From contig NZ_QLTT01000001.1 of assembly GCF_003269295.1 (NCBI RefSeq), positions 329,635 to 393,634 on the forward strand: a stretch of DNA of 64,000 nt, read 5' to 3'. The stretch's first letter is position 1, and the number at the start of each line of letters is the position of its first letter. The notes beneath the pieces are model-generated. The model made no database searches and was not told where the DNA came from. It saw nothing but the letters and a program-made list of their open reading frames with translations. Below, piece by piece: positions 1 through 64,000 of the stretch. Position numbers and translations under genes: made by a program. This stretch comes from Lentzea atacamensis. Its GTDB lineage: Bacteria > Actinomycetota > Actinomycetes > Mycobacteriales > Pseudonocardiaceae.

Positions 1-344
1 GCTCCGCGCACGAAACCGTGGCTCCGCTCGACCTTGGCCACGTGCAGCGTGTACCTCTCGTACCACTCGGCCCGTCCGCGCTTCTGCGCCGTTTGGTGCT
101 CGGCGTTCGTGCGCCACTGCGTGAGGGCGCCGGCGTCGCGGAAGTAGCCGACCGTGATGCCCAGCCCGCCAGGGGTCTGCGCGTGGTCGATCCCCAGGAA
201 ACCGGGGATCTCCCGCACCAGCTCCTCCATCCGCGCGTTGGTCTCGCGGTAGCCGCTCTGCTCCTGGGTCCGCACCGTGGTGAAGACAGCCACGTAGTAA
301 GGAGGGTCGAAGGCCTCGACGGGCACTTGAGAGTCGTCGCTCAC
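1..344 (-). CDS. Antibiotic biosynthesis monooxygenase (ABM) domain protein, 3' part cut by window edge
   Basis: The gene reads leftward out of the window from a GTG at 344, so about 114 N-terminal residues are visible and the stop lies outside. After a short acidic start the protein has the ABM/dimeric alpha-beta-barrel pattern: a first beta strand (YYVAVFTTVRT), a helix with Arg and Glu residues, then EIPGFLGIDHA and GITVGYFRDAGALTQW before a C-terminal ERYTLHVAKVER strand. Small proteins of this family are heme- or cofactor-free oxygenases or stress proteins, usually about 100-115 residues, so little is missing. The substrate cannot be read. No strong ribosome binding site precedes the GTG. 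It is divergent from the STAS gene at 449. Confidence 0.75.
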   Translation of the reverse strand, partial: MSDDSQVPVEAFDPPYYVAVFTTVRTQEQSGYRETNARMEELVREIPGFLGIDHAQTPGGLGITVGYFRDAGALTQWRTNAEHQTAQKRGRAEWYERYTLHVAKVERSHGFVRG

Positions 345-448
345 GGCGCCACCGTAAGGCGGGACGTGTCCGGCGATCCAACGCTTTCTGCAAAGATCGA
401 CAACGGGCACGTGGCCTGCGAGGCTGGACGCGATCTACGGGAGGCAGC

Positions 449-793
449 GTGGCACCACTGGAGATGGAGGCAGAGCGGCGGGACGACGCGGTGATCCTGC
501 GGGTCACCGGCGAGGTCGACTCCTACACCGCGCCGCTCCTGCACGAGCGCCTGGCCGGGGTGTTCGCCGAGGCGAAGGGCGGGACCGTCGTGCTGGACAT
601 GTCACGCGTGTCCTTCCTCGCCTCGTCCGGGCTCTCCGTGCTGGTGGACTACCACACGCGCGGTGAGGAACAGGGCACCCGGCTGAAGGTCGTGGCGCCG
701 GCGGGCAACGTGCTGCGGGCGCTGCGGGCGACCACGTTGAACGAGATGATCGAGCTGTACGCCACCGTGCCGGACGCACTGGCGGCCCGCTGA
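449..793 (+). CDS. STAS-domain anti-sigma factor antagonist
   Basis: A 114-residue single STAS domain of the SpoIIAA/RsbV type. It has the usual strand order, TGEVDSYTAPLL early, then VVLDMSRVSFLASSGLSVLV, in which Ser59 or Ser60 is at the position phosphorylated by anti-sigma kinases in this family. The GTG at 449 follows GGGAGG at 439-444 with a 4-base gap; an internal ATG at 464 lacks such a site. Such proteins release a sigma factor by binding its anti-sigma kinase when unphosphorylated. No partner kinase is next to it, so its target sigma factor is unknown. Confidence 0.9.
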   Translation: MAPLEMEAERRDDAVILRVTGEVDSYTAPLLHERLAGVFAEAKGGTVVLDMSRVSFLASSGLSVLVDYHTRGEEQGTRLKVVAPAGNVLRALRATTLNEMIELYATVPDALAAR

Positions 794-875
794 GCCGGTT
801 CGGCACCGACGGCATCGCCGGAACCTCGACCACCGGCTCACGGCGTTCAGCTGAGAACGGGGCCATCATGATCTG

Positions 876-1355
876 ATGGACGTGAACGAGGTTCTGCTGC
901 CCGGTGTGGGCCTGCGCTACGAGTTCACCAACGCGGACGGCGACCACATCGCCATCGTCGCCCGCCGCGAGGGCACCTTCGAGATCGGCCGCTACTGCGC
1001 GGACGATCCGGACGAGGCCCGGCAGGTGTTCCGGCTCACCAGCGCGGAGGCGGACACGATGGCCGAGATCCTGGGTGCTCCGCGCATCGCCGAACGGTTC
1101 GCCGATCTCACGAAGGAGGTTCCCGGCCTCAGCGCCGGTCAGGTCGTCGTGCCCGCCGAGTCGGTGCACCGGGGCAAACCGCTCGGCCACACGCGGGCCC
1201 GCACCCGCACCGGAGCGTCGATCGTCGCGATCGTGCGCGGCGACAACGTGATCGCCTCGCCGACACCGGACGAGGTGCTGAGGCAGGGCGACGTGCTCGT
1301 CGTGATCGGCACGCACGAGGGCATCAGCGGCGTGCGCGCGATCATCGAAAGCTGA
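876..1355 (+). CDS. KhtT-like regulatory subunit of a K+/H+ antiporter (TrkA-C domain)
   Basis: A 159-residue soluble protein. The first half is the N-terminal domain common to KhtT-type subunits (LPGVGLRYEFTNADGDHIAIV), and the C-terminal part (about 95-159) is an RCK_C/TrkA-C domain ending GDVLVVIGTHEGI. The next gene starts 3 bases after its stop and encodes a CPA2 transporter, the arrangement of B. subtilis khtTU, where KhtT gates potassium efflux through KhtU and senses pH and c-di-AMP. The family role is established; activity of this pair is inferred from order and domains. Confidence 0.88.
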   Translation: MDVNEVLLPGVGLRYEFTNADGDHIAIVARREGTFEIGRYCADDPDEARQVFRLTSAEADTMAEILGAPRIAERFADLTKEVPGLSAGQVVVPAESVHRGKPLGHTRARTRTGASIVAIVRGDNVIASPTPDEVLRQGDVLVVIGTHEGISGVRAIIES

Positions 1356-1357
1356 CC

Positions 1358-2524
1358 GTGCACACATCGCTCGCGCTGCTGCTCGAGCTCGGCGTCATCC
1401 TCGTCGGGCTCAGCGTGCTGGGCGCCGCAGCCCGGCGGTGGTCGGTCTCCCCCATCCCGCTCTACCTGCTGGCCGGCCTGGCGCTCGGCAACGGCGGCAT
1501 CGCACCGGTACCCGCCGCGGGCGACTTCGTCGAGATCGGCGCCTCCATCGGCGTGGTGCTGCTCCTGCTCACCCTCGGCCTGGAGTTCAACACCGCCGAG
1601 CTCACGCACAGCCTGCGCCGCCACGTCCCGTCGGCCGTGCTCGACCTCGTCCTCAACGCCACGCCCGGTGCGATCGCCGGGTGGCTGCTGGGGCTGAGCT
1701 GGCCCGGTGTCCTGGCACTCGCGGGCGCCACCTGGATCTCGTCCTCCGGCATCATCTCGCGGCTGCTGAGCGACCTGCGCCGGCTCGGCAACCGCGAGAC
1801 CCCTGCCGTGCTGTCGATCCTCGTCATGGAGGACTTCGCCATGGCGGTCTACCTGCCGGTGCTCGTCGTGCTCGCCTCCGGCGGCACCTGGTGGCAGGCG
1901 ATCATCGGCGTGGTCGTCGCGACGGCCAGCGTCGCGGCGGCGTTCACCGCCTCGCACCGCTGGGGCCACCACGTCAACCGCTGGCTCGCCCATCCCGACG
2001 ACGAGCAGCTCATGCTGCGCGTGCTCGGGACCACCCTCGTCGTGGCGGCACTCGCGGAACTGGTCTCCGTCTCCGCCGCGGTCGGCGCGTTCCTCGTCGG
2101 CCTCACCCTCACCGGGACCACGGCCGAACGAGCCCGCGCGGTGCTGGCACCGTTGCGCGACCTCTTCGCCGCCGCGTTCTTCCTCGCCATCGGCTTCGCC
2201 GTCAGCCCGTCCGACCTGCTCCCGGCGCTGCCCGCCGCGTTCGCCCTCGCCCTGACCGGCATCCTTACCAAGGTCGCCACCGGCTGGTATGCGGCCCGCC
2301 GGGACGGCATCGCCCCACGCGGACGCCTCCGCGCGGGAACCGCGCTGATCGCGCGCGGCGAGTTCTCCATCGTGATCATGAGCCTGGCCGGCGCCGCCGG
2401 GCACCAGATCGGTCCCGTGGTGACGGCCTACGTCCTGTTGCTGGCCACGATCGGGCCGCTGGTCACCCGCTGGTCCAGCGACTGGGTGCGCCGTCCGCGC
2501 GTCGAGCGGCCGCGGCAGCCCTGA
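1358..2524 (+). CDS. CPA2-family cation/proton antiporter (KhtU/KefB-like membrane subunit)
   Basis: A 388-residue integral membrane protein with about 12 hydrophobic segments. It carries CPA2 signatures: LLAGLALGNGGIAP near the N-terminus, LLLLTLGLEFNTAEL, a central VMEDFAMAVYLPVLV segment with the acidic residue of the ion site, and RAGTALIARGEFSIVIMSLAG near the C-terminus. It begins with GTG 3 bases after the regulatory subunit and is probably translated with it. Unlike KefB/KefC it has no C-terminal RCK domain, as expected when the regulator is a separate protein. The likely role is electroneutral K+ (or Na+) efflux against H+. Confidence 0.9.
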   Translation: MHTSLALLLELGVILVGLSVLGAAARRWSVSPIPLYLLAGLALGNGGIAPVPAAGDFVEIGASIGVVLLLLTLGLEFNTAELTHSLRRHVPSAVLDLVLNATPGAIAGWLLGLSWPGVLALAGATWISSSGIISRLLSDLRRLGNRETPAVLSILVMEDFAMAVYLPVLVVLASGGTWWQAIIGVVVATASVAAAFTASHRWGHHVNRWLAHPDDEQLMLRVLGTTLVVAALAELVSVSAAVGAFLVGLTLTGTTAERARAVLAPLRDLFAAAFFLAIGFAVSPSDLLPALPAAFALALTGILTKVATGWYAARRDGIAPRGRLRAGTALIARGEFSIVIMSLAGAAGHQIGPVVTAYVLLLATIGPLVTRWSSDWVRRPRVERPRQP

Positions 2525-2565
2525 CCTGGACGGATCGACGGCGTCGTTAGTACACATCCGGCTGG

Positions 2566-2601
2566 TTGGCAAGGACTTGGCAACTGGACGAACCTTCGTC
2601 C
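2566..2601 (+). promoter_or_regulatory. Direct repeat plus 7-bp inverted repeat upstream of the ECF sigma gene
   Basis: TTGGCAA occurs at 2566 and again at 2577, an 11-bp period, followed by the inverted repeat GGACGAA/TTCGTCC at 2586-2601 with a 2-base centre. The ATG chosen for the sigma factor lies 3 bases downstream. The position suggests a promoter or operator. A TTG at 2566 could start the same frame but would bury this structure inside the gene. Confidence 0.4.
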
Positions 2602-2604
2602 AGG

Positions 2605-3264
2605 ATGCCGCGCGTGCAGAGTGCGGCGGGGTTCGGCGACAGCGGTGAGATCTCCGGTGTCGCGTGGTCATCGCGCCGCTCGAGCGCCAGGAAGTCCACT
2701 GCGGACACGGCGGAGGACGTCCTGGCCGCGGCGCGCGGCGGGGACGAGAACGCCTTCCGCAGCCTCTACCGGGACGTGCAACCGAAGCTGTTGCGGTACC
2801 TCCAGGTGCTGGTGGGAACGGATGCCGAGGACGTGGCGTCCGACGCCTGGCTGCAGATCGCGCGGGACCTGGGATCGTTTCGCGGCGACGTCGACGGGTT
2901 CCGCGGCTGGGCGACCACCATCGCCCGCAACCGCGCGCTGGACCACCTGCGCCGTCAGCAGCGGCGGCCGGTCGTGCACGGGACCGTCGAGGACGTGGCC
3001 GAACCCGCGGGACCGGAGGACACCGCCCAGGCCGCGGTGGACTCCGTGGGCACCGACGCCGCGCTCGCGCTGATCGCCGGGCTGCCCAGGGACCAGGCAG
3101 AGGCCGTGCTGTTGCGGGTCGTCGTCGGCCTGGACGCGAAGGCCGCCGCCAAGGTGCTCGGCAAGCGTCCCGGCGCGGTGCGGACCGCGGCGCACCGCGG
3201 CCTGCGCACCCTGGCCGCCCAGCTCGACGCAAGCTCCCCACCAGGGCCAACACCACCGGAGTGA
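2605..3264 (+). CDS. RNA polymerase ECF-type sigma factor
   Basis: An ECF sigma factor of about 219 residues from ATG 2605. After a disordered N-terminus, region 2 runs from EDVLAAARGGDENAFRSLYRDVQPKL through DAEDVASDAWLQIARDL and FRGWATTIARNRALDHLRR (the -10 recognition helix). A linker follows, then region 4 (LALIAGLPRDQAEAVLLRVVVGLDAKAAAKVLGKRPGAVRTAAHRGLRTLA). The start is uncertain: TTG 2566 is upstream in frame and GTG 2614 downstream. A membrane protein gene follows after 34 bases, as for a sigma factor with a membrane-bound partner. Confidence 0.92.
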   Translation: MPRVQSAAGFGDSGEISGVAWSSRRSSARKSTADTAEDVLAAARGGDENAFRSLYRDVQPKLLRYLQVLVGTDAEDVASDAWLQIARDLGSFRGDVDGFRGWATTIARNRALDHLRRQQRRPVVHGTVEDVAEPAGPEDTAQAAVDSVGTDAALALIAGLPRDQAEAVLLRVVVGLDAKAAAKVLGKRPGAVRTAAHRGLRTLAAQLDASSPPGPTPPE

Positions 3265-3298
3265 CAAAAAATCGAGTCCTGACGCTGAAGGAAACGAG

Positions 3299-3982
3299 AT
3301 GAGCACCCACCGTTCACGCCGCATCGGCCGGCGCACCGCGGAGCGACTGCTCCGCGACGCACCCGGCCACGCGCAGGTCACCGGGCACGACCGCCTGGGC
3401 GACCTGCTCGCGGCCGCGGCTGCCCCGGCCCGCGACCGTGAGCTGACCGGTGAGCACGCTGCCATGGCGGCGTTCCGCGACGCTCGTCTCGCCCCCGCCC
3501 CTCAGCGACGGAGACCCCGGATGCTCAAGATCGCACTCGCGAACCTGGTGACGGTGAAGATCGCCGCTGTCGCGGCGGCCGCCGCCGGCGGCATCGCACT
3601 GGCGGCGGCGGCCGGCACGCTGCCCGGCCAGCAGCGCGAGGAACCCGCGCCCGCCGCCGACACCGACGTCGTCGCCACGACCTCCGTCACGACCACCGAG
3701 AAGTCGAAGGCCCCGGACAAGAAGCCGGACAACAGCGCGTCGCCCTCGCCGTCCCTCCACGGGTTGTGCCAGGCCTACACCGCCAGGGCAGAACACGGCA
3801 AGGCGCACGAGAACCCGGCCTTGAGCGCGTTGATCACGGCCGCGGGCGGCCCCGACCAGGTGCCCGCCTTCTGCGCCGACCTGCTCGGCGACAAGCCCGG
3901 CAAGCCCGACGCGCCCGGCAAGCCCGACACACCCGGCAAGTCGGACCAGGCGCCCGGCAAGCCCTCCCGTTCGAACCGCTGA
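3299..3982 (+). CDS. Single-pass membrane protein paired with the ECF sigma factor (putative anti-sigma factor)
   Basis: 227 residues: an Arg-rich cytoplasmic N-terminus of about 75 residues, one transmembrane segment (VTVKIAAVAAAAAGGIALAAAAG, about 80-102), then a Thr/Ser/Pro-rich outside region. A conserved block follows (LCQAYTARAEHGKAHENPALSALITAAGG...FCADLL) containing two cysteines, and the tail has several PGKPD/PGKS units. GAAGGAAAC gives a good ribosome site before ATG 3299. Proteins of this layout often follow ECF sigma genes in actinomycetes. No zinc-binding H-x3-C-x2-C is present in this protein, so its anti-sigma role is inferred from position only. Confidence 0.8.
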   Translation: MSTHRSRRIGRRTAERLLRDAPGHAQVTGHDRLGDLLAAAAAPARDRELTGEHAAMAAFRDARLAPAPQRRRPRMLKIALANLVTVKIAAVAAAAAGGIALAAAAGTLPGQQREEPAPAADTDVVATTSVTTTEKSKAPDKKPDNSASPSPSLHGLCQAYTARAEHGKAHENPALSALITAAGGPDQVPAFCADLLGDKPGKPDAPGKPDTPGKSDQAPGKPSRSNR

Positions 3983-4113
3983 CGCGCACCACGAACGTCC
4001 GGCGACCCGAGCTCTCCCTCACCGGGTCGCCCGCTCCCGGACGGGCGGCGGTCTGCCCCACACGCCGCCGCTCGTCCGCCCCTTCCCCGCTACCCAGAAA
4101 GTGGAGGAGCGCC

Positions 4114-4377
4114 TTGCTCTACGACTGTCCGTACGCGGTTTCGGCCGGCAGCTACCTGCTCGAAATGCTCACTCCCGAGGAGACCGACGAGTTCCGGCGG
4201 CACACCCTGCAATGTGTGTACTGCCAGGGGGAAATCGTGTCGCTGTTGCCCGGTGCCCTCTTCCTGCAGGAGCTCAGGGCCGGCATCCTCGCGGCGGACC
4301 AGCGCCTGTGCACGGACCGGCCTGCCCTCACCACCGTCGCCGCGCGGGAGCTCCGCTGGGTCTTCACGCACGGGTGA
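4114..4377 (+). CDS. Small zinc-finger-like protein (zf-HC2-type motif)
   Basis: An 87-residue protein starting at TTG 4114, chosen because GGAGGAG (4103-4109) sits 4 bases upstream. The sequence contains LTPEETDEFRRHTLQCVYCQGE, an H-x3-C-x2-C arrangement like the zinc-binding motif of group IV anti-sigma factors, but it has no membrane segment. It lies 131 bases downstream of the ECF sigma/membrane pair and may be a separate cytosolic regulator of that system. The 3' end overlaps the convergent DinB gene by 14 bases. The coding call rests on the strong ribosome site and the motif. Confidence 0.65.
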   Translation: MLYDCPYAVSAGSYLLEMLTPEETDEFRRHTLQCVYCQGEIVSLLPGALFLQELRAGILAADQRLCTDRPALTTVAARELRWVFTHG

Positions 4378-4876
4378 GCGTCAGCTGCCGCCGGTGGAAG
4401 TCGAAGTGCCGCACCGGAAACCGGTACAGGTCGCCGAGCGTCATGAAGTCCTGGAAGAACGGGTCCCAGCGCGTCGGGTAGTGCATGCCGCGGCTCAGGT
4501 CGCGTTCGCGGTCCAGGCGCCGGTGCAGCCTGGCGATCGTCCGGTCGCACAGCACATCCATGGTGTGCAAGGGCAGGAACGTGCCGCCGAGCCACGAGCC
4601 GAGGTAGTTCGCCACGTCGAACGGCCGGGTGCCGGCGTTGAGCACTCGGGCGAACCCGCGGCCGAACCCACGCGGCAACCGGCTGAACCCGCGGGCCAGC
4701 GCCAGCAGCGCCCTCATGATCAGGAAACCGAGCAGCATGTGGAACAGCAGCTGCCGGTTGGTCCACCGCGTTCCCGCGGACCTGGACCGCAGCTCGTTCT
4801 CCGTCGCCAGCGCGAGCAACTCGTGGAACGTCGCCCGCGCCCGCTCCAGCTCGTCGTGCACCGCCCGGGTGTCCAC
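4364..4876 (-). CDS. DinB-superfamily protein
   Basis: A 170-residue protein starting at GTG 4876. It fits the DinB/YfiT four-helix bundle: an N-terminal helix with VHDELERARATFHELL, then SAGTRWTNRQLLFHML, which is the usual first histidine region, and a later HYPTRWDPFFQDFMTLGDLYRFPVRHFDFHRRQL with further histidines suited to divalent metal binding. Many actinomycete members are mycothiol- or bacillithiol-dependent transferases, but no substrate can be assigned. Overlaps the small zinc-finger-like gene tail to tail. Confidence 0.82.
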   Translation of the reverse strand: MDTRAVHDELERARATFHELLALATENELRSRSAGTRWTNRQLLFHMLLGFLIMRALLALARGFSRLPRGFGRGFARVLNAGTRPFDVANYLGSWLGGTFLPLHTMDVLCDRTIARLHRRLDRERDLSRGMHYPTRWDPFFQDFMTLGDLYRFPVRHFDFHRRQLTLTRA

Positions 4877-4894
4877 ACCCTCGATTGTGCGCCT

Positions 4895-5860
4895 TCAGCG
4901 GGCGATCTTCGCGATGGTCGCTTTCGCCGTCGGTCCGACACCGATGAGGGTGGCGGACGCGGGTCCGGTCCAGCTGCCGTAGCCGAGCAGGTGCAACCGC
5001 GGCTCCTCCACCGCGCTCGTCCCGTCGACCGCGACGCGCCCTTCCGGGTCACGCAGCCGCAGTGGCGCCAGATGTCCTAGCGCGGGCCGGAATCCGGTGC
5101 ACCAGATCACGACGTCGGCGTCCGCCAGCGTCCGCGCGTTCATCGGCGTGGCGGTCAGCAGTCCGCTGTCCCGAGCCTCGCGAACGGACGGCACGGCCAC
5201 GATGTCACCGAGTTCACCGACGCCGTCCGCGCGGCGGCTGGCGATGTCGAAGAGCGCCTTTCCGTCGATCTCGTCAGGCATGTACCTCGGTGGCCGCCTC
5301 GTCATCCAGGTCAGCTCCGTGTGCGGCAGGAGGTCGGCGGCGATCTGCGCGCCGGAGTTGCCGCCGCCGACCACCACGACGTTCCGCCCGGCGAACTCGA
5401 TCGGGTCGCGGTAGTCGGCAGTGTGCAGCTGGCGGCCGGGCAGGTCCATCAACGGCCGGAACGGGCGCCACCACGTTCCGGTCGCGCTGATGACGTGCTT
5501 CGCCGACCACGTCTCGGTGTCGGTGTGCACGAGCAGGCCGTCGTCGTGGCGGCTGACGGCGGTGACCTGGACGGGCCGGCGCACCGGGACGTCGTAGCGC
5601 TTCTCGTAGGCGGTCAGGTAGTCGACCGCGTGCTGCGCGGTCGGGTAACCGTCCTGGTGAGGCGGCATCGGCCAGCCGGGCAACGAGCTGTGGCGGGCGA
5701 TGGAGAACAGCCGCAAGGAGTTCCACATGTGCGGCCACGCGCCGCCCGGCGACGGCCGGGCGTCGAGCACCACGTGGCCGATCCCGGCGCGGCGCAGGTA
5801 GTAGGAGGCGGACAAGCCGGCCTGCCCGCCTCCGATCACGACGACGTCAGAGCTCAGCAC
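4895..5860 (-). CDS. arsO: FAD-dependent monooxygenase of arsenic operon type (ArsO-like)
   Basis: A 321-residue flavoprotein with an N-terminal FAD Rossmann motif (VVVIGGGQAGLSASYYLRRAG), a second nucleotide-binding motif for NADPH (VVVVGGGNSGAQIAADLL) and a C-terminal ATGTW/WCTGFRP motif typical of flavin monooxygenases. Its start overlaps the end of acr3 by 14 bases, so the two are translationally coupled. ArsO-type proteins are common in actinobacterial ars operons and are thought to oxidise trivalent arsenicals or use NADPH in detoxification; the exact reaction is not settled. Last gene of the arsR-acr3-arsO operon. Confidence 0.85.
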   Translation of the reverse strand: MLSSDVVVIGGGQAGLSASYYLRRAGIGHVVLDARPSPGGAWPHMWNSLRLFSIARHSSLPGWPMPPHQDGYPTAQHAVDYLTAYEKRYDVPVRRPVQVTAVSRHDDGLLVHTDTETWSAKHVISATGTWWRPFRPLMDLPGRQLHTADYRDPIEFAGRNVVVVGGGNSGAQIAADLLPHTELTWMTRRPPRYMPDEIDGKALFDIASRRADGVGELGDIVAVPSVREARDSGLLTATPMNARTLADADVVIWCTGFRPALGHLAPLRLRDPEGRVAVDGTSAVEEPRLHLLGYGSWTGPASATLIGVGPTAKATIAKIAR

Positions 5861-6920
5861 GGGCCGCCCACCGGCGTCGCAGCCGGAGGCTCACGTAGAC
5901 GAGCGCGACGAGGACGGGCACCTCGATCAGCGGCCCCACCACACCGGCCAGCGCCTGGCCGGACGTCACGCCGAACACACCGATCGCGACGGCGATGGCG
6001 AGTTCGAAGTTGTTGCCCGCGGCGGTGAACGCCAGCGTCGTGGTCCGCTCGTAGGAGAGACCGGAGGCCTTGCCGAGCGCGTAGGAACCGGCCCACATGA
6101 TCGCGAAGTACACGAGCAGCGGCACCGCGATCCGCGCGACGTCGAGCGGCCGGTTCGTGATGGTCTCGCCCTGCAGCGCGAACAGGATGACGATAGTGAA
6201 CAGCAGGCCGTACAGGGCGATCGGGCCGACTCGCGGCAGGAACGCCGACTCGTACCAGTCGCGCCCGCGGGACCGCTCGCCCAGCTTGCGGCTGAGGTAG
6301 CCGGCCAGCAGGGGAATCCCGAGGAAGATGAGCACGGACTTGGCGATCTCCCACGCCGAGAAGTCGACGGAGGCGGTGCCGAGACCGAGCCAGCCGGGCA
6401 GCAGGTCGAGGTAGAACCAGCCGAGCACGCCGAACATGACCACCTGGAACACCGAGTTCAACGCGACCAGCACGGCGGCTGCCTCGCGGTCACCGCAGGC
6501 GAGGTCGTTCCAGATGATGACCATGGCGATGCAGCGGGCGAGACCGACGATGATCAGGCCGGTGCGGTACTCGGGCAGGTCGGCGAGGAAGATCCACGCC
6601 AGGGCGAACATCAGCGCCGGGCCGAAAACCCAGTTCAGCACCAGCGAAAGCAGCATCGTGCGGCGGTCACGGGTGACGGTGTCGAGTTTGTCGTAGCGGA
6701 CCTTCGCGAGCACCGGGTACATCATCAGCAGCAGCCCCAGCGCGATCGGCAGCGACACCTCGCCGATCTTCACCGCGTCCAGCACGCCCTGCAGACCCGG
6801 CACGAACCGGCCGAGCAGCAGTCCGGCCACCATCGCCACACCGATCCAGACCGGCAGCAGTCTGTCCAGAAAGGACAGTCGGTGCAGCACGTCCGGTGCC
6901 GCGATTTCGTTCGTGCTCAA
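5847..6920 (-). CDS. acr3: ACR3-family arsenite efflux permease
   Basis: A 357-residue membrane protein with ten predicted hydrophobic spans. Family-defining residues are present: Cys130 in the fourth span (IIVGLARCIAMVIIWNDLACGD) and the Glu in AAGNNFELAIAVAIG in the ninth. ACR3 exports arsenite using the proton gradient. The start is an unusual TTG at 6920, supported by AGGAG with a 6-base gap. The gene lies 29 bases after the arsR stop and overlaps arsO. Confident by sequence; regulation by the adjacent ArsR is inferred. Confidence 0.96.
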   Translation of the reverse strand: MSTNEIAAPDVLHRLSFLDRLLPVWIGVAMVAGLLLGRFVPGLQGVLDAVKIGEVSLPIALGLLLMMYPVLAKVRYDKLDTVTRDRRTMLLSLVLNWVFGPALMFALAWIFLADLPEYRTGLIIVGLARCIAMVIIWNDLACGDREAAAVLVALNSVFQVVMFGVLGWFYLDLLPGWLGLGTASVDFSAWEIAKSVLIFLGIPLLAGYLSRKLGERSRGRDWYESAFLPRVGPIALYGLLFTIVILFALQGETITNRPLDVARIAVPLLVYFAIMWAGSYALGKASGLSYERTTTLAFTAAGNNFELAIAVAIGVFGVTSGQALAGVVGPLIEVPVLVALVYVSLRLRRRWAARAEL

Positions 6921-6949
6921 CGAGTTCTCCTAAGTGAGGACAGACGGGG

Positions 6950-7273
6950 TCAGTCGCAACAAGCGCTGGAGTCGCGCAGAGGGCCGCCCGGTGCGAGGAC
7001 CTGCGCCAGGGTGTCGATGGCGGCGTTGTCGACGCGGTACCAGCTCCAGGTGCCGCGGCGTTCCCTGCTCAGCACACCGGCCTGGACGAGGATCTTGAGG
7101 TGGTGGCTCAGCGAGGACTGCGGCATGTCGAACTGGTCGGCGAGGTCGCAGAAGCACGCTTCCTGCCCTTCCGTCCGCCGCACGAGACCGACCAGCTCGA
7201 CGCGGATCGGTTCACCGAGCGCCTTGAACAGACGCGCGGCGGTGGTCGCGTCGAGCTGCAGCTGGTCCGGCAT
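6950..7273 (-). CDS. arsR: ArsR-family arsenic-responsive repressor (first copy)
   Basis: A 107-residue winged-helix repressor from ATG 7273; the open frame extends further upstream but the domain starts here (MPDQLQLDATTAARLFKALGEPIRVELVGLV). The recognition helix region is FDMPQSSLSHHLKILVQAGVLSRERRG. Cys residues lie in the EACFCDLADQ helix, where a CxC pair can bind As(III), and a CC pair ends the protein. It is divergent from the arsC pair with 85 bases between the starts, and heads the acr3-arsO operon. The likely function is release from DNA when arsenite or antimonite binds. Confidence 0.94.
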   Translation of the reverse strand: MPDQLQLDATTAARLFKALGEPIRVELVGLVRRTEGQEACFCDLADQFDMPQSSLSHHLKILVQAGVLSRERRGTWSWYRVDNAAIDTLAQVLAPGGPLRDSSACCD

Positions 7274-7301
7274 GTGGTCAGCATAGGGGCTTGGATTGAC
7301 A

Positions 7302-7338
7302 TTCGTCGATCCAGTCTGTTGTGATCTGCATCGACGAA
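7302..7338. promoter_or_regulatory. Inverted repeat between arsR and arsC (likely ArsR operator)
   Basis: TTCGTCGAT at 7302-7310 and its exact reverse complement ATCGACGAA at 7330-7338 lie in the divergent arsR/arsC promoter region, separated by 19 bases. The half-site ATCGAC recurs as a palindrome upstream of the ArsR-ArsN gene (12270-12285), which supports operator function. Confidence 0.55.
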
Positions 7339-7358
7339 CTTCGGTCCAAGGAGATCTG

Positions 7359-8000
7359 ATGTCCCGCACCCGCGGACTTCCCCAGCACGAGCTCACCGCC
7401 CAGCTGCTCCGGATCACCGACGAACTCGCCGACAGGTTCCACGGCGTCTACGGCCGCGAGACCGTCGCCAAGGTCATCGACGAGACCTACGACCTGCTCG
7501 CCGCCAACGCCACCGTCACCACCTACCTCCCCGTGCTCACCGCGCGCTTCGCCCGCCAGCGGCTGACCGACCAGGGCCGCGCCGACGGACTGACCACGAT
7601 CACAGTGCCGCAGGTGCTGTTCATCTGCGTCCACAACGCCGGCCGCTCGCAGATCGCCGCCGCGCTGCTCGAGCACCACGCGTTCGGCAAGGTGTCCGTC
7701 CGGTCGGCGGGCAGCCGGCCGACCGGCACCATCCCGCAGACCGTCACCGACGCCCTCGCCGAGCTCGGGATCGAGCTGACCGAGGCCTTCCCCAAGCCGT
7801 TGACCGACGAGGTCGTGCGCGCCGCCGACGTCGTCGTCACGATGGGCTGCGGCGACGCTTGCCCGGTCCACCCCGGCAAGCGTTACCTGGACTGGGAGGT
7901 GGCCGACCCGGCAGGTGCCCCGCTCGACACCGTCCGGACCATCCGCGACGACATCGACCGTCGCGTCCGCGGCCTGCTGTCCGAACTGCTCCACGACTGA
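7359..8000 (+). CDS. arsC: Arsenate reductase ArsC with N-terminal helical domain (LMW-PTP fold)
   Basis: A 213-residue protein from ATG 7359, which follows AAGGAG. Residues 1-80 form a three-helix-bundle-like domain (HELTAQLLRITDELADRFHGVYG...) also known as a separate domain before some actinobacterial ArsC proteins. Residues 85-213 are an LMW phosphatase-type ArsC with the P-loop CVHNAGRS, Cys90 as nucleophile, and a second motif MGCGDACPVHPGKRYLDWEV with two more Cys. It reduces arsenate to arsenite for export by ACR3. The sequence resembles mycothiol/mycoredoxin-dependent ArsC of Corynebacterium; the reductant is inferred. Followed by a second arsC. Confidence 0.93.
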   Translation: MSRTRGLPQHELTAQLLRITDELADRFHGVYGRETVAKVIDETYDLLAANATVTTYLPVLTARFARQRLTDQGRADGLTTITVPQVLFICVHNAGRSQIAAALLEHHAFGKVSVRSAGSRPTGTIPQTVTDALAELGIELTEAFPKPLTDEVVRAADVVVTMGCGDACPVHPGKRYLDWEVADPAGAPLDTVRTIRDDIDRRVRGLLSELLHD

Positions 8001-8028
8001 GAACCACCAGGAACCGAGGAGAACGACC

Positions 8029-8436
8029 GTGTCCAAGACCCCCGAGGTGCTGTTCGTGTGCGTGCACAACGCGGGCCGTTCGCAGATGGCCGCCGCGCTG
8101 CTGCAGCACTACGGCATGGGGCGCATCAGCGTGCGCTCCGCCGGTTCCGCACCCGCGGACAAGGTCAACCCCGCCGCGGCGGAGGCGATGGCCGAGTGGG
8201 GCCTGGACATCACCGCCGAGGTGCCGTCCAAGCTCACGACCTCCGACGTCGAGGCCTCCGACGTGGTGATCACCATGGGCTGCGGGGACACCTGCCCGGT
8301 GTTCCCCGGCAAGCGCTACCTGGACTGGCAGCTCGACGACCCGGCCGGGCAGGGCCTCGACGCGGTGCGGCCGATTCGTGACGACATCGACCGCCGCGTC
8401 CGCGGCCTGGTGGCCGAGCTGCTCGACCAGGCGTGA
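8029..8436 (+). CDS. arsC: Arsenate reductase ArsC, single-domain copy
   Basis: A 135-residue ArsC starting at GTG 8029 with GAGGAG seven bases upstream. It has the catalytic loop FVCVHNAGRSQMAAALL and MGCGDTCPVFPGKRYLDWQLDDPAGQ, and is closely similar to the C-terminal domain of the preceding gene, so the pair probably arose by tandem duplication with gain or loss of the N-terminal domain. It lies 28 bases after the first arsC in the same operon. Its 3' end is 18 bases from the convergent arsM gene. Confidence 0.95.
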   Translation: MSKTPEVLFVCVHNAGRSQMAAALLQHYGMGRISVRSAGSAPADKVNPAAAEAMAEWGLDITAEVPSKLTTSDVEASDVVITMGCGDTCPVFPGKRYLDWQLDDPAGQGLDAVRPIRDDIDRRVRGLVAELLDQA

Positions 8437-8454
8437 TCGTCCGGGCGTGACCGG

Positions 8455-9348
8455 TCAGCCCTGGCAGCCGCACCCGGACGCCGTCTTGGCCTCGGCGACG
8501 CTCGTCGCGGGGTCCAGCGACTGCTCGTCCGTCGTACAGCAGGCGCTGACGCCACAGCAGGAGCTCTGCCCTTGTGCCACGGGCAGGCTCGCCGGGGTGA
8601 CGGCGCCGGCCGGCTTCGTGGCGCGCACGATCGCCGAGTGCATGCCGTCGGCGACCTGCCGGGTCGGGGTGATCTCGATGTCGGTGAAGCCCGCCGCCCG
8701 CAGGCCGTCGCGGTACTCGCCGAACGTCAGCGCACCGGCGATGCAGCTGACGTAGGACCCGCGCTCGGCCCGCTGCGCCGGGGTGAGACCGTCGTCGGCC
8801 ACCACGTCGGACACGCCGATGCGGCCGCCGGGGCGCAGCACGCGGAACGTTTCGGCGAACACCGCGGACTTGTCGACCGAGAGGTTGATGACGCAGTTGG
8901 AGATCACGACGTCGATCGTGTTGCCGGGCAACGGAATCGACTCGATGGTGCCCTTGAGGAACTCGACGTTGGCCGCGCCCGCCTTGGCCGCGTTGGACAG
9001 GGCGAGCGCGAGCATCTCGTCGGTCATGTCCAGGCCGTACGCCTTGCCGGCCGGGCCGACCCTGCGCGCGGAGAGCAGCACGTCGATCCCGCCGCCGGAG
9101 CCGAGGTCGAGGACCCGCTCCCCCTCCCGCAGCTCGGCGACCGCGAGCGGGTTGCCGCACCCGAGCGAGGCCGCGACGGCCTCGGCGGGCAGCTCGCCGC
9201 GGTCGCTCGCGGAGTAGAGGCCCGCGCCGAAGTTCTCGTCCACCTCCACCGCCTCCGGGCCGCAGCAACCACCGCCACCCGAGCTGACCGCGGCCGCCGC
9301 CGCCGCGTAGCGGGCTCGCACCGTCTCCCGCAGATCTGCGTCGCTCAT
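8455..9348 (-). CDS. arsM: Arsenite S-adenosylmethionine methyltransferase
   Basis: A 297-residue methyltransferase. The start ATG 9348 is preferred over GTG 9354 because AGGAGG lies 7 bases upstream of it. SAM motif I is VLDLGSGGGIDVLLSARRVG. As(III)-binding Cys residues known from ArsM are present in SNCVINLS and SYVSCIAGALT, with an earlier Cys in SLGCGNPLAV. The N-terminus carries GGCCGPE and the C-terminal tail has SSCCG, ACC and a final CGCQG, Cys pairs common in bacterial ArsM. It converts arsenite to methylated, finally volatile, arsenicals. Divergent from the second arsR. Confidence 0.96.
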   Translation of the reverse strand: MSDADLRETVRARYAAAAAAVSSGGGGCCGPEAVEVDENFGAGLYSASDRGELPAEAVAASLGCGNPLAVAELREGERVLDLGSGGGIDVLLSARRVGPAGKAYGLDMTDEMLALALSNAAKAGAANVEFLKGTIESIPLPGNTIDVVISNCVINLSVDKSAVFAETFRVLRPGGRIGVSDVVADDGLTPAQRAERGSYVSCIAGALTFGEYRDGLRAAGFTDIEITPTRQVADGMHSAIVRATKPAGAVTPASLPVAQGQSSCCGVSACCTTDEQSLDPATSVAEAKTASGCGCQG

Positions 9349-9391
9349 CTGCACACCTCCTGCTGTATTGAAAACTGTCTATTGTTGGAAC

Positions 9392-9733
9392 GTGTCGAAA
9401 CAAGACTGCTGTGAGGGCTTGTCCGAGGCGCCGCTGGCAGAAGAGCAGGCGGCAGAGCTCGCGGCGATGTTCAAGGCGCTCGGCGATCCGGTGCGCCTGC
9501 GGTTGCTGTCGATGATCGCGTCACAGCCCGGCGAGGTCTGCGTCTGCGAGCTCACCCCGGCGTTCGAGCTGTCCCAGCCCACGATCTCCCACCACCTCAA
9601 GGTGCTGCGCCAGGCCGGGCTGGTCGACTCCGAACGGCGCGGCACGTGGGTCTACTACCGGCTGCGGCCCGAGACCACCGACCGGCTGGCCGCCGTGCTC
9701 GCCGCCAGTGGTCAGCCTGCCGGGGTGCGGTAG
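9392..9733 (+). CDS. arsR: ArsR-family repressor (second copy, next to arsM)
   Basis: A 113-residue ArsR/SmtB protein from GTG 9392; a TTG at 9368 in the same frame would add eight residues. The N-terminus has VSKQDCCEGL, and the alpha-3 region contains PGEVCVCELTPAFELSQPTISHHLKVLRQAGL with a CVC metal site of the classical E. coli ArsR type. It diverges from arsM across only 43 bases, so it very likely controls both. Its 3' end overlaps the convergent MFS gene by 22 bases. Confidence 0.93.
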   Translation: MSKQDCCEGLSEAPLAEEQAAELAAMFKALGDPVRLRLLSMIASQPGEVCVCELTPAFELSQPTISHHLKVLRQAGLVDSERRGTWVYYRLRPETTDRLAAVLAASGQPAGVR

Positions 9734-10902
9734 CTCGCGGTCGACAGCGCGGCCGCCAGCACACCGATCACGCCCAGCGCGACGAACACCGCCGGGTAGC
9801 CGCCGAGCCAGGACGCCATCGCGCTGCCCGCCCACGGTGCGACCGCGGCGGTCAGCATCACCGGGCCCATCAGCAGGCCGCTGAGCCGTCCGTAGTGGAC
9901 CGCTCCCCACCGGTCGGTGATCGCGGTCGCCTGCACCAGCGTGAGGATTCCGCGCGTCACGCCGGCGAGCACCGCGCCCGCGATCAGCAGCAGCGCCGGT
10001 CCGGGCACCACCCCGAGCAGCACCGTCACCACCGCGCTCGCCAGCAGCACCACCGCGGTGCGCACGCGGACCGACGTCGCCGCGGCCAGGCGTCCGTAGC
10101 CGAGCCGCCCGAGCACCTGTCCCGCGCCGCCGAGCCCGAGCGCGACGGCCGCGACCGAAGTGGACAGTCCGCGTTCGGTCAGCAGCGGCACCAGGTTCAC
10201 CACGCCCGCGTACACGCTCAACGCGGCCAAACTCATCGCCACCGTGAGCGCGAGGAACGGTGCGCTGCGTGCGATCGCGGACGGGTGGTGCTCCTCGTGC
10301 TCGTGCTCGATCGACGGCCACGGCAGCCGGAGTCCCCACAGGTGCACCGGAATCGTGATGACGGCGAGGACCACCGCCAGCGCCAGGTAGGTCTCCCGCC
10401 AGTCGAGGTGGGTGCCGAGCCAGGCGGTCAGCGGCGCGAACACGGTGCTCGCGAGTCCGGCGACGAGGGTGAGCGTCGTCAGGGCCGGCACCCGGTCCGG
10501 CCCGTGCCAGCGGGTCAGCGCCGCGAACGCCGGCGGGTACAGCACACCGGCCATCGCCACGCCCGCAACCGCCCACGCGCCGATGAACCAGGCCGGCGAC
10601 TGCGCGGTCGCGATGGCCACGACCGCGGGCACCGCGAGCAGCGATCCCGCGGTCATGACCGGCCGCGGGCCGTGCCGGTCCAGCAGCCGCCCGGCCGGTA
10701 CGCCGACGAGCGCCGCGACCACCTGGCTCACCGAGAACCCCGCCGTCACCCACGCCAGCGACCACCCCGTCTGCGCGCTGATCGACGTCGCGAGCACCGG
10801 GAACGCGTAGTAGAGCACGCCCCAGCTGGTGATCTCGGTGACGCACAGGACGATCAGCACACGGCGCAGGCCCGCGCGAGACCGCGCCGTCTCAGCGTGC
10901 AC
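9712..10902 (-). CDS. MFS transporter of the arsenic island
   Basis: A 396-residue, 12-span major facilitator. The start is GTG 10902, inside the 3' end of the preceding flavoprotein gene (11-base overlap), so it is translationally coupled. The loop after the second span has GVPAGRLLDRHGPRPVM, the MFS motif A. A His/Glu cluster (EHEHEEHHPS) lies in the central loop. Arsenic islands contain several MFS exporters, such as ArsJ and ArsK, but no GAPDH gene (the ArsJ partner) is here and the substrate cannot be assigned. Coupling to a flavoprotein suggests export of an oxidised or organic arsenical (inference). Confidence 0.85.
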   Translation of the reverse strand: MHAETARSRAGLRRVLIVLCVTEITSWGVLYYAFPVLATSISAQTGWSLAWVTAGFSVSQVVAALVGVPAGRLLDRHGPRPVMTAGSLLAVPAVVAIATAQSPAWFIGAWAVAGVAMAGVLYPPAFAALTRWHGPDRVPALTTLTLVAGLASTVFAPLTAWLGTHLDWRETYLALAVVLAVITIPVHLWGLRLPWPSIEHEHEEHHPSAIARSAPFLALTVAMSLAALSVYAGVVNLVPLLTERGLSTSVAAVALGLGGAGQVLGRLGYGRLAAATSVRVRTAVVLLASAVVTVLLGVVPGPALLLIAGAVLAGVTRGILTLVQATAITDRWGAVHYGRLSGLLMGPVMLTAAVAPWAGSAMASWLGGYPAVFVALGVIGVLAAALSTASYRTPAG

Positions 10903-12196
10903 TGGTGACGAGGCCTGCCGGCTCGGTGCCGCAACCGCCGCCCTTGACCTCCTCCGGCGCGTCGAACACGCCGGCCCCTCCGCACACCCCGGTCTCCGGC
11001 AGCACGAGCTCGACCCGTCCGGCCGACTCGTGGTCACCGGCGATCGCGGCCACCACGGACCGCACCTGCTCGTAGCCCGTGAGCGACAGGAACGTCGGCG
11101 CCCGGCCGTAGCTCTTCATGCCCACCAGGTACACGTTCGGCTCGGGGTGGCGCAGCTCTGCCTCGCCGTGCGGGTAGACGGTGCCGCACGAGTGGACGTT
11201 CGGGTCGATCAGCGGCGCGAGCTTCACCGGGGCCTGCAGCACCGGGTCGAGATCGAGCCGGATCTCCGACAGCCACGACAGGTCCGGGCGGAACCCGGTC
11301 AGCACCACGACCTCGTCGATGTCCTCCACGCGGTGACCGTCGAACGACTCCAGCGTCAGCCTGCCGTCCGCCGTCCGCTCGACCGCGGCGGTGCGGAACC
11401 CGGTGACGGTCTCGATGCGCCCTGCCTTCGCGGCTTTCCTCGCCCGCAGGCCCAACGCGCCTCGCGCGGGCAGCTGGTCGGACTCTCCCCCGCCGAAGGC
11501 GTTGCCCACCGCGCCGCGGCGCAGCAGCCACACGATCTTCGTGCCCGGTTCCCGCTCGGCGAGGTCGGCCAGCGCGACCAACGCGGTCAACGCCGAGTGC
11601 CCGCTTCCCGCGACCGCGATCCGCTTGCCCGCGTACCGCGCGCTGGAGGTGGCGAGATCCGGCACGCGGTAGCTGATCTGTGCGGCAGCCGCCCGCTCTC
11701 CCACCGCGGGCAGACCGTCACCTCCCAGCGGGTTCGGCGACCCCCACGTGCCGGAAGCGTCGATCACCGCCCGGGCCGTGATCCGCTCCTCGCCCGCGTC
11801 GGTCAGCACGTGCACCGTCAACGGCTCGTCGTCACGCCCGGCGTCGACGACGAGGTCCCGGCCACGCCGCGCGACCCCCACGACCCGCGCACCGAACCGC
11901 ACCCGGCCGCCGAGCGCCTCCGCGAGCGGGACGAGGTAGAGCTCGGCCCACTCCGCACCGGTCGGGTACCCTTCCGGCCGCACCCAGCCGCGTCGTTCGA
12001 GCAGGCGGACCGCCGCCGGGTCCACCAGCTCGCTCCATCTGGAGAACAACCGCACGTGGTGCCACTGCGACACCGCCGCACCCGCGCGGTCGCCGGCCTC
12101 CAGCACGATCGGCCGCTCGCCCCGCTCGACCAGGTGCGCCGCCGCGGACAGACCCGCGGGACCGGCACCCACCACGACGACTGGCAACTCGCTCAT
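10892..12196 (-). CDS. FAD/NAD(P)-dependent flavoprotein of the arsenic island
   Basis: A 434-residue flavoprotein with FAD motif VVVVGAGPAGLSAAAHLVERG at the N-terminus, a second motif IAVAGSGHSALTALVALA, VIDASGTWGSPNPLG, and a late LTGFRPDLSW. It differs from the shorter ArsO at 4895 and has a Cys-containing tail (TGVCGGAG and GGGCG). It is coupled to the MFS gene downstream and diverges from an ArsR-ArsN fusion, so arsenic control is likely. Function is probably oxidation or reduction of an arsenical; the reaction is not known. Confidence 0.82.
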   Translation of the reverse strand: MSELPVVVVGAGPAGLSAAAHLVERGERPIVLEAGDRAGAAVSQWHHVRLFSRWSELVDPAAVRLLERRGWVRPEGYPTGAEWAELYLVPLAEALGGRVRFGARVVGVARRGRDLVVDAGRDDEPLTVHVLTDAGEERITARAVIDASGTWGSPNPLGGDGLPAVGERAAAAQISYRVPDLATSSARYAGKRIAVAGSGHSALTALVALADLAEREPGTKIVWLLRRGAVGNAFGGGESDQLPARGALGLRARKAAKAGRIETVTGFRTAAVERTADGRLTLESFDGHRVEDIDEVVVLTGFRPDLSWLSEIRLDLDPVLQAPVKLAPLIDPNVHSCGTVYPHGEAELRHPEPNVYLVGMKSYGRAPTFLSLTGYEQVRSVVAAIAGDHESAGRVELVLPETGVCGGAGVFDAPEEVKGGGCGTEPAGLVTSAR

Positions 12197-12211
12197 CGCA
12201 CACCCCTTGAA

Positions 12212-12285
12212 TTGATGAACTTCGAATCAACGTCTGGGACTCTATCGACGCGGGTCGATTGACGCAACCATCGACTTCCGTCGAT
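12212..12285. promoter_or_regulatory. Operator region with three inverted repeats between the flavoprotein and ArsR-ArsN genes
   Basis: The 98-base divergent region holds TTGAT/ATCAA (12212-12230, 9-base spacer), ATCGA/TCGAT (12244-12259, 6-base spacer) and the palindrome ATCGAC-TTCC-GTCGAT (12270-12285), which ends 9 bases before the ATG of the fusion gene. The last shares its half-site with the arsR/arsC intergenic repeat. Binding by the fused ArsR is the simplest reading. Confidence 0.55.
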
Positions 12286-12294
12286 ACTTGCCGC

Positions 12295-13131
12295 ATGACG
12301 GTCACCGTGCCCGGTCCACGCCTGCTCACCGCGCAGGACGCCGCGACGTACTCGGAGTGGTTCGCGAGTCTCGCCGAACCCACCCGCGTACGACTCCTGC
12401 ACGCCGTGGCGACGGCAGGCCGGTCGATGACGGTCGGCGAGCTCACCGAGCTGCTCGGCATCAGCCAGTCGACGTGCTCGCACCACGTCCGCAAGCTCGC
12501 CGACGTCGGGTTCCTCCTGCTGCACAAGGAGGGCACGGCCACCCGCGTCGCCGTGAACCCCAACTGCTGCACCGGCCTGCCGCACGCCGCCGACGTGGTG
12601 ATGGGTGTGCTCGAAACCCGCCCGTGCTGCCCGCTCGACGTGCCCGCCGACGTGACCGTGCGCCCGCTCGAACCGGGTGACTGGAGCGCGGTCCGGCGGA
12701 TCTACGGCGAGGGCATCGCCACCGGTGACGCCACCTTCGAGACCGAGGTGCCGAGCAGGAAGACCCTGGACGCCAAGTGGCTCCCGGACCACCGCTGGGT
12801 CGCCGAGGTGGACGGCGAGGTCGCCGGCTGGGCCGCCGCGACGCCGGTGTCCGCCCGCGACTGCTACGCCGGCGTCGCCGAGACCTCGGTCTACGTCGGC
12901 GCGGGCTCACGCGGCCGAGGGGTCGGCAAAGCGTTGCTGAACAAGCAGGTCACCGCCGCCGACGAGGGTGGGCTGTGGACGTTGCAGACCTCGATCTTCC
13001 CCGAGAACCGCGTGAGCCTCGCCCTTCACCACGCCGCGGGCTTCCGCACCCTCGGTGTCCGCGAACGCATCGCACAGCACCACGGCGTGTGGCGCGACAC
13101 CGTGTTCCTGGAACGCCGCACCGCCGAGTGA
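12295..13131 (+). CDS. Fusion of ArsR repressor and ArsN-type GNAT acetyltransferase
   Basis: A 278-residue two-domain protein from ATG 12295. Residues 15-95 are ArsR (EWFASLAEPTRVRLLHAV...GISQSTCSHHVRKLADVGFLL), with Cys61 in the recognition helix and CC pairs at 91-92 and 111-112 as possible As(III) ligands. Residues 119-278 are a GNAT domain of the phosphinothricin/arsinothricin acetyltransferase type (VRPLEPGDWSAVRRIYGEGIATGDATFETEVP, then SVYVGAGSRGRGVGKALL, the acetyl-CoA loop, and HHAAGFRTLGVRERI). ArsN1 is known to inactivate arsinothricin by N-acetylation. The fusion would couple sensing and detoxification in one polypeptide. The substrate is inferred. Confidence 0.92.
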   Translation: MTVTVPGPRLLTAQDAATYSEWFASLAEPTRVRLLHAVATAGRSMTVGELTELLGISQSTCSHHVRKLADVGFLLLHKEGTATRVAVNPNCCTGLPHAADVVMGVLETRPCCPLDVPADVTVRPLEPGDWSAVRRIYGEGIATGDATFETEVPSRKTLDAKWLPDHRWVAEVDGEVAGWAAATPVSARDCYAGVAETSVYVGAGSRGRGVGKALLNKQVTAADEGGLWTLQTSIFPENRVSLALHHAAGFRTLGVRERIAQHHGVWRDTVFLERRTAE

Positions 13132-13135
13132 GGCC

Positions 13136-13780
13136 TCAGCCCTGCAGGTAGCGCACGATCGCGAGCACCCGCCTGCTGTAGGCCGCGCTGTCGGTGAGGT
13201 CCAGCTTGTCGAAGATCGCGTTGATGTGCTTCTCCACGGCGCTGCGCGAGATGCTGAGCGCCTGGCCGATGCCGGGATTGCTGTGCCCCTGCGCCATCTT
13301 CTCCAGCACGTCGCGTTCCCGCGGGGTGAGCAGCGCCAGTGGATCGGCGTGCGCGCTGCGGGCGATCAGCGCGCGGACCACGTCCGGGTCGAAGGCCTCG
13401 CCACCCGCGGCCACGCGCTCCAGCGCGTCGAGGAACTCGCCGACCTCCATCACACGGTCCTTGAGCAGGTAGCCGACGCGGCCACCCTCCGTTGAGATCA
13501 GCTCGGTGGCATAACGCTTCTCGACGTACTGCGACAGCACCAGCACGCCGGTCTCCGGCCAGCGGCGGCGGATCTCCAGCGCCGCCCGCAGGCCCTCGTC
13601 GGTGTGCGTGGGCGGCATCCGGACGTCGGTGAGCACGAGGTCCGGGCGGTGCTTCGCGGTCTCCTCGAGCAGTGCCGCGCCGTCGCCCACAGCGGCCACC
13701 ACCTCGTGCCCCTCCTCGGCCAGCAGCCGGATCAGGCCCTCGCGCAGCAGGGTCGAGTCCTCGGCGATCACCAGGCGCAC
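13136..13780 (-). CDS. NarL/FixJ-type response regulator
   Basis: 214 residues: receiver domain (MRLVIAEDSTLLREGLIRLL, phospho-acceptor Asp52 in LVLTDVRMPP, Lys in YLLKDRV) and a LuxR-type C-terminal HTH (LTPRERDVLEKMAQGHSNPGIGQALSISRSAVEKHINAIFDKLDL). Its start overlaps the end of the kinase gene by 13 bases, so the two form an operon and a cognate pair. The 3' end is 4 bases from the convergent ArsR-ArsN gene. Confidence 0.95.
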   Translation of the reverse strand: MRLVIAEDSTLLREGLIRLLAEEGHEVVAAVGDGAALLEETAKHRPDLVLTDVRMPPTHTDEGLRAALEIRRRWPETGVLVLSQYVEKRYATELISTEGGRVGYLLKDRVMEVGEFLDALERVAAGGEAFDPDVVRALIARSAHADPLALLTPRERDVLEKMAQGHSNPGIGQALSISRSAVEKHINAIFDKLDLTDSAAYSRRVLAIVRYLQG

Positions 13781-14916
13781 GGCAGCTCCGCGGTGATCAC
13801 GGTGGGGCCGCCGCGCGGGCTGTCCACTGTGAACGCTCCGTCCACCGCGGCCACTCGCCGGGCCAGGCCGGACAGGCCGCTGCCGGCCGGGTCCGCGCCG
13901 CCGATTCCGTCGTCCTCGATCCGCACGACGACCATGGTGCCCGCACGGGTGACCGAGAGGTCGATCCGGGTGGCCCTGGCGTGCTTGCTGACGTTCGTCA
14001 CGGCTTCGGAGGCGACGAAGTACGCGGGGATCTCGATGGTGCCCGGGTGGCGTTCGGTGAGCTCGTAGCGCAGCCGGACGGGTACGCCGGAGCGTTCCGC
14101 CAGCGACTCGAGGGCGGCGTGCAGGCCGTCGCTGTCCAGTCCGACCGGGTACACGCGCCAGGTCACCTCACGCAGGTCGAGCAGCACCCGCCCGGCCTCC
14201 TCGCGGGCCTGCTCCAGCAGTTCCGCGGCCTGGTCGGGACGGCGGCTCGCGCGGCCGAGCAGCATGCCCAGCGCGACCATGCGCTGCTGCACGCCGTCGT
14301 GCAGGTCGCGTTCGATCCGCCGGCGCTCCTCGTTGATCACCTCGACCACCTCGGCGCGGCTGACGGTGAGCTCGGAGACGCGGCGCCGCAACACCTCCTG
14401 CGCGGTCGGGCCGAGGAAGTGGCTCGCCAGCCTGCGGTCGAGGCTCTCCACCCCGAGCAGCCCCTGCAGCGTGATGAACACCAGCAACGTGCCGAACAGC
14501 GTGAAGGTGATCGGGTCGTACCAGCTCATCTCACCGTCACCGGAACCGATGGCCTCTCCCCCGGTCACCATCTGCCACACCATGACCGCCCCGGTCGCCG
14601 CACCGAGGAGGATCAGCACCAGCACACCGGCGCCGAGCCCGCCGATCAGCCAGCGGATGCCCAGGTACTGCAGCGCGCGCTTGCCCGAGTAGTCCTCGGC
14701 GGTGCACGGCCCGTGGTAGCGCTCGATCCTCCTGCGCTCGAACTCCGCGATCCTCCTGGCCGCGGCGAAGACCACGGGCCGGGCGGACGGCACCAGCAGC
14801 ACGGGCACGGCGCAGATGAGGAAGGCGAGCTCGGCGAACGCGCCGGCACCCCCGATCGCCAGCCCTGCCGCAAGACGCGTGGCACGGCGCAGCAGACCAC
14901 CACGTTCGAACAGCAC
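13768..14916 (-). CDS. Membrane sensor histidine kinase (HisKA_3/HATPase_c)
   Basis: About 382 residues from GTG 14916; the start is uncertain because GGAG abuts it directly and the open frame goes on to 15000. Two membrane regions occur in the N-terminal half (LAELAFLICAVPVLLV-like and LIGGLGAGVLVLILLGAATGAVMVW, then ITFTLFGTLLVFITLQGLLG). The dimerisation/phospho-acceptor helix is NEERRRIERDLHDGVQQRMVALG with the conserved His, and the ATPase domain has ASEAVTNVSKHARA and VRIEDDGIGGADPAGSGLSGL. It phosphorylates the adjacent response regulator. The signal is unknown. Confidence 0.92.
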   Translation of the reverse strand: MLFERGGLLRRATRLAAGLAIGGAGAFAELAFLICAVPVLLVPSARPVVFAAARRIAEFERRRIERYHGPCTAEDYSGKRALQYLGIRWLIGGLGAGVLVLILLGAATGAVMVWQMVTGGEAIGSGDGEMSWYDPITFTLFGTLLVFITLQGLLGVESLDRRLASHFLGPTAQEVLRRRVSELTVSRAEVVEVINEERRRIERDLHDGVQQRMVALGMLLGRASRRPDQAAELLEQAREEAGRVLLDLREVTWRVYPVGLDSDGLHAALESLAERSGVPVRLRYELTERHPGTIEIPAYFVASEAVTNVSKHARATRIDLSVTRAGTMVVVRIEDDGIGGADPAGSGLSGLARRVAAVDGAFTVDSPRGGPTVITAELPCAW

Positions 14917-15084
14917 CTCCGCAGCGTAGCCAGCACCGGGCAGCTGATCCACTGCGGTCGGCCGCACACCTGCACTGTGGAAAACCACACCCCGCCGCAA
15001 CCGGCAGTTTCACGCCCGGCTCTACCTCGAAGCCCACCGGCTGCTGGACACTGTCCCGGTCGGTGAGGGAGAGGTGACGAGCAT

Positions 15085-15924
15085 TTGGCAACGGGGGACG
15101 AACCACTGCAGTTCCGGGTTCTGGGGACGTTCGAGGTCACGCGCGGCAGTCGAAGATGCACGCCGACGGCCTCGAAGCAGCGGGCGTTGCTCGCCTTGCT
15201 CGCCTTGCACGCCAACGAGTTCGTGGCGACGAGTCGCATCGTCGACCAGTTGTGGTCGCGTGGCGCGCCGCGTTCGGCCATCGCCGCACTGCACGGCTAC
15301 GTGACCGCGGTGCGGCGGGTGCTCACGCCGGGCTTGAGGAGCGCCAGGACGTCTCATCCCGTTCTGAACACCCGCCCCTCGGGCTACATGCTCTGCCTGG
15401 AGCCGCATCAGCTGGACCTGACCAGGTTCCGCCAGCTGGTGAAACAGGCTCAGGCCGAGGTCGCGGCCGGCGACTGCGGGCAGGCACGGGAGATGTTCAC
15501 CGCGGCGCTCGGGTTGTGGCGCGGGTCGCCGTTGGCCGACCTGCGGGAGACGGGCATGTTCGACCACGACATCTCGCGGCTGGAAAAGGAATACCTGGAG
15601 CTGTTGCGCAGCCGGTTCGACGTCATGCTCTGCCAGGGCGACGGGCACCTGGCGGTGTTCGAGCTCGAGGAGCTGTGCGCGAAGTACCCGTTGTGGGAGA
15701 GGTTCCACGAGCAGCTGATGCTCGCGCTGTGCCAGGCCGAGCGGCGGGCCGACGCGCTCAACGCCTACGCCAGGGCGTATCGGGTGCTCTCCAGCGACGC
15801 CGGGATCGAACCGGGGCCGCGGTTGCGGGCCATGCACCAGGTCGTCCTCAGCGGGGACGACCCCCGGCACTGGCACGACCACCGGCACGCCGGGCTACGG
15901 GTGGCGCACACCGTTTCTCTTTAG
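15085..15924 (+). CDS. SARP-family transcriptional activator
   Basis: A 279-residue Streptomyces antibiotic regulatory protein. Residues 8-100 are the OmpR-like winged helix (LQFRVLGTFEVTRGSRRCTPTASKQRALLALLALHANEFVATSRIVDQLWSRG), followed by a bacterial transcriptional activation domain (RFRQLVKQAQAEVAAGDCGQAREMFTAALGLWRGSPLADL...). The TTG start follows GGGAGAGGTGACG. It faces the end of a four-gene operon headed by a small peptide, and three repeats with the 11-bp spacing recognised by SARPs lie at that operon's promoter (19944-19972). It is therefore the likely pathway-specific activator. Confidence 0.93.
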   Translation: MATGDEPLQFRVLGTFEVTRGSRRCTPTASKQRALLALLALHANEFVATSRIVDQLWSRGAPRSAIAALHGYVTAVRRVLTPGLRSARTSHPVLNTRPSGYMLCLEPHQLDLTRFRQLVKQAQAEVAAGDCGQAREMFTAALGLWRGSPLADLRETGMFDHDISRLEKEYLELLRSRFDVMLCQGDGHLAVFELEELCAKYPLWERFHEQLMLALCQAERRADALNAYARAYRVLSSDAGIEPGPRLRAMHQVVLSGDDPRHWHDHRHAGLRVAHTVSL

Positions 15925-16413
15925 GCGCCAGTCGAACTGCCGCCGGTAGCAGACGAGCGGTTCACCTTCCGCCACCTCGGTGTGGGTGACCTCGCCGATC
16001 AGCACGGTGTGGTCGCCGTGGTCGAACACCGCGGTCGCGGTGCAGCGCAGGTAGATCGGTGCCGCGCCCAGGCGGGGCACGGTGCCGTCCCACGCCCAGG
16101 CGACATCGGCGAACTTGTCCGCGCCCCGGCTCGCGAACGTCCGCGCGGTCCGTTCCTGAGCGCTGCCGAGCAGATGCACACCGAACTCCGCGCAGTGGGT
16201 CAAGGGATCGCGGCACCGTGAGGCGTGGTCGACGACCACCAGCACCGACGGCGGATGCACGCTGTACGAACAGATCGACGAGACGAGCAGGCCGCACGGC
16301 CGGCCGGCCGCCTGCCGGGTGGTGACCACGGCGAGGCCCGAGACCAGCCTGCTCATGGCGTCGGTGAACGTGGCCACCGGCAGTGCGGCGGCCACGTTCT
16401 CCGTTGCTGTCAC
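15895..16413 (-). CDS. Flavin reductase (HpaC/ActVB-like FMN-binding split barrel)
   Basis: 172 residues from GTG 16413, chosen because AGGAGG (16420-16425) lies 6 bases upstream; that site overlaps the stop codon of the TPR gene, so the two are coupled. Family motifs are present: FTDAMSRLVSGLAVVTT, GLLVSSICSYSVHPPSVLVVVD, and the substrate-binding FGVHLLGSAQERTARTFASRG...KFADVAWAWDGTVPRL. Such enzymes supply reduced FMN or FAD to a partner monooxygenase or halogenase. No partner is encoded in the cluster, so it may act on the peptide pathway directly or serve an enzyme elsewhere. Overlaps the convergent SARP gene by 30 bases. Confidence 0.9.
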   Translation of the reverse strand: MTATENVAAALPVATFTDAMSRLVSGLAVVTTRQAAGRPCGLLVSSICSYSVHPPSVLVVVDHASRCRDPLTHCAEFGVHLLGSAQERTARTFASRGADKFADVAWAWDGTVPRLGAAPIYLRCTATAVFDHGDHTVLIGEVTHTEVAEGEPLVCYRRQFDWRLKRNGVRHP

Positions 16414-16423
16414 CGCGATCCTC

Positions 16424-18505
16424 CTAAACCGTCGCGGCGGCGCAGAGTTCCCTGCGGTGCCGCGCGTCCTCGTCATCGGCGACAGCGAGAACGGCGTCGT
16501 AGTCGGCGATCGCCGCGGCCCACTCGCCGGACTCCTCGTACGCGACCGCGCGGTTGAACCTCGCCTCCGGGTTGTCGTCGAGCTTGATCGCCCGGCTGAG
16601 GTAGCTGATCGCGTCGGTCAGGTCGCCGGACGCCGCCGCGATCGTGCCGCGGATCGCCCAGGCCTCGGCCAGGCTGTCGTCGCGTTGCACCGCCTGCGCC
16701 AGTGCTTCGGACGCCTCGTCGTACTGCTCTCGTTCGACGAGCAGCTGTCCCTTGAGGCACAACAGGTGTGCGTTGTCCGGTGCCAGCTCCAGGGCGGCGG
16801 TGACATCGCGCCACGCCGCCTCGACGTCACCGTTGGCGAGCAGGAGTCCCGCGCGGTTGATCCTGGCGTCGACGTGCCTCGGGTCGAGTTCGACGACGTA
16901 GCCGAAGTCGGCGATGGCGCCTTCGATGTCGCCGAGCGCCAGGCGTGCGTCGGCGATGTTGTAGTAGGCCTCCGGGAACGGCGGGGAGAGCCGCAGTGCC
17001 TCGCGGTAGGCGGCGATCGCTTCCTCGTCGCGGCCGAGTCTGCGCAGGATGTTGCCGACGTTGAAGTGGTGCTCGGGGAAGTTCGGGTCCCGTTCGACGA
17101 CGTGGCTGTAGTCGGCGAGCGCGTCTTCCAGCCTGCCCATGCCGCCGTAGACCTGTGCCCGGTTGTAGCGCAGCACCAGGCGGTGCAGCGCGTGCTCGTG
17201 CGGTTCCAGGTCGCGGTCCAGCCTGGCCAAGCCGTCGTTGAGCAGCGCGAGCGCCACCTCCGGTTTCTGCTCGCGCACCTCCACCAGTGCGAGGCCGTTG
17301 CGGGTGAACACCGACTGGAAGGCTTCCTTCTTCGGGTCGGTCAGCAGCGACGCCATCGCGATCGCCTGGTTCATCCACGCCCGTGCGCGAACGTAGTCCC
17401 GCTCGCCGTCCGGGTAGTGCCGCGCGTGCAGCATCGCCGTCGAATACGCCAGTTCAAGGTGCACGGCCGGATCCGTTGACGCTGCCCGGCCCTCGACGTA
17501 AAGAGCTTCTGCCTCGTGCGCACGTCCGACCGCCGCCAGCGCGATGCCCGTCTGGAACGTGAGCTGCCACCACGTCTCGGCATCGGTTTCCCGGTCGGCG
17601 ACCGCGCGGCCGCGCAGGCCGAGGTCCGCCGCGGCCTGGTAGAGGCCGGTCTTCTGGCAGTGGTCCATGGCGGCGCGCAGTGCTTTCGCGCCGGCGCCCG
17701 CGGGGTCGCTGCCGTGCTCCAGGTGGTACGGGATGGCGCCGAGGTGCAACGAGAACTCCGTGGACTGAGCGAGCTGCTCGGCTCGGGCGTCGTGGAGTGC
17801 GGCTCTGGCTTCGTTCGGCAGAGCGAGGTAGGCGGCGAGCAGACGCGGGTCGTCGGCCGTGCCGTCACTGTCCACATAGGCCTGTGCGGGGTGGTCCGGC
17901 AGCGGGTCCTCCGCCGCAGGTTGAGCTTCGACCACCCGCGCGTGTGCGGCGATCGTCCGCGCCAGCGACACGTCGATCTCGCCGCGGGGGTCGGCGAGCG
18001 GTGCGCGGCTCGTGCCCACCACCACGGTGAGGCCGGGGATGTCCTGGCGGCGCAGCAGGATCGCGATGAACTCCTGGTCCGACGGGTCGGCCTCGTGCGC
18101 GTTCTCGAACACGAGGGTGCGCGGACCGCCGCCCAGCGCCGCCAGGTGGTCGCGCAGCACCTCTGCCAGGCCGTTGCCGATGTTGCGGGTGTGCAGCCGC
18201 GAGTAGTACCGGGTGCGTTCGTCGTTCTGCACGGCCCACTCCAGCGTGTGCCACGCGCTGGGCACCCGGCCGGCCAGCTCCGGCGTGCTCGTGAGGAGTT
18301 CGATGTTGTGCCGCTCCCCCAGCTCGGGGCAGCGGTCCAGCAGGTCGTCGGCGATCAGGCGCAGCAACGATCCCGCCGCGGTGTACGGCCCGCGCAACCG
18401 CCGGTGGGCGTCGACCGCCGCCCAGATCGGCGGCAGGTCCAGGTCGGCGAGCGCGAGTGCCCGGTCGCGCCGCCGGTCGGCGCGGATCCAGTAGCGGCTG
18501 TCCAT
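16424..18505 (-). CDS. TPR-repeat protein with N-terminal STAND-like domain lacking a P-loop
   Basis: 693 residues from ATG 18505 (GAGAGGA upstream). The first 300 residues resemble a degenerate AAA/STAND domain: a Walker-B-like TLVFENAHEADPSDQEFIAILL and the following VVVGTSRAPL are visible, but no GxxxxGK[ST] is found. From about residue 310 the protein is helical, and from about 450 it has clear tetratricopeptide repeats (HFNVGNILRRLGRDEEAIAAYREALRLSP, AYYNIADARLALGDIEGAIADFGYVVELDP). It is 13 bases downstream of the M50 protease. A scaffold or chaperone role in peptide maturation is inferred from context only. Confidence 0.85.
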   Translation of the reverse strand: MDSRYWIRADRRRDRALALADLDLPPIWAAVDAHRRLRGPYTAAGSLLRLIADDLLDRCPELGERHNIELLTSTPELAGRVPSAWHTLEWAVQNDERTRYYSRLHTRNIGNGLAEVLRDHLAALGGGPRTLVFENAHEADPSDQEFIAILLRRQDIPGLTVVVGTSRAPLADPRGEIDVSLARTIAAHARVVEAQPAAEDPLPDHPAQAYVDSDGTADDPRLLAAYLALPNEARAALHDARAEQLAQSTEFSLHLGAIPYHLEHGSDPAGAGAKALRAAMDHCQKTGLYQAAADLGLRGRAVADRETDAETWWQLTFQTGIALAAVGRAHEAEALYVEGRAASTDPAVHLELAYSTAMLHARHYPDGERDYVRARAWMNQAIAMASLLTDPKKEAFQSVFTRNGLALVEVREQKPEVALALLNDGLARLDRDLEPHEHALHRLVLRYNRAQVYGGMGRLEDALADYSHVVERDPNFPEHHFNVGNILRRLGRDEEAIAAYREALRLSPPFPEAYYNIADARLALGDIEGAIADFGYVVELDPRHVDARINRAGLLLANGDVEAAWRDVTAALELAPDNAHLLCLKGQLLVEREQYDEASEALAQAVQRDDSLAEAWAIRGTIAAASGDLTDAISYLSRAIKLDDNPEARFNRAVAYEESGEWAAAIADYDAVLAVADDEDARHRRELCAAATV

Positions 18506-18518
18506 GGGGTGCGTCCTC

Positions 18519-19727
18519 TCAGTGAATGACGTGGTGCAGGCGGCGGTCCCGGCGCGTCTGCACGCGTTCGCGGACCATGAGCCAGCCGAGCACTGCGAAC
18601 TGCGCGATCGCCACGCCGCCGAAGACGATCGAGTCGAGCAGCAGGGGCGTGGGCACCGCGTCACCCGTGAGCCGGCCGAGCACGCCGACGGTGAACCGGT
18701 AGACCACGGGAGCTCCGGCGAGCACGAACGTCGTGAGGCTCGCGGTGTACCCGACCACGACGAGCCACGAGTACCAGAGCGCCACCCGGCGGTCGACCGG
18801 GTGCAGCATCGACTCGTCGGTTTCGAGGCGCCCGAACAGCCGCCTGAACCGGTTGCGGACCATCTGCCGTGCGGCCCCGTGCAGGTCGACGCAACCGAGC
18901 ACCGTGCTCACGAGCACGTAGATGTCCGTGCGCAGGTAGAAGAAGAACTGCCAGATCACCCGAAGCAGCGCGGCGAACGCGACGGCGAGCAGGAAACGCC
19001 CCGCACCCGACAGCGAGCCGTCCGCGTGCCGCGTCAGGTCGGCGGCGATGGTGCACGCGGCGATCCCGATGACGTCGGCCAGCAGCCCGGCGACGATCGG
19101 CAGGTACCGCTTCCGCCGCGGCACGGCCACGAGCCCGTCGAGCGACGTCTCCAGCACGATGAAGTAGAGCCGCCGCCCGATTCTCAGCCGCGACTTGACG
19201 CCGAGCCTGCGCCCGGCCAGCGCGTGAAACGACTCGTGCAGGAGAATGAGCGGAACGGCGGCGAGGAAAAGCCCGACCTGGATGACCATGTAGTAGTCGG
19301 AGAAGAAGATGTTGTGATACGTCGGCCGCAGGTCCGGCGTGCGCACCATGGCGTACAGCGCCCAGCCGGCCAGTCCCGCGTAGACGACCCACGCCCACGG
19401 CGAGAACAGCGCGGCACCGAGTTTGGCGAAGCGCACCGGTTCCGTCGCGGTGACGAATTCGCCGGACTTCCGAATGAGGCCGAGCTCGTCGAGTCCCGCG
19501 ACGACGTCCTCGATGTCAACGCTTTCCCCGTAGGCCCGCTCGAACCATTCAGCCGCCTGGCGCGGCGTGTCCCCCGCTTCCAGTCTGCGCACGAGCTCGG
19601 CGCCCTCAGCGGGGAAGATGCCGTACGAGTCGACGTCGGCACGCCCGATCGTCACCTCGTCGCCGTCCTCCAGGAACACCAGCGGATGCAGCGCCACCGG
19701 CCGGTCCAGATCGAACTCGGTCACCAC
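18519..19727 (-). CDS. PqqD-like domain fused to an M50-type membrane metalloprotease
   Basis: 402 residues. Residues 10-90 match the PqqD/RRE winged-helix fold used to bind RiPP leader peptides (HPLVFLEDGDEVTIGRADVDSYGIFP...DIEDVVAGLDELGLI). Residues 105-400 hold about six hydrophobic spans with the zinc motif HESFH at 164-168 and a third-ligand candidate Asp268 (YLRTDIYVLV), as in YydH-like peptide zinc proteases. GTG 19727 follows GGGAGG; GTG 19724 is the alternative. The gene lies between the peptide gene and the TPR gene. Probable role: recognises and cleaves, and perhaps exports, the small peptide encoded just upstream. Confidence 0.88.
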   Translation of the reverse strand: MVTEFDLDRPVALHPLVFLEDGDEVTIGRADVDSYGIFPAEGAELVRRLEAGDTPRQAAEWFERAYGESVDIEDVVAGLDELGLIRKSGEFVTATEPVRFAKLGAALFSPWAWVVYAGLAGWALYAMVRTPDLRPTYHNIFFSDYYMVIQVGLFLAAVPLILLHESFHALAGRRLGVKSRLRIGRRLYFIVLETSLDGLVAVPRRKRYLPIVAGLLADVIGIAACTIAADLTRHADGSLSGAGRFLLAVAFAALLRVIWQFFFYLRTDIYVLVSTVLGCVDLHGAARQMVRNRFRRLFGRLETDESMLHPVDRRVALWYSWLVVVGYTASLTTFVLAGAPVVYRFTVGVLGRLTGDAVPTPLLLDSIVFGGVAIAQFAVLGWLMVRERVQTRRDRRLHHVIH

Positions 19728-19748
19728 GTTCCTCCCCGCGTGAGGCCA

Positions 19749-19778
19749 GATGCGCTGGGCGGCAAGGCCCAGCGCATC
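19749..19778 (-). terminator. Perfect 12-bp stem-loop between the peptide gene and the protease gene
   Basis: GATGCGCTGGGC (19749-19760) pairs exactly with GCCCAGCGCATC (19767-19778) across a 6-base loop. It lies 11 bases after the peptide stop and 22 bases before the protease start. It has no T-tract, so it may be a partial terminator or mRNA-stabilising hairpin that keeps peptide expression above that of the downstream genes, as is common after RiPP precursor genes. Confidence 0.7.
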
Positions 19779-19789
19779 CCCGCCGCGCC

Positions 19790-19891
19790 TTAGACCGGCT
19801 TGACGTTGTACTGCGAACAGGCGGCCGCCGTGAGGCGAACCGGGCCCACCTTGCGAATGGTGATCCGCTTCATTTTCTTGGTCTTCTCCAT
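19790..19891 (-). CDS. Small peptide gene, candidate RiPP precursor (33 residues)
   Basis: ATG 19891 has a perfect AGGAGGT six bases upstream (19898-19904), and the frame ends at TAA 19790-19792, giving 33 residues. The N-terminal 20 residues are Lys/Arg-rich (MEKTKKMKRITIRK, then VGPVRL), and the C-terminal end is TAAACSQYNVKPV with one Cys and one Tyr. This basic leader-like half plus small Ala/Cys/Tyr tail is what a RiPP precursor or exported signalling peptide would look like. It is the first gene of an operon continuing with a PqqD-M50 protease, a TPR protein and a flavin reductase. The modification is unknown. The gene is below usual annotation cut-offs. Confidence 0.75.
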   Translation of the reverse strand: MEKTKKMKRITIRKVGPVRLTAAACSQYNVKPV

Positions 19892-19943
19892 GAGTGCACC
19901 TCCTCTTGCTGCGATACCGACATCGAGAGAGTTTGCCCGCACA

Positions 19944-19972
19944 CTCCAAGAAATCTCCAAGAGGGCTCCAAA
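19944..19972 (-). promoter_or_regulatory. Three SARP-type direct repeats, 11-bp spacing, upstream of the peptide gene
   Basis: On the plus strand CTCCAAG (19944), CTCCAAG (19955) and CTCCAAA (19966) are spaced exactly 11 bp apart. On the minus strand, which carries the peptide operon, they read TTTGGAG, CTTGGAG, CTTGGAG. The last repeat is followed after 8 bases by CAAACT, a possible -10 box. SARP activators bind heptamer direct repeats of 11-bp period placed 8 bp before the -10, so the geometry fits control by the SARP at 15085. Confidence 0.7.
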
Positions 19973-20001
19973 ATCGAATCGTCACGCTATAGGAGAAGAA
20001 A

Positions 20002-20067
20002 ATGGGCAACATTCCAGGTTGCCCGTCCTGCAAATGTCATAGGGTGGTGACATGGCTGAGCTGCTGA
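20002..20067 (+). CDS. Possible 21-residue Cys-rich peptide (tentative)
   Basis: ATG 20002 is preceded by AGGAGAAG at 19991-19998 and opens a 21-codon frame, MGNIPGCPSCKCH and then a short tail ending in Cys, stopping at TGA 20065-20067. It overlaps the first codons of the dehydratase gene in another frame. GGGCAAC/GTTGCCC (20004-20024) forms a 7-bp stem inside it. It could be a second small peptide, an upstream leader ORF, or chance. Confidence 0.3.
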   Translation: MGNIPGCPSCKCHRVVTWLSC

Positions 20068-21008
20068 CCATCGCCGACGTTCGGGCTGCGGCCGAGGTGC
20101 TCGACGGGCGGGTGCTGCGGACACCCACGCTCCCCTCGGCGGGGTTGTCCACGCTGCTGGGCGTGCCGACGACGGTGAAGCTGGAACTGTTGCAGCGCAG
20201 CGGTTCGTTCAAGACGCGCGGCGCCTTCGCGAAGATCCTCTCGCTGTCCGGCGCGGCGCGGGCGGCGGGCGTGATCGGCGTCAGCGGTGGCAACCACGGG
20301 ATCGCGCTGGCCGACGCCGCGAACGAACTGGGCGTCGCCGCCACCGTCGTGATGCCCTCCACGGCACCCGCTCGCTCGGTGGACCTCGCTCGTGCGTCTG
20401 GTGCCGACGTGCGGCTGACCGACGACCTGCCGTCAGCCTTCGTGCTGCTGAACGAACTGGTGGCGGCGGGCGCGACCCTCGTGCACCCCTACGACGACCA
20501 GGTCGTGATCGCCGGCCAGGGCACGGTCGGGCTGGAGTTCGCGAGCGACGCCCCACACCTCACCGACGTGCTGGTGAGCATCGGCGGCGGAGGGCTGGCC
20601 GCGGGCGTCGCGACCGCGTTCCACGCGCTCGTGCCCGGCGTCCGCGTGTGGGGCGTGGAGGTCGAGGGCGCCGACGCGATGCACCGCGCACTGGACGCGG
20701 GCGGCCCCGTGGAGATCACGCCGACGTCGATCGTCTCGACTCTCTCCGCACCCCACGTGTCGCAGCTGACCTACGACCACGCCGTCGCGCTTCTCGAGGA
20801 CGTCCTGGTGGTGTCCGACGCCGATGCCGTACGGGGCACGATCACGCTGGCCGAGACGCAGAAGGTGTGGGCGGAGCCCGCGGCGGGCTGCCTGGTGCCG
20901 GCGGCACGCAGGGTGCTCGACCGGGTCGGGCCCGGCGCCCGGCTCGGGATCGTGCTGTGCGGAGGGAACGCGACCGTCGCCGACGTCGTCCGGTGGGCGA
21001 ACGCCTGA
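20052..21008 (+). CDS. Threonine/serine dehydratase homologue (PLP fold type II)
   Basis: 318 residues. PLP-binding Lys in RSGSFKTRGAFAKIL, the GGNHGIALADAA loop and a glycine-rich phosphate-binding SIGGGGLAAGVATAF are all present, as is the terminal VLCGGNATV. It resembles catabolic threonine ammonia-lyases or serine racemase/dehydratase enzymes without an ACT regulatory domain. The ATG at 20052 has only a weak GGTGG nearby. It diverges from the small peptide operon; whether it belongs to that pathway is open. Confidence 0.88.
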   Translation: MAELLTIADVRAAAEVLDGRVLRTPTLPSAGLSTLLGVPTTVKLELLQRSGSFKTRGAFAKILSLSGAARAAGVIGVSGGNHGIALADAANELGVAATVVMPSTAPARSVDLARASGADVRLTDDLPSAFVLLNELVAAGATLVHPYDDQVVIAGQGTVGLEFASDAPHLTDVLVSIGGGGLAAGVATAFHALVPGVRVWGVEVEGADAMHRALDAGGPVEITPTSIVSTLSAPHVSQLTYDHAVALLEDVLVVSDADAVRGTITLAETQKVWAEPAAGCLVPAARRVLDRVGPGARLGIVLCGGNATVADVVRWANA

Positions 21009-21020
21009 CCCGGCCGAAGT

Positions 21021-21482
21021 TCAGCGAGCGAGGAGCTTGGCGACCCCGAACTCGAACCGCTCGTCGAAGGACTCCTCGGCGAGGAAGGGCAGCACGTTCT
21101 CCAGCGCGGGCCGCTGCCCCGGCGTGAGGTCATCGGACGAGCGGTGCGGCATCGCCTGTTCTTCCTGGCACAGGCCCAGGATGAAGTAGACGACGCTCCA
21201 ACAGGTCCAGGCCGCCTCCCGCTCGGACAGGCCACCTTCGAGCAACGCGCCGACGAACGCCTCGGCGACGTCGAGAGTCGCGGGCTCGTTCGCGTAGGTG
21301 CCCGCGACGACGGCCGCGCCGTCACGGTGGGCCAGCAGGGCACGGCGGGCGATCTCGGTGGCGCGGGCGTGCCAGTCCCGCGGCAGGCCGGTCAGGGAGA
21401 CGCCGGCGACGACCGCGTCCGCCATCAGCTCGCTCTGCCGGGCCTGGCTCCCCGCGTGCCACACAACGGAGTTCATGTGCAC
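21021..21482 (-). pseudogene. Truncated TetR-family regulator (DNA-binding domain lost)
   Basis: The 153-residue frame matches the C-terminal ligand-binding half of a TetR-class repressor (ELMADAVVAGVSLTG...IARRALLAHRDGAAVVAGTYANEPATLDVAEAFVGALLEGGLSEREAAWTCWSVVYFILGL). It starts with VVWHAGSQARQSEL, where an intact relative would have the end of the recognition helix (about LYWHV.SKxEL). The helix-turn-helix upstream is absent: the sequence to the right instead encodes the tail of a monooxygenase on the other strand. The gene therefore looks inactivated by a deletion with its junction near 21480. Confidence 0.65.
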
Positions 21483-21484
21483 GT

Positions 21485-21649
21485 CCAGACGAGCGGTTGT
21501 CGGGGCTCGGCGTCACCTACGCGACCGGCAGGCGCGTGAGGAACCTGCGAATGCCGGACGGGAGCACGCTCTTCGAGCGCCTGCGGACCGGCGAGCACGT
21601 CGCGACCGGCGAAGGGCTCGTGCGCCCGGACGGTCACCTGGCGGCGTGA
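21485..21649 (+). pseudogene. C-terminal remnant of an aromatic-ring FAD hydroxylase (PgaE/rifampicin monooxygenase type)
   Basis: A 54-codon reading frame ending at TGA 21647-21649 reads PDERLSGLGVTYATG, then RNLRMPDGSTLFERLRTGEHV and a tail LVRPDGHLAA. This matches the C-terminal thioredoxin-like end of PHBH-family hydroxylases, where the GxRxPxxxL pattern is conserved. No upstream coding exists. Such hydroxylases are often divergent from a TetR gene, and a truncated TetR lies directly to the left, so one deletion probably removed the shared promoter and both 5' ends. Confidence 0.6.
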
Positions 21650-21904
21650 CTATCGGATGGAGGCCTGAGCACGCGCGGCCGGGATGTCGTCGACCGCCAC
21701 GACCTCGCGCCCGCCGGCCAGCACGAGGTCGCCGTCCGACGCGGCGGCGAGCATGGCGCGTTTCTCGGCGGGCGACCTCGCCTGGTGGACCACCCCCAGG
21801 CGATCGACGCGAATCAGCGTGACGGACGGATCCGTCACGCGGAACTCCGCGACGCTGCTCAGCCTCCGGACACCGTCGAGGCTGAAGTGGGCGAACTTCG
21901 GCAT
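21650..21904 (-). CDS. Small conserved-looking hypothetical protein
   Basis: 84 residues from ATG 21904 (MPKFAHFSLDGVRRLSSVAEFRVTDPSVTLIRVDRLGVVHQ...). It is a mixed alpha/beta sequence without signal peptide or membrane segment, and I do not recognise the family. No ribosome site precedes the ATG; a 16-bp palindrome begins 5 bases upstream, so the mRNA may be leaderless or the start may be wrong. It diverges from the subtilase gene and the two palindromes in between probably serve both. Confidence 0.6.
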   Translation of the reverse strand: MPKFAHFSLDGVRRLSSVAEFRVTDPSVTLIRVDRLGVVHQARSPAEKRAMLAAASDGDLVLAGGREVVAVDDIPAARAQASIR

Positions 21905-21908
21905 GACA

Positions 21909-21994
21909 ATTGGTCTACACCAATAACCCTCCCCGCGGTAAGGGGCCAGTTCGCGCCGGCCCCTGTGCTCCGCGCCAAATTGGCGTAGACCAAT
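21909..21994. promoter_or_regulatory. Two 16-bp palindromes resembling DasR boxes (dre) flanking the divergent promoter
   Basis: ATTGGTCTACACCAAT (21909-21924) and ATTGGCGTAGACCAAT (21979-21994) are near-perfect palindromes close to the DasR-responsive consensus TGGTCTAGACCA known from chitin/GlcNAc genes. Between them AGGGGCC (21941-21947) pairs with GGCCCCT (21958-21964). Control of the secreted protease by a GntR-type regulator is suggested. Confidence 0.55.
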
Positions 21995-21998
21995 TGAC

Positions 21999-24900
21999 AT
22001 GCGACTCCGAGCTTGGGCGGTCACGTGCGGACTGTGCGTGTCACTCGCCGTTGCGCCACCCTCCTCAGCCGATCCGCCGACGCCCGGACCGGGCAGAACG
22101 ATCACCCTGATCACCGGGGATCAGGTGGTGGAGCACCGAACTCCAGGTGGCACGCGCACTTACGTGCCGCGAGCGGCGCGCGGACGGGAGCAGGTCCAGT
22201 TCGTCCAGTACGAGATTCCAGGTCACCACTACGTCGTCCCCGCCGACGCCGCCGGACTCGTGGCGGCCGGAAAGGTGGACGAGCAACTGTTCGACATGGC
22301 ACCGCTCTTCGCGCAGGACGACGAGCACCTGCGAGTTGTTGTGCAGCACGGCGAGGAAGTCACGTCCCTCGCGGCGGCCGGTGACACGCGGACGCTCGCG
22401 AGCCTGCCCGGTTCCGCCCTGCGCGTGCGGAAAGCCGACGCGGCCGCGGCGTGGCCCAAGCTGACCGCTCCCGGCGTCAGCAAGGTGTGGCTCGACCGCA
22501 AGGTCCAGGCTTCGCTGCACGAGAGCATGCCGCAGATCGGCATGCCCGCGGCCTGGTCGGCCGGGTACACCGGCAAGGGCGTCAAGGTCGCGGTGCTCGA
22601 CACCGGCGTGGACGACGGCCATCCCGACCTCGAGGGTGCCGTGGTGGCTGCCCGCGACTTCACCGGCAGCACCAGCGGCACCGCCGATCGGTACGGCCAC
22701 GGCACCCACGTGTCCTCGATCATCCGCGGCACCGCCGACCGTTATCGCGGTGGTGCGTCCGACACGTCTCTGCTGTCCGGCAAAGTTCTCGACGACTGGG
22801 GGTCCGGCTTCCTGTCGTGGGTCGTCGCGGGCATGGAGTGGGCGACCGCGAACGGCGCCAGGATCGTCAACCTCAGTCTGGGCACCGGTGTGCCCAGTGC
22901 CGGTGACGACGTCATGTCGGTCGCCGTCGACCGGCTCACCCAGCAGACCGGCGCGTTGTTCGTCGTCTCCGCCGGGAACAACCCCGCCGTGCTGGGTTCG
23001 CCCGCCGCCGCACGGGAAGCGCTCACGGTCGGCGCGGTGACCAAGCAGGACGCCGTCGCCGGGTTCTCCGCACGGGGGCCGCGCGCGATCGACAGCCTGC
23101 TCAAGCCCGAGATCACCGCGCCAGGCGTCGACATCACCGCGGCACGGGCGAAGGACACCGAGATGGGCGTGCCCGTGGACGACCGCTACACCACGGCGTC
23201 GGGCACGTCCATGGCGGCGCCGCACGTCGCCGCGGCGGCCGCGGTGCTGGCCGGGAGCCGTCCCGGCTGGCAGGCGCCGGAGCTCAAGGCGGCGCTCATG
23301 AGCACGGCGAAGACGGTGGCGGGCGAGACCGTGTACGCGCAGGGCGCCGGGCGGGTCGACGTGGCCAGGCTCGTCCGTCAGAACGTCCACGCGAGCCCTG
23401 GCGGCGTGAGTTTCGGCCGGGTCTACGACAAGGCACTGAGCCAGGTCGTGACCGTGCACAACACCGGGCGGTCACCGGTCAGCCTCGGCCTCACCCTGGA
23501 CGTGCGTGACAGCGCCGGAAACCCCGCTCCGAGCGGAATGTTCGGCACCGACGTGAACCGCGTCGACGTACCGGCCGCGGGCACCGTCCAGGTCACCGTG
23601 CACTCGCGGGCAGGCGTCCACGCGCCACCGGGCGACTACGGCGGATGGCTGGCCGGATCGTCCGCTGACGGGAGCGACGCCGTCCGCGTCCCGATCGCGT
23701 TGACCAAGGAAGCCGTGCCACATCACGACATCGATCTGGTCACGCTCGACACCGCGGGCAAGCCGGTCACCGGCTACCCGATCTGCGTCAGCCTGGACAC
23801 GGGTGAACGCTGCCGCACCGTCGAACGCGGTGACGGCCGCCTGTCCGCGCGAGTGCCGGCCGGTCGCCACCTGCTCGCCACGAACGTCTTCGAACCCGGC
23901 CCCAGGCCGGACACCTGGCAGGTGTCGGCGATCGTGCGGCCGGTTTCGGTCAGTCAGGACAGCACGTTCGTCCTCGACGCGCGCAACGCGATCCCGTCCA
24001 GGGTCGCCGTGGACCGGCCGAGCACCGACCTCGGCGCCATGCTCACCGTCGCCTGCGACACGCCGGCGGGCAAGGCGATGTTCAGCGCCTCGGCGGCACG
24101 GCTCGCGGATCTGCGCGTGGCACCGGCCGCCGACGAGGCCGAAGCCGGTTGCCGCAGCACGTTCGGCACGGTGCTGGTGTCCGAAAAGGACACCGCGTCG
24201 AGCCCGTGGACCTACCACCTGATCTTCCCGTCGACCGGCGACATCCCCGCACCGGTGTGGCAGGCGCACGACGACCAGCTCGCGGTCGTCGAAGCCCGCG
24301 CCGCCGCCCAGGGAACCGTGCCGCAGCACGCCGTCAAGACCGTCTCGCCGATCTCGGACGGGTGGTTCGTCGTCCCGTGGAACTCGCTCGTCACACCACT
24401 TCCCGGTGTGCGCACGGAGTACCGCTCCCCCGGCCCGTGGACCTGGTACACCTACTTCAGCACCTACACGGACAACACCGAGACGTTCCTGTCACAGCAG
24501 GTCGCCCACACCACGTATCCGGCAGCGGGCCCGCGCGTCGAACGGTGGAACGCCGCGGTGTTCGGACCGAGCCTCGCCCCCGTCGACAGCACGGCCCACC
24601 GCTTCGGCAACACCGTGCTCTTCCAGATCCCGCTGTACGGCGACCAGTCACCGGACAACTCGGGCTACCTGCCCGGCATGACCGGTACCGTGTCGCTGTT
24701 CCGCGGCCACGACCTGATCGGTCCGGGCTCGATCCCGTTCGGCAACGTCAGCGCGTGGGCCCAGGTCCCGGCGGAACCGGGACGCTACCGCCTGGTCGCC
24801 GACGCGCAGCAGTCCTCGGCGGGCACCCCGCTGTCACCGCGGATCAGCGCCGAGTGGACGTTCCGCTCCGGCCGCGTCGACGACACCACGCAGATCCCGT

Positions 24901-25229
24901 TGCCGCTGCAGGTGGTCCGGTTCGCGCCGCCGGTCGACGAGCACAACACGGCACCGGCCGGGCAGGAGTTCCGCGTGCCGGTGACCGTGCAGCGGGTCAC
25001 GGGCGCACCGCCGTCGCTCGTGATGGGCATCTCCGTGTTCGCTTCCTACGACGAAGGAACCACGTGGCATCCCGTGCACCTCATCCCCACCGCGACCGGG
25101 TGGGACGCGGTGCTGCACCATCCGCCGAACGCACGCACGGTGTCGTTGCGCGCCACCGCGACCGACGCCGGTGACAACTCCGTGCAACAGACCATCGTGC
25201 GCGCTTACGAGCTGAGGCAGGCGGGCTAG
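21999..25229 (+). CDS. Secreted subtilisin-family (S8) serine protease, 1076 residues
   Basis: A Sec signal peptide (MRLRAWAVTCGLCVSLAVAP, likely cleaved near PSSA) precedes a pro-region and an S8 catalytic domain at about 190-455. The triad is visible: Asp201 (VAVLDTGVDDGHPDL), His237 (YGHGTHVSS) and Ser404 (SGTSMAAPHV), plus oxyanion Asn in SAGNNPAV. About 600 further residues form beta-rich, Ig-like domains, as in large actinomycete subtilases. There is no Shine-Dalgarno sequence; ATG 21999 lies 5 bases after a DasR-box-like palindrome, so translation may be leaderless. Likely an extracellular nutrient-scavenging protease. Confidence 0.93.
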   Translation: MRLRAWAVTCGLCVSLAVAPPSSADPPTPGPGRTITLITGDQVVEHRTPGGTRTYVPRAARGREQVQFVQYEIPGHHYVVPADAAGLVAAGKVDEQLFDMAPLFAQDDEHLRVVVQHGEEVTSLAAAGDTRTLASLPGSALRVRKADAAAAWPKLTAPGVSKVWLDRKVQASLHESMPQIGMPAAWSAGYTGKGVKVAVLDTGVDDGHPDLEGAVVAARDFTGSTSGTADRYGHGTHVSSIIRGTADRYRGGASDTSLLSGKVLDDWGSGFLSWVVAGMEWATANGARIVNLSLGTGVPSAGDDVMSVAVDRLTQQTGALFVVSAGNNPAVLGSPAAAREALTVGAVTKQDAVAGFSARGPRAIDSLLKPEITAPGVDITAARAKDTEMGVPVDDRYTTASGTSMAAPHVAAAAAVLAGSRPGWQAPELKAALMSTAKTVAGETVYAQGAGRVDVARLVRQNVHASPGGVSFGRVYDKALSQVVTVHNTGRSPVSLGLTLDVRDSAGNPAPSGMFGTDVNRVDVPAAGTVQVTVHSRAGVHAPPGDYGGWLAGSSADGSDAVRVPIALTKEAVPHHDIDLVTLDTAGKPVTGYPICVSLDTGERCRTVERGDGRLSARVPAGRHLLATNVFEPGPRPDTWQVSAIVRPVSVSQDSTFVLDARNAIPSRVAVDRPSTDLGAMLTVACDTPAGKAMFSASAARLADLRVAPAADEAEAGCRSTFGTVLVSEKDTASSPWTYHLIFPSTGDIPAPVWQAHDDQLAVVEARAAAQGTVPQHAVKTVSPISDGWFVVPWNSLVTPLPGVRTEYRSPGPWTWYTYFSTYTDNTETFLSQQVAHTTYPAAGPRVERWNAAVFGPSLAPVDSTAHRFGNTVLFQIPLYGDQSPDNSGYLPGMTGTVSLFRGHDLIGPGSIPFGNVSAWAQVPAEPGRYRLVADAQQSSAGTPLSPRISAEWTFRSGRVDDTTQIPLPLQVVRFAPPVDEHNTAPAGQEFRVPVTVQRVTGAPPSLVMGISVFASYDEGTTWHPVHLIPTATGWDAVLHHPPNARTVSLRATATDAGDNSVQQTIVRAYELRQAG

Positions 25230-25394
25230 CCCTTCGGATTGTGCGACATCCTCGCCGGGGCACTCGTGATCGACGCCGCCGGGCACCACCTGGTGCACGG
25301 CGGCGCCGACTTCATCTCGCCGGCAGTTCTCCACGACGTACAGACCGCGCTCGAACGGCGGCACGAGGCTTCAGCGGGAGGTCCAGTCGGCTGA
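25230..25394 (+). other. In-frame coding-like tail after the subtilase stop codon
   Basis: Directly after the TAG of the protease the same frame stays open for 54 codons to TGA 25392-25394 (CDILAGALVIDAAGHHLVHG, ending in VQTALERRH and a short tail). The composition looks protein-like and it may be a remnant of a separate gene, but no start with a ribosome site is visible and it overlaps the next gene's 3' end. Confidence 0.25.
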
Positions 25395-25964
25395 GACCTG
25401 CCGCCACTCCAGCTCCCACCGCCGCAACCGCAACCGCGTGTGCGTGAACCGGGTCAGGAGGTACAGCAGCGCCGCCGCGGCCGTCGCCGAGCCCCACACC
25501 ACCAGGGCGACCACGATCGCGGTGATCGCGGCCCCCGCGGCGGACAACGGCGGCTCGGTCAGGTCACCGTTCCGATCGATCCAGATCGGCACGGTGGCGC
25601 CCGCCATCGCGCCGTGGTGCGCCTGCACCTCGCCTTGCCGCTCCTTCCCGTCCGGTGCGAGCCACGTCGCGCGCACGGGCGTGGTCTCCAGCACCGTGCC
25701 GCGGTCATCCACCCGCATGGCGGGCGGGGCGTTCTCGGCGAGCACGGCCTCGGCGCGCTGGCGCGTCGTCTGCTCGGTCTCCACCCGCGTCTGCCGGCTC
25801 GCGTGGAGTTCGGAGCCGGCCGCACCCGCGACCGGCACGGCGAGCAGCGCGACGATCACGGCGGCGACCAGCGCCGCGCCTTCGAGGCGATCGCCGGCGG
25901 TCGCGAGCTTGTTGCGGCCGGGGAACGCGTGCCGTACGACTCGCGAGAGCAGCTTCGAGCCCAT
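25371..25964 (-). CDS. Rv1733c-like two-span membrane protein
   Basis: 197 residues from ATG 25964, preceded by GGAGGTGGACG. Two membrane spans (AALVAAVIVALLAVPVAGAAG near residue 30-52 and AITAIVVALVVWGSATAAAALLYLL near 155-180) enclose an exported domain with ATWLAPDGKERQGEVQ and VPIWIDRNGDLTEPPLS. This matches the Mycobacterium Rv1733c family of actinobacterial membrane proteins, whose function is unknown. Monocistronic by position. Confidence 0.82.
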   Translation of the reverse strand: MGSKLLSRVVRHAFPGRNKLATAGDRLEGAALVAAVIVALLAVPVAGAAGSELHASRQTRVETEQTTRQRAEAVLAENAPPAMRVDDRGTVLETTPVRATWLAPDGKERQGEVQAHHGAMAGATVPIWIDRNGDLTEPPLSAAGAAITAIVVALVVWGSATAAAALLYLLTRFTHTRLRLRRWELEWRQVSADWTSR

Positions 25965-26251
25965 CGTCCACCTCCGCGAGCAGGTTTCTCCTGACCAGGA
26001 TCCCACTTCAAGGGCCCTTGGTCACGCCCCGGCAGGCGCCTGACGGCCTGCCGTTCACCCTGCCCATGATCGTCCTTTTCGGACTTCGGAGGCGCACGCG
26101 CCGACTCGCGGTGCGAGAGCTGGAAAGCGACGTGCCACAACGGTTCCTGCTGGCAGAATGGTGAGGCTGCACCCGATGACCGTCGTGGTCGCCGGAGCGT
26201 GGCCGGCGGTTCCGGCCGTGCGGGAGATCTGGCCTCGGGAGGATGATGACC

Positions 26252-27178
26252 ATGGCGATTACCGCGAGGCAGAGCCAGGCGCTGCACGACCTCACCACGC
26301 GGGGAGTGCTGTCGGCCGACCAGGAAAGCGCCGTACGCGACGCACTCGAGGAGACCGGTGCGCCGCCGCGGGTCGCCGATCGGGTCACCGAGCTGGCCGC
26401 GTACGTCGGCGGCGGGCTCGTCCTCGGCGGGGCCGCGCTGCTGCTCGGGCTGTCCTGGGAAGACATGTCCCGCCTCACCAGGGTCGGGGTGCTCGGGGCG
26501 GCGACCGTTCTGCTGTTGGTCGCGGCCGTGGCGGTGGGCGGCCGTTCGGTGCGCGCTGTCACTGATGTGCGCCGGCGCGTCGTCAGCACGTTGTTCTCGC
26601 TCGCCGTCGTGACGGCGGCGTTCACTGCGGGAACCGCGGTGTCGTCTCGCGAGTTCGTCGTGGGTGCCACAACGGGTTTCGTCGTCGCGGTGGCGGCGTA
26701 CCTGCTGGTGCCCACGGCGCTGGCCTGCCTCACCCTCGCCGCGGCGGCGATCGCCACGGTCATCGCGTGGACCACCGAGTACGCCGCGGACGTCCCGCTC
26801 GTGATCGGTGTGGCGTTGTTCGCGCTCGGGCTGATCGGCGCTCTGTTGTCCCTTGTGGACGTTCTGCGACCGGTACCGCTCGCGCTGGCGGTCAGTGCCG
26901 CGACCGCGTTGTTCGGCGCCCAGCAACCGTTGGGCAGCAACGCATGGGTGGCCTACGCGCTCACCGCCGGGCTCGCCGCCGCCTGCTTCGCCGCCTATCT
27001 CGGTGTGCATTCGACGGTGTTGCTCGTGGCGGGCGTGGTGGCCACGACCATCGTCGTGCCGGAGGTGGTGTGGGACCTGACCGATGGTGCCGTGGGCGGA
27101 GGCGTCCTGCTCCTGGTGGCGGGTGCCGTGCTGCTCGCCACCAGCCTGGTGAGCACGTGGTTGCGCCGCCACCGTTGA
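26252..27178 (+). CDS. DUF2157-like polytopic membrane protein
   Basis: 308 residues. A soluble N-terminal helical part (ITARQSQALHDLTTRGVLSADQESAVRDALEE) resembles the domain before the spans in DUF2157 proteins, followed by about ten hydrophobic segments ending STWLRRHR. ATG 26252 is chosen because GGGAGG lies 9 bases upstream; ATGs at 26243 and 26246 are too close to it. No function is known. Monocistronic, divergent from the Rv1733c-like gene. Confidence 0.8.
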   Translation: MAITARQSQALHDLTTRGVLSADQESAVRDALEETGAPPRVADRVTELAAYVGGGLVLGGAALLLGLSWEDMSRLTRVGVLGAATVLLLVAAVAVGGRSVRAVTDVRRRVVSTLFSLAVVTAAFTAGTAVSSREFVVGATTGFVVAVAAYLLVPTALACLTLAAAAIATVIAWTTEYAADVPLVIGVALFALGLIGALLSLVDVLRPVPLALAVSAATALFGAQQPLGSNAWVAYALTAGLAAACFAAYLGVHSTVLLVAGVVATTIVVPEVVWDLTDGAVGGGVLLLVAGAVLLATSLVSTWLRRHR

Positions 27179-27223
27179 TTTGGCCCCTTATGTCTGCTCG
27201 TGCCGCAGCAAGAAACTGCTGAC

Positions 27224-27958
27224 ATGAGCGACTATCGAAGATCAGTGGTACCAGTGCTCCTGGTGACCGCGGGCCTGGTGTTCTGGCCCACGGGCACGGC
27301 GGCAGCGCAGCCGCAGACGTGCAACGGCCTGACCGCCACGCACGTCGGCACCAACGGACCGGACGTCGTGTTCGGCACCAACGGGCCGGACGTCATCGTG
27401 ACGCTCGGCGGAGACGACGTGGTGTTCGGCCTCGGTGGCAACGACACCGTCTGTCTCGGGGCCGGCGCGGACGAGTTCTTCGGCGGTGCGGGCAACGACT
27501 GGGCCTCCGGTGAGGCCGGCGCCGACACCCTCAACGGCGAGGCCGGCAACGACACCCTCCTGGGCGGCGACGGCCCGGACCGCCTGGACGGCGCGGCCGG
27601 CAGCGACATCCTCAACGGCGGCGCTGCCGCCGACACCATCGAGGGCGGCGCGGGCGACGACACTGTCAACGCGGGAGCGGGCGCGGACTCCGTGAGCGGC
27701 GGTGAGGGCGCTGACACCCTCAACGGCCAGAACGGCGCCGACCGCATCGAAGGCGGAAACGGCAACGACCGCATCAACGGTGGCGCGGGCGTTGACGACC
27801 TCGACGGCGGTGCCGGCAACGACATCGTCAACGGTGGCGCGGGGAACGACACGCTGACCGATCCGTCCGGCCTGGACGTCGGCGACGGCGGCGCGGGACC
27901 GGCCGACCGCTGCGACTCGCGGTTCGAGTCGCTGTCCGGCTGCGAGATCATCTTCTGA
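27224..27958 (+). CDS. Secreted RTX-type calcium-binding repeat protein
   Basis: 244 residues: signal peptide (VVPVLLVTAGLVFWPTGTAAAQ), then more than ten nonapeptide repeats of the form GGxGxDxLx (for example GGAGNDTLLGGDGPDRLDGA, GGNGNDRINGGAGVDDLDGG), which bind Ca2+ in a parallel beta-roll. A Cys pair near the N-terminus (QTCNGL, DTVCLG) and another near the end (DRCDSRF, SGCEI) could form disulfides. It uses a Sec signal rather than a type I secretion signal, as usual in Gram-positives. No enzymatic domain is present; probably a cell-surface or extracellular structural protein. Confidence 0.88.
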   Translation: MSDYRRSVVPVLLVTAGLVFWPTGTAAAQPQTCNGLTATHVGTNGPDVVFGTNGPDVIVTLGGDDVVFGLGGNDTVCLGAGADEFFGGAGNDWASGEAGADTLNGEAGNDTLLGGDGPDRLDGAAGSDILNGGAAADTIEGGAGDDTVNAGAGADSVSGGEGADTLNGQNGADRIEGGNGNDRINGGAGVDDLDGGAGNDIVNGGAGNDTLTDPSGLDVGDGGAGPADRCDSRFESLSGCEIIF

Positions 27959-28116
27959 CCGGGGGGGCCGCCGTCGAACCGGCACCGGCCTGACCCGTGA
28001 TGAGCGGAGCGTTCACCGGCCCGAGGTTGATGAACGCTCTCCTCACTCCGTCGAGCGGCCTGGCACATGTCGTCGGACTCTGCCCCACACTCCGGAAGCT
28101 GCGGATCCTCAGGCAC

Positions 28117-28548
28117 ATGACATACGACGTGACATTCACCGAGCTGGCCTCCACCGTCACCTGCCATCAGCGGGTGAACACGACCGCGGCCGGCATCGCC
28201 AGTGCCGTCGGCCGAGGACTGCAGGACCTCTACGAGTTCGCCGCGCGCGCCGCGGTGACACCCGCGGGACCACCGCAGCTCAGCTGCCCGGACCCGGCTC
28301 CCGGCCGGGAGCTCGACCTCGACCTCCATCTGCTGCAGATCTCCGGCAGACCCGAGAAGAGCGGCGACATCGACGTCGTCGTTCTGCCGGAAGGGCCGGT
28401 CGCGCAGACGTTCCACCACGGCCGGTACGACGAAATCGGCGCCGCGTACGAGGCCCCGGCGCGAGAGCTGTACCTCACGGGACCGGACACAGCCACGGTT
28501 CCCGACGACTGCCTCACCGAGGTGGTCGTGCCGTTGCGCCGCAACTGA
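28117..28548 (+). CDS. GyrI-like small-molecule-binding domain protein
   Basis: 143 residues from ATG 28117 (MTYDVTFTELASTVTCHQRVNTTAAGIASAVGRG). The pattern of an N-terminal strand, central helix, ELDLDLHLLQISGR and late PVAQTFHHGRYDEIGAAYEAPARELYL fits the GyrI/BmrR effector-binding (SHS2) fold, in which VAxxxHxGPYxxL is the conserved motif. Without a DNA-binding domain it would be a stand-alone ligand-binding or hydrolase-like protein. An in-frame ATG at 27997 exists but the domain begins at 28117. Confidence 0.7.
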   Translation: MTYDVTFTELASTVTCHQRVNTTAAGIASAVGRGLQDLYEFAARAAVTPAGPPQLSCPDPAPGRELDLDLHLLQISGRPEKSGDIDVVVLPEGPVAQTFHHGRYDEIGAAYEAPARELYLTGPDTATVPDDCLTEVVVPLRRN

Positions 28549-28566
28549 CCGGCGGCGCGCCGACGC

Positions 28567-29667
28567 TCACGCCATGACGACGACCTGACGCACGGCCTCC
28601 CCGGACGCGAGCCTCGCGAACCCCTCGTTGATCTCGCTGAGCCCCAGCCGCCCGGACAGCAGCCCGTCGACCGGCAACCGGCCCGCCCGGTACAGGTCGA
28701 CGAAGCGCGGTACGTCCCGGCGCGGCACGCACGAACCCAGGTAGCTGCCCTTGAGCGTGCGTTCCTCCGCGACGAGGTTCAGCGCGGGCAACGTGATCGT
28801 GCGGTCCGGGTGCGGCAGTCCGACCGTGACGGTGGTGCCGCCGACGGCCGTGGCGGCGTAGGCCTGTTCGAGCACCGCCGCGACGCCCGTGGTGTCGATG
28901 ACCTTGTCCGCGCCGCCGCCGGTCAGGTCCCGCACGTGGCTCACCACCTCGGGGCCACCGGCGGCCTCGTGCGTCGCGCCGAGGGTGAGGGCCAGCGTGC
29001 GCTTGTGGTCGACGACGTCCACCGCCACGATCTGCGTCGCGCCCGCCGTCGCCGCCGCGAGCACGGCGGCCAGCCCGACGCCGCCCAGGCCGAACACCGC
29101 GACCCGGTCCCCCGGCACGACCTGCGCGCTGTAGAACGCCGCGCCCGCACCGGTCAGCACGGCGCACCCGAACAGCGCGGCGATGTCGAGCGGCAGGTCC
29201 GGCGGCACGAGCGTGGCGGAGCGGCCGGAGATCACGGTGTGCTCGGCGAAACCGGAGACGCCGAGATGGTGGTGTGGCCGGGTGCCGTCCGGGAGCGTCC
29301 ATCGGCGGTGCCCGCCCAGCAGCGTGCCGTCGCGGTTCGCGACGGCGCCCGGTTCGCACAAGGCCTGGCGGCCGGACGCGCACCGGCGGCAGGCGCCGCA
29401 CGCCGGGACGAACGACAGCACGACGTGGTCGCCCGGCGCGAACTCCGCGTTCGGGCCCGCCTCGACGACCTCGCCCGCCGCCTCGTGCCCGAGCACCATG
29501 GGCAGCGGCCGGATCCGCGAGCCGTCGATCACGGACAGGTCGGAGTGGCACAGGCCGGTGGCGTGCACGCGCACCAGCAGTTCGCCGGGACCGGGCGGGT
29601 CGAGCTCGAGGTCGGTGATCTCCAGCGGCCCACCGACAGCGGTCAGCACCGCGCCCCGCGTCTTCAC
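28567..29667 (-). CDS. Zinc-dependent alcohol dehydrogenase (MDR superfamily)
   Basis: 366 residues. Catalytic zinc ligands Cys in ATGLCHSDLSV and the HE pair in LGHEAAGEV are present, as is the structural-zinc cluster CGACRRCASGRQALC. The NAD-binding motif is VAVFGLGGVGLAAVLAAATAG. The sequence is closest in pattern to class III-like or NDMA/mycothiol-type dehydrogenases (GHRRWTLPDGTRPHHHLGVSGFAEHTV). The GTG start overlaps the stop of the thioesterase gene by 4 bases (GTGA), so they are co-translated. Substrate unknown. Confidence 0.93.
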   Translation of the reverse strand: MKTRGAVLTAVGGPLEITDLELDPPGPGELLVRVHATGLCHSDLSVIDGSRIRPLPMVLGHEAAGEVVEAGPNAEFAPGDHVVLSFVPACGACRRCASGRQALCEPGAVANRDGTLLGGHRRWTLPDGTRPHHHLGVSGFAEHTVISGRSATLVPPDLPLDIAALFGCAVLTGAGAAFYSAQVVPGDRVAVFGLGGVGLAAVLAAATAGATQIVAVDVVDHKRTLALTLGATHEAAGGPEVVSHVRDLTGGGADKVIDTTGVAAVLEQAYAATAVGGTTVTVGLPHPDRTITLPALNLVAEERTLKGSYLGSCVPRRDVPRFVDLYRAGRLPVDGLLSGRLGLSEINEGFARLASGEAVRQVVVMA

Positions 29668-30077
29668 GCGACCACCAGGCCTTCCATCGCCGTGCGCAGC
29701 TGCGCGGGGATCTCCACCGGCTTGCGGGTCGTCCGGTCGACGAACACGTGCACGAAGTGGCCTTCCGCCACGACGTCGTCACGTCCCTCGAAGTAGAACC
29801 CGACCTCGTAGCGCACGCTCGACCGGCCGAGGTGCCCGATCCGCAGCCCGGCGTCCAGCGCGTCCGGGAACGAGACCGAGCCGCGGTAGTTGCAGTGGGA
29901 CTCCACGCACAGGCCGATCACGGTGCCGTCGTGGATGTCCAGGCCCGCGTCGATCAGCCACGTGTTGATCACGGTGTCCATGAACGCGTAGTGGACGACG
30001 TTGTTCACGTGCCCGTACACGTCGTTGTCCGCCCACCGGGTCGGAATCCTCTGCCAGTGCCGGTAACCGTCGCGCAC
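29664..30077 (-). CDS. 4-hydroxybenzoyl-CoA-type (hotdog) thioesterase
   Basis: 137 residues of a single hotdog domain with the signature RWADNDVYGHVNNVVHYAFMDTVINTWLI, where the Asp is the usual catalytic residue, then GLCVESHCNYRGSVSFPDALDAGLRIGHLGRSSVRYEVGFYFEG. It hydrolyses acyl-CoA thioesters. It sits between a LuxR regulator gene 13 bases upstream and an alcohol dehydrogenase coupled by a 4-base overlap, which suggests a small regulated operon. Confidence 0.9.
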   Translation of the reverse strand: MRDGYRHWQRIPTRWADNDVYGHVNNVVHYAFMDTVINTWLIDAGLDIHDGTVIGLCVESHCNYRGSVSFPDALDAGLRIGHLGRSSVRYEVGFYFEGRDDVVAEGHFVHVFVDRTTRKPVEIPAQLRTAMEGLVVA

Positions 30078-30090
30078 ACGACCTCCAGTC

Positions 30091-32469
30091 TCAACCGAGT
30101 CTCCTGGTGAGCTCGACCCTCGACCGCACGCCGAGCCGCGCGAAGATGTTGCGCAGGTGGTGCTCGACCGTGCGGTGGCTCAGGAACAGCTGCGCGGCGA
30201 TCTCGCGGTTCGTCGCGCCTTCCGCGACCAGGCGGGCGATCTGCGCCTGCTGCGGCGTCAGCTCGGACCGGGGCAGCGGCGCGCCGGTCGGCTCCCCCGC
30301 CGCGCGCAGCTCGGCGCTAGCACGGGTCACCCAGTGATCTGCCTGGTAGGACTGGAAGATGCGCATGGCGTCGCGCAGGTGTTCGCGCGCCGCCTTGGGT
30401 TTGCGCCCGCGCCGCAGCCGGTTGCCGTACAGCAGCTCGGTCTTCGCGAGCTCCATCGCGGTGCCGCTTGCGCGGTGCAGCCGGATCGCTTCCTCGAAGT
30501 GCTCGTCGGCCGTGCCGTGAGCCAGCAGCGCGTGGCAGCGGTGCGAGAGCGCCAGCCGGGCCGCGCTGCCGGTGGCACCGGCCCACTTCTCGTACCTGCG
30601 GAGTGCTCTGTCCCCTGTGGACGGTTCGCCGCACGCGACGGCGGCCTCCACGACGTGCGGTGCGGCCATCACCTTGATGCCGACGTGACCGGAGTGCAGC
30701 CGCAACCGGCCCAGTGCGTCGGCCGGCCGGTCCCGTGTCAGGTCGACGCACGCGAAAGCCCACGCGCGCAGTGTGCCGGGCCGGATCAGCCCGCGCTGGG
30801 TGATGTGCTCGGTGGCGGTGCCGATGCGTTCCAGCGCGCTGTCCGCGTCTCCGCGCAACGCCGCGAGCAGCGCGAGGATCGTCAGGTGGTCGACCACCGC
30901 GTTGTGCTGGCCGATCGCGGTCGCCGCGTGCACGCCCTCGGTGGCCGCGGTGAGCGCCGCGTCGTGCTGGTCCAGCAGCAACGCCGACAGCGCCCGGTAC
31001 ACCAGCGCCCACGGCACCAGCGCGATCAGTCCGCACTCCCGCGCCGACGTGACCGCGCTGGTCGCCATCTCGTGCGCACGGGCGGCGTCGCCCAGCACGT
31101 ACGCGGCCTGGCTCGCCCAGATCCGCGCCTGCGGTCCCGGGACCCGGCCGGCGAGCTCGACCACCTCGCGCAGCACTGGCAGGGCCTCGTCGTGCCGTCC
31201 GGCGAACGTCGCGGACATCCCGATCAGGTGGTCGAGCGTGAGACGGGTGGCGGGCGACTCGTCGTCGCGGAGGATCTCCCTCGCGAACTCCGCCGCCTCG
31301 GCGTGCCGGCGCTGGTCACCCGCGATGTTCGCGGCCTCGCCGGCGAACCCCAGCGCGGCCACCGCGAGCGAGCGCCGGGTGCCCGCCAGGCTCTTCGCGG
31401 CCCGGACCAGGCGGTCGGCGGCCACGTCCGGCAGTCCCTCACCCAGTTCGATGCCGCCGGCCAGCAGGTCCGTGAGCGCCGTCAGCTCCGGGTTGTCGGT
31501 CAGCCGGACGGCGGTGCGCAGGACGGCCCGCGACCGGTGCGGCGCACCGTGCGACCAGTGGTCCGAGGCGGCGTTCAGCAGGCGCCGCGCCTTCACCTCG
31601 GGATCGGCGGTGAGCTGGGCCGCGCGGTCGTGGTCGCGGGCCGCGGTGGCGAAGTCACCGCACCGGCGGGCGCGTTCGGCGTGCGCGGTGAGCACCTCCG
31701 CGAGCGCGGTGTCCTGGCTCGTGACCGCCTCGTGCCAGGTGCGGCGAGGTCCCGGTGGCAGGGTCGCCGCCAGCTCTGCGTGTGCCTCGCGGCGCAGCTC
31801 CAGCGGCACTTCCGCGCGCAGCACCGACCGGACGAGCCTGCGCGGATCGAGCAACGAACCCGCTTCCACCACGGCATCGAGGTCCAGCGCGGCCAGAGCC
31901 TCGGCGTCGAGCTCCTCGTCCACCGCGGCCAGCGCGACGACGTGCCGTGCGCGACGCGACAGCGCGTCGAACCGGGCACGCCACCGGATCCGCAGCGAGC
32001 TGTTCGCGGGCAGCACCTCTGGCGGCGGCGCGGTGCCCCCGAGCTGGGCGGGCGTGAGGGACTCCGCCAGCTCGACCAGCGCCAGCGGGTTCCCGCAGGC
32101 CAGGTCGGCGAGGTCCACGGCGAGGGTGGCGGGCACACCCGGCACCAGGTCGTGCAGCACGCGCAGGCTCGTCGAGCGGTCCAGCGGGTCGAGGGTCACG
32201 CTCGGCAGCCCGCGCGGCTCGCCCTCGCTGGCGATGAGCAGCGCGGCCCGTGTGCCGGTGACGTCGCGAGCGAGCCGCAGGAGGTCGTCGTCGAGAGAGA
32301 GGACGTCCAGGCACAGCAACGCGTCGTAGCTGTCCCGTACGGCGTTCAGCAGCGCGGTCTTGCCCGAACCGGCCTCACCGCGCAGCACCAGCACCCCGCC
32401 GCACCCAACGCGCGCACGGCTGATCAACGCGTCGACGGCGACGCGCTGCCGGTCACGACCACGCAGCAT
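30091..32469 (-). CDS. STAND-type LuxR-family regulator (large ATP-binding)
   Basis: 792 residues from ATG 32469. The N-terminus has an AAA/STAND ATPase with Walker [12 protein letters not shown] near residue 35, the middle is a long helical/TPR-like region, and the C-terminus is a LuxR HTH ([51 protein letters not shown]). Such LAL regulators respond to inducer or ATP binding. It lies 13 bases upstream of the thioesterase/dehydrogenase pair, which it probably controls, and is divergent from the polyesterase gene. Confidence 0.92.
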
Positions 32470-32556
32470 CGGGCCAGTCTTACGGCCCCCGGACGGCCTG
32501 CGGAAGGGGTCACGGCGAAATTCACCTACCGCTGTTAGTTTTGTGCCCGAAGTTTC

Positions 32557-32570
32557 CCGGTCAAGACCGG
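32557..32570. promoter_or_regulatory. Short palindrome upstream of the polyesterase gene
   Basis: CCGGTC-AA-GACCGG is a 6-bp-arm inverted repeat in the region between the divergent LuxR regulator (start 32469) and the polyesterase (start 32658). It may be an operator. No -10/-35 pair is clear. Confidence 0.35.
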
Positions 32571-32657
32571 TGGTTGCACCGATGCGGACCGCACGACACG
32601 GGTTGCAGGGTCGAGAACGTCCTCTCAGTTCCCCTGCCGAATGAGGAGTACAACGCC

Positions 32658-33506
32658 GTGCAACTCCGTTCATTGATCCCGATCGCGCTCTCACTGCTGC
32701 TGGTCGGCGGCACCGCGCACGCCGCCGACAACCCGTACGAACGCGGCCCCGCCCCCACCACCGCGAGCATCGAGGCGGCACGCGGCCCGTTCGCCATCTC
32801 GCAGACCTCGGTGTCGTCGCTCGTCGGAGGCTTCGGCGGCGGCACGATCTACTACCCGACCAGCACCGCGTCCGGCACGTTCGGCGCGGTGGCCATCTCG
32901 CCCGGTTTCACCGGCACGCAGGCGACCATCGCGTGGCTCGGCCCGCGCATCGCGTCCCAGGGCTTCGTGGTGTTCACCATCGACACGACCACGGTCTTCG
33001 ACCAGCCCGACAGCCGCGCGACGCAACTGCTCGCGGCGCTGGACTACCTGACCCAGCGCAGCGACGTGCGGTCGCGGGTCGACGCCACCCGGCTCGGCGT
33101 CATGGGTCACTCGATGGGCGGTGGCGGCAGCCTGCGCGCCGCCGCCCAGCGCCCGGCACTGCAGGCGGCGATCCCGCTGACCGGCTGGCACACCACGAAG
33201 AACTGGTCGACGGTGCGGGTGCCGACCATGGTGATCGGCGCCGAGAACGACTCCATCGCACCGGTCGCACAGCACTCCGAGCCGTTCTACACGTCACTGC
33301 CGTCCACTTTGGACAAGGCGTACCTGGAGCTCAACAACGCCTCGCACCTGGCACCGAACACGTCCAACACGACGATCGCCAAGTACAGCATCTCGTGGCT
33401 CAAGCGGTTCGTCGACAACGACACCCGCTACGAGCAGTTCCTCTGCCCCGCCCCACGTCCCGGCACCCTGATCGAGGAGTACCGCGACACCTGCCCGCAC
33501 TCCTGA
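32658..33506 (+). CDS. Secreted cutinase/polyester hydrolase (PET-hydrolase-like family)
   Basis: 282 residues from GTG 32658 with GAGGAG nine bases upstream. The signal peptide ([20 protein letters not shown], cleaved after HA) leads into a mature protein starting [16 protein letters not shown]. The alpha/beta-hydrolase triad is complete: Ser152 in GHSMGGGG, Asp198 in [10 protein letters not shown], His230 in [10 protein letters not shown]. Subtracting 22 signal residues gives 130/176/208, the numbering of Thermobifida cutinases. The subsite Trp (TGWHTTKNW) and the C-terminal disulfide (FLCPAP...YRDTCPHS) are conserved. It is therefore a likely polyesterase acting on cutin-like or synthetic polyesters; activity on PET is inference. 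Confidence 0.95.
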
Positions 33507-33544
33507 TCCGAGCACGGGTCGCGGCACGGCGCCGCGACCCGTTC

Positions 33545-35920
33545 TCAGGACAGCGCCGCCGGTTCCCGGTGCGGGGTCCAGCGCAGGTGGACGTTCCGGT
33601 CGGGAGCGTCCGCCCGCAACAGCGACAGCCGCGGCCGGACGGCGTCGGTGCGCGACGTCGGCGGCTTGCGGCTGCCGGCCTGGAACTGGACAGGCCACTG
33701 GGCCCCGGCGCCGCGGTAGTCCTGTTCGGCCGCCGCGTGCAGGGTCCAGTGCGGGTCGTACAGGTGCGTGCGGCCGATCGCGCACAGGTCGGCGCGGCCC
33801 GCCAGCAGGATGGAGTTCACGTCGTCGTAGGACGCGATGGCACCGACCGCGATGACCGCCGTGCCGGTGGCGGCGGCGACCTCGTGCCGGATCCGGTCGG
33901 CGAACGGGGTCTGGTACGAGCGGCCGTACGCCGGCCGCTCCTCCCTGGCGACCTGCCCCGACGACACGTCGATCCCGTCCGCCCCGTGCGAGATGAAGGC
34001 ACGGGCGATCTCTACCGCGTCGTGCTCGGTGTTGCCGCCGCTGATCCAGTCGGTCGCGGAGACGCGCACGATCATCGGCCGTTCGGCCGGCCACGCCGCG
34101 CGAACCGCGTCGAACACCTCCAAGGGGTACCGCAGCCGGTGCTCCAGCGAGCCGCCGTAGGAGTCGGTGCGCTGGTTCGCGATCGGCGAAAGGAACGACG
34201 ACAGCAGGTAGCCGTGCGCACAGTGCAGTTCGACCAGGTCGAAACCCGCTTCGGCACCACGCCGGGCGGCGGCGGCGAACTCGGCGGTGATCCGGTCCAT
34301 CTCGTCGCGGCCGATCTCGCGCGGCACAGGCGATCCCGGCCCGTACGGCAGTGGCGACGGGCCGACGGTCTCCCAGTTGCCCTCCGGCAGCGGGTCGTCC
34401 ATGCCCTCCCACATCAGGCGCGTCGAGCCCTTGCGGCCGGAATGCCCCAGCTGCAGACCGATCCGGGCGGTGCTGCGCTCGTGGACGAACGACACGATCC
34501 GCGCCCAGGAGTCGCGCTGCTCGTCGTTCCACAGGCCGGTGCAGCCGGGCGTGATGCGGCCCTCCGGTGAGACGCAGACCATCTCCGTCATCACCAGCCC
34601 CGCCCCGCCCATCGCCTTGGACCCGAGGTGGACGAGGTGGAAGTCGCCCGGCACGCCGTCGACGGCCGAGTACATGTCCATCGGCGAGACGATCACCCGG
34701 TTCTTCAGCTCCAGCTGTCCCAGGCGGAACGGCTGGAACATCGCCGGCGCGGTGCTCTCCAGCCCCTGCGAGGCGGCGAAAGCGGCGTCGACGCGGTCGG
34801 CGAAGTCCGAGTCGCGGGTGCGGAGGTTGTCGTAGGTGATCCGGCGGGACCGCGTCAGCAGGTTGAAGCAGAACCGGGTCGGCTCCTGCCCCACGTACAT
34901 GCCGATGTTCTCGAACCATTCCAGCGACGCCTGCGCGGCTCGTTGCGTGGACTCCACGACGGGACGCCGCTCGGTCTCGTACGCCGTCAGCGCGGTCTCG
35001 ACGTCCGGGTGCTCGTGCAGGCACGCGGCGAGAGCGAGCGAGTCCTCCATCGCGAGCTTGGTGCCGGAGCCGATCGAGAAGTGCGCGGTGTGCGCGGCGT
35101 CGCCGACGAGGACCAGGTTGCCGTCGTGCCAGCGCTCGTTGCGCACGGTGGTGAAGCTCAGCCACTTCGAGTTGTTCGCGAACACCTGGTGGCCCGCCAG
35201 TTCCTCGGCGAACAGCTCGCGGATCCGCTCGACAGCGGACATGTCGGAGACGCCGGGAGGAAACTCCTCGGCGGTGTCGAACCCGGCGCGGCGCCAGACG
35301 TCCTCGTGCATCTCGACGATGAACGTGGAACCGGTGCCGGAGTACGGATAGCCGTGGACCTGCATCGTGCCCCACTCGGTGTCCCTGATGAAGAACTGGA
35401 ACGCCTCGAAGACCCGGTCGGTGCCGAGCCACATGTACCTGTTGTGGCGGCGGTCCAGGGTGGTGCGGAAGCTGTCCGGAAAGGACTGTCGCACCAGCGA
35501 GTTGACGCCGTCCGCCCCGACCACCAGATCGTGCGACTCGCGCAGCCGGTCCGCGGCGGGGGCGGGTGTCGAGAAGTGCACCACCACACCGAGATCACGG
35601 CATCGCCGCTGCAGCAGGCCGAGCAGCTCCTTGCGCCCCATCGCCGCGAAGCCCTGACCACCCACGGTGTGGCTCTCGCCCCGGTAGTGGATGTCGATGT
35701 CCGTCCACCTGGCGAACCTGCGCGCCATGGCGTCGGCGAACTCGGGGTCGGCGTTCTCGATCCCGCCCAGGGTCTCGTCGGAGAACACCACGCCGAAGCC
35801 GAACGTGTCGTCCGGGGCGTTGCGTTCCCAGACGGTGATCTCGTGGCGCGGGTCGAGCTGCTTCATCAGCGCGGCGAAGTACAGGCCACCGGGGCCACCG
35901 CCGACGACACCGATCTTCAC
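33545..35920 (-). CDS. Bifunctional salicylyl-CoA 5-hydroxylase type: FAD monooxygenase fused to Old Yellow Enzyme
   Basis: 791 residues from GTG 35920. Residues 1-390 are a PHBH-fold FAD hydroxylase (MKIGVVGGGPGGLYFAALMK, NLVLVGDAAHTAHFSIGSGTKLAMED with the GDAAH FAD motif). Residues 400-770 are an Old Yellow Enzyme TIM barrel (MFQPFRLGQLELKNRVIVSPMDMYS, LQLGHSGRKG, DLVELHCAHGYLLSSFLSP, VAVGAIASYDDVN). This fusion is the arrangement of SdgC-like salicylyl-CoA 5-hydroxylases and 2-aminobenzoyl-CoA monooxygenase/reductases. It overlaps the CoA ligase by 4 bases (GTGA). The likely step is hydroxylation of salicylyl-CoA towards gentisyl-CoA. Confidence 0.9.
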   Translation of the reverse strand: MKIGVVGGGPGGLYFAALMKQLDPRHEITVWERNAPDDTFGFGVVFSDETLGGIENADPEFADAMARRFARWTDIDIHYRGESHTVGGQGFAAMGRKELLGLLQRRCRDLGVVVHFSTPAPAADRLRESHDLVVGADGVNSLVRQSFPDSFRTTLDRRHNRYMWLGTDRVFEAFQFFIRDTEWGTMQVHGYPYSGTGSTFIVEMHEDVWRRAGFDTAEEFPPGVSDMSAVERIRELFAEELAGHQVFANNSKWLSFTTVRNERWHDGNLVLVGDAAHTAHFSIGSGTKLAMEDSLALAACLHEHPDVETALTAYETERRPVVESTQRAAQASLEWFENIGMYVGQEPTRFCFNLLTRSRRITYDNLRTRDSDFADRVDAAFAASQGLESTAPAMFQPFRLGQLELKNRVIVSPMDMYSAVDGVPGDFHLVHLGSKAMGGAGLVMTEMVCVSPEGRITPGCTGLWNDEQRDSWARIVSFVHERSTARIGLQLGHSGRKGSTRLMWEGMDDPLPEGNWETVGPSPLPYGPGSPVPREIGRDEMDRITAEFAAAARRGAEAGFDLVELHCAHGYLLSSFLSPIANQRTDSYGGSLEHRLRYPLEVFDAVRAAWPAERPMIVRVSATDWISGGNTEHDAVEIARAFISHGADGIDVSSGQVAREERPAYGRSYQTPFADRIRHEVAAATGTAVIAVGAIASYDDVNSILLAGRADLCAIGRTHLYDPHWTLHAAAEQDYRGAGAQWPVQFQAGSRKPPTSRTDAVRPRLSLLRADAPDRNVHLRWTPHREPAALS

Positions 35921-37506
35921 GTGAGCACCTCGTCCTCGACGATCTCGCGGAGTGCGAAGCGCTGCAGCTTGCCGCTCGCGTTGCGCGGCAACGAGTCGCG
36001 GAACCGCACGTCGCGCGGGTACTTGTAGGGGGCGATGGTCCGCTTCACGTGGTCCTGGATCTCCCTGGCCTTCTCGGCGTCGGCCGGTACGCCCTCCCGC
36101 AACACCACGAAGGCGCACACGACCGAGCCGCGTTCGTCGTCGGGCTTGGCCACGACGGCGGACTCCACCACGTCGGGATGGGTGTCGATGGCCTCCTCGA
36201 CCTCCGGCCCGCCGATGTTGTACCCGGAGGACACGATCATGTGGTCGCTGCGGGCGTGGTAGTGGAAGTAGCCGTCCTCGTCGCGGTGGAACACGTCACC
36301 GGTGACGTTCCAGCCGTTCACCACGTAGTCCTTCTGCCGCGCGTCGTCGAGGTAGCGGCAGCCGACCGGGCCGATGACCCCCAGCCGCCCCGGCTCACCG
36401 GGGCCGAGCTCCTCGCCCTCGGGGCCGAGCACGGTCGCGCGGTAACCGGGCACCGGCTTCCCGGTGGCGCCGGGCCGGATGTCGTCGCCGGCGGCCGAGA
36501 TGAAGATGTGCAGCAGCTCGGTGGCGCCGATGCCGTCGATCACCCGGAGCCCGAGCCGCTCGCGCAGCCGTTCCCAGGTCTCCCGCGGGATGTGCTCACC
36601 GGCCGACACCGCGCCGCGCAGGCCCGCGAGCTTCTGCTCCGCGCCGTCCCGCAGAATCGCCTTGTACGCCGTCGGTGCCGTCGCGAGCACCGTGACCCCG
36701 TGCTCTGCCACCAGATCCGCGATCTGCGCCGGGGTGGCGGCCTCGGTCAGCAGCGCGCAGGCGCCGGCTCGCAACGGGAAGACCACGAGCATGCCCAGGC
36801 CGAAGGTGAACGCGAACGGCGCCGTGCAGGCGACGAGGTCGTTCTCGTTCAACCGCAACACGTGCCGGCCGAACGTGTTGTCGATCGACAGGACGTCGCG
36901 GTGGAAGTGCGCGGTGATCTTGGGCGCCCCGGTGCTGCCGGACGTCGGCGCCAGCAGCGCCACGTCGTCGGCGGCGGTGTCCACGGCGGTGAACTCCCCC
37001 GGCTTGGTTCCCGCACGTGCCGCGAGGTCGTCGTACTCCACGACCTCCAGCGACGACAGCACGGTGCGCACGTCCTCGGTGAACCTGTTGTCCACCAACG
37101 CGATCGACGGACGTGTCCGCTCCAGGACCGGCGTCAGTTCACGGGCTCGCAACGCCACCATCGTGGTCACGACGACACCGCCGGCCTTGAGCACGCCGAG
37201 CCACGCGGCCACCGTCCACGGGTTGTTGGGCGACCGCAGCATCACCCGTTGTCCCGGCACGAGTCCGAGGTCCTCGGTGAGCACGTGAGCGACCTGGTTG
37301 GCGCGGGTCCGCAGCTCGCCGTAGGACCACACCTCCCCGGCGGGCGTGCGCAGCGCGGGCCGGTCGGGTCCGAACTTCGCCACCGGGACATCGATGAGCT
37401 CGGTGGCGGCGTTCAGCCGCTCCGGGTAGTTCAGCTCCGGTGTCGTGAACTCGATCGTCGGCCACAACTCCGCGGGCGGGAGGTGGTCACGAGCGAAGGT
37501 GTCCAT
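35917..37506 (-). CDS. Aryl-CoA ligase (salicylate/2-aminobenzoate-CoA ligase type)
   Basis: 529 residues of the ANL adenylate-forming family: ATP motif LLAPTSGSTGAPKITAHFHRD, GATELLHIF, GWNVTGDVFHRDEDGYFHYHARSDHMIVSSGYNIGGPEVE, and the C-terminal catalytic Lys in NASGKLQRF. The N-terminal pattern LPPAELWPTIEFTTPELNYPERLNAATEL is typical of benzoate/2-aminobenzoate CoA ligases. With the fused hydroxylase downstream it fits activation of salicylate (or anthranilate) to its CoA ester as the first pathway step. The start overlaps the thioesterase gene by 20 bases. Confidence 0.92.
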   Translation of the reverse strand: MDTFARDHLPPAELWPTIEFTTPELNYPERLNAATELIDVPVAKFGPDRPALRTPAGEVWSYGELRTRANQVAHVLTEDLGLVPGQRVMLRSPNNPWTVAAWLGVLKAGGVVVTTMVALRARELTPVLERTRPSIALVDNRFTEDVRTVLSSLEVVEYDDLAARAGTKPGEFTAVDTAADDVALLAPTSGSTGAPKITAHFHRDVLSIDNTFGRHVLRLNENDLVACTAPFAFTFGLGMLVVFPLRAGACALLTEAATPAQIADLVAEHGVTVLATAPTAYKAILRDGAEQKLAGLRGAVSAGEHIPRETWERLRERLGLRVIDGIGATELLHIFISAAGDDIRPGATGKPVPGYRATVLGPEGEELGPGEPGRLGVIGPVGCRYLDDARQKDYVVNGWNVTGDVFHRDEDGYFHYHARSDHMIVSSGYNIGGPEVEEAIDTHPDVVESAVVAKPDDERGSVVCAFVVLREGVPADAEKAREIQDHVKRTIAPYKYPRDVRFRDSLPRNASGKLQRFALREIVEDEVLT

Positions 37507-38434
37507 GCTGAGTCCTTCCGGCGGCAGGTCGAGCGGCGCGGATCATGCCCTCCTGGGCAACGGTGGCGAGGTGACGGTGATCGCGGGTGAAGAAGCGGCC
37601 GTACCCGAGGCCGCGTCCCCCGTCCGCGGCGACCGCTTCCTGGGTGTAGAGCAGCCAGTCGCCGACCGGCCCCTGGCGGTGGAACCACATGGCGTGGTCG
37701 AGGCTCGCGGTGACCAGTCCCGGCTGCGCCCACGGCAGGTCGAGCACCCGCAGGACGGGCTCCAGGATCGTGTAGTCGCAGACGTACGCCAGCGCGGCGA
37801 GGTCCCGTTGCGCGTCGGTCAGTCCCTCGACCGGGCGCAGCGGGTCGAACGGCCTGACCCACACCGCCTGGTGCGGGACGCGCTCGCCCTCGACCGCGAG
37901 ATAGACCGGGCCGGGCACGTGCCGCATGTCGAAACTCCGGCCACCGGACCAGTACGCCTTCGACACCTCGGTCATCGAGCCGCCGCTGCGCCCGGCGAGG
38001 TAGTCCGCCGAACCGGGCAGCTCCTCCGGTCCGGGCACACCGCCGGCGAACTCGGCCTGGAAGCTGCCGCCGGCCTCGCCGGCCGCGAAGTTCGCCAGGC
38101 AGACGTAGAGGGGCTTGCCGTTCTGGTAGCCGCGGACCTGACGGGTGCTGTAGCCACGGCCGTCGCGCAGCAGCTCCACCTCGTAGCGCACCCGGGCGCC
38201 GATGTCGGCCGGGCGCAGGAAGTAGCTGTGCATCGAGTGCAGCGTCTTGCCGTCGGTCACCGATCGCATGGCGGCGGCAGCCGCGGCGGCGACCAGGTCA
38301 CCGCCGTACGCCTTGGGCCACGGGCAGGGCTGGGTGACGGCGGTGAAAGCCAGGTCGAAGTGCTGCGGCTCGGCCTCGTCCAGGGTGATGGCCGACGTGA
38401 ACACCGCCGACGTCGCGAGGGTCCCGGTGGTCAT
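37487..38434 (-). CDS. TesB-type acyl-CoA thioesterase II
   Basis: 315 residues of a double-hotdog thioesterase. The first half has KAYGGDLVAAAAAAAMRSVTDGKTLHSMHSYFLRPADIG, the second LDHAMWFHRQGPVGDWLLYTQEAVAADGGRGLGYGRFFTRDHRHLATVAQEGMIR, both TesB signatures including the Asp and Gln active-site positions. It lies between the cupin gene (4-base ATGA overlap) and the CoA ligase. It probably releases the free aromatic acid from its CoA ester (for example gentisyl-CoA to gentisate) in this catabolic route. Confidence 0.92.
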   Translation of the reverse strand: MTTGTLATSAVFTSAITLDEAEPQHFDLAFTAVTQPCPWPKAYGGDLVAAAAAAAMRSVTDGKTLHSMHSYFLRPADIGARVRYEVELLRDGRGYSTRQVRGYQNGKPLYVCLANFAAGEAGGSFQAEFAGGVPGPEELPGSADYLAGRSGGSMTEVSKAYWSGGRSFDMRHVPGPVYLAVEGERVPHQAVWVRPFDPLRPVEGLTDAQRDLAALAYVCDYTILEPVLRVLDLPWAQPGLVTASLDHAMWFHRQGPVGDWLLYTQEAVAADGGRGLGYGRFFTRDHRHLATVAQEGMIRAARPAAGRTQHGHLRS

Positions 38435-38922
38435 CGGGTCAGCCAATCGCGCAGCTCCTCGTCCGGGACGTCGTCGAGGTTGACGACGATGTTCTCCGGC
38501 GTCCGCGTCGTCATCCACGTCAAGGGCTTGTTGCGCGAGAGGTTGCACTCGATGTGCGGCATGAACGGCGGCACGAAGACCCAGTCGCCCTCCTCCATGT
38601 CGACGTAGTCCTCGAACTTCTCGCCGAAGTAGATCCGCGCCCGGCCGGAGAGGACGTAACCGCCGGTCTCCGCCTCACCGTGGTGGTGGGTGACCGAGCG
38701 GTAGCCGGGTTCGTTGGTGACCTTGCCGAACCACAGCTTCGTCGCCGGGGTGTGCTGGATGCTCACGCCGGAGATCCGGATCGCGCCGCCGGAGTTCGCG
38801 GTGTCCGGGTTCTCCATGCCGCCACGCGTCACCACCGGGGCGACCAGACCGCTGGGCAGCCGGTACATCGAGTTGTCGCCTTCGAGCTGGTACTTGCTCA
38901 GGTCGGGCTCCATATATCGCAT
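38431..38922 (-). CDS. Single-cupin protein of the aromatic pathway (gentisate dioxygenase-related?)
   Basis: 163 residues from ATG 38922, with ATG 38913 as an alternative start. The cupin metal motif is THHHGEAETGGYVLSGRARIYFGE, with further ligand His in FVPPFMPHIECNLS. It heads the cupin-thioesterase-ligase-hydroxylase operon. A gentisate 1,2-dioxygenase would be expected here but those are bicupins of about 340 residues; this protein has only one domain. It might be a short ring-cleaving dioxygenase or an accessory cupin. Confidence 0.8.
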   Translation of the reverse strand: MRYMEPDLSKYQLEGDNSMYRLPSGLVAPVVTRGGMENPDTANSGGAIRISGVSIQHTPATKLWFGKVTNEPGYRSVTHHHGEAETGGYVLSGRARIYFGEKFEDYVDMEEGDWVFVPPFMPHIECNLSRNKPLTWMTTRTPENIVVNLDDVPDEELRDWLTR

Positions 38923-38953
38923 TCTTCACCGCCGTCAGATATTGTCAATACGC

Positions 38954-39367
38954 ATGAGGCCAGTAGCAGTGAACCCGCCGAGCCTTCCCGTCCCGAGCGG
39001 CTACTCACACGGCACGCTCGCGGGCAACACGCTCCACCTGGGCGGGCAGACCGCCCTCGACGCGGACATGAAGATCGTCCCCGGCGGCATCGTCGAGCAG
39101 TTCCGCCAGGCGTTCGGCAACGTGCTGACCACGCTGCGCGAAGCGGGCGGCGAGCCGGAAGACCTGGTCAGCATCACGATCTACCTCACAGACATCCCGG
39201 ACTACCAGGCCCACGGCAAAGAGATCGGCAAGGTGTGGCGCGAGCTCGCCGGCCCCGTCTACCCCGCCATGGCGGGCATCGGCTGCACCGCCCTGTGGCA
39301 GCCGGAGGCCCTCATCGAGATCCTCGGCGTGGCCGTGATCCCCGACCACCGCCTGCGCAAGCCATAG
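38954..39367 (+). CDS. RidA/YjgF-family protein
   Basis: 137 residues from ATG 38954, matching RidA: PSGYSHGTLAGNTLHLGGQTALDADM, ILVQ-like helix EQFRQAFGNVLTTLREAGGEPEDLVSITIYLTDIPDYQAHG, and the late PAMAGIGCTALWQPEALIEILGVAVIP. RidA hydrolyses reactive enamine/imine intermediates; members in aromatic operons are often 2-aminomuconate deaminase-like. It diverges from the cupin operon with 31 bases between the starts, so the promoters overlap. No clear ribosome site. Confidence 0.88.
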   Translation: MRPVAVNPPSLPVPSGYSHGTLAGNTLHLGGQTALDADMKIVPGGIVEQFRQAFGNVLTTLREAGGEPEDLVSITIYLTDIPDYQAHGKEIGKVWRELAGPVYPAMAGIGCTALWQPEALIEILGVAVIPDHRLRKP

Positions 39368-39400
39368 CGGTTTCATGATCAGCGAAATGGGGACGCGATA

Positions 39401-40252
39401 GTGAAACTCGCTGCTGTGACCGTCGACGGCGTCCGCCGTGCCGGTGTCGTGGACGAGGCGGAGCAGTCGATCGCCCTGCTGCCGGCCACCGTCGACGACA
39501 TCGTCCGGGGCAGGCCGGCCGGTGCCCGCGGTGATGTCCTGCCGCTGGCCGAGGTCCGCCTGGAGTCGCCGCTGCACCGCTTCAACCGCGACATCCTGTG
39601 CACCGGCTGGAACTACCTGGACCACTTCGAGGAGTCGAAGGGCAAGCGCGAGGGGCAGGATCCCGCTTCCCTGCCCGAGCGCCCGACGTTCTTCACCAAG
39701 GGCCCGGACACCGTCATCGGCCCGGCCGACGACATCGCCTACGACCCGGGCCTCTCCACGAAGTGGGACTACGAGGCCGAGATCGCGATGGTCATCGGCC
39801 GCGACGGCCGGTCGATCCCCGTGGAGAAGGCCATGGACCACGTGTTCGGCTTCCTCGTCGCCAACGACGTCTCCCTGCGCGATCTCCAGCGCGCGCACGG
39901 CGGACAGTGGCTCAAGGGCAAGAGCATCGACGCCACCATGCCGCTCGGCCCGTGGCTGACGACGGCCGACGAGGTGGACGACCTCGCGAACCTGCAGGTG
40001 CAGTGCGAGGTCAACGGCCGCCTGCTGCAGAACGCCTCCAGCGGGCAGATGGCGTTCTCCTTCGCCCGGATCATCGCCGAGCTCAGCCAGGGCATGACGC
40101 TGCGCGCGGGCGACGTCATCCTCACCGGCACGCCCAGCGGCATCGGGAGCGCACGTGAGCCGCAGATCTTCCTGCAGGAGGGCGACGTGGTGGTCACGCG
40201 GGTCAGCGGGCTGGGCGAGCTGCGCAACACCGTTAAACTCACCCGCGGTTGA
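39401..40252 (+). CDS. Fumarylacetoacetate hydrolase-family enzyme (probable fumarylpyruvate hydrolase)
   Basis: 283 residues. The metal-binding FAH motif is LSTKWDYEAEIAMVIGRDGRSIPVEKAMDHVFGFLVANDVSLRDLQ, with further LKGKSIDATMPLGPWL and ILTGTPSGIGSAREP. The substrate-anchoring region is CTGWNYLDHFEE. In a gentisate pathway the final step is hydrolysis of fumarylpyruvate to fumarate and pyruvate, and this gene fits that role by context. No maleylpyruvate isomerase gene is visible. Starts at GTG 39401, 33 bases after ridA. Confidence 0.88.
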   Translation: MKLAAVTVDGVRRAGVVDEAEQSIALLPATVDDIVRGRPAGARGDVLPLAEVRLESPLHRFNRDILCTGWNYLDHFEESKGKREGQDPASLPERPTFFTKGPDTVIGPADDIAYDPGLSTKWDYEAEIAMVIGRDGRSIPVEKAMDHVFGFLVANDVSLRDLQRAHGGQWLKGKSIDATMPLGPWLTTADEVDDLANLQVQCEVNGRLLQNASSGQMAFSFARIIAELSQGMTLRAGDVILTGTPSGIGSAREPQIFLQEGDVVVTRVSGLGELRNTVKLTRG

Positions 40253-40260
40253 TCACGGGC

Positions 40261-41142
40261 ATGGACGAGGAGACGGCACTGAACGTCGCGCTGAACAGCG
40301 GCGCCGAGGTGGACACGACCGCCCCCGCCGGGCGCGACCGGCTCGGCCCGCTCATCATCACGATCTTCGGCCTGTACGCGCGCGGCGAGCACAACTGGCT
40401 CTCGGTGGCGTCCGTCGTGCAGCTCATGGCCGATCTCGGCGTCGAAGGCCAGGCCGTGCGGTCCTCGATCTCCCGCCTGAAACGCCGTGGCGTGGTCCGC
40501 AGCGAGCGCCGCGACGGCGCCGCCGGGTACGCGCTGGCCGAACCGACCCTCGAAACGCTCGCGGAGGGCGACGCCCGGATCTTCGAACGCAGGCGGGCGA
40601 CCGCCGGGGACGGATGGCTCGTCGTCGTGTTCTCCGTGCCAGAGTCCGAACGCGAGAAGCGCCACGCGCTGCGCACCAGCCTGACCCAGCTCGGTTTCGG
40701 CACCGCGGCACCGGGGGTGTGGGTGGCGCCGGGCAACCTCGCCACCGAGACCCGCCGGACCCTGGAACGCCGCGGGCTGGCCGAGTACGTCGACATCTTC
40801 ACCGGCCACCACTTCGCGTTCGGGGACCTGCGGTCGAAGGTGCGGGCGTGGTGGGACCTGGACGAGCTGGCCGACCTGTACGCGGACTTCGTGCGCCGCC
40901 ACCGCCCCGTTCTCGACGCCGTCGCGGACCGCGTCACGACCCCGGAGCAGGCTTTTCAGCTCTACGTGCCGATGCTGACCCAGTGGCGGCGCCTGCCCTA
41001 CAGCGACCCGGGGCTGCCCCTGTCGCTGCTTCCGCCCGGCTGGAACGGCGTCACCGCGGAAGCGCTGTTCGAGCAGCTCAACACCACGCTGAGCGCACCG
41101 GCGCGCGAGCACGCCCTGGCCGTGATCCACGGCCACGCCTGA
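40261..41142 (+). CDS. PaaX-family transcriptional repressor
   Basis: 293 residues from ATG 40261; TTG 40249 overlapping the FAH stop is an alternative. The N-terminal winged helix (LIITIFGLYARGEHNWLSVASVVQLMADLGVEGQAVRSSISRLKRRGVVRSERRDG) and central PaaX domain (WLVVVFSVPESEREKRHALRTSLTQLGFGTAAPGVWVAPGNL) are clear. PaaX proteins repress aromatic catabolism genes and sense an aryl-CoA; here salicylyl-CoA made by the linked ligase is the likely inducer. The 38923-38953 divergent promoter is the probable target. Confidence 0.92.
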   Translation: MDEETALNVALNSGAEVDTTAPAGRDRLGPLIITIFGLYARGEHNWLSVASVVQLMADLGVEGQAVRSSISRLKRRGVVRSERRDGAAGYALAEPTLETLAEGDARIFERRRATAGDGWLVVVFSVPESEREKRHALRTSLTQLGFGTAAPGVWVAPGNLATETRRTLERRGLAEYVDIFTGHHFAFGDLRSKVRAWWDLDELADLYADFVRRHRPVLDAVADRVTTPEQAFQLYVPMLTQWRRLPYSDPGLPLSLLPPGWNGVTAEALFEQLNTTLSAPAREHALAVIHGHA

Positions 41143-41371
41143 GCGTGCAGGAGTGAGATCGGTGGCAAACGGGTAATGGGAGGAAGCCGTGCACGTGCAT
41201 GTCAGCGCGGTAGGCCTGCCTCCGGGTGGACCGGCCGGTTCCGGCCCGGGAAGTTGAGCACTGCAGCGACCCGGCGCCGGTCCGGTTCCGGCCCGTAGCC
41301 GTACCATGCCTTGAGCGCGTCAAGCAGTCGGCGTCGTGGACTCCACTTGACGGAGGAAGAGGTACCACGGC

Positions 41372-42157
41372 ATGGCTTACGAGGCGACCCACTCCGCATC
41401 CACGCCCTCCACCAACGGGGATCGCCCCGATCCGCTCGAGCGCCTGGACGAGACGGCCGAAGCCCTTGTGGTGCTGCGCGACGCTCTGACCGGCGAGGAA
41501 CCGCTCGACAACGCGCTGCAGCGGCTGGCCGACACCGCGGCCAGGGCGGTGCCGGACGCCGACGCGGTGACCATTTCCCTGGTGACGGCGGAGCAGCCGC
41601 AGACGGCGGCCACGACCGACACCGGACTGGTCGACGTCGACGAGGAGCAGTACCGCGCGAACCGCGGGCCGTGTCTCGAGTCCGTGAGAACCCGGCAGGT
41701 CGTGCGCGCGGTCGTGGGCGAGCACGTCGACGAGTGGCCGGAGTTCGAGGCGGCGGCGGCCGGGCACGGGATCCGCGCCTACCTGTCGGTGCCCGTCCTG
41801 CTGCCCTCGGCGGACGAGGCCACCGCACAGCTCATCGGCTCGCTCAACATCTACAGCCACACCGCGGAGGCCTTCGACCCGTTCGACGAAGGCCTGATGC
41901 GGCTGTTCACCACGGCCGCGTCGGCGGCGATCAGCGGCGCTCACCGGTGGCAGCGCTCCCGCGAGCACATCACCCAGCTGGAGCAGGCGCTCGTGTCCCG
42001 TGCCGCCATCGACCAGGCCAAGGGCGTGCTGATGGCGGTCCACAGCTGCACGGCGGACGAGGCGTTCGCCATGCTCGTGCAGCGTTCGCAGCACGAGAAC
42101 GTCAAGCTGCGCGACGTCGCGAAGAACCTGCTCGACACCGTGACTCGCGGCGACTGA
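41372..42157 (+). CDS. GAF and ANTAR domain protein (RNA-binding antiterminator)
   Basis: 261 residues from ATG 41372, preceded by GAGGAAGAGG. The GAF domain spans about 30-185 (ALQRLADTAARAVPDADAVTISLV...GPCLESVRTRQVVRAVVGE...AYLSVPVLL). The C-terminal ANTAR domain (ALVSRAAIDQAKGVLMAVHSCTADEAFAMLVQRSQHENVKLRDVAKNLLDTV) binds paired RNA hairpins to prevent termination. Actinomycetes carry many such proteins; the ligand and the target mRNAs are unknown. Upstream, CCGGTTCCGGCCC occurs twice (near 41228 and 41282). Confidence 0.92.
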   Translation: MAYEATHSASTPSTNGDRPDPLERLDETAEALVVLRDALTGEEPLDNALQRLADTAARAVPDADAVTISLVTAEQPQTAATTDTGLVDVDEEQYRANRGPCLESVRTRQVVRAVVGEHVDEWPEFEAAAAGHGIRAYLSVPVLLPSADEATAQLIGSLNIYSHTAEAFDPFDEGLMRLFTTAASAAISGAHRWQRSREHITQLEQALVSRAAIDQAKGVLMAVHSCTADEAFAMLVQRSQHENVKLRDVAKNLLDTVTRGD

Positions 42158-42255
42158 CCGGGGCCGGCTCACGCGGTCACCTCGGGTCCGGCACGACCTC
42201 GGAGACACGTGAGCGCGCCGGCCACCGCTCCCGGCGCGCCTCGCACGTGATCAGG

Positions 42256-42786
42256 TCAGTTCTGCCTGGACTTCAGGAAGCTGATGTACGACTCCGCGGC
42301 GGCGCGCGCCCTCTCCCGCAGCGCCTGCGGATCCGTCGCCGCGGCGGCCTTGATCTCCTCGCAGCTGGCAGCGAGCGCGTCCGGACCCAAGGTGGACAGG
42401 GCCAGGTCCGGCAGCTCGCTCTTCAGGCAGCGGGTCGCCCGCCCGACGGCATCGGGGTTGCAGTAGTCGTCCGGCGAGTAGCACTTCTCGACGGCGCCGT
42501 CCAGGACCGGCTTGCCGCGGGCGTAGACCAGCTCCAGGCCGCCGAGCCCCTGCACGGCCTTGGGCAGCACGACGTCCTTGAGCTCCTGGACGTCCCTGCG
42601 GTCTGTTCCCGGTTGGAGCTGGGCGGCGCAGACGCGGGACATGAACTCCTCGCGCGTGATCTTCGTCAGTGCGCCGACGGTGTCGCTGAAGTTGCCGAGG
42701 CAGGCGAGCGCGTTCGCCGCGGTGGGAGCGAGCACCAACGGAATCGCCGCACACAAGGCGGCGAACGCGGTAGTCCTGGCCTTCAT
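42256..42786 (-). CDS. Secreted Cys-containing protein of unknown function
   Basis: 176 residues with a signal peptide (MKARTTAFAALCAAIPLVLAP, cleavage after ANA). The mature part is helical with six cysteines (ALACLGNF, RVCAAQL, EKCYSPDDYC, TRCLKSEL, ASCEEI), which could make three disulfides. It ends with a coiled helical tail (ALRERARAAAESYISFLKSRQN). I do not recognise the family. Monocistronic; its promoter must lie in 42787-43158. Confidence 0.8.
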   Translation of the reverse strand: MKARTTAFAALCAAIPLVLAPTAANALACLGNFSDTVGALTKITREEFMSRVCAAQLQPGTDRRDVQELKDVVLPKAVQGLGGLELVYARGKPVLDGAVEKCYSPDDYCNPDAVGRATRCLKSELPDLALSTLGPDALAASCEEIKAAAATDPQALRERARAAAESYISFLKSRQN

Positions 42787-43158
42787 GTCGTCGTCCTCCT
42801 GGGACTTGGAGCCGATCGGTCAATCCCTGGTACCCGCGAGATCACGAAAAGCACGGCGCGGGGCCAGGATCAACCGCATCGAGTGATGGTGAACCCATGC
42901 TCCACTTTGGAGTCCAGCAACAATGACGTCGCGTTGCGAACACGGGCGAGTCACCCGGTTTCCGTCGTGGTGATCGCTGAGCATCGGCGAGAACTTCCAC
43001 CCGATCCAGTGTGGACAGATCACCCGCCGTGAGCTGATGTCGTCCACGACCGCGGCCGCCAGGACCGCGCTGTCCTCCAGTTCGGTGACGACGAGGCCGG
43101 CCCGCTCTCAGTTCGCCGCAGCCACCGGCGCCGTGTCGTGCAGTCGCCGCGCGGTGAC
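42787..43158. other. 372-base region without a convincing gene
   Basis: Holds the promoter side of the secreted Cys protein. I see no ORF with ribosome site, codon bias or family resemblance on either strand. The only notable element is TCCACTTTGGAGTCCA near 42902, a version of a motif repeated elsewhere in the window. Confidence 0.5.
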
Positions 43159-44187
43159 TCACCTCTGGTCGGCGCGGCGTTCCTCGCGCGCCTTTTCGAT
43201 GCGCTCCTCCAGCGCCTCGAACCACTCCTGCCCCTGCTCGCCGCAGCTGTCGCGGATCTCGCACTTGAGCTCGGACGTGTTGGCGTTGAGCGTGCGGACC
43301 ATCTCCAGTCCCTGATCGACCTGGACGCGCAGCTCGCCGTGCGAACGAGCCAGGGCGTCCGCGGCGGCGTACATCTCGGCGCGTGCCCGCCTCGCCACGA
43401 CGCGATGCGGGGCGAACCGCGCGCGGCGCACCAGGTACGACATCGTGTGCAGCGACGTCTGCGCGGACTGGTAGGTCAGGTGGGCGGTGTCAGCGCACTG
43501 GTACGACTCGCGGTGGAACGTGCGCAGGGCGTGGAAGTCGATGTCCGGGCGTTGTTGTCCCGGCCGTCCCGGTCCGCTCGACCCCGCGCTCGGATGGCCG
43601 GCCGGGCCGGTGCCCCGCGTGCGGATCTTCGTCAGGCGCGCCTGCACCTGTGCTGCCTGCCGGCGCACCCGCTCGTTCTCCATGCGGACGCGACGCAACG
43701 CGCGGTCCGCCTCCGCGGCCGCGGAGCGCACCTGCTGGACCGTGACCCGCTGGGGCCGGCGGTCCCACAGCCTGATCGCGACGAGCGCGCCCACACCGGC
43801 CAGCGCCGTGAGGGCGAGCGGCCCCATGCCGTCCTCGATGACGTGCTCACCGGACCTCAGCTTCAGGAAGGCGACCACGTTCATCGCGCCGAGCAGCACC
43901 CCGGACCGCACCAGCAGCCCCAGCCACCGCTTGATCACCGGCGTTCCCCGGCCACGCAGCCGTCCGTCGCGCCTCAGCGCCCACCGGACCAGCACCAGCG
44001 CCACCGGCACCGAGCCCGCCGAGGCCCATAGCCATTCCGACAGGTACGGCGCCTGGACGGGAGAGCCACCGGCCGCCACGTGCGCCGCGATCGCGGGCGA
44101 CACCAGCAGCATGAGCAGCGGCAGGCCGAAGAACAGCAGGAAGAGCAGGATGGCACAACCACCGCAGCCGCTACGCCCGCGCGCCAC
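43159..44187 (-). CDS. Membrane protein with cytosolic coiled-coil region
   Basis: 342 residues from GTG 44187. The N-terminus is GRSGCGGCAILLFLLFFGLPLLMLLVSP (span 1), followed by spans near 50-66, 90-105 and 122-140, then a charged coiled coil (QQVRSAAAEADRALRRVRMENERVRRQAAQVQARLTKI), a Gly/Pro linker and a C-terminal helical domain rich in Glu/Arg (EWFEALEERIEKAREERRADQR). I do not recognise the family. The companion gene begins 18 bases upstream on the same strand, so they form an operon. Confidence 0.75.
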   Translation of the reverse strand: MARGRSGCGGCAILLFLLFFGLPLLMLLVSPAIAAHVAAGGSPVQAPYLSEWLWASAGSVPVALVLVRWALRRDGRLRGRGTPVIKRWLGLLVRSGVLLGAMNVVAFLKLRSGEHVIEDGMGPLALTALAGVGALVAIRLWDRRPQRVTVQQVRSAAAEADRALRRVRMENERVRRQAAQVQARLTKIRTRGTGPAGHPSAGSSGPGRPGQQRPDIDFHALRTFHRESYQCADTAHLTYQSAQTSLHTMSYLVRRARFAPHRVVARRARAEMYAAADALARSHGELRVQVDQGLEMVRTLNANTSELKCEIRDSCGEQGQEWFEALEERIEKAREERRADQR

Positions 44188-44204
44188 AGCTCAGCACCCC
44201 GCCT

Positions 44205-44732
44205 TCATCGGCGGGTTCCGCGCTTGCCCGGTGCCCGTCCAGGACTGCGCCGCTGGGGCGCCAGCGCCGTCGCGCCGGATCCGTTGAGCACCTTGTCGAT
44301 GACCTCGGCCACCCCGCCGGTGAGTCCGGTGTGGTGCTGGACCAGCATCGTGGTGAAGTGCTGGGTCAGCTCGATGTAGGCGCGGCGCTCCGCCAGCGGC
44401 AGCCCCGGCTTGACGGTCTCGCGCTGCATGTTGACCATGCACTCGCGCAGCGCCCGCGCGCTGTCGTCGGCCCGCCCGAGTTCCTTCCGCATCTGCCGCA
44501 GTGAGGCGCTGGACTCCTTCCTGCGCTGGTCCAGCAGCTTCAGGGTGATCTCCTTGGCGTCGGCCGCCAGGTTCTCCTCGAGCCTCACCCTGCGCATCTC
44601 GGCGTCCAGGGCGTAGGACTCGGCGACGTGCCGGCCGGCGGGACCCAGCGGTTTGAGCGACTCCGCGATGCGGGACACCGACTCGGTGAACCCCACGTGG
44701 TCGCCGGTCATGCGGATCAGACCGTTCGCCAC
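44205..44732 (-). CDS. Helical hypothetical protein, operon partner of the coiled-coil membrane protein
   Basis: 175 residues from 44732. Mostly helical and charged: VGFTESVSRIAESLKPLGPAGRHVAESYALDAEMRRVRLEENLAADAKEITLKLLDQRRKESSASLRQM, then AYIELTQHFTTMLVQHHTGLTGGVAEVIDKVL and a basic tail (PQRRSPGRAPGKRGTRR). No enzyme motif. The predicted helices could pair with the coiled coil of the gene 18 bases downstream. Unknown function. Confidence 0.72.
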   Translation of the reverse strand: MANGLIRMTGDHVGFTESVSRIAESLKPLGPAGRHVAESYALDAEMRRVRLEENLAADAKEITLKLLDQRRKESSASLRQMRKELGRADDSARALRECMVNMQRETVKPGLPLAERRAYIELTQHFTTMLVQHHTGLTGGVAEVIDKVLNGSGATALAPQRRSPGRAPGKRGTRR

Positions 44733-44966
44733 TCAAACCGCCTTCCGCGCGAGCGTTCGTGGCGCGGCAGAGGCCGGCCACGGCCGGTTGATCCAACCGG
44801 CCGCACGGGACGTTACAAGATCCCGGTCGCAGCGGTGATCACGCTGCGTAACAGGTGCTCGAACTGCTCCGATAGCAGTAGCAGCAGGGGAGGCACGCGT
44901 CCGAACCTGGTTGTGCCTCACGGCGGAACGCGGTGGGGCCGCCTCTCAGCCGAAGGGCAGACCGCC

Positions 44967-45866
44967 ATGCGCGCAGTCCGTTACCACCAGTACGGCGACC
45001 CCGGCGTCCTCACCGTCGAGGACGCCCCCGAACCGCACGCCGGGCCGGGAGAGATCCGGATCAGGGTCCAGTCCGTGAGCGTGAACCCCTACGACTGGAA
45101 GGTCCGCGCCGGCTACCTGGCCGAGGTCATCCCGACCACGTTCCCGGCGACCGTCGGCAGCGACGCGACAGGGATCGTCGACGAGGTCGGTGAGGGCGTC
45201 AGCGGTGTCGAGATCGGCGACCGGGTGTTCGGACTGGGGCAGGGCACCACGGCCGAGTACGCGGTCCTCACCGCCTGGTCGCCCGTGCCGGGCGGCTGGA
45301 CGGTGGAGCAGGCCGCCGCGGCGGGACTGGTCGCCGCGACGGCCGTGACGAGCCTGGACGCTCTCGGCGACCTCGACGGCCGGACCCTGCTCGTCGAGGG
45401 TGCCGCCGGAGGTGTCGGTTCCGCCGCCGTGCAGATCGCAGTCGCCCGCGGCGCCACGGTGATCGGCACCGCGAGCGAGACCAACCACGACTTCCTCCGC
45501 GAGCTCGGTGCCACGCCCATCACCTACGGCGAGGGCCTGACCGAGCGGGTCGCCGCGGTCGCTCCGGACGGCGTCGACGCGGCACTCGACACCGCGGGCT
45601 CCGGCTCGCTGACCGAGATCGTCGCCATCGTCGGTGATGCCTCGCGCGTCGCGACGGTGGCCGACTTCGGTGCCGCCGCTCTGGGCGTCACCCTCATCGC
45701 GGGCAACGCGAACGCCGCCTCGGCCCTCGCCGACGCGCACCGGGTCGCCGAGTCCGGTGCGTACACCCCGCGCGTGGACGCCACCTACCCGTTGGAGAAG
45801 GCCGCCGACGCCCACACGCACGTCCAAGGTGGTCACGCGCGAGGCAAGGTCCTCATCACCCTCTGA
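44967..45866 (+). CDS. Zinc-independent NADP-dependent quinone oxidoreductase (MDR)
   Basis: 299 residues from ATG 44967. MDR fold without Zn ligands: MRAVRYHQYGDPGVLTVEDAPEPHAGPGEIRIRV, NPYDWKVRAGY, PATVGSDATGIVDEVGEGV, and the NADP motif VEGAAGGVGSAAVQIAVARGATVIGTA. Similar enzymes reduce quinones or enones. It is followed 76 bases on by a convergent WYL regulator gene. Typical stand-alone actinomycete gene. Confidence 0.92.
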   Translation: MRAVRYHQYGDPGVLTVEDAPEPHAGPGEIRIRVQSVSVNPYDWKVRAGYLAEVIPTTFPATVGSDATGIVDEVGEGVSGVEIGDRVFGLGQGTTAEYAVLTAWSPVPGGWTVEQAAAAGLVAATAVTSLDALGDLDGRTLLVEGAAGGVGSAAVQIAVARGATVIGTASETNHDFLRELGATPITYGEGLTERVAAVAPDGVDAALDTAGSGSLTEIVAIVGDASRVATVADFGAAALGVTLIAGNANAASALADAHRVAESGAYTPRVDATYPLEKAADAHTHVQGGHARGKVLITL

Positions 45867-45941
45867 CAGTCCTCTTCGGACGGTCGGCCGCCGGCAAAGG
45901 GCCGGCCGGGCCACGAGATCGAGACGATCGGCGACTTGCGG

Positions 45942-46922
45942 TCAGCCGGTCGCGGCACGTGCGGCGCGCACGGACAGCTCGGCGAACGCGTCACGAAGGG
46001 CTTGTGGCGCAACAACATCGATGTCGGTGTCGAAGCGGGCGAGCCGCGCGGCGAGCGCGGCCCACGACCACGAGCCGGTCACCAGCCTGGTCGTGGCGGG
46101 ACCGACCTCCTCGGCCAGACCGTCCCCGGCGAAAGGCGCCACCTCGGCCAGGGGCAGGTGGAGCACCACCTCTCCCGCACACGGCCAGGCATCGCGGTCG
46201 GTCCCTTTGAACCGGGCGGACAGGAACGCCGCGACGTCCCCGCCGGGCACCTCCCTCGGTGTGAAGCGGGGGCCGTTGGGAGTCCGCGGGATCATCCGGT
46301 CGGCGCGGTAGGTGCGCCAGTCCTCGTGTTCGGGGCTCCAGCCGACGAGGTACCAACGGCCGGCCCTGACCACGAGGTGGTGCGGCTGCACGCGGCGGGG
46401 CGGCCGCGGTTCGGTGTCGTCCGGGCGGCCCGGTGAGCGGTAGTCGAAGCGCACCTCCTCACGGGCGCGGACGGCACCGCTCAGGGCGAGCACCACGTCG
46501 GTGTCCACCTGAGGACCGGCTGATCCGACCGCGGTGATCTCCAGGGCGTCGACGCGCCGGCGCAGGCGGGCCGGCAGCACCTGGCGCACGGTGACCAGGG
46601 CGCGGGTGGCGGCTTCCTCGATGCCCGCCCCGCTGCCCACGGCGATCCGCAACGCCACGGCGAGCGCGATCGCCTGCTCCTCGTCGAACAGCAGGGGCGG
46701 CACCTCGCTGCCCGCCTCGAGCCGATAGCCACCGTCCGGCCCCTTGACCGCGTGGACGACATAGCCGAGCTCGCGCAGCCGGTCGACGTCACGGCGCACC
46801 GTCCGTTCGCTGACGCCCAGCCGCTCGGCGAGCAGACCTCCCGGCCAGTCGCGGCGGACCTGCAGCATCGACAGCAACGCGAGCAGCCGGCCGGACGTGA
46901 CCGTGGAGGAGGCGATCGGCAT
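45942..46922 (-). CDS. YafY-type HTH/WYL-domain transcriptional regulator
   Basis: 326 residues from ATG 46922. The N-terminal HTH_11 domain (RLLALLSMLQVRRDWPGGLLAERLGVSERTVRRDVDRLRELGYVVHAVKGPDGGYRL) is followed by a WYL domain (VRFDYRSPGR...PHHLVVRAGRWYLVGWSPEHEDWRTYRADRM). These regulators sense nucleic acid or small ligands. It is divergent from the VOC gene (112 bases between starts) and most likely represses it. Confidence 0.93.
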   Translation of the reverse strand: MPIASSTVTSGRLLALLSMLQVRRDWPGGLLAERLGVSERTVRRDVDRLRELGYVVHAVKGPDGGYRLEAGSEVPPLLFDEEQAIALAVALRIAVGSGAGIEEAATRALVTVRQVLPARLRRRVDALEITAVGSAGPQVDTDVVLALSGAVRAREEVRFDYRSPGRPDDTEPRPPRRVQPHHLVVRAGRWYLVGWSPEHEDWRTYRADRMIPRTPNGPRFTPREVPGGDVAAFLSARFKGTDRDAWPCAGEVVLHLPLAEVAPFAGDGLAEEVGPATTRLVTGSWSWAALAARLARFDTDIDVVAPQALRDAFAELSVRAARAATG

Positions 46923-47034
46923 GTTCCCAGCCTCGCACGAGTAGCGGACGTTCCCTGTCCTCTACTGCTGACATCGTCGTCCTCGCCGCCGGAAACCTCC
47001 GGCGACGACAACCACTTCCGAAGGACCGGACACG

Positions 47035-47487
47035 ATGTCGATCAACGCTGTCGCCCACCTGAACTTCCGCGGCCAGGCCAGGCAGGCCCTGGAGTTCTAC
47101 CAGTCGGTGTTCGGAGGCGAGGCCACCATCGCCACCTACGGCGACTTCGGCCTGCCCGCGGAGCTGCCCGGCGCCCGGCACGTGGTGTTCGGCCAGGTCG
47201 TCGCCGACAACGGATTCCGGGTCATGGCCTACGACGTGCCGGGCGAGCACACGCCACGACCGCAGGGCGAGCCCACCACGCGCCGGGAGAACGGCACCAC
47301 GATCACCGAGGAGCCCTTCTTCCTGTCCGTGCGCGGCGAGACCGTCGAGGAGGTCGCCGCGCACTGGAAGGGCCTCGCCGACGGCGCGACGGTCATCGAG
47401 GACTTCGGTCCCGCGCCGTGGGCACCCGCTTTCGGCATGCTCACCGACCGGTACGGCGTCACCTGGATCCTGGACGTCGCTGCCTGA
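47035..47487 (+). CDS. VOC/PhnB-like glyoxalase-fold protein
   Basis: 150 residues: SINAVAHLNFRGQARQALEFYQSVFGGEATIATYGDFG, then ADNGFRVMAYDVP and a final GMLTDRYGVTWILDVAA, the pattern of PhnB/3-demethylubiquinone-like VOC proteins. Metal ligands are not clear. CGAAGGACCGG precedes the ATG. Paired divergently with a WYL regulator, a combination seen often in actinomycetes; function unknown, possibly small-molecule resistance. Confidence 0.9.
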   Translation: MSINAVAHLNFRGQARQALEFYQSVFGGEATIATYGDFGLPAELPGARHVVFGQVVADNGFRVMAYDVPGEHTPRPQGEPTTRRENGTTITEEPFFLSVRGETVEEVAAHWKGLADGATVIEDFGPAPWAPAFGMLTDRYGVTWILDVAA

Positions 47488-47621
47488 GGACACCCAGGTC
47501 CACTTTGGACAGTCCAGGGGTCACGGCGCTGGCGACAACCCGCCTGGCCGTGGCCCTGCGGCGGCACGGTTGCCATAATCGGTTGCCACTGCCCTGCGAC
47601 CCGCGAGGTGAGACGAGCGAC

Positions 47622-49943
47622 GTGATCCTCCCGAGCAGGCGCGCGGCGCGGGGCAACCTGCCGGCCGACGTCTCCAGTTTCGTGGGGCGCGGGCAGGACA
47701 TCAGCGCCGCGCGTGACCTGCTGACCAGGACCCGTCTGCTGACGCTGACCGGTGCCGGCGGGGTCGGCAAGACGCGGCTCGCGCTGCGGGTGGCCACCGA
47801 GGTGCGGCGGGCGTTCCGCGACGGCGTGTGGCTGGTGGAGCTGGAGACGTTGCGGGAGCCGGAGCTGGTGCCGCACGCGGTGGCGGCGGCGTTCGGGCTG
47901 GAGGACAACACCGTCGGCTTCGGCTGGGCACCGCGCTCGCACCCGGACGTCGTGCTGGACCACCTGCGGGACAAGCACGCGTTGCTGGTGCTGGACAGCT
48001 GCGAGCACCTGGCCGTGGCGTGCGCCCGGCTCATCGCCTCGTTGCTGGCGTGCGCTCCCGGGCTGCGGATCATCACCACCAGCCGCCAGCCCCTCGGAGT
48101 CGCCGGCGAGCACCTGCTCACCGTGCCGCCGTTGTCGCTGCCGGACCGCGACCGGACACCGCCGCCGGACGAGCTCTGCCGGTACGAGGCGATCACCCTC
48201 CTGACCCAACGCGCCAGGGCGGTCCACCCGGCGTTCGCCGTCACGCCCGAGAACGCGGCCGCCGTGCTGCAGCTCTGCCGGCGGCTCGACGGCATTCCGC
48301 TCGCGATCGAACTGGCGGCGGTGCGGCTGCGCGCGTTGTCGGTGCGCCAGGTGCTGGAGCGGCTGGACGACCGGTTCCAGATGCTCACCGGCCGCCACCA
48401 GACGCTGTGCGCCGCGATCGACGGGAGCCACGAGCTGTGCTCGCCGCGGGAGCGGCTGCTGTGGGCTCGGGCGTCGGTGTTCGCCGGCGGTTTCGACCTC
48501 CGCGCGGCCGAGGAGGTCTGCGGCGGCGCCGGGATCGAGCCCGCAGAGGTCGTCGATCTCGCGACGGGCCTGGTGGACAAGTCGATCCTGACGCGGTGCG
48601 AGGAGCAGCGCGGGCAGGAGCCCCGCTACCGCATGCTCGACGTCCTGCGGCGGTACGGCCTGGAGAAGCTGCGCGCGGCCGGCGAGGACCACGCGATGAC
48701 GGTCCGGCACCGCGACTGGTTCCTGCGCCTTGCGGAGGAGGCCGCGGCCGGCTGGTTCGGCCCCGACGAGCGGGCGTGGATGGACCGGCTGCGCAGTGAG
48801 CACGACAACGCGCGCGCGGCGCTGGAGTTCTGCCTGTCCGATCCCGGCAGTCTCGAGGCGGGTCTGCGGATCGGCGGAGCGCTGTGGTGCTACTGGGTGC
48901 CCGGCGGTCTGCTGGTCGAGGGACAACAGTGGCTCGATCGCCTGGTGGCTGCGGCAACCGAGCCGAGCCGGGCACTCGGGGTGGTGTTGTGGGTGTCCGG
49001 CTGGGCGGCCTCCCACGCCGGCGACCTCGTCGCCGCGGAGGCCAGGGCCGAGCAGTGCCGGCAGCTCGCCGCGCAACTGGGCGACGCGCGGCTGGAGGCC
49101 TACGGCCTGCAGGTCGCCGGGCTGGGAGCGTTGCTGAAGGGAAATCTGGAGCAGTCGCACGAGCTCTGCGCGCGGTCCTGGGAACGGCACGTCGCGCTGG
49201 GCGAGCTCACCAGCCCGGCGCTGAAGGTTCTGACGAAGCTCAGCCTGGTGGCGTCGATGACGGGAGACGTCGACCGGGCCGTCGCCTACGCCGAGGAGTG
49301 CGTGGACCTCAGCAGGCGGCACGACGCCCGGTGGGTCTGTTCGTGGGGTCTGGTGCTGCTGGGCCTCGCGCTGTGGCGGCGCGGCGACGCCGAGCAGGCG
49401 ATCGGGCCGCTGCGCGAGAGCATCAGGGTCAAGCTGGAGCTCAACGACCTGTTCGGGCTCGGCATGGGCGGCGAGTACCTGGCGTGGGCGCTGACCACCA
49501 CCGGACGGCACCGCGAGGCCGCCCGGCTGTTCGGCGTGCTGGAGCAGCTGTGGCCGACGGTGGGCACGCCGCTGATGGGACTCGCGCAGCTGGTCGAGTT
49601 CCACGAGCAGAGCGTGGCCACGGCCCGCGCCGCGCTGGGCGGCACCGCGTACGCCGAGGCGGCCGGGCACACCGCGTCCCATCCGTTGCAGGCGCTGGAG
49701 AACCTCCTGTGCGGCGACACCGCGCCTCGCCCGTCCCGGCAGGACGAGAAGTCGTGGGAGCCGCTCACCCGGCGCGAGCAGGAGGTCGCCGCGCTCGTCG
49801 CCAAGGGGCTGTCCAACAAGGAGATCGCGGCCAGGCTGGTGATCTCCCAGCGCACCGCGGAAGGTCACGTCGAACGCGTGCTGGTCAAGCTCGGGATGAC
49901 CTCCCGCACCCGGCTCGCAGCGTGGGTGCATGGACGCCGGTGA
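47622..49943 (+). CDS. STAND-type LuxR-family regulator with NB-ARC-like ATPase
   Basis: 773 residues from GTG 47622 (GAGGTGAG ten bases upstream). The N-terminus is an AfsR/SARP-like NTPase without a SARP domain: NLPADVSSFVGRGQDI, Walker A GAGGVGKTRLALRV, Walker B ALLVLDSCEHL, then ITTSRQPLGVAGEHLLTVPPLSLP and GIPLAIELAAVRL. TPR-like repeats follow and a C-terminal LuxR HTH ends it (LTRREQEVAALVAKGLSNKEIAARLVISQRTAEGHVERVLVKLGM). The 3' end overlaps the convergent GH94-like gene by 59 bases, an unusually long overlap. Confidence 0.93.
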   Translation: MILPSRRAARGNLPADVSSFVGRGQDISAARDLLTRTRLLTLTGAGGVGKTRLALRVATEVRRAFRDGVWLVELETLREPELVPHAVAAAFGLEDNTVGFGWAPRSHPDVVLDHLRDKHALLVLDSCEHLAVACARLIASLLACAPGLRIITTSRQPLGVAGEHLLTVPPLSLPDRDRTPPPDELCRYEAITLLTQRARAVHPAFAVTPENAAAVLQLCRRLDGIPLAIELAAVRLRALSVRQVLERLDDRFQMLTGRHQTLCAAIDGSHELCSPRERLLWARASVFAGGFDLRAAEEVCGGAGIEPAEVVDLATGLVDKSILTRCEEQRGQEPRYRMLDVLRRYGLEKLRAAGEDHAMTVRHRDWFLRLAEEAAAGWFGPDERAWMDRLRSEHDNARAALEFCLSDPGSLEAGLRIGGALWCYWVPGGLLVEGQQWLDRLVAAATEPSRALGVVLWVSGWAASHAGDLVAAEARAEQCRQLAAQLGDARLEAYGLQVAGLGALLKGNLEQSHELCARSWERHVALGELTSPALKVLTKLSLVASMTGDVDRAVAYAEECVDLSRRHDARWVCSWGLVLLGLALWRRGDAEQAIGPLRESIRVKLELNDLFGLGMGGEYLAWALTTTGRHREAARLFGVLEQLWPTVGTPLMGLAQLVEFHEQSVATARAALGGTAYAEAAGHTASHPLQALENLLCGDTAPRPSRQDEKSWEPLTRREQEVAALVAKGLSNKEIAARLVISQRTAEGHVERVLVKLGMTSRTRLAAWVHGRR

Positions 49944-51888
49944 GCACATCGCTGGGGGCTCCGTCGGCGTTGGGTTCCACGCCGAGCAGCCGCAGGTAGG
50001 CGAGCAACGGCTGCGCGTGGCTGTGCAGGTTGGCCACGGGATAGGCCTGCATCGCGACGCCGAGCTCCGGCAGTGCCCACGTCTCGCCGGGCCGGTCGCT
50101 CTCCGGCGCGAGGTAGCAGTCGGGTCCGGACAGCGTGCCGGTCCACGTGCCGGGGTAGGCGGCGGAGTGCGCGTGCAGGGTCATCCGCCGCCACTCGTCC
50201 CACGCCAGGTCGGGGTCGTAGCGGGCAGCCGCCCAGATCAGCGTCATGTTGACCGAGAACCACACCTGGCCGGGCCTGCCTTCGGGAACGGGCCACCGCG
50301 ACCGCGCGCCGAGCGGTGATCCGGCGCGGCACGTCTCGTCGATCGTGCGCAGCAATGCCCGCGCCTGCTCGGGTGTGGCCGCGCCGCACAGGATCGCCCA
50401 CGGCTGCACCTCGAGCCACAGGTCGTTCTCCCCGACAGGCCCGCCACCAGGGGCGTGCGCACGCCGGAACCACCGGCCGTTCCACTCGTTCGCGACCCGC
50501 TCACGGAGATCGGCGGCACGCTGCCGCGCCTCGGCGGCGGTGGCCCGGTCGCCGAGCCCTTCCGCCAGCCCCGCGTACACGGGCAGCACCCAGGCCGCCA
50601 TCGCCGAGTTGAGCACCGACTCGCCGCGCTCGATCATCAGCTCACGGTCCACTTCGGACTCGCCGATCGCGAGGTCGTTCCAGTCGGCGTTCAGGATGCG
50701 GACGTGCCCGTGCTCCCCCACGCCGACCTCGTCGACGAAGAAGCGGAACTGGCGCCGCAGGTTCTCTGCCAGCGCAACCGGCTCGGCCCCGTGGCACGGG
50801 TGGTACGGCACCGGCCTGTCGAACGCCGCGAGGTCCCCGGTGGCCGCCGCGTACTCGGCGGCCAGCCAGAGCGCCCACAGGTTCTGGTCGGACGGCCGGA
50901 ACAGCTGGGTCCACGGCTGCTTGCGGCCGTCGAGCGCGTACGGCAGGTCACCGTCCGGGCTGCCCCAGGCGCAGGTGTTGCGAAGGACCGACAGCGCGAG
51001 GTCCGGTTCGAGGTGGACGAGCGGGAGCGCGTGCTGCAGCGGATCCCTTGCCGCGCCGTTGAAACCGTGCCGGAACGAGTACGCGGCCCCCTGGTCGAGG
51101 GTGTGGCCGCCGAGCACGCCGTCCGCACAGGCGCCGCCGGTGAGCAGCGCCGCGTGCCAGGGGATCTCGATGGCCGCCTCCGGTGCCCGTGGGGCCGTCG
51201 CCGAGGGGAGCCGGTCGCGCAGGCCCGCCAGACTGGAGGCGTACAGGGCCGCAGGATCCACGAATCCGTCGAACAGCCCGAACCGGAACCACACCGTCGT
51301 CCGCCCGCCCGGTGGCAACGAGACCTCGACGGCGACCGTCAACGGCCCGTCGACGGTCTCCACCCGCTCGCCACCGAACTCCTCCAGCGCCACCACGGGT
51401 GCGTCCACCGGGGCAACCTCGCGCGACGGCCCAAACTCCAGGTCCACCAAGCGCGGCCGCACCACCCACTCCTCGGTCAACGGCCGGCGCAGCACCACCG
51501 CACCCCGGTTGACCACGTCGACCCGGACCAGCACCCACGGCACCGCACCTTCCGGGCACAGAACCGTGCGCTCGACCTCGGCCTCCTCGTCGGCGACCGC
51601 CACCCGGAAGAAGGTCGGCCCGAACAGCTTGGTCCCGGCTTTGTCCGTGGACAGCGCACCGAACCGCCCGACACCGGTGCGCTCGGCGATCCAGCGGCAC
51701 CCGAGGTGCTCGTCCCACACCCCGGTGAGGCCGTCGCTGTCCGCCACCAGGGTGATCCGGCGGTTGCCCACGTGCACCCGATGCGTCGACGACGGCGGGT
51801 CGATGATCGGATCCCAGGGCTGAGGGCCCGCCCGGTACTCGAACGCGGGCAGGCCCTCGGCCGTCGTCCACACCCCGAACACGCTCAC
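49885..51888 (-). CDS. GH94-like carbohydrate-active enzyme
   Basis: 667 residues. The N-terminal third is a beta-sandwich with conserved WDPIIDPPSSTHRVHVGNRRITLVADSDGLTGVWDEHLG and FGPTFFRVAV. The C-terminal (alpha/alpha)6 part has FNGAARDPLQHALPLVHLEPDLALSVLRNTCAWGSPDGDLPYA, VRILNADWNDLAIGESEVDRELMIERGESVLNSAMAAWVL and EWNGRWFRRAHAPGGGPVGENDLWLEVQPWAIL. The DWND/GESV pattern matches GH94 phosphorylases (cellobiose or beta-glucan phosphorylase type), though it is shorter. The substrate is not readable. A repeat array separates it from the upstream vWA gene. Confidence 0.75.
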   Translation of the reverse strand: MSVFGVWTTAEGLPAFEYRAGPQPWDPIIDPPSSTHRVHVGNRRITLVADSDGLTGVWDEHLGCRWIAERTGVGRFGALSTDKAGTKLFGPTFFRVAVADEEAEVERTVLCPEGAVPWVLVRVDVVNRGAVVLRRPLTEEWVVRPRLVDLEFGPSREVAPVDAPVVALEEFGGERVETVDGPLTVAVEVSLPPGGRTTVWFRFGLFDGFVDPAALYASSLAGLRDRLPSATAPRAPEAAIEIPWHAALLTGGACADGVLGGHTLDQGAAYSFRHGFNGAARDPLQHALPLVHLEPDLALSVLRNTCAWGSPDGDLPYALDGRKQPWTQLFRPSDQNLWALWLAAEYAAATGDLAAFDRPVPYHPCHGAEPVALAENLRRQFRFFVDEVGVGEHGHVRILNADWNDLAIGESEVDRELMIERGESVLNSAMAAWVLPVYAGLAEGLGDRATAAEARQRAADLRERVANEWNGRWFRRAHAPGGGPVGENDLWLEVQPWAILCGAATPEQARALLRTIDETCRAGSPLGARSRWPVPEGRPGQVWFSVNMTLIWAAARYDPDLAWDEWRRMTLHAHSAAYPGTWTGTLSGPDCYLAPESDRPGETWALPELGVAMQAYPVANLHSHAQPLLAYLRLLGVEPNADGAPSDVLTGVHAPTLRAGCGRSSRA

Positions 51889-51931
51889 CCGTGAAGCGTT
51901 GCGGCAGAACGCAGGGGCGGGCTAGGTCCGT

Positions 51932-52280
51932 TCAGCGCCAGAACCTCGCAACCGGTCTCCCCTGTGCCCGACCAACCCCCGCAGCAGGGACGGGCCGGAT
52001 CCGTTGAGCGCCACAACCTCGGCCGACGCTCACCCGCCCAACTCCCGCAACACGAGCGAGCGGGACCCGATCAACGCCACAACCCCCGCCAACGGAGTCC
52101 CGTCCGCGCACGCGACTCCCACAACACCGGCGGGCCCGACCCGCTCAGCGCCACAACCTCCGCCGACGGACTCCCGTCACCGCGCCCAACTCCCACAACA
52201 CGGACGGCCCCTACCCACTCAGCGCCAGAACCTCCGCCGACGCTCTCCCGTCTGCCCGGCGAACTCCCGCAACACCTGCA
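51932..52280. repeat. Degenerate tandem repeat (about 74-bp unit, five copies) derived from the 3' end of the VIT/vWA gene
   Basis: The unit start TCAGCGCCA or a variant occurs at 51932, 52015, 52071, 52145 and 52219, so spacings are 83, 56, 74 and 74. Each copy continues with AACCTC, then a CTCCCG block and CTCCC(G/A)CAACAC. The right-most copy is the actual 3' coding end of the VIT/vWA gene, and two intergenic copies, read on the minus strand, still encode the same tail plus stop (…RRRRLWR*, …WRGLWR*). So the last ~20 codons have been duplicated in tandem downstream of the gene. Confidence 0.7.
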
Positions 52281-54510
52281 GTGCCCGTGCCCACAACCGG
52301 TCCACGTCACCGGCGGCCGTGAGCTCCGCAACCAGGCGGCGCAGCGACTCGTACGCGGACCCCTGCCTGGAGCTGACGAGCATGCCGAGCCGGCTGGCCA
52401 GATCCGCCAGCAGCTCCCGGCGTTCCCAGCCGGGCCGGCCAGCGTCCTTCTCGAGGCGCTGAACCTCCAGCGCCGCGATCTCGCGCAGTTCCGCCGGTTC
52501 GTCGGGCACCGGTGCGGCACCACCACCCCCAGGAACCAGCTTCGGCCCCGCCGCCCGGAGGAGACGAGCCTGCGGCGCGGCGGGGAACCCTGCAGGAGCC
52601 GCGGGCGGCGGCGCGCCGAACCCGGCCGGCGCGGCCATCGCGACGGGGAAGGCGGGCATCGGCGCGGCGAACCGCGGCGTCTCCCAGCCCGCGGGCTGCT
52701 CGACCGGCTGCACCACGCGGTGCACCGTGCCGTCGGACACCACTCGCTCGTCCACCGCGACGAACGCGGTGAAGCGGCACAACACACCGAACCGCAGCGA
52801 AGTCTCCACGATCGACGCCTCCACCGCCCTCTCCCCGCTCGCGTACCGGTCTTCGAGGTCACGCAGCGCGGCGCGGGCCCACTGCGCGCGGACCGCGGGC
52901 TCGGTGTGGTGCTGCACGGCGACCGTCTCCTGCCAGTCCGCGCCGTCCCTGGTCCGGCCGCGCACGGTGAACGACTCCGGGGCCTGCGCGGTGTAGCGGC
53001 CGAGGACCACCAGCGGTACACCGGGATAGATGGCCGAGGGCGGCTTGGGCAGCGAGGACGATGGTGTCACCACCACGTCGGTGATCACCGGCGCACCGAT
53101 CCGGCGCTGGATGTGCGTCATCGCCTCGTCCAGGCGGTCCTCGCTCTCGACGAGCTCGCACCGGCCGGCACCCCTGGCGGCCAGCCTGCCGAGGAAGCCC
53201 GCGTTGACGGCCGTGTCGATGCCGACGGCGTGCACCCTCGTCCGGTTGATCACCGGTGCCATGTCGCGCAGGATCTGGTCCTCGTTGCCGACCTGCCCGT
53301 CCGTGACGAGCACCAGGACGGGGTCGCGCTCGGAGCTCGCATCGGCCAGCAGCCCGAGCCCCTGCCGCAACGGCTCGAACAGCTCGGTGCCGCCGCGGGC
53401 CTGCACGCCGGCCAGGTGCTCGACGGCGCGGAAGCGGTGGCGGTCGGTGGCCGCGACCAGTCCCGTGCCGAGCTCGATCGGTCGTTCCACGCGGTCGTCG
53501 AAGGTGATCACGGCGAAGGTGTCGTCAGCGGTCAGCGTGTCGACGATGCGGGCGGCCGCGCGCCTGGCCGCGACCATCTTCCAGCCCGACATGCTGCCGG
53601 AGCGGTCGAGCAGCAGTACCACGTCACGAGGGCGGACCGGGGCCGCCGGGTCCGGTGGCAGGACCGTCAGCTGGTAGGTACCGCCGTCGTCGTCGGGCAC
53701 GCACACGGCCGCGGAGCTGTTGCCCGCGTACTCCAGGCGGAGCACGAAGTCCCGGTCGACGCGCTCCCCCGGCACGACCGTGACGGTGTCGCCCTCGGCC
53801 ACGACGGTGTGCAGGCTCGACCGCACCTCGCCGAGCTCCAGACCGGCCGGGTCGATCCGCACGCCGATGCCCAGCCGCACGGGGTTCGGGAATCCCGGCA
53901 GCAGCACCGGCGGCGTGATCCGGGAGGCGTCCGGCACCACGTCCGTGTCGTCCGCGTACCCGTCGCCCACCGACGGCCCCGGCAGCGGCGTGCCCGACAC
54001 GTACCGGGGTGCGACCACCAGCGGGAACCGGAACGTGGCAGCGCCGTCCTCGAACACCAGCGGCCCGACCAGGCCCAGCTCGACGGTCACCCGCTCACCC
54101 GCCGGGATGTTGCCGACCCGCATGGTGAAGACGTCGGGCCGTTCCTCCTCGACGATGGACGCTCTTCGGCCGGCAGCTATCGCTTCGTCGTAGGCCTCCC
54201 GCGCGGCACCGCGTTCCTGCAGCTCGGCCTCGACCGTGCGGTCCCCGGCGGTCATCTTCATGCCGATCACGGCGGCGCGATCCGGGAGCGGGAACACGTA
54301 CGTCGCTTCGAGAGCCGTGTCGTGGGAGTTCACGAAACCGGTCGTCAGCACGACGCGGCCGACCAGGCCGGTGATCGTCGCGCGCACGTCGAGGCGTTCC
54401 AGCGGCAGGTTGCCGCGTTCGGTGCGCAGCGCACCGACACCCGCGTCCTCACTCGTCCCGCCGACGCGGTCCAGTTCGGGAGCCTTCATCGGGGCGACGG
54501 AGAAGGTCAT
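52219..54510 (-). CDS. VIT and von Willebrand factor A domain protein
   Basis: 763 residues. A VIT domain (LPLERLDVRATITGLVGRVVLTTGFVNSHDTALEATYVFPLPDRAAVIGMKM, up to residue 170) precedes a vWA domain with a complete MIDAS: DRSGSMSGWKM near residue 300, then GGTELFEPL and LVTDGQVGNED. A Pro/Ala-rich linker and a C-terminal helical segment (AELREIAALEVQRLEKDAGRPGWERRELLADLASRLGMLVSS) follow. This is the inter-alpha-trypsin-inhibitor-like architecture found in bacteria; function unknown. Translationally coupled (4-base overlap) to the MerR gene. Confidence 0.92.
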   Translation of the reverse strand: MTFSVAPMKAPELDRVGGTSEDAGVGALRTERGNLPLERLDVRATITGLVGRVVLTTGFVNSHDTALEATYVFPLPDRAAVIGMKMTAGDRTVEAELQERGAAREAYDEAIAAGRRASIVEEERPDVFTMRVGNIPAGERVTVELGLVGPLVFEDGAATFRFPLVVAPRYVSGTPLPGPSVGDGYADDTDVVPDASRITPPVLLPGFPNPVRLGIGVRIDPAGLELGEVRSSLHTVVAEGDTVTVVPGERVDRDFVLRLEYAGNSSAAVCVPDDDGGTYQLTVLPPDPAAPVRPRDVVLLLDRSGSMSGWKMVAARRAAARIVDTLTADDTFAVITFDDRVERPIELGTGLVAATDRHRFRAVEHLAGVQARGGTELFEPLRQGLGLLADASSERDPVLVLVTDGQVGNEDQILRDMAPVINRTRVHAVGIDTAVNAGFLGRLAARGAGRCELVESEDRLDEAMTHIQRRIGAPVITDVVVTPSSSLPKPPSAIYPGVPLVVLGRYTAQAPESFTVRGRTRDGADWQETVAVQHHTEPAVRAQWARAALRDLEDRYASGERAVEASIVETSLRFGVLCRFTAFVAVDERVVSDGTVHRVVQPVEQPAGWETPRFAAPMPAFPVAMAAPAGFGAPPPAAPAGFPAAPQARLLRAAGPKLVPGGGGAAPVPDEPAELREIAALEVQRLEKDAGRPGWERRELLADLASRLGMLVSSRQGSAYESLRRLVAELTAAGDVDRLWARALQVLREFAGQTGERRRRFWR

Positions 54511-55067
54511 GACGATTCCCTTTCGTTCGTGAGCAGGCCACGGGCGGCGAGCAGGTCGAGCAACGGCCGGGCGGCGGCCGCGATGTCCGCGCAGTCGGCG
54601 GCGGCCGGCACACCCGGCACCAGGAGAACGGCACCTCCGCCGAGCGCGACGCCGTTCAGCGGAACCGCCGGCGGCGCTGGGGCGGGGGTGGCGACGGGTT
54701 CTGCCCAGAACCGAGGGCGGACGGCCTCCGCCGGTGGTGGTTCACCGGGTTCGAGCAGTCCTTCCGGCACGCGGGCGATGGCCGCCAGCGTGGTGTCGGT
54801 GGCGCCCGCGAGCTCGGCCTGGACCTCGGCCAGCGTCCTGCCCTGCGACTGCAGTCTCTTCACGGCCACGAGCTGGAGCAGGTGGCGCTTCTCGTACAAC
54901 GCCGTCCGGCCGCGCATCGCCGACGGCCGGTCGACCAGCCCGGTCGTCGCGTACCAGCGGACTGCCCGCCGATCGGGCACGTCCCGCACCCGGCCGTTGG
55001 GCGCACCCGAGTACTCCGCCGTGAGCGCGGCGGAGACACGTTCCAGCAACTCGTCGAGCGTCCACAC
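54507..55067 (-). CDS. MerR-family regulator controlling the VIT/vWA gene
   Basis: 186 residues from GTG 55067. The MerR HTH is NGRVRDVPDRRAVRWYATTGLVDRPSAMRGRTALYEKRHLLQLVAVKRLQSQGRTLAEVQAELAGATD. The C-terminal half is Pro/Ala-rich with LNGVALGGGAVLLVPG and no obvious metal Cys pair. It overlaps the VIT/vWA start by 4 bases, so they are one operon. The promoter (55074-55103) has a TTGACA box and an 8-bp inverted repeat, suggesting autoregulation and possibly a leaderless mRNA. Confidence 0.88.
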   Translation of the reverse strand: MWTLDELLERVSAALTAEYSGAPNGRVRDVPDRRAVRWYATTGLVDRPSAMRGRTALYEKRHLLQLVAVKRLQSQGRTLAEVQAELAGATDTTLAAIARVPEGLLEPGEPPPAEAVRPRFWAEPVATPAPAPPAVPLNGVALGGGAVLLVPGVPAAADCADIAAAARPLLDLLAARGLLTNERESS

Positions 55068-55073
55068 ACCCCG

Positions 55074-55103
55074 ATACTGACACTGCAATCGTGACAGTGT
55101 CAA
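55074..55103 (-). promoter_or_regulatory. MerR-type promoter with inverted repeat
   Basis: On the minus strand TTGACA (55103-55098) and CAGTAT (55079-55074) are 18 bases apart. TGACACTG (55078-55085) and CAGTGTCA (55095-55102) form an 8-bp inverted repeat with a 9-base spacer across this spacer region. The GTG of the MerR gene begins 6 bases after the -10, so transcription may start at the initiation codon. Confidence 0.6.
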
Positions 55104-55169
55104 CGTTGCAGCCCGGAGTAACCTCACGAGTTGCTGAGCGTGACCAAACCTGCACTGAGGGGGCACGGA

Positions 55170-56399
55170 ATGAGAGGCTTGGCAATCCTGGCAGCGCTTC
55201 TGCTGCTCTTATCCCCGTCCGCAGCCGCTGCGGCAGCGGTGGTCGTGGACTCGAACCGTCCGGACTTCTGGAAGGGCGAGGTGCGCAAGTCCGATCCGCG
55301 GCTGCGCGATGTGCCCGAATGCCGGACCAACGGGTGCGACCGCGCGTTCGTCTCCGTCCGGCTGCCCGCCGGTCTGCGGGCGAAGGCCGGGGGCGTCGAG
55401 CTCGCGATCCAGGCGGTCGGCGCCACTCCGGACGACAGTCTCGGGTTCGCCGTCTACCAGGGGTCGCGGCGCGTGGCACTCGCCGACGCGCAGATCGGCC
55501 CGGCTCGATCGGTGTGGCTGCCGAAAACCACCGCGCGCTACACCGTTTACGTCTTCTACAACCCGTTCGTACCCGAGCTGGGGTCGGACGTCGTCCGGTA
55601 CGAAGGCCTGCTGGAGAACGAGAACTCGCCCAGGCCTTCTCCGCGCGAGCTCCTGCCGGATCTCGAGGCACTCCCCCAGCGGTACGCGACGTTCGAGACG
55701 CCACCGCCGTTCTTCGACGACGTCGCGGCGCCCGGCTCGTCGTGCTTCCGCAGCGAGGTGGAGGAGCAGAACGCCCGCAAGTGCCTGCGCTTCGGCCAGG
55801 CGATGTCGAACGTCGGTGAGGGTCCCGTCGACGTGCGGTACTCGACCCCGGCCGGCCAGCGCCCGCACGAAGTCCCGGGCTCACAACGCATTTATCGCGC
55901 TGACGGGACGTATCGCGACGTGCCGTCCGTCGGGGTCATGCACTATCACGAGATCCACCACCACTATCACTTCGAGGACTTCTCGGTCTCCAGGCTGGAG
56001 AACTCGGCCGGTGCCGTCGTCGCCACCGGGAAGAAGAACGGCTTCTGCATGGCCGACACCGAGATGCCCTGGTGGGCGCGCAAGGGCAACGCGCCGCAGA
56101 GCTATCCGGCGCCGCGCTGCCTGGACCCGGAGCCGTCGTCGCCACCCGGTGTCGACGCGTTCAAGAACGGCATCTCACGCGGGTGGGCCGACGAGTACTG
56201 GTGGGCACTGCCCGACCAGATGATCGAGGTCAGCGCGCTCGCGGACGGCACCTACACGCTGGTCACCCACGTCGACCCGAACAACAAGATCCGCGAGGCC
56301 GGCGAGGGCAACAACTGCGTCCGCATCCCGATCACACTGTCCGGACTGGCCACCGCCACCCCGAAAGCCGTGCTGGGGACCACGCCGAAAACCTGCTGA
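55170..56399 (+). CDS. Secreted lysyl oxidase-like copper enzyme
   Basis: 409 residues from ATG 55170 with GAGGGGG upstream. Signal peptide: MRGLAILAALLLLLSPSAAA. The C-terminal half carries the lysyl oxidase family fingerprint: SVGVMHYHEIHHHYHFEDFSVSRL, where a cluster of His gives the copper site, and GISRGWADEYWWALPDQMIEVSALADGTYTLVTHVDPNNKIREAGEGNNCVRI, including the quinone-cofactor Tyr region. Cys pairs (ECRTNGCDR, SSCFRS/RKCLRF, GFCMAD/PRCLDP) are present. Bacterial LOX homologues oxidise amines extracellularly; the substrate is unknown. Divergent from the MerR/vWA operon. Confidence 0.85.
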   Translation: MRGLAILAALLLLLSPSAAAAAAVVVDSNRPDFWKGEVRKSDPRLRDVPECRTNGCDRAFVSVRLPAGLRAKAGGVELAIQAVGATPDDSLGFAVYQGSRRVALADAQIGPARSVWLPKTTARYTVYVFYNPFVPELGSDVVRYEGLLENENSPRPSPRELLPDLEALPQRYATFETPPPFFDDVAAPGSSCFRSEVEEQNARKCLRFGQAMSNVGEGPVDVRYSTPAGQRPHEVPGSQRIYRADGTYRDVPSVGVMHYHEIHHHYHFEDFSVSRLENSAGAVVATGKKNGFCMADTEMPWWARKGNAPQSYPAPRCLDPEPSSPPGVDAFKNGISRGWADEYWWALPDQMIEVSALADGTYTLVTHVDPNNKIREAGEGNNCVRIPITLSGLATATPKAVLGTTPKTC

Positions 56400-56433
56400 G
56401 GTTCACGCCGGGTGACCCGGTAGGGTGCCGCGG

Positions 56434-57414
56434 GTGACCACGGACAAGGTCGGCCACAACACCCTGCACAGCAACGACCACAGGGCCGAGCTGGGCCGGC
56501 TCAAAACCAAGAAACTGCAGATCCAGTACGCGCTGGAGCACATGCCGCGCGGGAGCACCGTCGAGGAAGTACGCGCCTGGCTGGGCGAGCACGGGCAACC
56601 GGCGCCCAGCCGGCCGTACACCGCGCCGATCGTCAACGAATGGCGCGCCCGCAACGGTGTGACGGACACGAGCGGACACGTGCCGCTGACGCCCGAGCTG
56701 ATCGCACAGCTGGACGAGGCGGACGGCGGCACGCCCGCCGAACCGGCGAAACCCGCCGGTGCCAAGGGTTTCTACGCGGTCGCGGTGCTGAGCATCGGCG
56801 TCAGCGTGGACACCTCGTGGAGGTTTTTCGAGCAGCGCCTGGGAATCACCGACGTCGTCGAGCGGGTCGTGCTGTTCTCCGTGATGGAGGCGGCGCTGAT
56901 CGCGTGCGGCTGGGCCATGCGCGCGGGCGTGCGCGGGAACGGCCGTCCTGGCCCTGCCCGCCTGGTGGCGTGGGCGCTCACGGCGTTCGCCGCGTTCGCC
57001 GCTCTCAGCCTGTCCGGTCCGGTCGCGGGTACCGCCCGCGTCCTGCTCGGACCGGTGCTGGGCCTCGTGATGCTGCACCTCGCGCTCGGCATCGAGATCC
57101 GCGCGACGCGTCAGCGCACGACCACCTGGGCCCGAGTGGGCCGTGAGCTCCGGGAACGCCTGTTGTCGTTGCTGGGCTTGGGAGACGACCACCGCGACGC
57201 GGTGGCGCGCACCCGCGACCGGGCGGCGCTGCGTGCAGCCAAGCTGGCGCTGGCGAGTCGGTGGACGCCGTTCCGGACGAGGCGCCTGCGCAAGGCTCTG
57301 CACGCCTCGCACGTCGCACACGACCCAGTACAACGCGACCGGATGCTGCGCGAACTGGGCGTGCTTCAGCACGCGCACAAGCTCGCCGAGACCACCCAGC
57401 CGTCGCCATGGTGA
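56434..57414 (+). CDS. Four-span membrane protein resembling Spd-type plasmid-transfer proteins
   Basis: 326 residues from GTG 56434, 8 bases after AGGG. The first 105 residues are soluble (DKVGHNTLHSNDHRAELGRLKTKKLQIQYALEHMPRGSTVEEVRAWLGEHG). Four hydrophobic spans follow (KGFYAVAVLSIGVSVDTSWRFFEQRLGI, VERVVLFSVMEAALIACGWAM, LVAWALTAFAAFAALSL, RVLLGPVLGLVMLHLALGIEIRA) and a basic tail. The spans and the ERVVLFxxME/GPVLGxxMLHLALGIE pattern resemble SpdB-like spread proteins of actinomycete conjugative elements. No other transfer gene is near, so it may be a remnant or an unrelated chromosomal homologue. Confidence 0.7.
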   Translation: MTTDKVGHNTLHSNDHRAELGRLKTKKLQIQYALEHMPRGSTVEEVRAWLGEHGQPAPSRPYTAPIVNEWRARNGVTDTSGHVPLTPELIAQLDEADGGTPAEPAKPAGAKGFYAVAVLSIGVSVDTSWRFFEQRLGITDVVERVVLFSVMEAALIACGWAMRAGVRGNGRPGPARLVAWALTAFAAFAALSLSGPVAGTARVLLGPVLGLVMLHLALGIEIRATRQRTTTWARVGRELRERLLSLLGLGDDHRDAVARTRDRAALRAAKLALASRWTPFRTRRLRKALHASHVAHDPVQRDRMLRELGVLQHAHKLAETTQPSPW

Positions 57415-57917
57415 CGTTCACCGACGACGCCGGGCTCGCCGCGGAGATCGCCGAGCTGGTGAACCGGGTGTACGCCGAAGCCGAGGCGGGACTCTGGCTC
57501 GGCGGCGCCGCCCGGACGAGCGAAACCGAGGTGGCGGACCTCATCCACGCTGGACAGATCGCGGTGGTCCGAACGGGCGAGCGCGTCGTGGGCGCGGTGC
57601 GCGTCCAGCAGCTCGGCGACGGCCTGGGCGAGTTCGGGATGCTGGTCGCCGCCCCGGAGGAGCGCGGCACCGGCCTCGGCAGGGACCTCGTGTCCTTCGC
57701 CGAACGGTGGGGCCGCGAGCGCGGTCTCTCCCGCATGCAGCTGGAGCTGCTGGTGCCGCGGACCTGGAACCATCCGGTCAAGGACTTCCTGCGGGCCTGG
57801 TACACGCGCATCGGCTACCGCGTGGTGCGCACGGGCGACCTCGGTGAGGACTACCCGGCGCTGGTGCCGCGGCTCGCCTGTCCGTGCGACTTCCTCGTGT
57901 TCCACAAGGCGCTGTGA
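57408..57917 (+). CDS. GNAT-family N-acetyltransferase
   Basis: 169 residues from ATG 57408, which overlaps the end of the previous gene by 7 bases. GNAT motifs: AVVRTGERVVGAVRVQQLGDGLGEFGMLVAAPEERGTGLGRDLVSFAERWGRERGL (acetyl-CoA loop) and the AWYTRIGYRVVRTGDLGEDYPALVPRLACPCDFLVFHKAL tail. The ACPCDF motif near the end, with two Cys, is common in this subgroup. Substrate unknown. Confidence 0.9.
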   Translation: MVTFTDDAGLAAEIAELVNRVYAEAEAGLWLGGAARTSETEVADLIHAGQIAVVRTGERVVGAVRVQQLGDGLGEFGMLVAAPEERGTGLGRDLVSFAERWGRERGLSRMQLELLVPRTWNHPVKDFLRAWYTRIGYRVVRTGDLGEDYPALVPRLACPCDFLVFHKAL

Positions 57918-57938
57918 CCCAGGTCTAACTTTGCTTTT

Positions 57939-57969
57939 CCATAGCCAGTAGCTACTGTGCTGGCTATGG
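57939..57969. promoter_or_regulatory. Nested palindrome over the thiolase start codon (likely operator)
   Basis: CCATAGCCAG (57939-57948) and CTGGCTATGG (57960-57969) are exact reverse complements, 11 bases apart, and the inner CAGTAGCTACTG (57946-57957) is itself a perfect palindrome. The right arm contains the ATG at 57966. AGTA-N2-TACT is of the kind bound by HxlR/YodB-family repressors, and an HxlR gene closes this cluster. Confidence 0.55.
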
Positions 57970-59138
57970 CTACCACTAGTCAGACTGCCGTCATCGTCGA
58001 CGCCGTCCGCACTCCGCTCGCCAAGGGCAAGCCCGGCGGCGCCTACGCCGAGATCCATCCCGTCGACCTGCACAGCACGGTCCTCGCCGCCCTCGTGGAG
58101 CGCACCGCTATCGACCCGGCCGTGGTCGACGACGTGATCAGCGGAGCCGTGGGCCAGGTCGGCGAGCAGTCCGGCAACACCGCCCGCTGGGCCGCGCTCG
58201 CCGCCGGTTTTCCGGAGTCGGTGCCGGGTGTGACCGTCGACCGCCAGTGCGGTTCCAGCCAGCAGGCCCTGCACTTCGCCGCGCAGGGCGTGATCGCCGG
58301 CGCCTACGACGTCGTCATCGCCTCCGGTGTCGAGTCCATGAGCCGCATCCCGATCGGCTCGCAGACCCTGGGCAAGAACTTCGCCGGTACCAAGGTCTCC
58401 GAGCGCTACGAGCTCATTCCCCAAGGCATCAGTGCCGAACTCATCGCGGACCGCTGGAACCTCTCCCGCGCCCAGCTCGACGAGTTCTCCGCCGAGTCCC
58501 ACGACCGCGCCGCCACTGCGTGGAAGAACGGGTTCTTCGACGCGCAGGTGACGTACGTGAACGACCTGCGCACCGACGAGACGATCCGTCCGGACACGAC
58601 GGCCGAGGTCCTCTCCGGGCTCCGTCCCGCGTTCCGCAGCGAACACTGGGAGCAGCGGTATCCGGACCTGGACTGGCGCGTCACCGCCGGCAACAGCTCA
58701 CCGGTCAACGACGGCGCCGCCGCCGTGCTGGTGACGAACGAGGAGGCGGCCACCCGCCTCGGCCTCCGCCCGCGTGCCCGCGTCCATTCCTTCGCCGTCG
58801 CCGGCGACGACCCGGTGCTGATGCTCACCGGCATCATCCCGGCCACCCGGAAGGTGCTCACCCGCGCCGGCCTGACCATCAACGACATCGACGTCTTCGA
58901 GGTCAACGAGGCGTTCGCGTCCGTCGTGCTGGCGTGGCAGGCGGAAACCGGTGCCGACCCGGCCAAGGTCAACCCGAACGGCGGCGCCATCGCCATCGGT
59001 CACCCGCTCGGAGGTTCGGGCGCGCGCCTGATGACCGCGCTGCTCCACAACCTGGAGCAGACCGGTGGCCGCTACGGGCTCCAGGTCATGTGCGAGGCGG
59101 GCGGACTCGCCAACGCGACCATCGTCGAGAGGATCTGA
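57966..59138 (+). CDS. Acetyl-CoA acetyltransferase (thiolase)
   Basis: 390 residues from ATG 57966. Thiolase active-site residues: nucleophilic Cys in VDRQCGSSQQALHFAAQ, His in AIAIGHPLGGSGARLMTAL, and the second Cys in GLQVMCEAGGLANA. It condenses or cleaves acyl-CoA (beta-oxidation or acetoacetyl-CoA formation). It is followed 1 base later by a PaaI-type thioesterase. No Shine-Dalgarno sequence lies before the ATG; the palindrome occupies that place. Confidence 0.95.
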   Translation: MATTSQTAVIVDAVRTPLAKGKPGGAYAEIHPVDLHSTVLAALVERTAIDPAVVDDVISGAVGQVGEQSGNTARWAALAAGFPESVPGVTVDRQCGSSQQALHFAAQGVIAGAYDVVIASGVESMSRIPIGSQTLGKNFAGTKVSERYELIPQGISAELIADRWNLSRAQLDEFSAESHDRAATAWKNGFFDAQVTYVNDLRTDETIRPDTTAEVLSGLRPAFRSEHWEQRYPDLDWRVTAGNSSPVNDGAAAVLVTNEEAATRLGLRPRARVHSFAVAGDDPVLMLTGIIPATRKVLTRAGLTINDIDVFEVNEAFASVVLAWQAETGADPAKVNPNGGAIAIGHPLGGSGARLMTALLHNLEQTGGRYGLQVMCEAGGLANATIVERI

Positions 59139-59139
59139 C

Positions 59140-59631
59140 ATGCCCCCGCGGCAGCGCAGCTACGACTGGAGCGACCCGCGGATCCTCGCGCAGGCCGCCA
59201 CCGAGATGGACGGGATCGAGTTCCTCAAACGGATCGGCACCGGCGACCTGCCACCCCCTCCGGCCGGTCAGACCACCGGCATCGTTCCCGTGGAGGTCGG
59301 TGACGGGTGGGCACGTTTCGAGCTCGAGCCCGCCGAGTGGCACTACAACGTGATCGGATCGGTGCACGGCGGCATCCTGTCGACGCTCGCCGACACCGCG
59401 CTCGGCTGCGCCGTCCACACGAAACTGCCGGCCGGCACCGGCTACACGTCACTGGACCTGACGATCAAGTTCACCCGAGTGGCCACAGTGGACAGTGGCG
59501 TGCTCACCTGCGAGGGAACGGTGATCACGATCGGCCGCCGCACCGCCACCGCGCAGGCCCGCATCACCGACAGCTCGGGCAGGGTGATCGCCCACGCCGT
59601 GACGACGTGCTTGATCATCCCTTCCGGCTGA
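59140..59631 (+). CDS. PaaI-type hotdog thioesterase
   Basis: 163 residues from ATG 59140, one base after the thiolase stop. The hotdog signature is EWHYNVIGSVHGGILSTLADTALGCAVHTKLPAGTGYTSLDLTIKFTRV with the HGG(I/L)xxxLAD motif of PaaI/YdiI thioesterases. It probably hydrolyses an aromatic or acyl-CoA made in the same pathway. Overlaps the convergent HxlR gene by 17 bases. Confidence 0.92.
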   Translation: MPPRQRSYDWSDPRILAQAATEMDGIEFLKRIGTGDLPPPPAGQTTGIVPVEVGDGWARFELEPAEWHYNVIGSVHGGILSTLADTALGCAVHTKLPAGTGYTSLDLTIKFTRVATVDSGVLTCEGTVITIGRRTATAQARITDSSGRVIAHAVTTCLIIPSG

Positions 59632-60091
59632 TCCGGACGGCCAGCCCCTCCGGCCCGAGCGACTCGGCGCCGGACGGGGCGACCCGCACGCTGACGGGCT
59701 CTCCGGTCTCCGCCGCCACGACCCGCAGCGGCCCGCCGTCGTCACGCAGGTAGGTGTCGCCCCACTGCATGAGGGCTACGACCACCGGCAGCAACGCGTT
59801 GCCCATCTCGGTGAGGACGTACTCGTACCGGGTCCGCGATCCGGGCTCCCGGTAGGGCCGCTTCTCCAGCAGGCCGTGCTCCACCAGTTCCTTGAGCCGC
59901 TTGGCCGCCACCGCCTCGGTGATGCCGACGCGGCGCACGAAACCGTCGAACCGCGTTGTCCCGTAGAACGCCTCCCGCAGCAGGAGCATCGCCGACTTGG
60001 TGCCGACGACGTCCAGCGCCATGGCCATGGAACACCGGTCCGGCTGCCACTTGTCCAGCGCGGCCAGCGGCCCGCTCATCTGCATGGGCAT
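59615..60091 (-). CDS. HxlR-family transcriptional regulator
   Basis: 158 residues from ATG 60091. HxlR winged helix: CSMAMALDVVGTKSAMLLLREAFYGTTRFDGFVRRVGITEAVAAKRLKELVEHGLLEKRPYREPGSRTRYEYVLTEMGNALLPVVVALMQWGDTYL. A single Cys near the N-terminus (DRCSMA) is at the redox-sensing position of several HxlR proteins. It is the probable repressor of the thiolase/thioesterase operon through the palindrome at 57939-57969. ACACCTG (60103-60109) and CAGGTGT (60128-60134) lie upstream of its start as a possible autoregulatory site. Confidence 0.92.
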   Translation of the reverse strand: MPMQMSGPLAALDKWQPDRCSMAMALDVVGTKSAMLLLREAFYGTTRFDGFVRRVGITEAVAAKRLKELVEHGLLEKRPYREPGSRTRYEYVLTEMGNALLPVVVALMQWGDTYLRDDGGPLRVVAAETGEPVSVRVAPSGAESLGPEGLAVRISRKG

Positions 60092-60133
60092 GCGGGAAGC
60101 CTACACCTGACTAGCGTTGAGCATACCCAGGTG

Positions 60134-60748
60134 TCAGCTCTCCCAGGTCACCGGCGACTTGTCGTAGCCGTCACCGCGGCTGTACTCGGCTGCCGCGACC
60201 TTCGACCCGTCCGGCGCCCCGCTCAGCACGCACGTCTCGTAGGTCGCACCTGCCGTCGTGAACGTCTTCGGCGCGCTGGTGGACTCGCACTTCGGCGTCT
60301 CACCGCTGATGATCACGCCGGTGCCCTTGCCGTCCACACCGAGGCCGCGCAGCGACACCGAGACGTACCTGAGGTCGGTGCCGCTCAGGTTCTCGACTCG
60401 CACCCGCAGGTAGAACGGCGTGATGTGCTTCGCCTTGTCACCGAACTTCGCGAGATCCTCCTTCGCGCCCTGTTCGATGGCGGTGAGCGTGACCGCCACG
60501 GTGCCGTTCTTGTCCGACGAGGCGTACGGGATCACCGCGCGAGCGCCGACCTTGAGCTTGGTGCCGGGCGCGGTGACGTCACCGGGGGCGGAGACCGGTG
60601 CGGCGGCGGACGTAGGGCTCGCGCTGGTCGTCGGGGTCGCGCTGGTCGTCTCCACGGGAGCCGGTGCGCCGGTGGTCGCGGAGCCGCACGCCGACAGGAG
60701 CAGTCCTGCGGCGGCGGCGATGATCAGGGGGCCACGGGCGTGCGTCAC
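60134..60748 (-). CDS. Lipoprotein, DUF4352-like
   Basis: 204 residues: a lipoprotein signal peptide (IIAAAAGLLLSAC, lipobox Cys21), a Thr/Ser/Pro-rich spacer (about 30-62), then a beta-rich domain (TKLKVGARAVIPYASSDKNGTVAVTLTAIEQG...PFYLRVRVENLSGTDLRYVSVSLRGLGVDG) like DUF4352/telomeric Ig-like domains of actinomycete lipoproteins. Two Cys (PKCES, ETCVLS) probably form a disulfide. Function unknown, likely surface exposed. Confidence 0.85.
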   Translation of the reverse strand: MTHARGPLIIAAAAGLLLSACGSATTGAPAPVETTSATPTTSASPTSAAAPVSAPGDVTAPGTKLKVGARAVIPYASSDKNGTVAVTLTAIEQGAKEDLAKFGDKAKHITPFYLRVRVENLSGTDLRYVSVSLRGLGVDGKGTGVIISGETPKCESTSAPKTFTTAGATYETCVLSGAPDGSKVAAAEYSRGDGYDKSPVTWES

Positions 60749-60837
60749 TGCGGAACTCCTCTGGGCGGAACCTGGGGTCGCCGAGGAGGCTAGGTCGCGG
60801 CTGGTGGCGGCGGTATCGGTCGTTCACACCACACGGG

Positions 60838-61482
60838 TCAGAGGTCGTCGAGCCCGATCAGCCCGTCCTGGATCGCCCTGGCCACCAGCGCCGCCTTGGT
60901 GGGTGCCTGCCTGCCGATCGCCGCGTACTTGACCCTGATCCGTTCCAGATGCGAGTTCACCGTGCTGAGCGTGATGTTCAGGCGCTGGGCCACGAACTCC
61001 TTGGACTCCGACTGGAACCACTCGACCAGGACCTCGGTCTCGCGCGGTGACAGCGCGGGCCGGGTCTCGGACCTGTCGCCCGCCAGCGCGCCCGCGAGCG
61101 CGGGTGGCGTGTAGGACTGGCCTGCCGCCGCCGCACGCACCGCCTGCACGAGGTGATCCGCACCTTCGGACTTCGTCAGGTAGCTGAGCGCGCCGATCTC
61201 CAGGCATTGCAACGCGGTGTCGTCGTCCGCGCGCATCGAATAGACGACGACCTTGCGGCCGGCTTCCACGAGCCTGCGCAGCGCGGGCATCGCCGGTGCG
61301 GCACCGCCGAGGTGCAGGTCGAGCACGACCACCGACTCGGCGGGCGCGGTCCAGGCCACCTCGGGGTCCTCGCCGCTCGCCACGAGCGCGATCGGCGGCT
61401 GCGCGGTGGACAGCCAGTGCGCCACGCCCGCGCGCACGACGGGATGATCGTCGACCACGACCGCCGTCACGTCGTCCGCCAT
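60838..61482 (-). CDS. NarL/FixJ-type response regulator
   Basis: 214 residues: receiver domain (VVVDDHPVVRAGVAHWL, Asp55 in SVVVLDLHLGG, Lys in YLTKSEGA) and LuxR HTH (LSPRETEVLVEWFQSESKEFVAQRLNITLSTVNSHLERIRVKYAAIGR). It overlaps the preceding degenerate sensor gene by 16 bases and ends a three-gene operon. Targets unknown. Confidence 0.95.
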   Translation of the reverse strand: MADDVTAVVVDDHPVVRAGVAHWLSTAQPPIALVASGEDPEVAWTAPAESVVVLDLHLGGAAPAMPALRRLVEAGRKVVVYSMRADDDTALQCLEIGALSYLTKSEGADHLVQAVRAAAAGQSYTPPALAGALAGDRSETRPALSPRETEVLVEWFQSESKEFVAQRLNITLSTVNSHLERIRVKYAAIGRQAPTKAALVARAIQDGLIGLDDL

Positions 61483-62513
61483 CTCGCCTCGCTCCTCACC
61501 AGTCCGCTGTGGACGCTTGTCTCCACGGTGACCAACGCCGGCGAGCCGCCGTCCGGCAACACTCCCGGCGCATCCGCGACCACCGCCACCCGCACCTCGT
61601 CGGCGGTGCGCAGTAGGCTCACCTTCGCACGTCCGTCAGCGGCGGCGAGCGCCTGGGCCATCGGTGCCACCAGTTCCCGGCGCACCTCCGTCGGCACCGG
61701 TGTCGCCGTGCCGCTCACCGCGAGCGACACCACGACTCCGCGCCGCTCGGCCACGTCCACGCACGCGGTCAGCTCGTGCAGCAACGGGTCCGGCACCTCG
61801 TCGTTCTCCGCGAACAACCTGCGCAGCTGCACCGCCGCGACCGAGCAGCGCAGCCTGGTGGGTTCGTCGGCCGCGCTCACCACCTCGTCGGCGAGATCGG
61901 CGAGCAGCGGCAGCACCGCGCCCAGCTGACCGGCGAACCCGGTGCGGAGGTCCTGTTCCCGTTGCCTGGCAAGCTCTTCCCGCGTACGGGCGGCGTCGTG
62001 CTCGGCGGCGGCTTCCGCGGCGAGGCGGGCATCGCGCACCAGCACTCGCGTCATCACCAGAACCCCGATCTGCAGGCTCGTGCCGCTGAGGATCACGACG
62101 CCGGCTGTACCGAGGTCGCCGTTGCCGTCGTGCAGGAACCACGCGACGGAAAACGCGATGTGTGCGGCGAGTGCGGCCATCGCCACCTTCGGCCGCTCGA
62201 TCAGCAGAAGCAGCACGTACCAGCCGACCAGGCCGAACGCCCAGTCGGCGGGACCGAACGACGCCGCGTGCGGCAGGGCCGTCGTCGCGAGGATGGACGC
62301 CACGAGCACCAGAGCTGTACCGGGCAGCGCGATGACGGCGGGCAACTCCGCGACGAACCCGGCCACCAGCACGGAGCTCAGCAGCACGAACGCCACCCAC
62401 GACGCCTCACGGGAGTGCGTCACGAGCACGGGCAGCGTCAGCCCGAGCTGGATGACGACCACCACGACCAGCAGAACACGCCGCGTGGTGGCGAAAACGG
62501 CGTGGTCAGTCAT
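61467..62513 (-). CDS. Degenerate membrane sensor protein of a two-component operon
   Basis: 348 residues from ATG 62513. Five or six hydrophobic spans fill the first 150 residues (VLLVVVVVIQLGLTLPVLV, VAFVLLSSVLVAGFVAELPAVIALPG...), then a coiled-coil linker (ARLAAEAAAEHDAARTREELARQREQDLRTGFAGQLGAVLPLLADLADEV) and a C-terminal domain of histidine-kinase ATPase length. In this part the phospho-acceptor His and the N- and G-box motifs of HATPase_c are not recognisable. It overlaps the true kinase by 8 bases and the regulator by 16. It may be an allosteric partner of the kinase. Confidence 0.82.
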   Translation of the reverse strand: MTDHAVFATTRRVLLVVVVVIQLGLTLPVLVTHSREASWVAFVLLSSVLVAGFVAELPAVIALPGTALVLVASILATTALPHAASFGPADWAFGLVGWYVLLLLIERPKVAMAALAAHIAFSVAWFLHDGNGDLGTAGVVILSGTSLQIGVLVMTRVLVRDARLAAEAAAEHDAARTREELARQREQDLRTGFAGQLGAVLPLLADLADEVVSAADEPTRLRCSVAAVQLRRLFAENDEVPDPLLHELTACVDVAERRGVVVSLAVSGTATPVPTEVRRELVAPMAQALAAADGRAKVSLLRTADEVRVAVVADAPGVLPDGGSPALVTVETSVHSGLVRSEARWRTT

Positions 62514-63522
62514 CGGCGGGCCAGACCAGTCGCACGCTGGTACCTCGGCCCGGCACCGAGTCGATCCTGGCCTCGCCACCCGCCGCCCGCAGCCGTTCCA
62601 CGACCGACCCGCGCAACCCCCGCCGATGCTCCGGCACGTCGCCGGGCACGAACCCGCGGCCATCGTCCGCCACGACGACGAGCACGCCATCGTCGGTTCT
62701 GCTCACTTCCAGTTCCACGGTGGCTGCACCCGCGTGCCGCTCAACGTTCTTGAGCAGCTCCCCCACGGCCCGCACGAACGCCAGCGCGACGGCAGCGGGC
62801 ACCGGCGCCGGCTCCACGGACACCGTGACAGCACTGCCCCGGGCCACCGCCGTGAGCGCGGTCCCGAGGTCCACCGCACCCTGGGCGTTGTCCCGCTCGG
62901 CCAGCGCCGAGAGGTCACGCCGGGCCTGCACCGCAACGGCCGACGCATCACCCCCGTGCGCGGCCATCAGGAACGTAGCCGCAGCGGTGTCGTGCAACAA
63001 CGCCAGAAACTCCCGCTCCCGCCTACCGCGTTCCAGCGCCACCGCCGCCGCCCGCTGCTGCTCCACCGCCCGCTCGCGCAACGCGTCGACCCGCCGGCTG
63101 GACCGCCGCAGCAGCTCGTAGGCGACCCGCGCGAGCACCGACTCCAGCACCGCCCGAACCAGGACGCCTGGCCCGGCCACCGCCACCTGCACCGCGAGCA
63201 GCAAGGCGGTGGCGGGCACGGTGACCCGCGGCGGCCATTGCCACTGCCAGGTGATCAGCGTCGTGGTGAGCACGGTGAGGGTCCACTGCTGATCCCCCAG
63301 TGCCACGGACAGCACCACCACGCGCAGAAACGCCACCGGCAGCGCAACCCGCGGCACGCGGAAGTCCGCGATCGAGGTGAGGACGACGAACGCGAACAAC
63401 GCCCAGCCCAACGGCGAGTTCACCGACAACGCGCCGAACACGCTGATCAGGAGGACACCGGCACCGCGGACCGGACCGGCGAGACGGTTGACCGTCGCGA
63501 GGAGCCTCGCCTCCAGCAGCAC
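62506..63522 (-). CDS. Membrane histidine kinase (HATPase_c)
   Basis: 338 residues from GTG 63522. About five spans in residues 20-125, then a helix with the phospho-acceptor in EREFLALLHDTAAATFLMAAHGGDAS, and an ATPase domain with N-box VGELLKNVERHAGAATVELEV, G1-box VVVADDGRGFVPGDVPEHRRGLRGSVVERL and a final G2-like SVPGRGTSVRLVW. It starts the kinase-degenerate sensor-regulator operon. The signal is unknown. Confidence 0.9.
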   Translation of the reverse strand: MLLEARLLATVNRLAGPVRGAGVLLISVFGALSVNSPLGWALFAFVVLTSIADFRVPRVALPVAFLRVVVLSVALGDQQWTLTVLTTTLITWQWQWPPRVTVPATALLLAVQVAVAGPGVLVRAVLESVLARVAYELLRRSSRRVDALRERAVEQQRAAAVALERGRREREFLALLHDTAAATFLMAAHGGDASAVAVQARRDLSALAERDNAQGAVDLGTALTAVARGSAVTVSVEPAPVPAAVALAFVRAVGELLKNVERHAGAATVELEVSRTDDGVLVVVADDGRGFVPGDVPEHRRGLRGSVVERLRAAGGEARIDSVPGRGTSVRLVWPADD

Positions 63523-63872
63523 GCCCGGGATTGTGTCAGGTGGCGGATGCGCGGGGTGGGGTGGCGGAGAGAGCGGCGACCCGCGGCGGGTGAGGCCGCT
63601 GGTTTTGGATCGGGTCTGGCGCCGTTGGCGGGATCGCGGCAGCCCGGTCAGCCCCGGCCGGCGGGGCCGACGGGTTGACCGGGCTAAGGGGCCTGGCCGG
63701 GTTGACCGGGCGGACGGATGAACGTACTGCCGCGGGCAGGCAGAGGTAACGGGTCAGCTCGGCCGGCGCTGTCGGTCCGGTCAGCACTGTCAGCCCGCTC
63801 AGCCCCGTCAGCCCGGCCGGCGCTGTCAGCCCGCAGCAGCCCGGCCGATCCACTCCGCCGAGCCCAGCCCCA
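63523..63872. other. 350-base intergenic region with repeats and a strong inverted repeat
   Basis: Between the kinase start and the end of the lectin-domain gene. AGCCCGGTCA (63641-63650) and TGACCGGGCT (63676-63685) are exact reverse complements around a GC-rich core. The right part is the 9-bp tandem repeat listed separately. Open frames here are repeat artefacts; I see no gene. Confidence 0.6.
63753..63842. repeat. Ten-unit 9-bp tandem repeat (GTCAGCCCG type)
   Basis: From 63753 the sequence divides into 9-base units such as GTCAGCTCG, GCCGGCGCT, GTCGGTCCG, GTCAGCACT, GTCAGCCCG and CTCAGCCCC. The unit GTCAGCCCG occurs exactly at 63789, 63807 and 63825. Both strands stay open across it, which produces spurious reading frames. 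Confidence 0.75.
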
Positions 63873-64000
63873 TCAACCCGCCGCGACGATCCGCCACTGC
63901 TGGTTCAGGCTGTTGCTGTCCCCCCACTGCCCGAGGTTCGGCGTCCCCGAAGCCCTCCCCATCCCGTCCAGATAGAGCCCGGTGGCCCGGTTCCTGATGC
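63873..64000 (-). CDS. 3' end of a protein with ricin-type beta-trefoil lectin domain, cut by window edge
   Basis: Reading leftward from the window edge to TGA at 63873-63875, the last 42 codons give IRNRATGLYLDGMGRASGTP and then QWGDSNSLNQQWRIVAAG. This is the last trefoil unit of a RICIN/CBM13 domain (xNRxTGLYLDGMGR...QW...NQQWR). In actinomycetes such domains usually end secreted glycoside hydrolases. The catalytic part lies outside the window. Confidence 0.85.
   Translation of the reverse strand, partial: IRNRATGLYLDGMGRASGTPNLGQWGDSNSLNQQWRIVAAG

Follow-up and report, generated by a model that had tools for sequence, protein, structure and literature searches.

A probable SARP-switched operon for a very small RiPP-type peptide in Lentzea

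Operon layout and the putative SARP operator

A minus-strand operon in a Lentzea genome (9.3 Mb, 32 contigs) encodes a 33-aa peptide, an M50-type protease, a TPR protein and a flavin reductase, in this order, and we consider it probable that a SARP regulator switches this operon and that its product is a tiny ribosomal peptide of the RiPP type. The analysed DNA, a stretch of 64,000 nucleotides, is referred to as the window, and the features of the locus are listed in Table 1. A RiPP-type product is suggested by a conserved leader joined to a variable core, by the precursor-first layout, by the processing protease and by the pathway-type regulator. As many other actinobacteria contain this gene set too, its product is probably a small peptide not described before, and there is a real chance that the set could form a class of its own.

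The original prediction, made from the letters of the window, had described a 33-residue peptide gene heading an operon of protease, TPR protein and flavin reductase genes, and every feature named there was found. This includes the three intergenic gaps, the ribosome site of the flavin reductase gene, which overlaps the stop codon of the TPR gene, and the SARP gene that faces the end of the operon. The SARP and flavin reductase genes overlap by 30 bp. A Pfam scan gave clear matches to BTAD in the SARP, to TPR repeats and to Flavin_Reduct. Two other genes were seen near the operon, one for a 1021-aa subtilase (window positions 22164-25229) and one for a protein with RTX repeats (HemolysinCabind, 27254-27958).

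Table 1 Features of the operon and its surroundings (positions in the window)
Feature	Position	Strand	Remarks
Small SARP gene, 279 aa	15085..15924	+	Trans_reg_C and BTAD; convergent on operon end
Flavin reductase-like gene, 172 aa	15895..16413	-	PF01613; 10-base gap to TPR gene
TPR protein gene, 693 aa	16424..18505	-	13-base gap to protease gene
M50-type membrane zinc protease gene	18519..19727	-	62-base gap to peptide gene; second start at 19724, used in homology searches
Covarying hairpin in the peptide-protease intergenic region	19749..19778	-	13 pairs
Precursor-like peptide gene, 33 aa	19793..19891	-	ATG at 19891, preceded by GAGGAGG; stop codon 19790-19792
Three TTGGAG direct repeats, probable SARP operator	19944..19971	-	11-bp spacing; 0 mismatches

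SARP-style repeats had been predicted at the operon promoter and are present there as three perfect copies of TTGGAG, where 0.01 such triples with up to 3 mismatches are expected in the window. All ten Lentzea loci have the triple; four carry it unchanged, and in the other six one or two bases differ. The exact form occurs at a single site in the 9.3-Mb genome, so that the reach of the SARP seems confined to this operon, which argues that whatever the regulator controls lies within it. A wider regulon could not be derived from the operator, as a search yielded two more sites with 3 mismatches versus one in the control, which corresponds to background. In the larger set of relatives, a triple hexamer repeat at 11-bp spacing reached p ≤ 0.05 against shuffled sequences in 31 of 64 loci with about three expected, a count that is uncorrected and comes from non-independent relatives. 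The repeats were not significant in the other 33 of 64, which counts against the RiPP reading. A SARP-family gene (BLAST cluster) lies within four genes of the TPR gene in 34 of 65 loci, and the family makes up 37 of 399 nearby genes versus 2 of 441 farther ones. Together, the unique operator, its conservation in Lentzea and the SARP genes near TPR genes support the predicted SARP control, and the occurrence of a SARP protein along with 11-bp-spaced direct repeats at its presumed target promoter is what a SARP regulon would look like. As the operon is small and self-contained and its operator unique, the question of its product can be addressed through expression of one regulator.

The stretch that follows the stop codon of the peptide gene has low folding z-scores in most relatives: the median z-score over 63 folded loci was -3.04, with 54 of them below -2 and 61 below -1. 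In the ten Lentzea loci the 13-pair stem is paired in 99.2% of cells, compared to 30 to 52% when the stem is slid, and four pairs are changed on both sides. Four of five covariation measures exceeded the shuffles; the fifth, a count of further pair types, was 6 compared to 7.9 for the shuffles and gave the stem no support. An Rfam search of positions 14900-20200 gave no match to a known RNA element. The hairpin may act as a partial transcription stop or as an mRNA stabiliser, which would keep the precursor mRNA above the enzyme mRNA, a pattern of other precursor-first operons.

Conservation of the precursor-like peptide

Relatives were gathered by similarity to the protease, while the peptide was not used. 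In total 104 loci were fetched; they come from the family and the class to which the window belongs and from a second actinobacterial family, for which the top 40 loci of a longer list were taken. The weakest protease matches of the own family were left out (G030, G158, G159, G268 twice, G143 and G109). A protease gene was called in 102 of the 104 loci, and 65 loci contain a TPR homologue, 64 of them with a called protease; the remaining one (L140) was fetched through its protease match and the gene itself was uncalled. No protease gene was called in L160 either, and L020 is a locus of only 4.2 kb. Eight loci with a TPR gene away from any protease were added, and here weak matches were again left out (G230, G093, G059, G143 and the second one in G195). 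Genes were called with a home-made, GC-based program, so that neighbour counts are approximate; neighbour families were defined by BLAST clustering, and Pfam was run on one or two members per cluster. Relatives of the protease were seen in 50 of 297 own-family genomes and in 79 of 250 genomes of the second family, a set broader than the loci that pair it with a TPR gene. In the named genome collection all eight protease relatives belong to Lentzea.

The peptide of the window, MEKTKKMKRITIRKVGPVRLTAAACSQYNVKPV (33 aa), can be divided into the leader RITIRKVGPVRLT and the core AAACSQYNVKPV. The conserved leader comprises 13 residues with the consensus K-I-x-V-R-K-x-G-x-V-R-L-T. A peptide with this leader lies upstream in all 65 fetched M50-TPR loci, and the strict pattern is present within 420 bases upstream of the protease gene in 62 of the 64 loci with a called protease. 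The two deviating leaders carry single exchanges (last Thr to Ile in L046, first Lys to Val in L137). In six-frame translations of 1.22 Mb the strict motif occurs nowhere else except in the two precursors of L140, which stand in tandem and are nearly identical (cores SAAQPLYFCYE and SAAQPLYVCYQ). The original prediction had asked whether a small peptide gene recurs beside the M50/TPR pair, and this recurrence holds for every fetched locus; neither a pair mostly devoid of peptide genes nor an unconserved peptide, each of which would have spoken against it, was seen.

The search pattern covered the leader and did not include the core. Mean pairwise identity among 64 loci, which are not independent and represent 49 distinct peptides, is 0.70 for the leader and 0.27 for the core. 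Despite this variability a Tyr residue is present in 64 of 64 cores, 2 to 7 residues past the LT of the leader, and a Cys residue in 63 of 64, the exception being the short core SQYWQ of L053. The L137 core, SPACTTYHAPG, has one Tyr and one Cys and raises these counts to 65 of 65 and 64 of 65. A C-terminal tail resembling ACxxY had been predicted as the conserved element. It is found in part of the family (AAACSQY, AAACSIY) and does not hold as a general rule; what the cores share is a Tyr located 2 to 7 residues past LT and, with one exception, a Cys. The peptide gene is under purifying selection as judged by sequence comparison, with a dN/dS of about 0.19 over 27 shared codons of ten Lentzea sequences, summed over non-independent pairs. 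Thus conserved leader, variable core and adjoining processing genes are arranged as in a ribosomal precursor system.

Protease, TPR protein and candidate modifying enzymes

The protease family is widespread, yet the copy in the window falls outside Pfam and the peptide beside it is very short. The window protein matched no Pfam family and gave one weak, irrelevant NCBIfam match. Its assignment to M50 is based on invariant columns and on weak matches of its relatives: H163, E164, H167 and D267 are invariant in alignments of 30 and 91 sequences (HESFH in the window), giving the HExxH motif and the downstream metal-binding Asp of M50 membrane proteases, and 5 of 30 relatives match Pfam M50 (best E 0.0042). 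A PqqD match was obtained for 3 of 30 relatives (best E 0.0055) and not for the window copy, and one of 30 matches the lasso PqqD chaperone model. When the N-terminus was used for a PDB profile search the sole match was the lasso RRE TfuB1 with a weak E-value of 0.056; hhalign gave 43% and 5% for two PqqD proteins of the own genome and 26% for ThiF N-termini. The predicted PqqD-like/M50 protein therefore stands with regard to its M50 part, and the similarity of its N-terminus to PqqD/RRE domains is weak, a point against the RiPP reading.

For the TPR protein a confident structure model with a pLDDT of 95.3 was obtained. According to a fold comparison of residues 241-693, the model contains a TPR superhelix from about residue 241 to 693 that resembles LGN, RapI and OGT. 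The N-terminal head has a Walker-B-like stretch and no P-loop motif, and GK[ST] is absent from the first 60 residues of the 65 TPR members. A STAND domain was considered for the head and discarded, as the alignment was weak and restricted to the Walker-B-like stretch (AAA_16 E 0.003; hhalign 10%), and no alignment to the middle part of SARPs was found.

The TPR superhelix also brings to mind regulators of the RRNPP type, and the M50 protease could free a short linear peptide that serves as a density signal, for which the TPR protein or the SARP would be the sensor. We regard such a pheromone as unlikely. The superhelix of an RRNPP regulator is present, and the joined HTH is not: the Pfam scan revealed no HTH or other DNA-binding domain in the TPR protein of the window. 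A signal should moreover control something else than its own synthesis, whereas the operator occurs once in the genome and the SARP seems to be limited to this operon. Constant Cys and Tyr residues are unusual in linear pheromones.

For a RiPP-type product the main difficulty is the modifying enzyme. As predicted, the Pfam scan of the operon proteins revealed no radical SAM, YcaO, LanM or ATP-grasp enzyme, and a recognised RiPP-modifying enzyme as well as an exporter are absent from the operon, both of which count against the RiPP reading. Nor do the 65 loci have any modifying enzyme in common. In 22 loci the TPR gene is directly followed, on its own strand, by a gene for a flavin reductase homologue, and in 10 by one for an enzyme of the Old Yellow type (OYE). 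This adds up to only 32 of 65 loci and likewise counts against a RiPP. The flavin reductase, predicted as a member of the gene set, is thus part of the window operon and does not belong to the constant core, being found within six genes in 27 of 65 loci. In three loci (L133, L134, L135) a flavin reductase homologue, convergent with the TPR gene, neighbours a styrene-monooxygenase-like gene (PF17885; Pfam-scanned in L133), and in L126 a RimK-like ATP-grasp gene (5516-6508) is convergent on the OYE gene.

LanM was rejected as general modifier, as LanM-cluster genes are present in four of the 65 loci (the one in L061 was Pfam-scanned). Another small gene accompanies LanM in three of these four, a LanA-like gene in L054 and L068 and an 85-aa gene in L061 with none in L056, so that LanM may not act on the peptide described here. 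In L059, L061 and L068 a PF02441-type flavoprotein gene is divergent from the peptide gene, and these are the only loci with cores ending in Cys (SSAPGYCTPCC, SSAAGYCSPCC and SSASAYAWPVC). As the three are close relatives, this link counts about once. We take PF02441 to be the family of EpiD-type Cys decarboxylases and also of CoaBC; since the L059 protein matches CoaBC models, below cutoff, a role as Cys decarboxylase is a guess.

We infer an altered core from a Tyr that is always retained, a Cys that is nearly always retained and the flavin enzymes next to the TPR gene. In the RiPP-type pathway that we favour, the SARP would turn the operon on, and the PqqD/RRE-like N-terminal region of the protease together with the TPR superhelix would bind the leader. 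Tyr and Cys in the core may then be altered, most likely in a redox step involving the flavin protein, which is the weakest step, and the M50 protease would cut after or near the leader LT within the membrane and free the core. The predicted production and release of a modified peptide gains partial support from the precursor-like gene that accompanies the M50-TPR pair in all 65 loci and from the probable SARP control. More tentatively, the operon may represent a new RiPP class whose minimal cassette encodes a precursor of 20-40 aa including the 13-residue leader, an M50 membrane protease and a TPR protein whose head lacks a P-loop. Tyr and Cys would here be joined or oxidised by undescribed chemistry, for which the TPR protein would act together with a flavin oxidoreductase, i.e. 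the flavin reductase in the family of the window and OYE in the second actinobacterial family. If the core is modified, the responsible enzyme would be one that nobody would look for.

The lack of a constant modifying enzyme and a core as plain as SQYWQ would also suit a secreted Tyr/Cys peptide that is unmodified, trimmed and exported by the protease, linear and bacteriocin-like, perhaps disulfide-linked, with the TPR and flavin proteins as accessories. This we hold to be improbable, as Tyr is kept strictly and Cys nearly so in otherwise variable cores, flavin enzymes adjoin the TPR gene in 32 loci, and a C-terminal Cys appears only together with the PF02441-type flavoprotein. A module of the defence or toxin-antitoxin type instead of a biosynthetic one, suggested by the TPR protein with its STAND-like remnant, which resembles parts of defence proteins in general, is very improbable, since PADLOC gave weak TPR-repeat matches only and none for protease, flavin reductase or SARP, and neither the SARP operator nor the arrangement of leader and core suits such a module.

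Known systems and loci lacking the TPR protein or the protease

According to the passages of PMC10885120 used here, M50 membrane proteases process epipeptides (EpeP/YydH acting on EpeX/YydF) and pearlins (TglG/TmoG). The RiPP-type operon of the window shares with epipeptides the small precursor and the membrane M50 protease, and two of the 30 protease relatives scanned gave weak matches to the YydH/LiaK model (best E 0.0097). It differs by its TPR protein and SARP and by the lack of an ABC exporter and a radical SAM epimerase, the latter being absent among the operon proteins and the scanned flanking genes. With pearlins it has in common an M50 protease that presumably acts on a peptide, whereas no PEARL (LanB-like) ligase is present among the operon proteins scanned.

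Daptides end in Thr and are accompanied by genes that modify the C-terminus. Two of 30 protease relatives (L079 and L080, both from loci without TPR) match the daptide model NF041824 with 44 and 29 bits at a cutoff of 300, and the window protease does not match it. Membership was therefore rejected; in addition, the peptide of the window ends in Val and no daptide C-terminus-modifying genes were seen.

TPR proteins occur in the ammosamide cluster (AmmC2; PMC12424672) and the biphenomycin cluster (PMC12707348), as far as the parts of both sources used here describe them, and the likeness to the ammosamide cluster with its AmmC2 is one of gene content. Medium-sized SARPs are, according to PMC12224297, frequent neighbours of RiPPs (74 of the 227 that lie in biosynthetic gene clusters). 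The proximity of a SARP to RiPP-type genes is shared with SARP-controlled RiPP clusters such as that of cacaoidin. In contrast to these, the window SARP is small and falls outside the link found for medium-sized SARPs, and no lanthionine synthetase is encoded in the operon or the scanned flanks. The term M50 was not found in the main texts of RRE-Finder (PMC7470986), a 2025 RRE paper (PMC12710340) and decRiPPter (PMC7794033), nor was tetratricopeptide, and M50 was not found in the ThiF review (PMC12250964). A description of the peptide-M50-TPR set was not found in the open literature searched, whose scope did not extend to supplements.

The protease also occurs without the TPR protein, in 38 of the fetched loci, and a ThiF-cluster gene is present in 26 of these. 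Among the 38, a related peptide was recognised by motif in 25, peptides of 41-47 aa in five and none in eight. Of the eight loci with a TPR gene and without protease, five (L169, L170, L172, L173, L175) keep a leader-like peptide of looser sequence directly upstream, which has no core Tyr and is possibly decaying. By-eye reading found the core Tyr absent from the 25 TPR-less and the five protease-less peptides and present in 65 of 65 paired ones; hence it goes with the protease-TPR pair. This link fits a reaction at Tyr that would need both proteins, or alternatively a decay of the protease-less peptides.

The pairing of the protease family with ThiF and an 18-19-aa peptide in cousin loci is a likeness to ThiF (MccB-like) RiPPs, in contrast to the window operon, which has no ThiF. 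This second, even smaller cassette was seen in L070, L072, L073, L074, L076, L149-L152, L154-L156 and L162, with peptides such as MTIEVRKVESVKATGFEV and MKIEVRKVEAVKATQFMT, and the ThiF protein of L073 showed a weak N-terminal winged-helix match in Pfam. The peptides of 41-47 aa (L114, L116, L117, L119, L159) are encoded upstream of the protease gene, with a ThiF gene on one side and a DUF6879 gene on the other, and end with ASNSVGN or SSNSVGN; their C-terminal Asn recalls microcin C precursors. In L075, L077 and L078 the protease is accompanied by a related peptide of 29-31 aa ending with QPV or QPA, located behind genes for an HMG-CoA-synthase-like protein and hydrolases and a gene of 76-84 aa, and very long genes, NRPS-sized in look, lie nearby.
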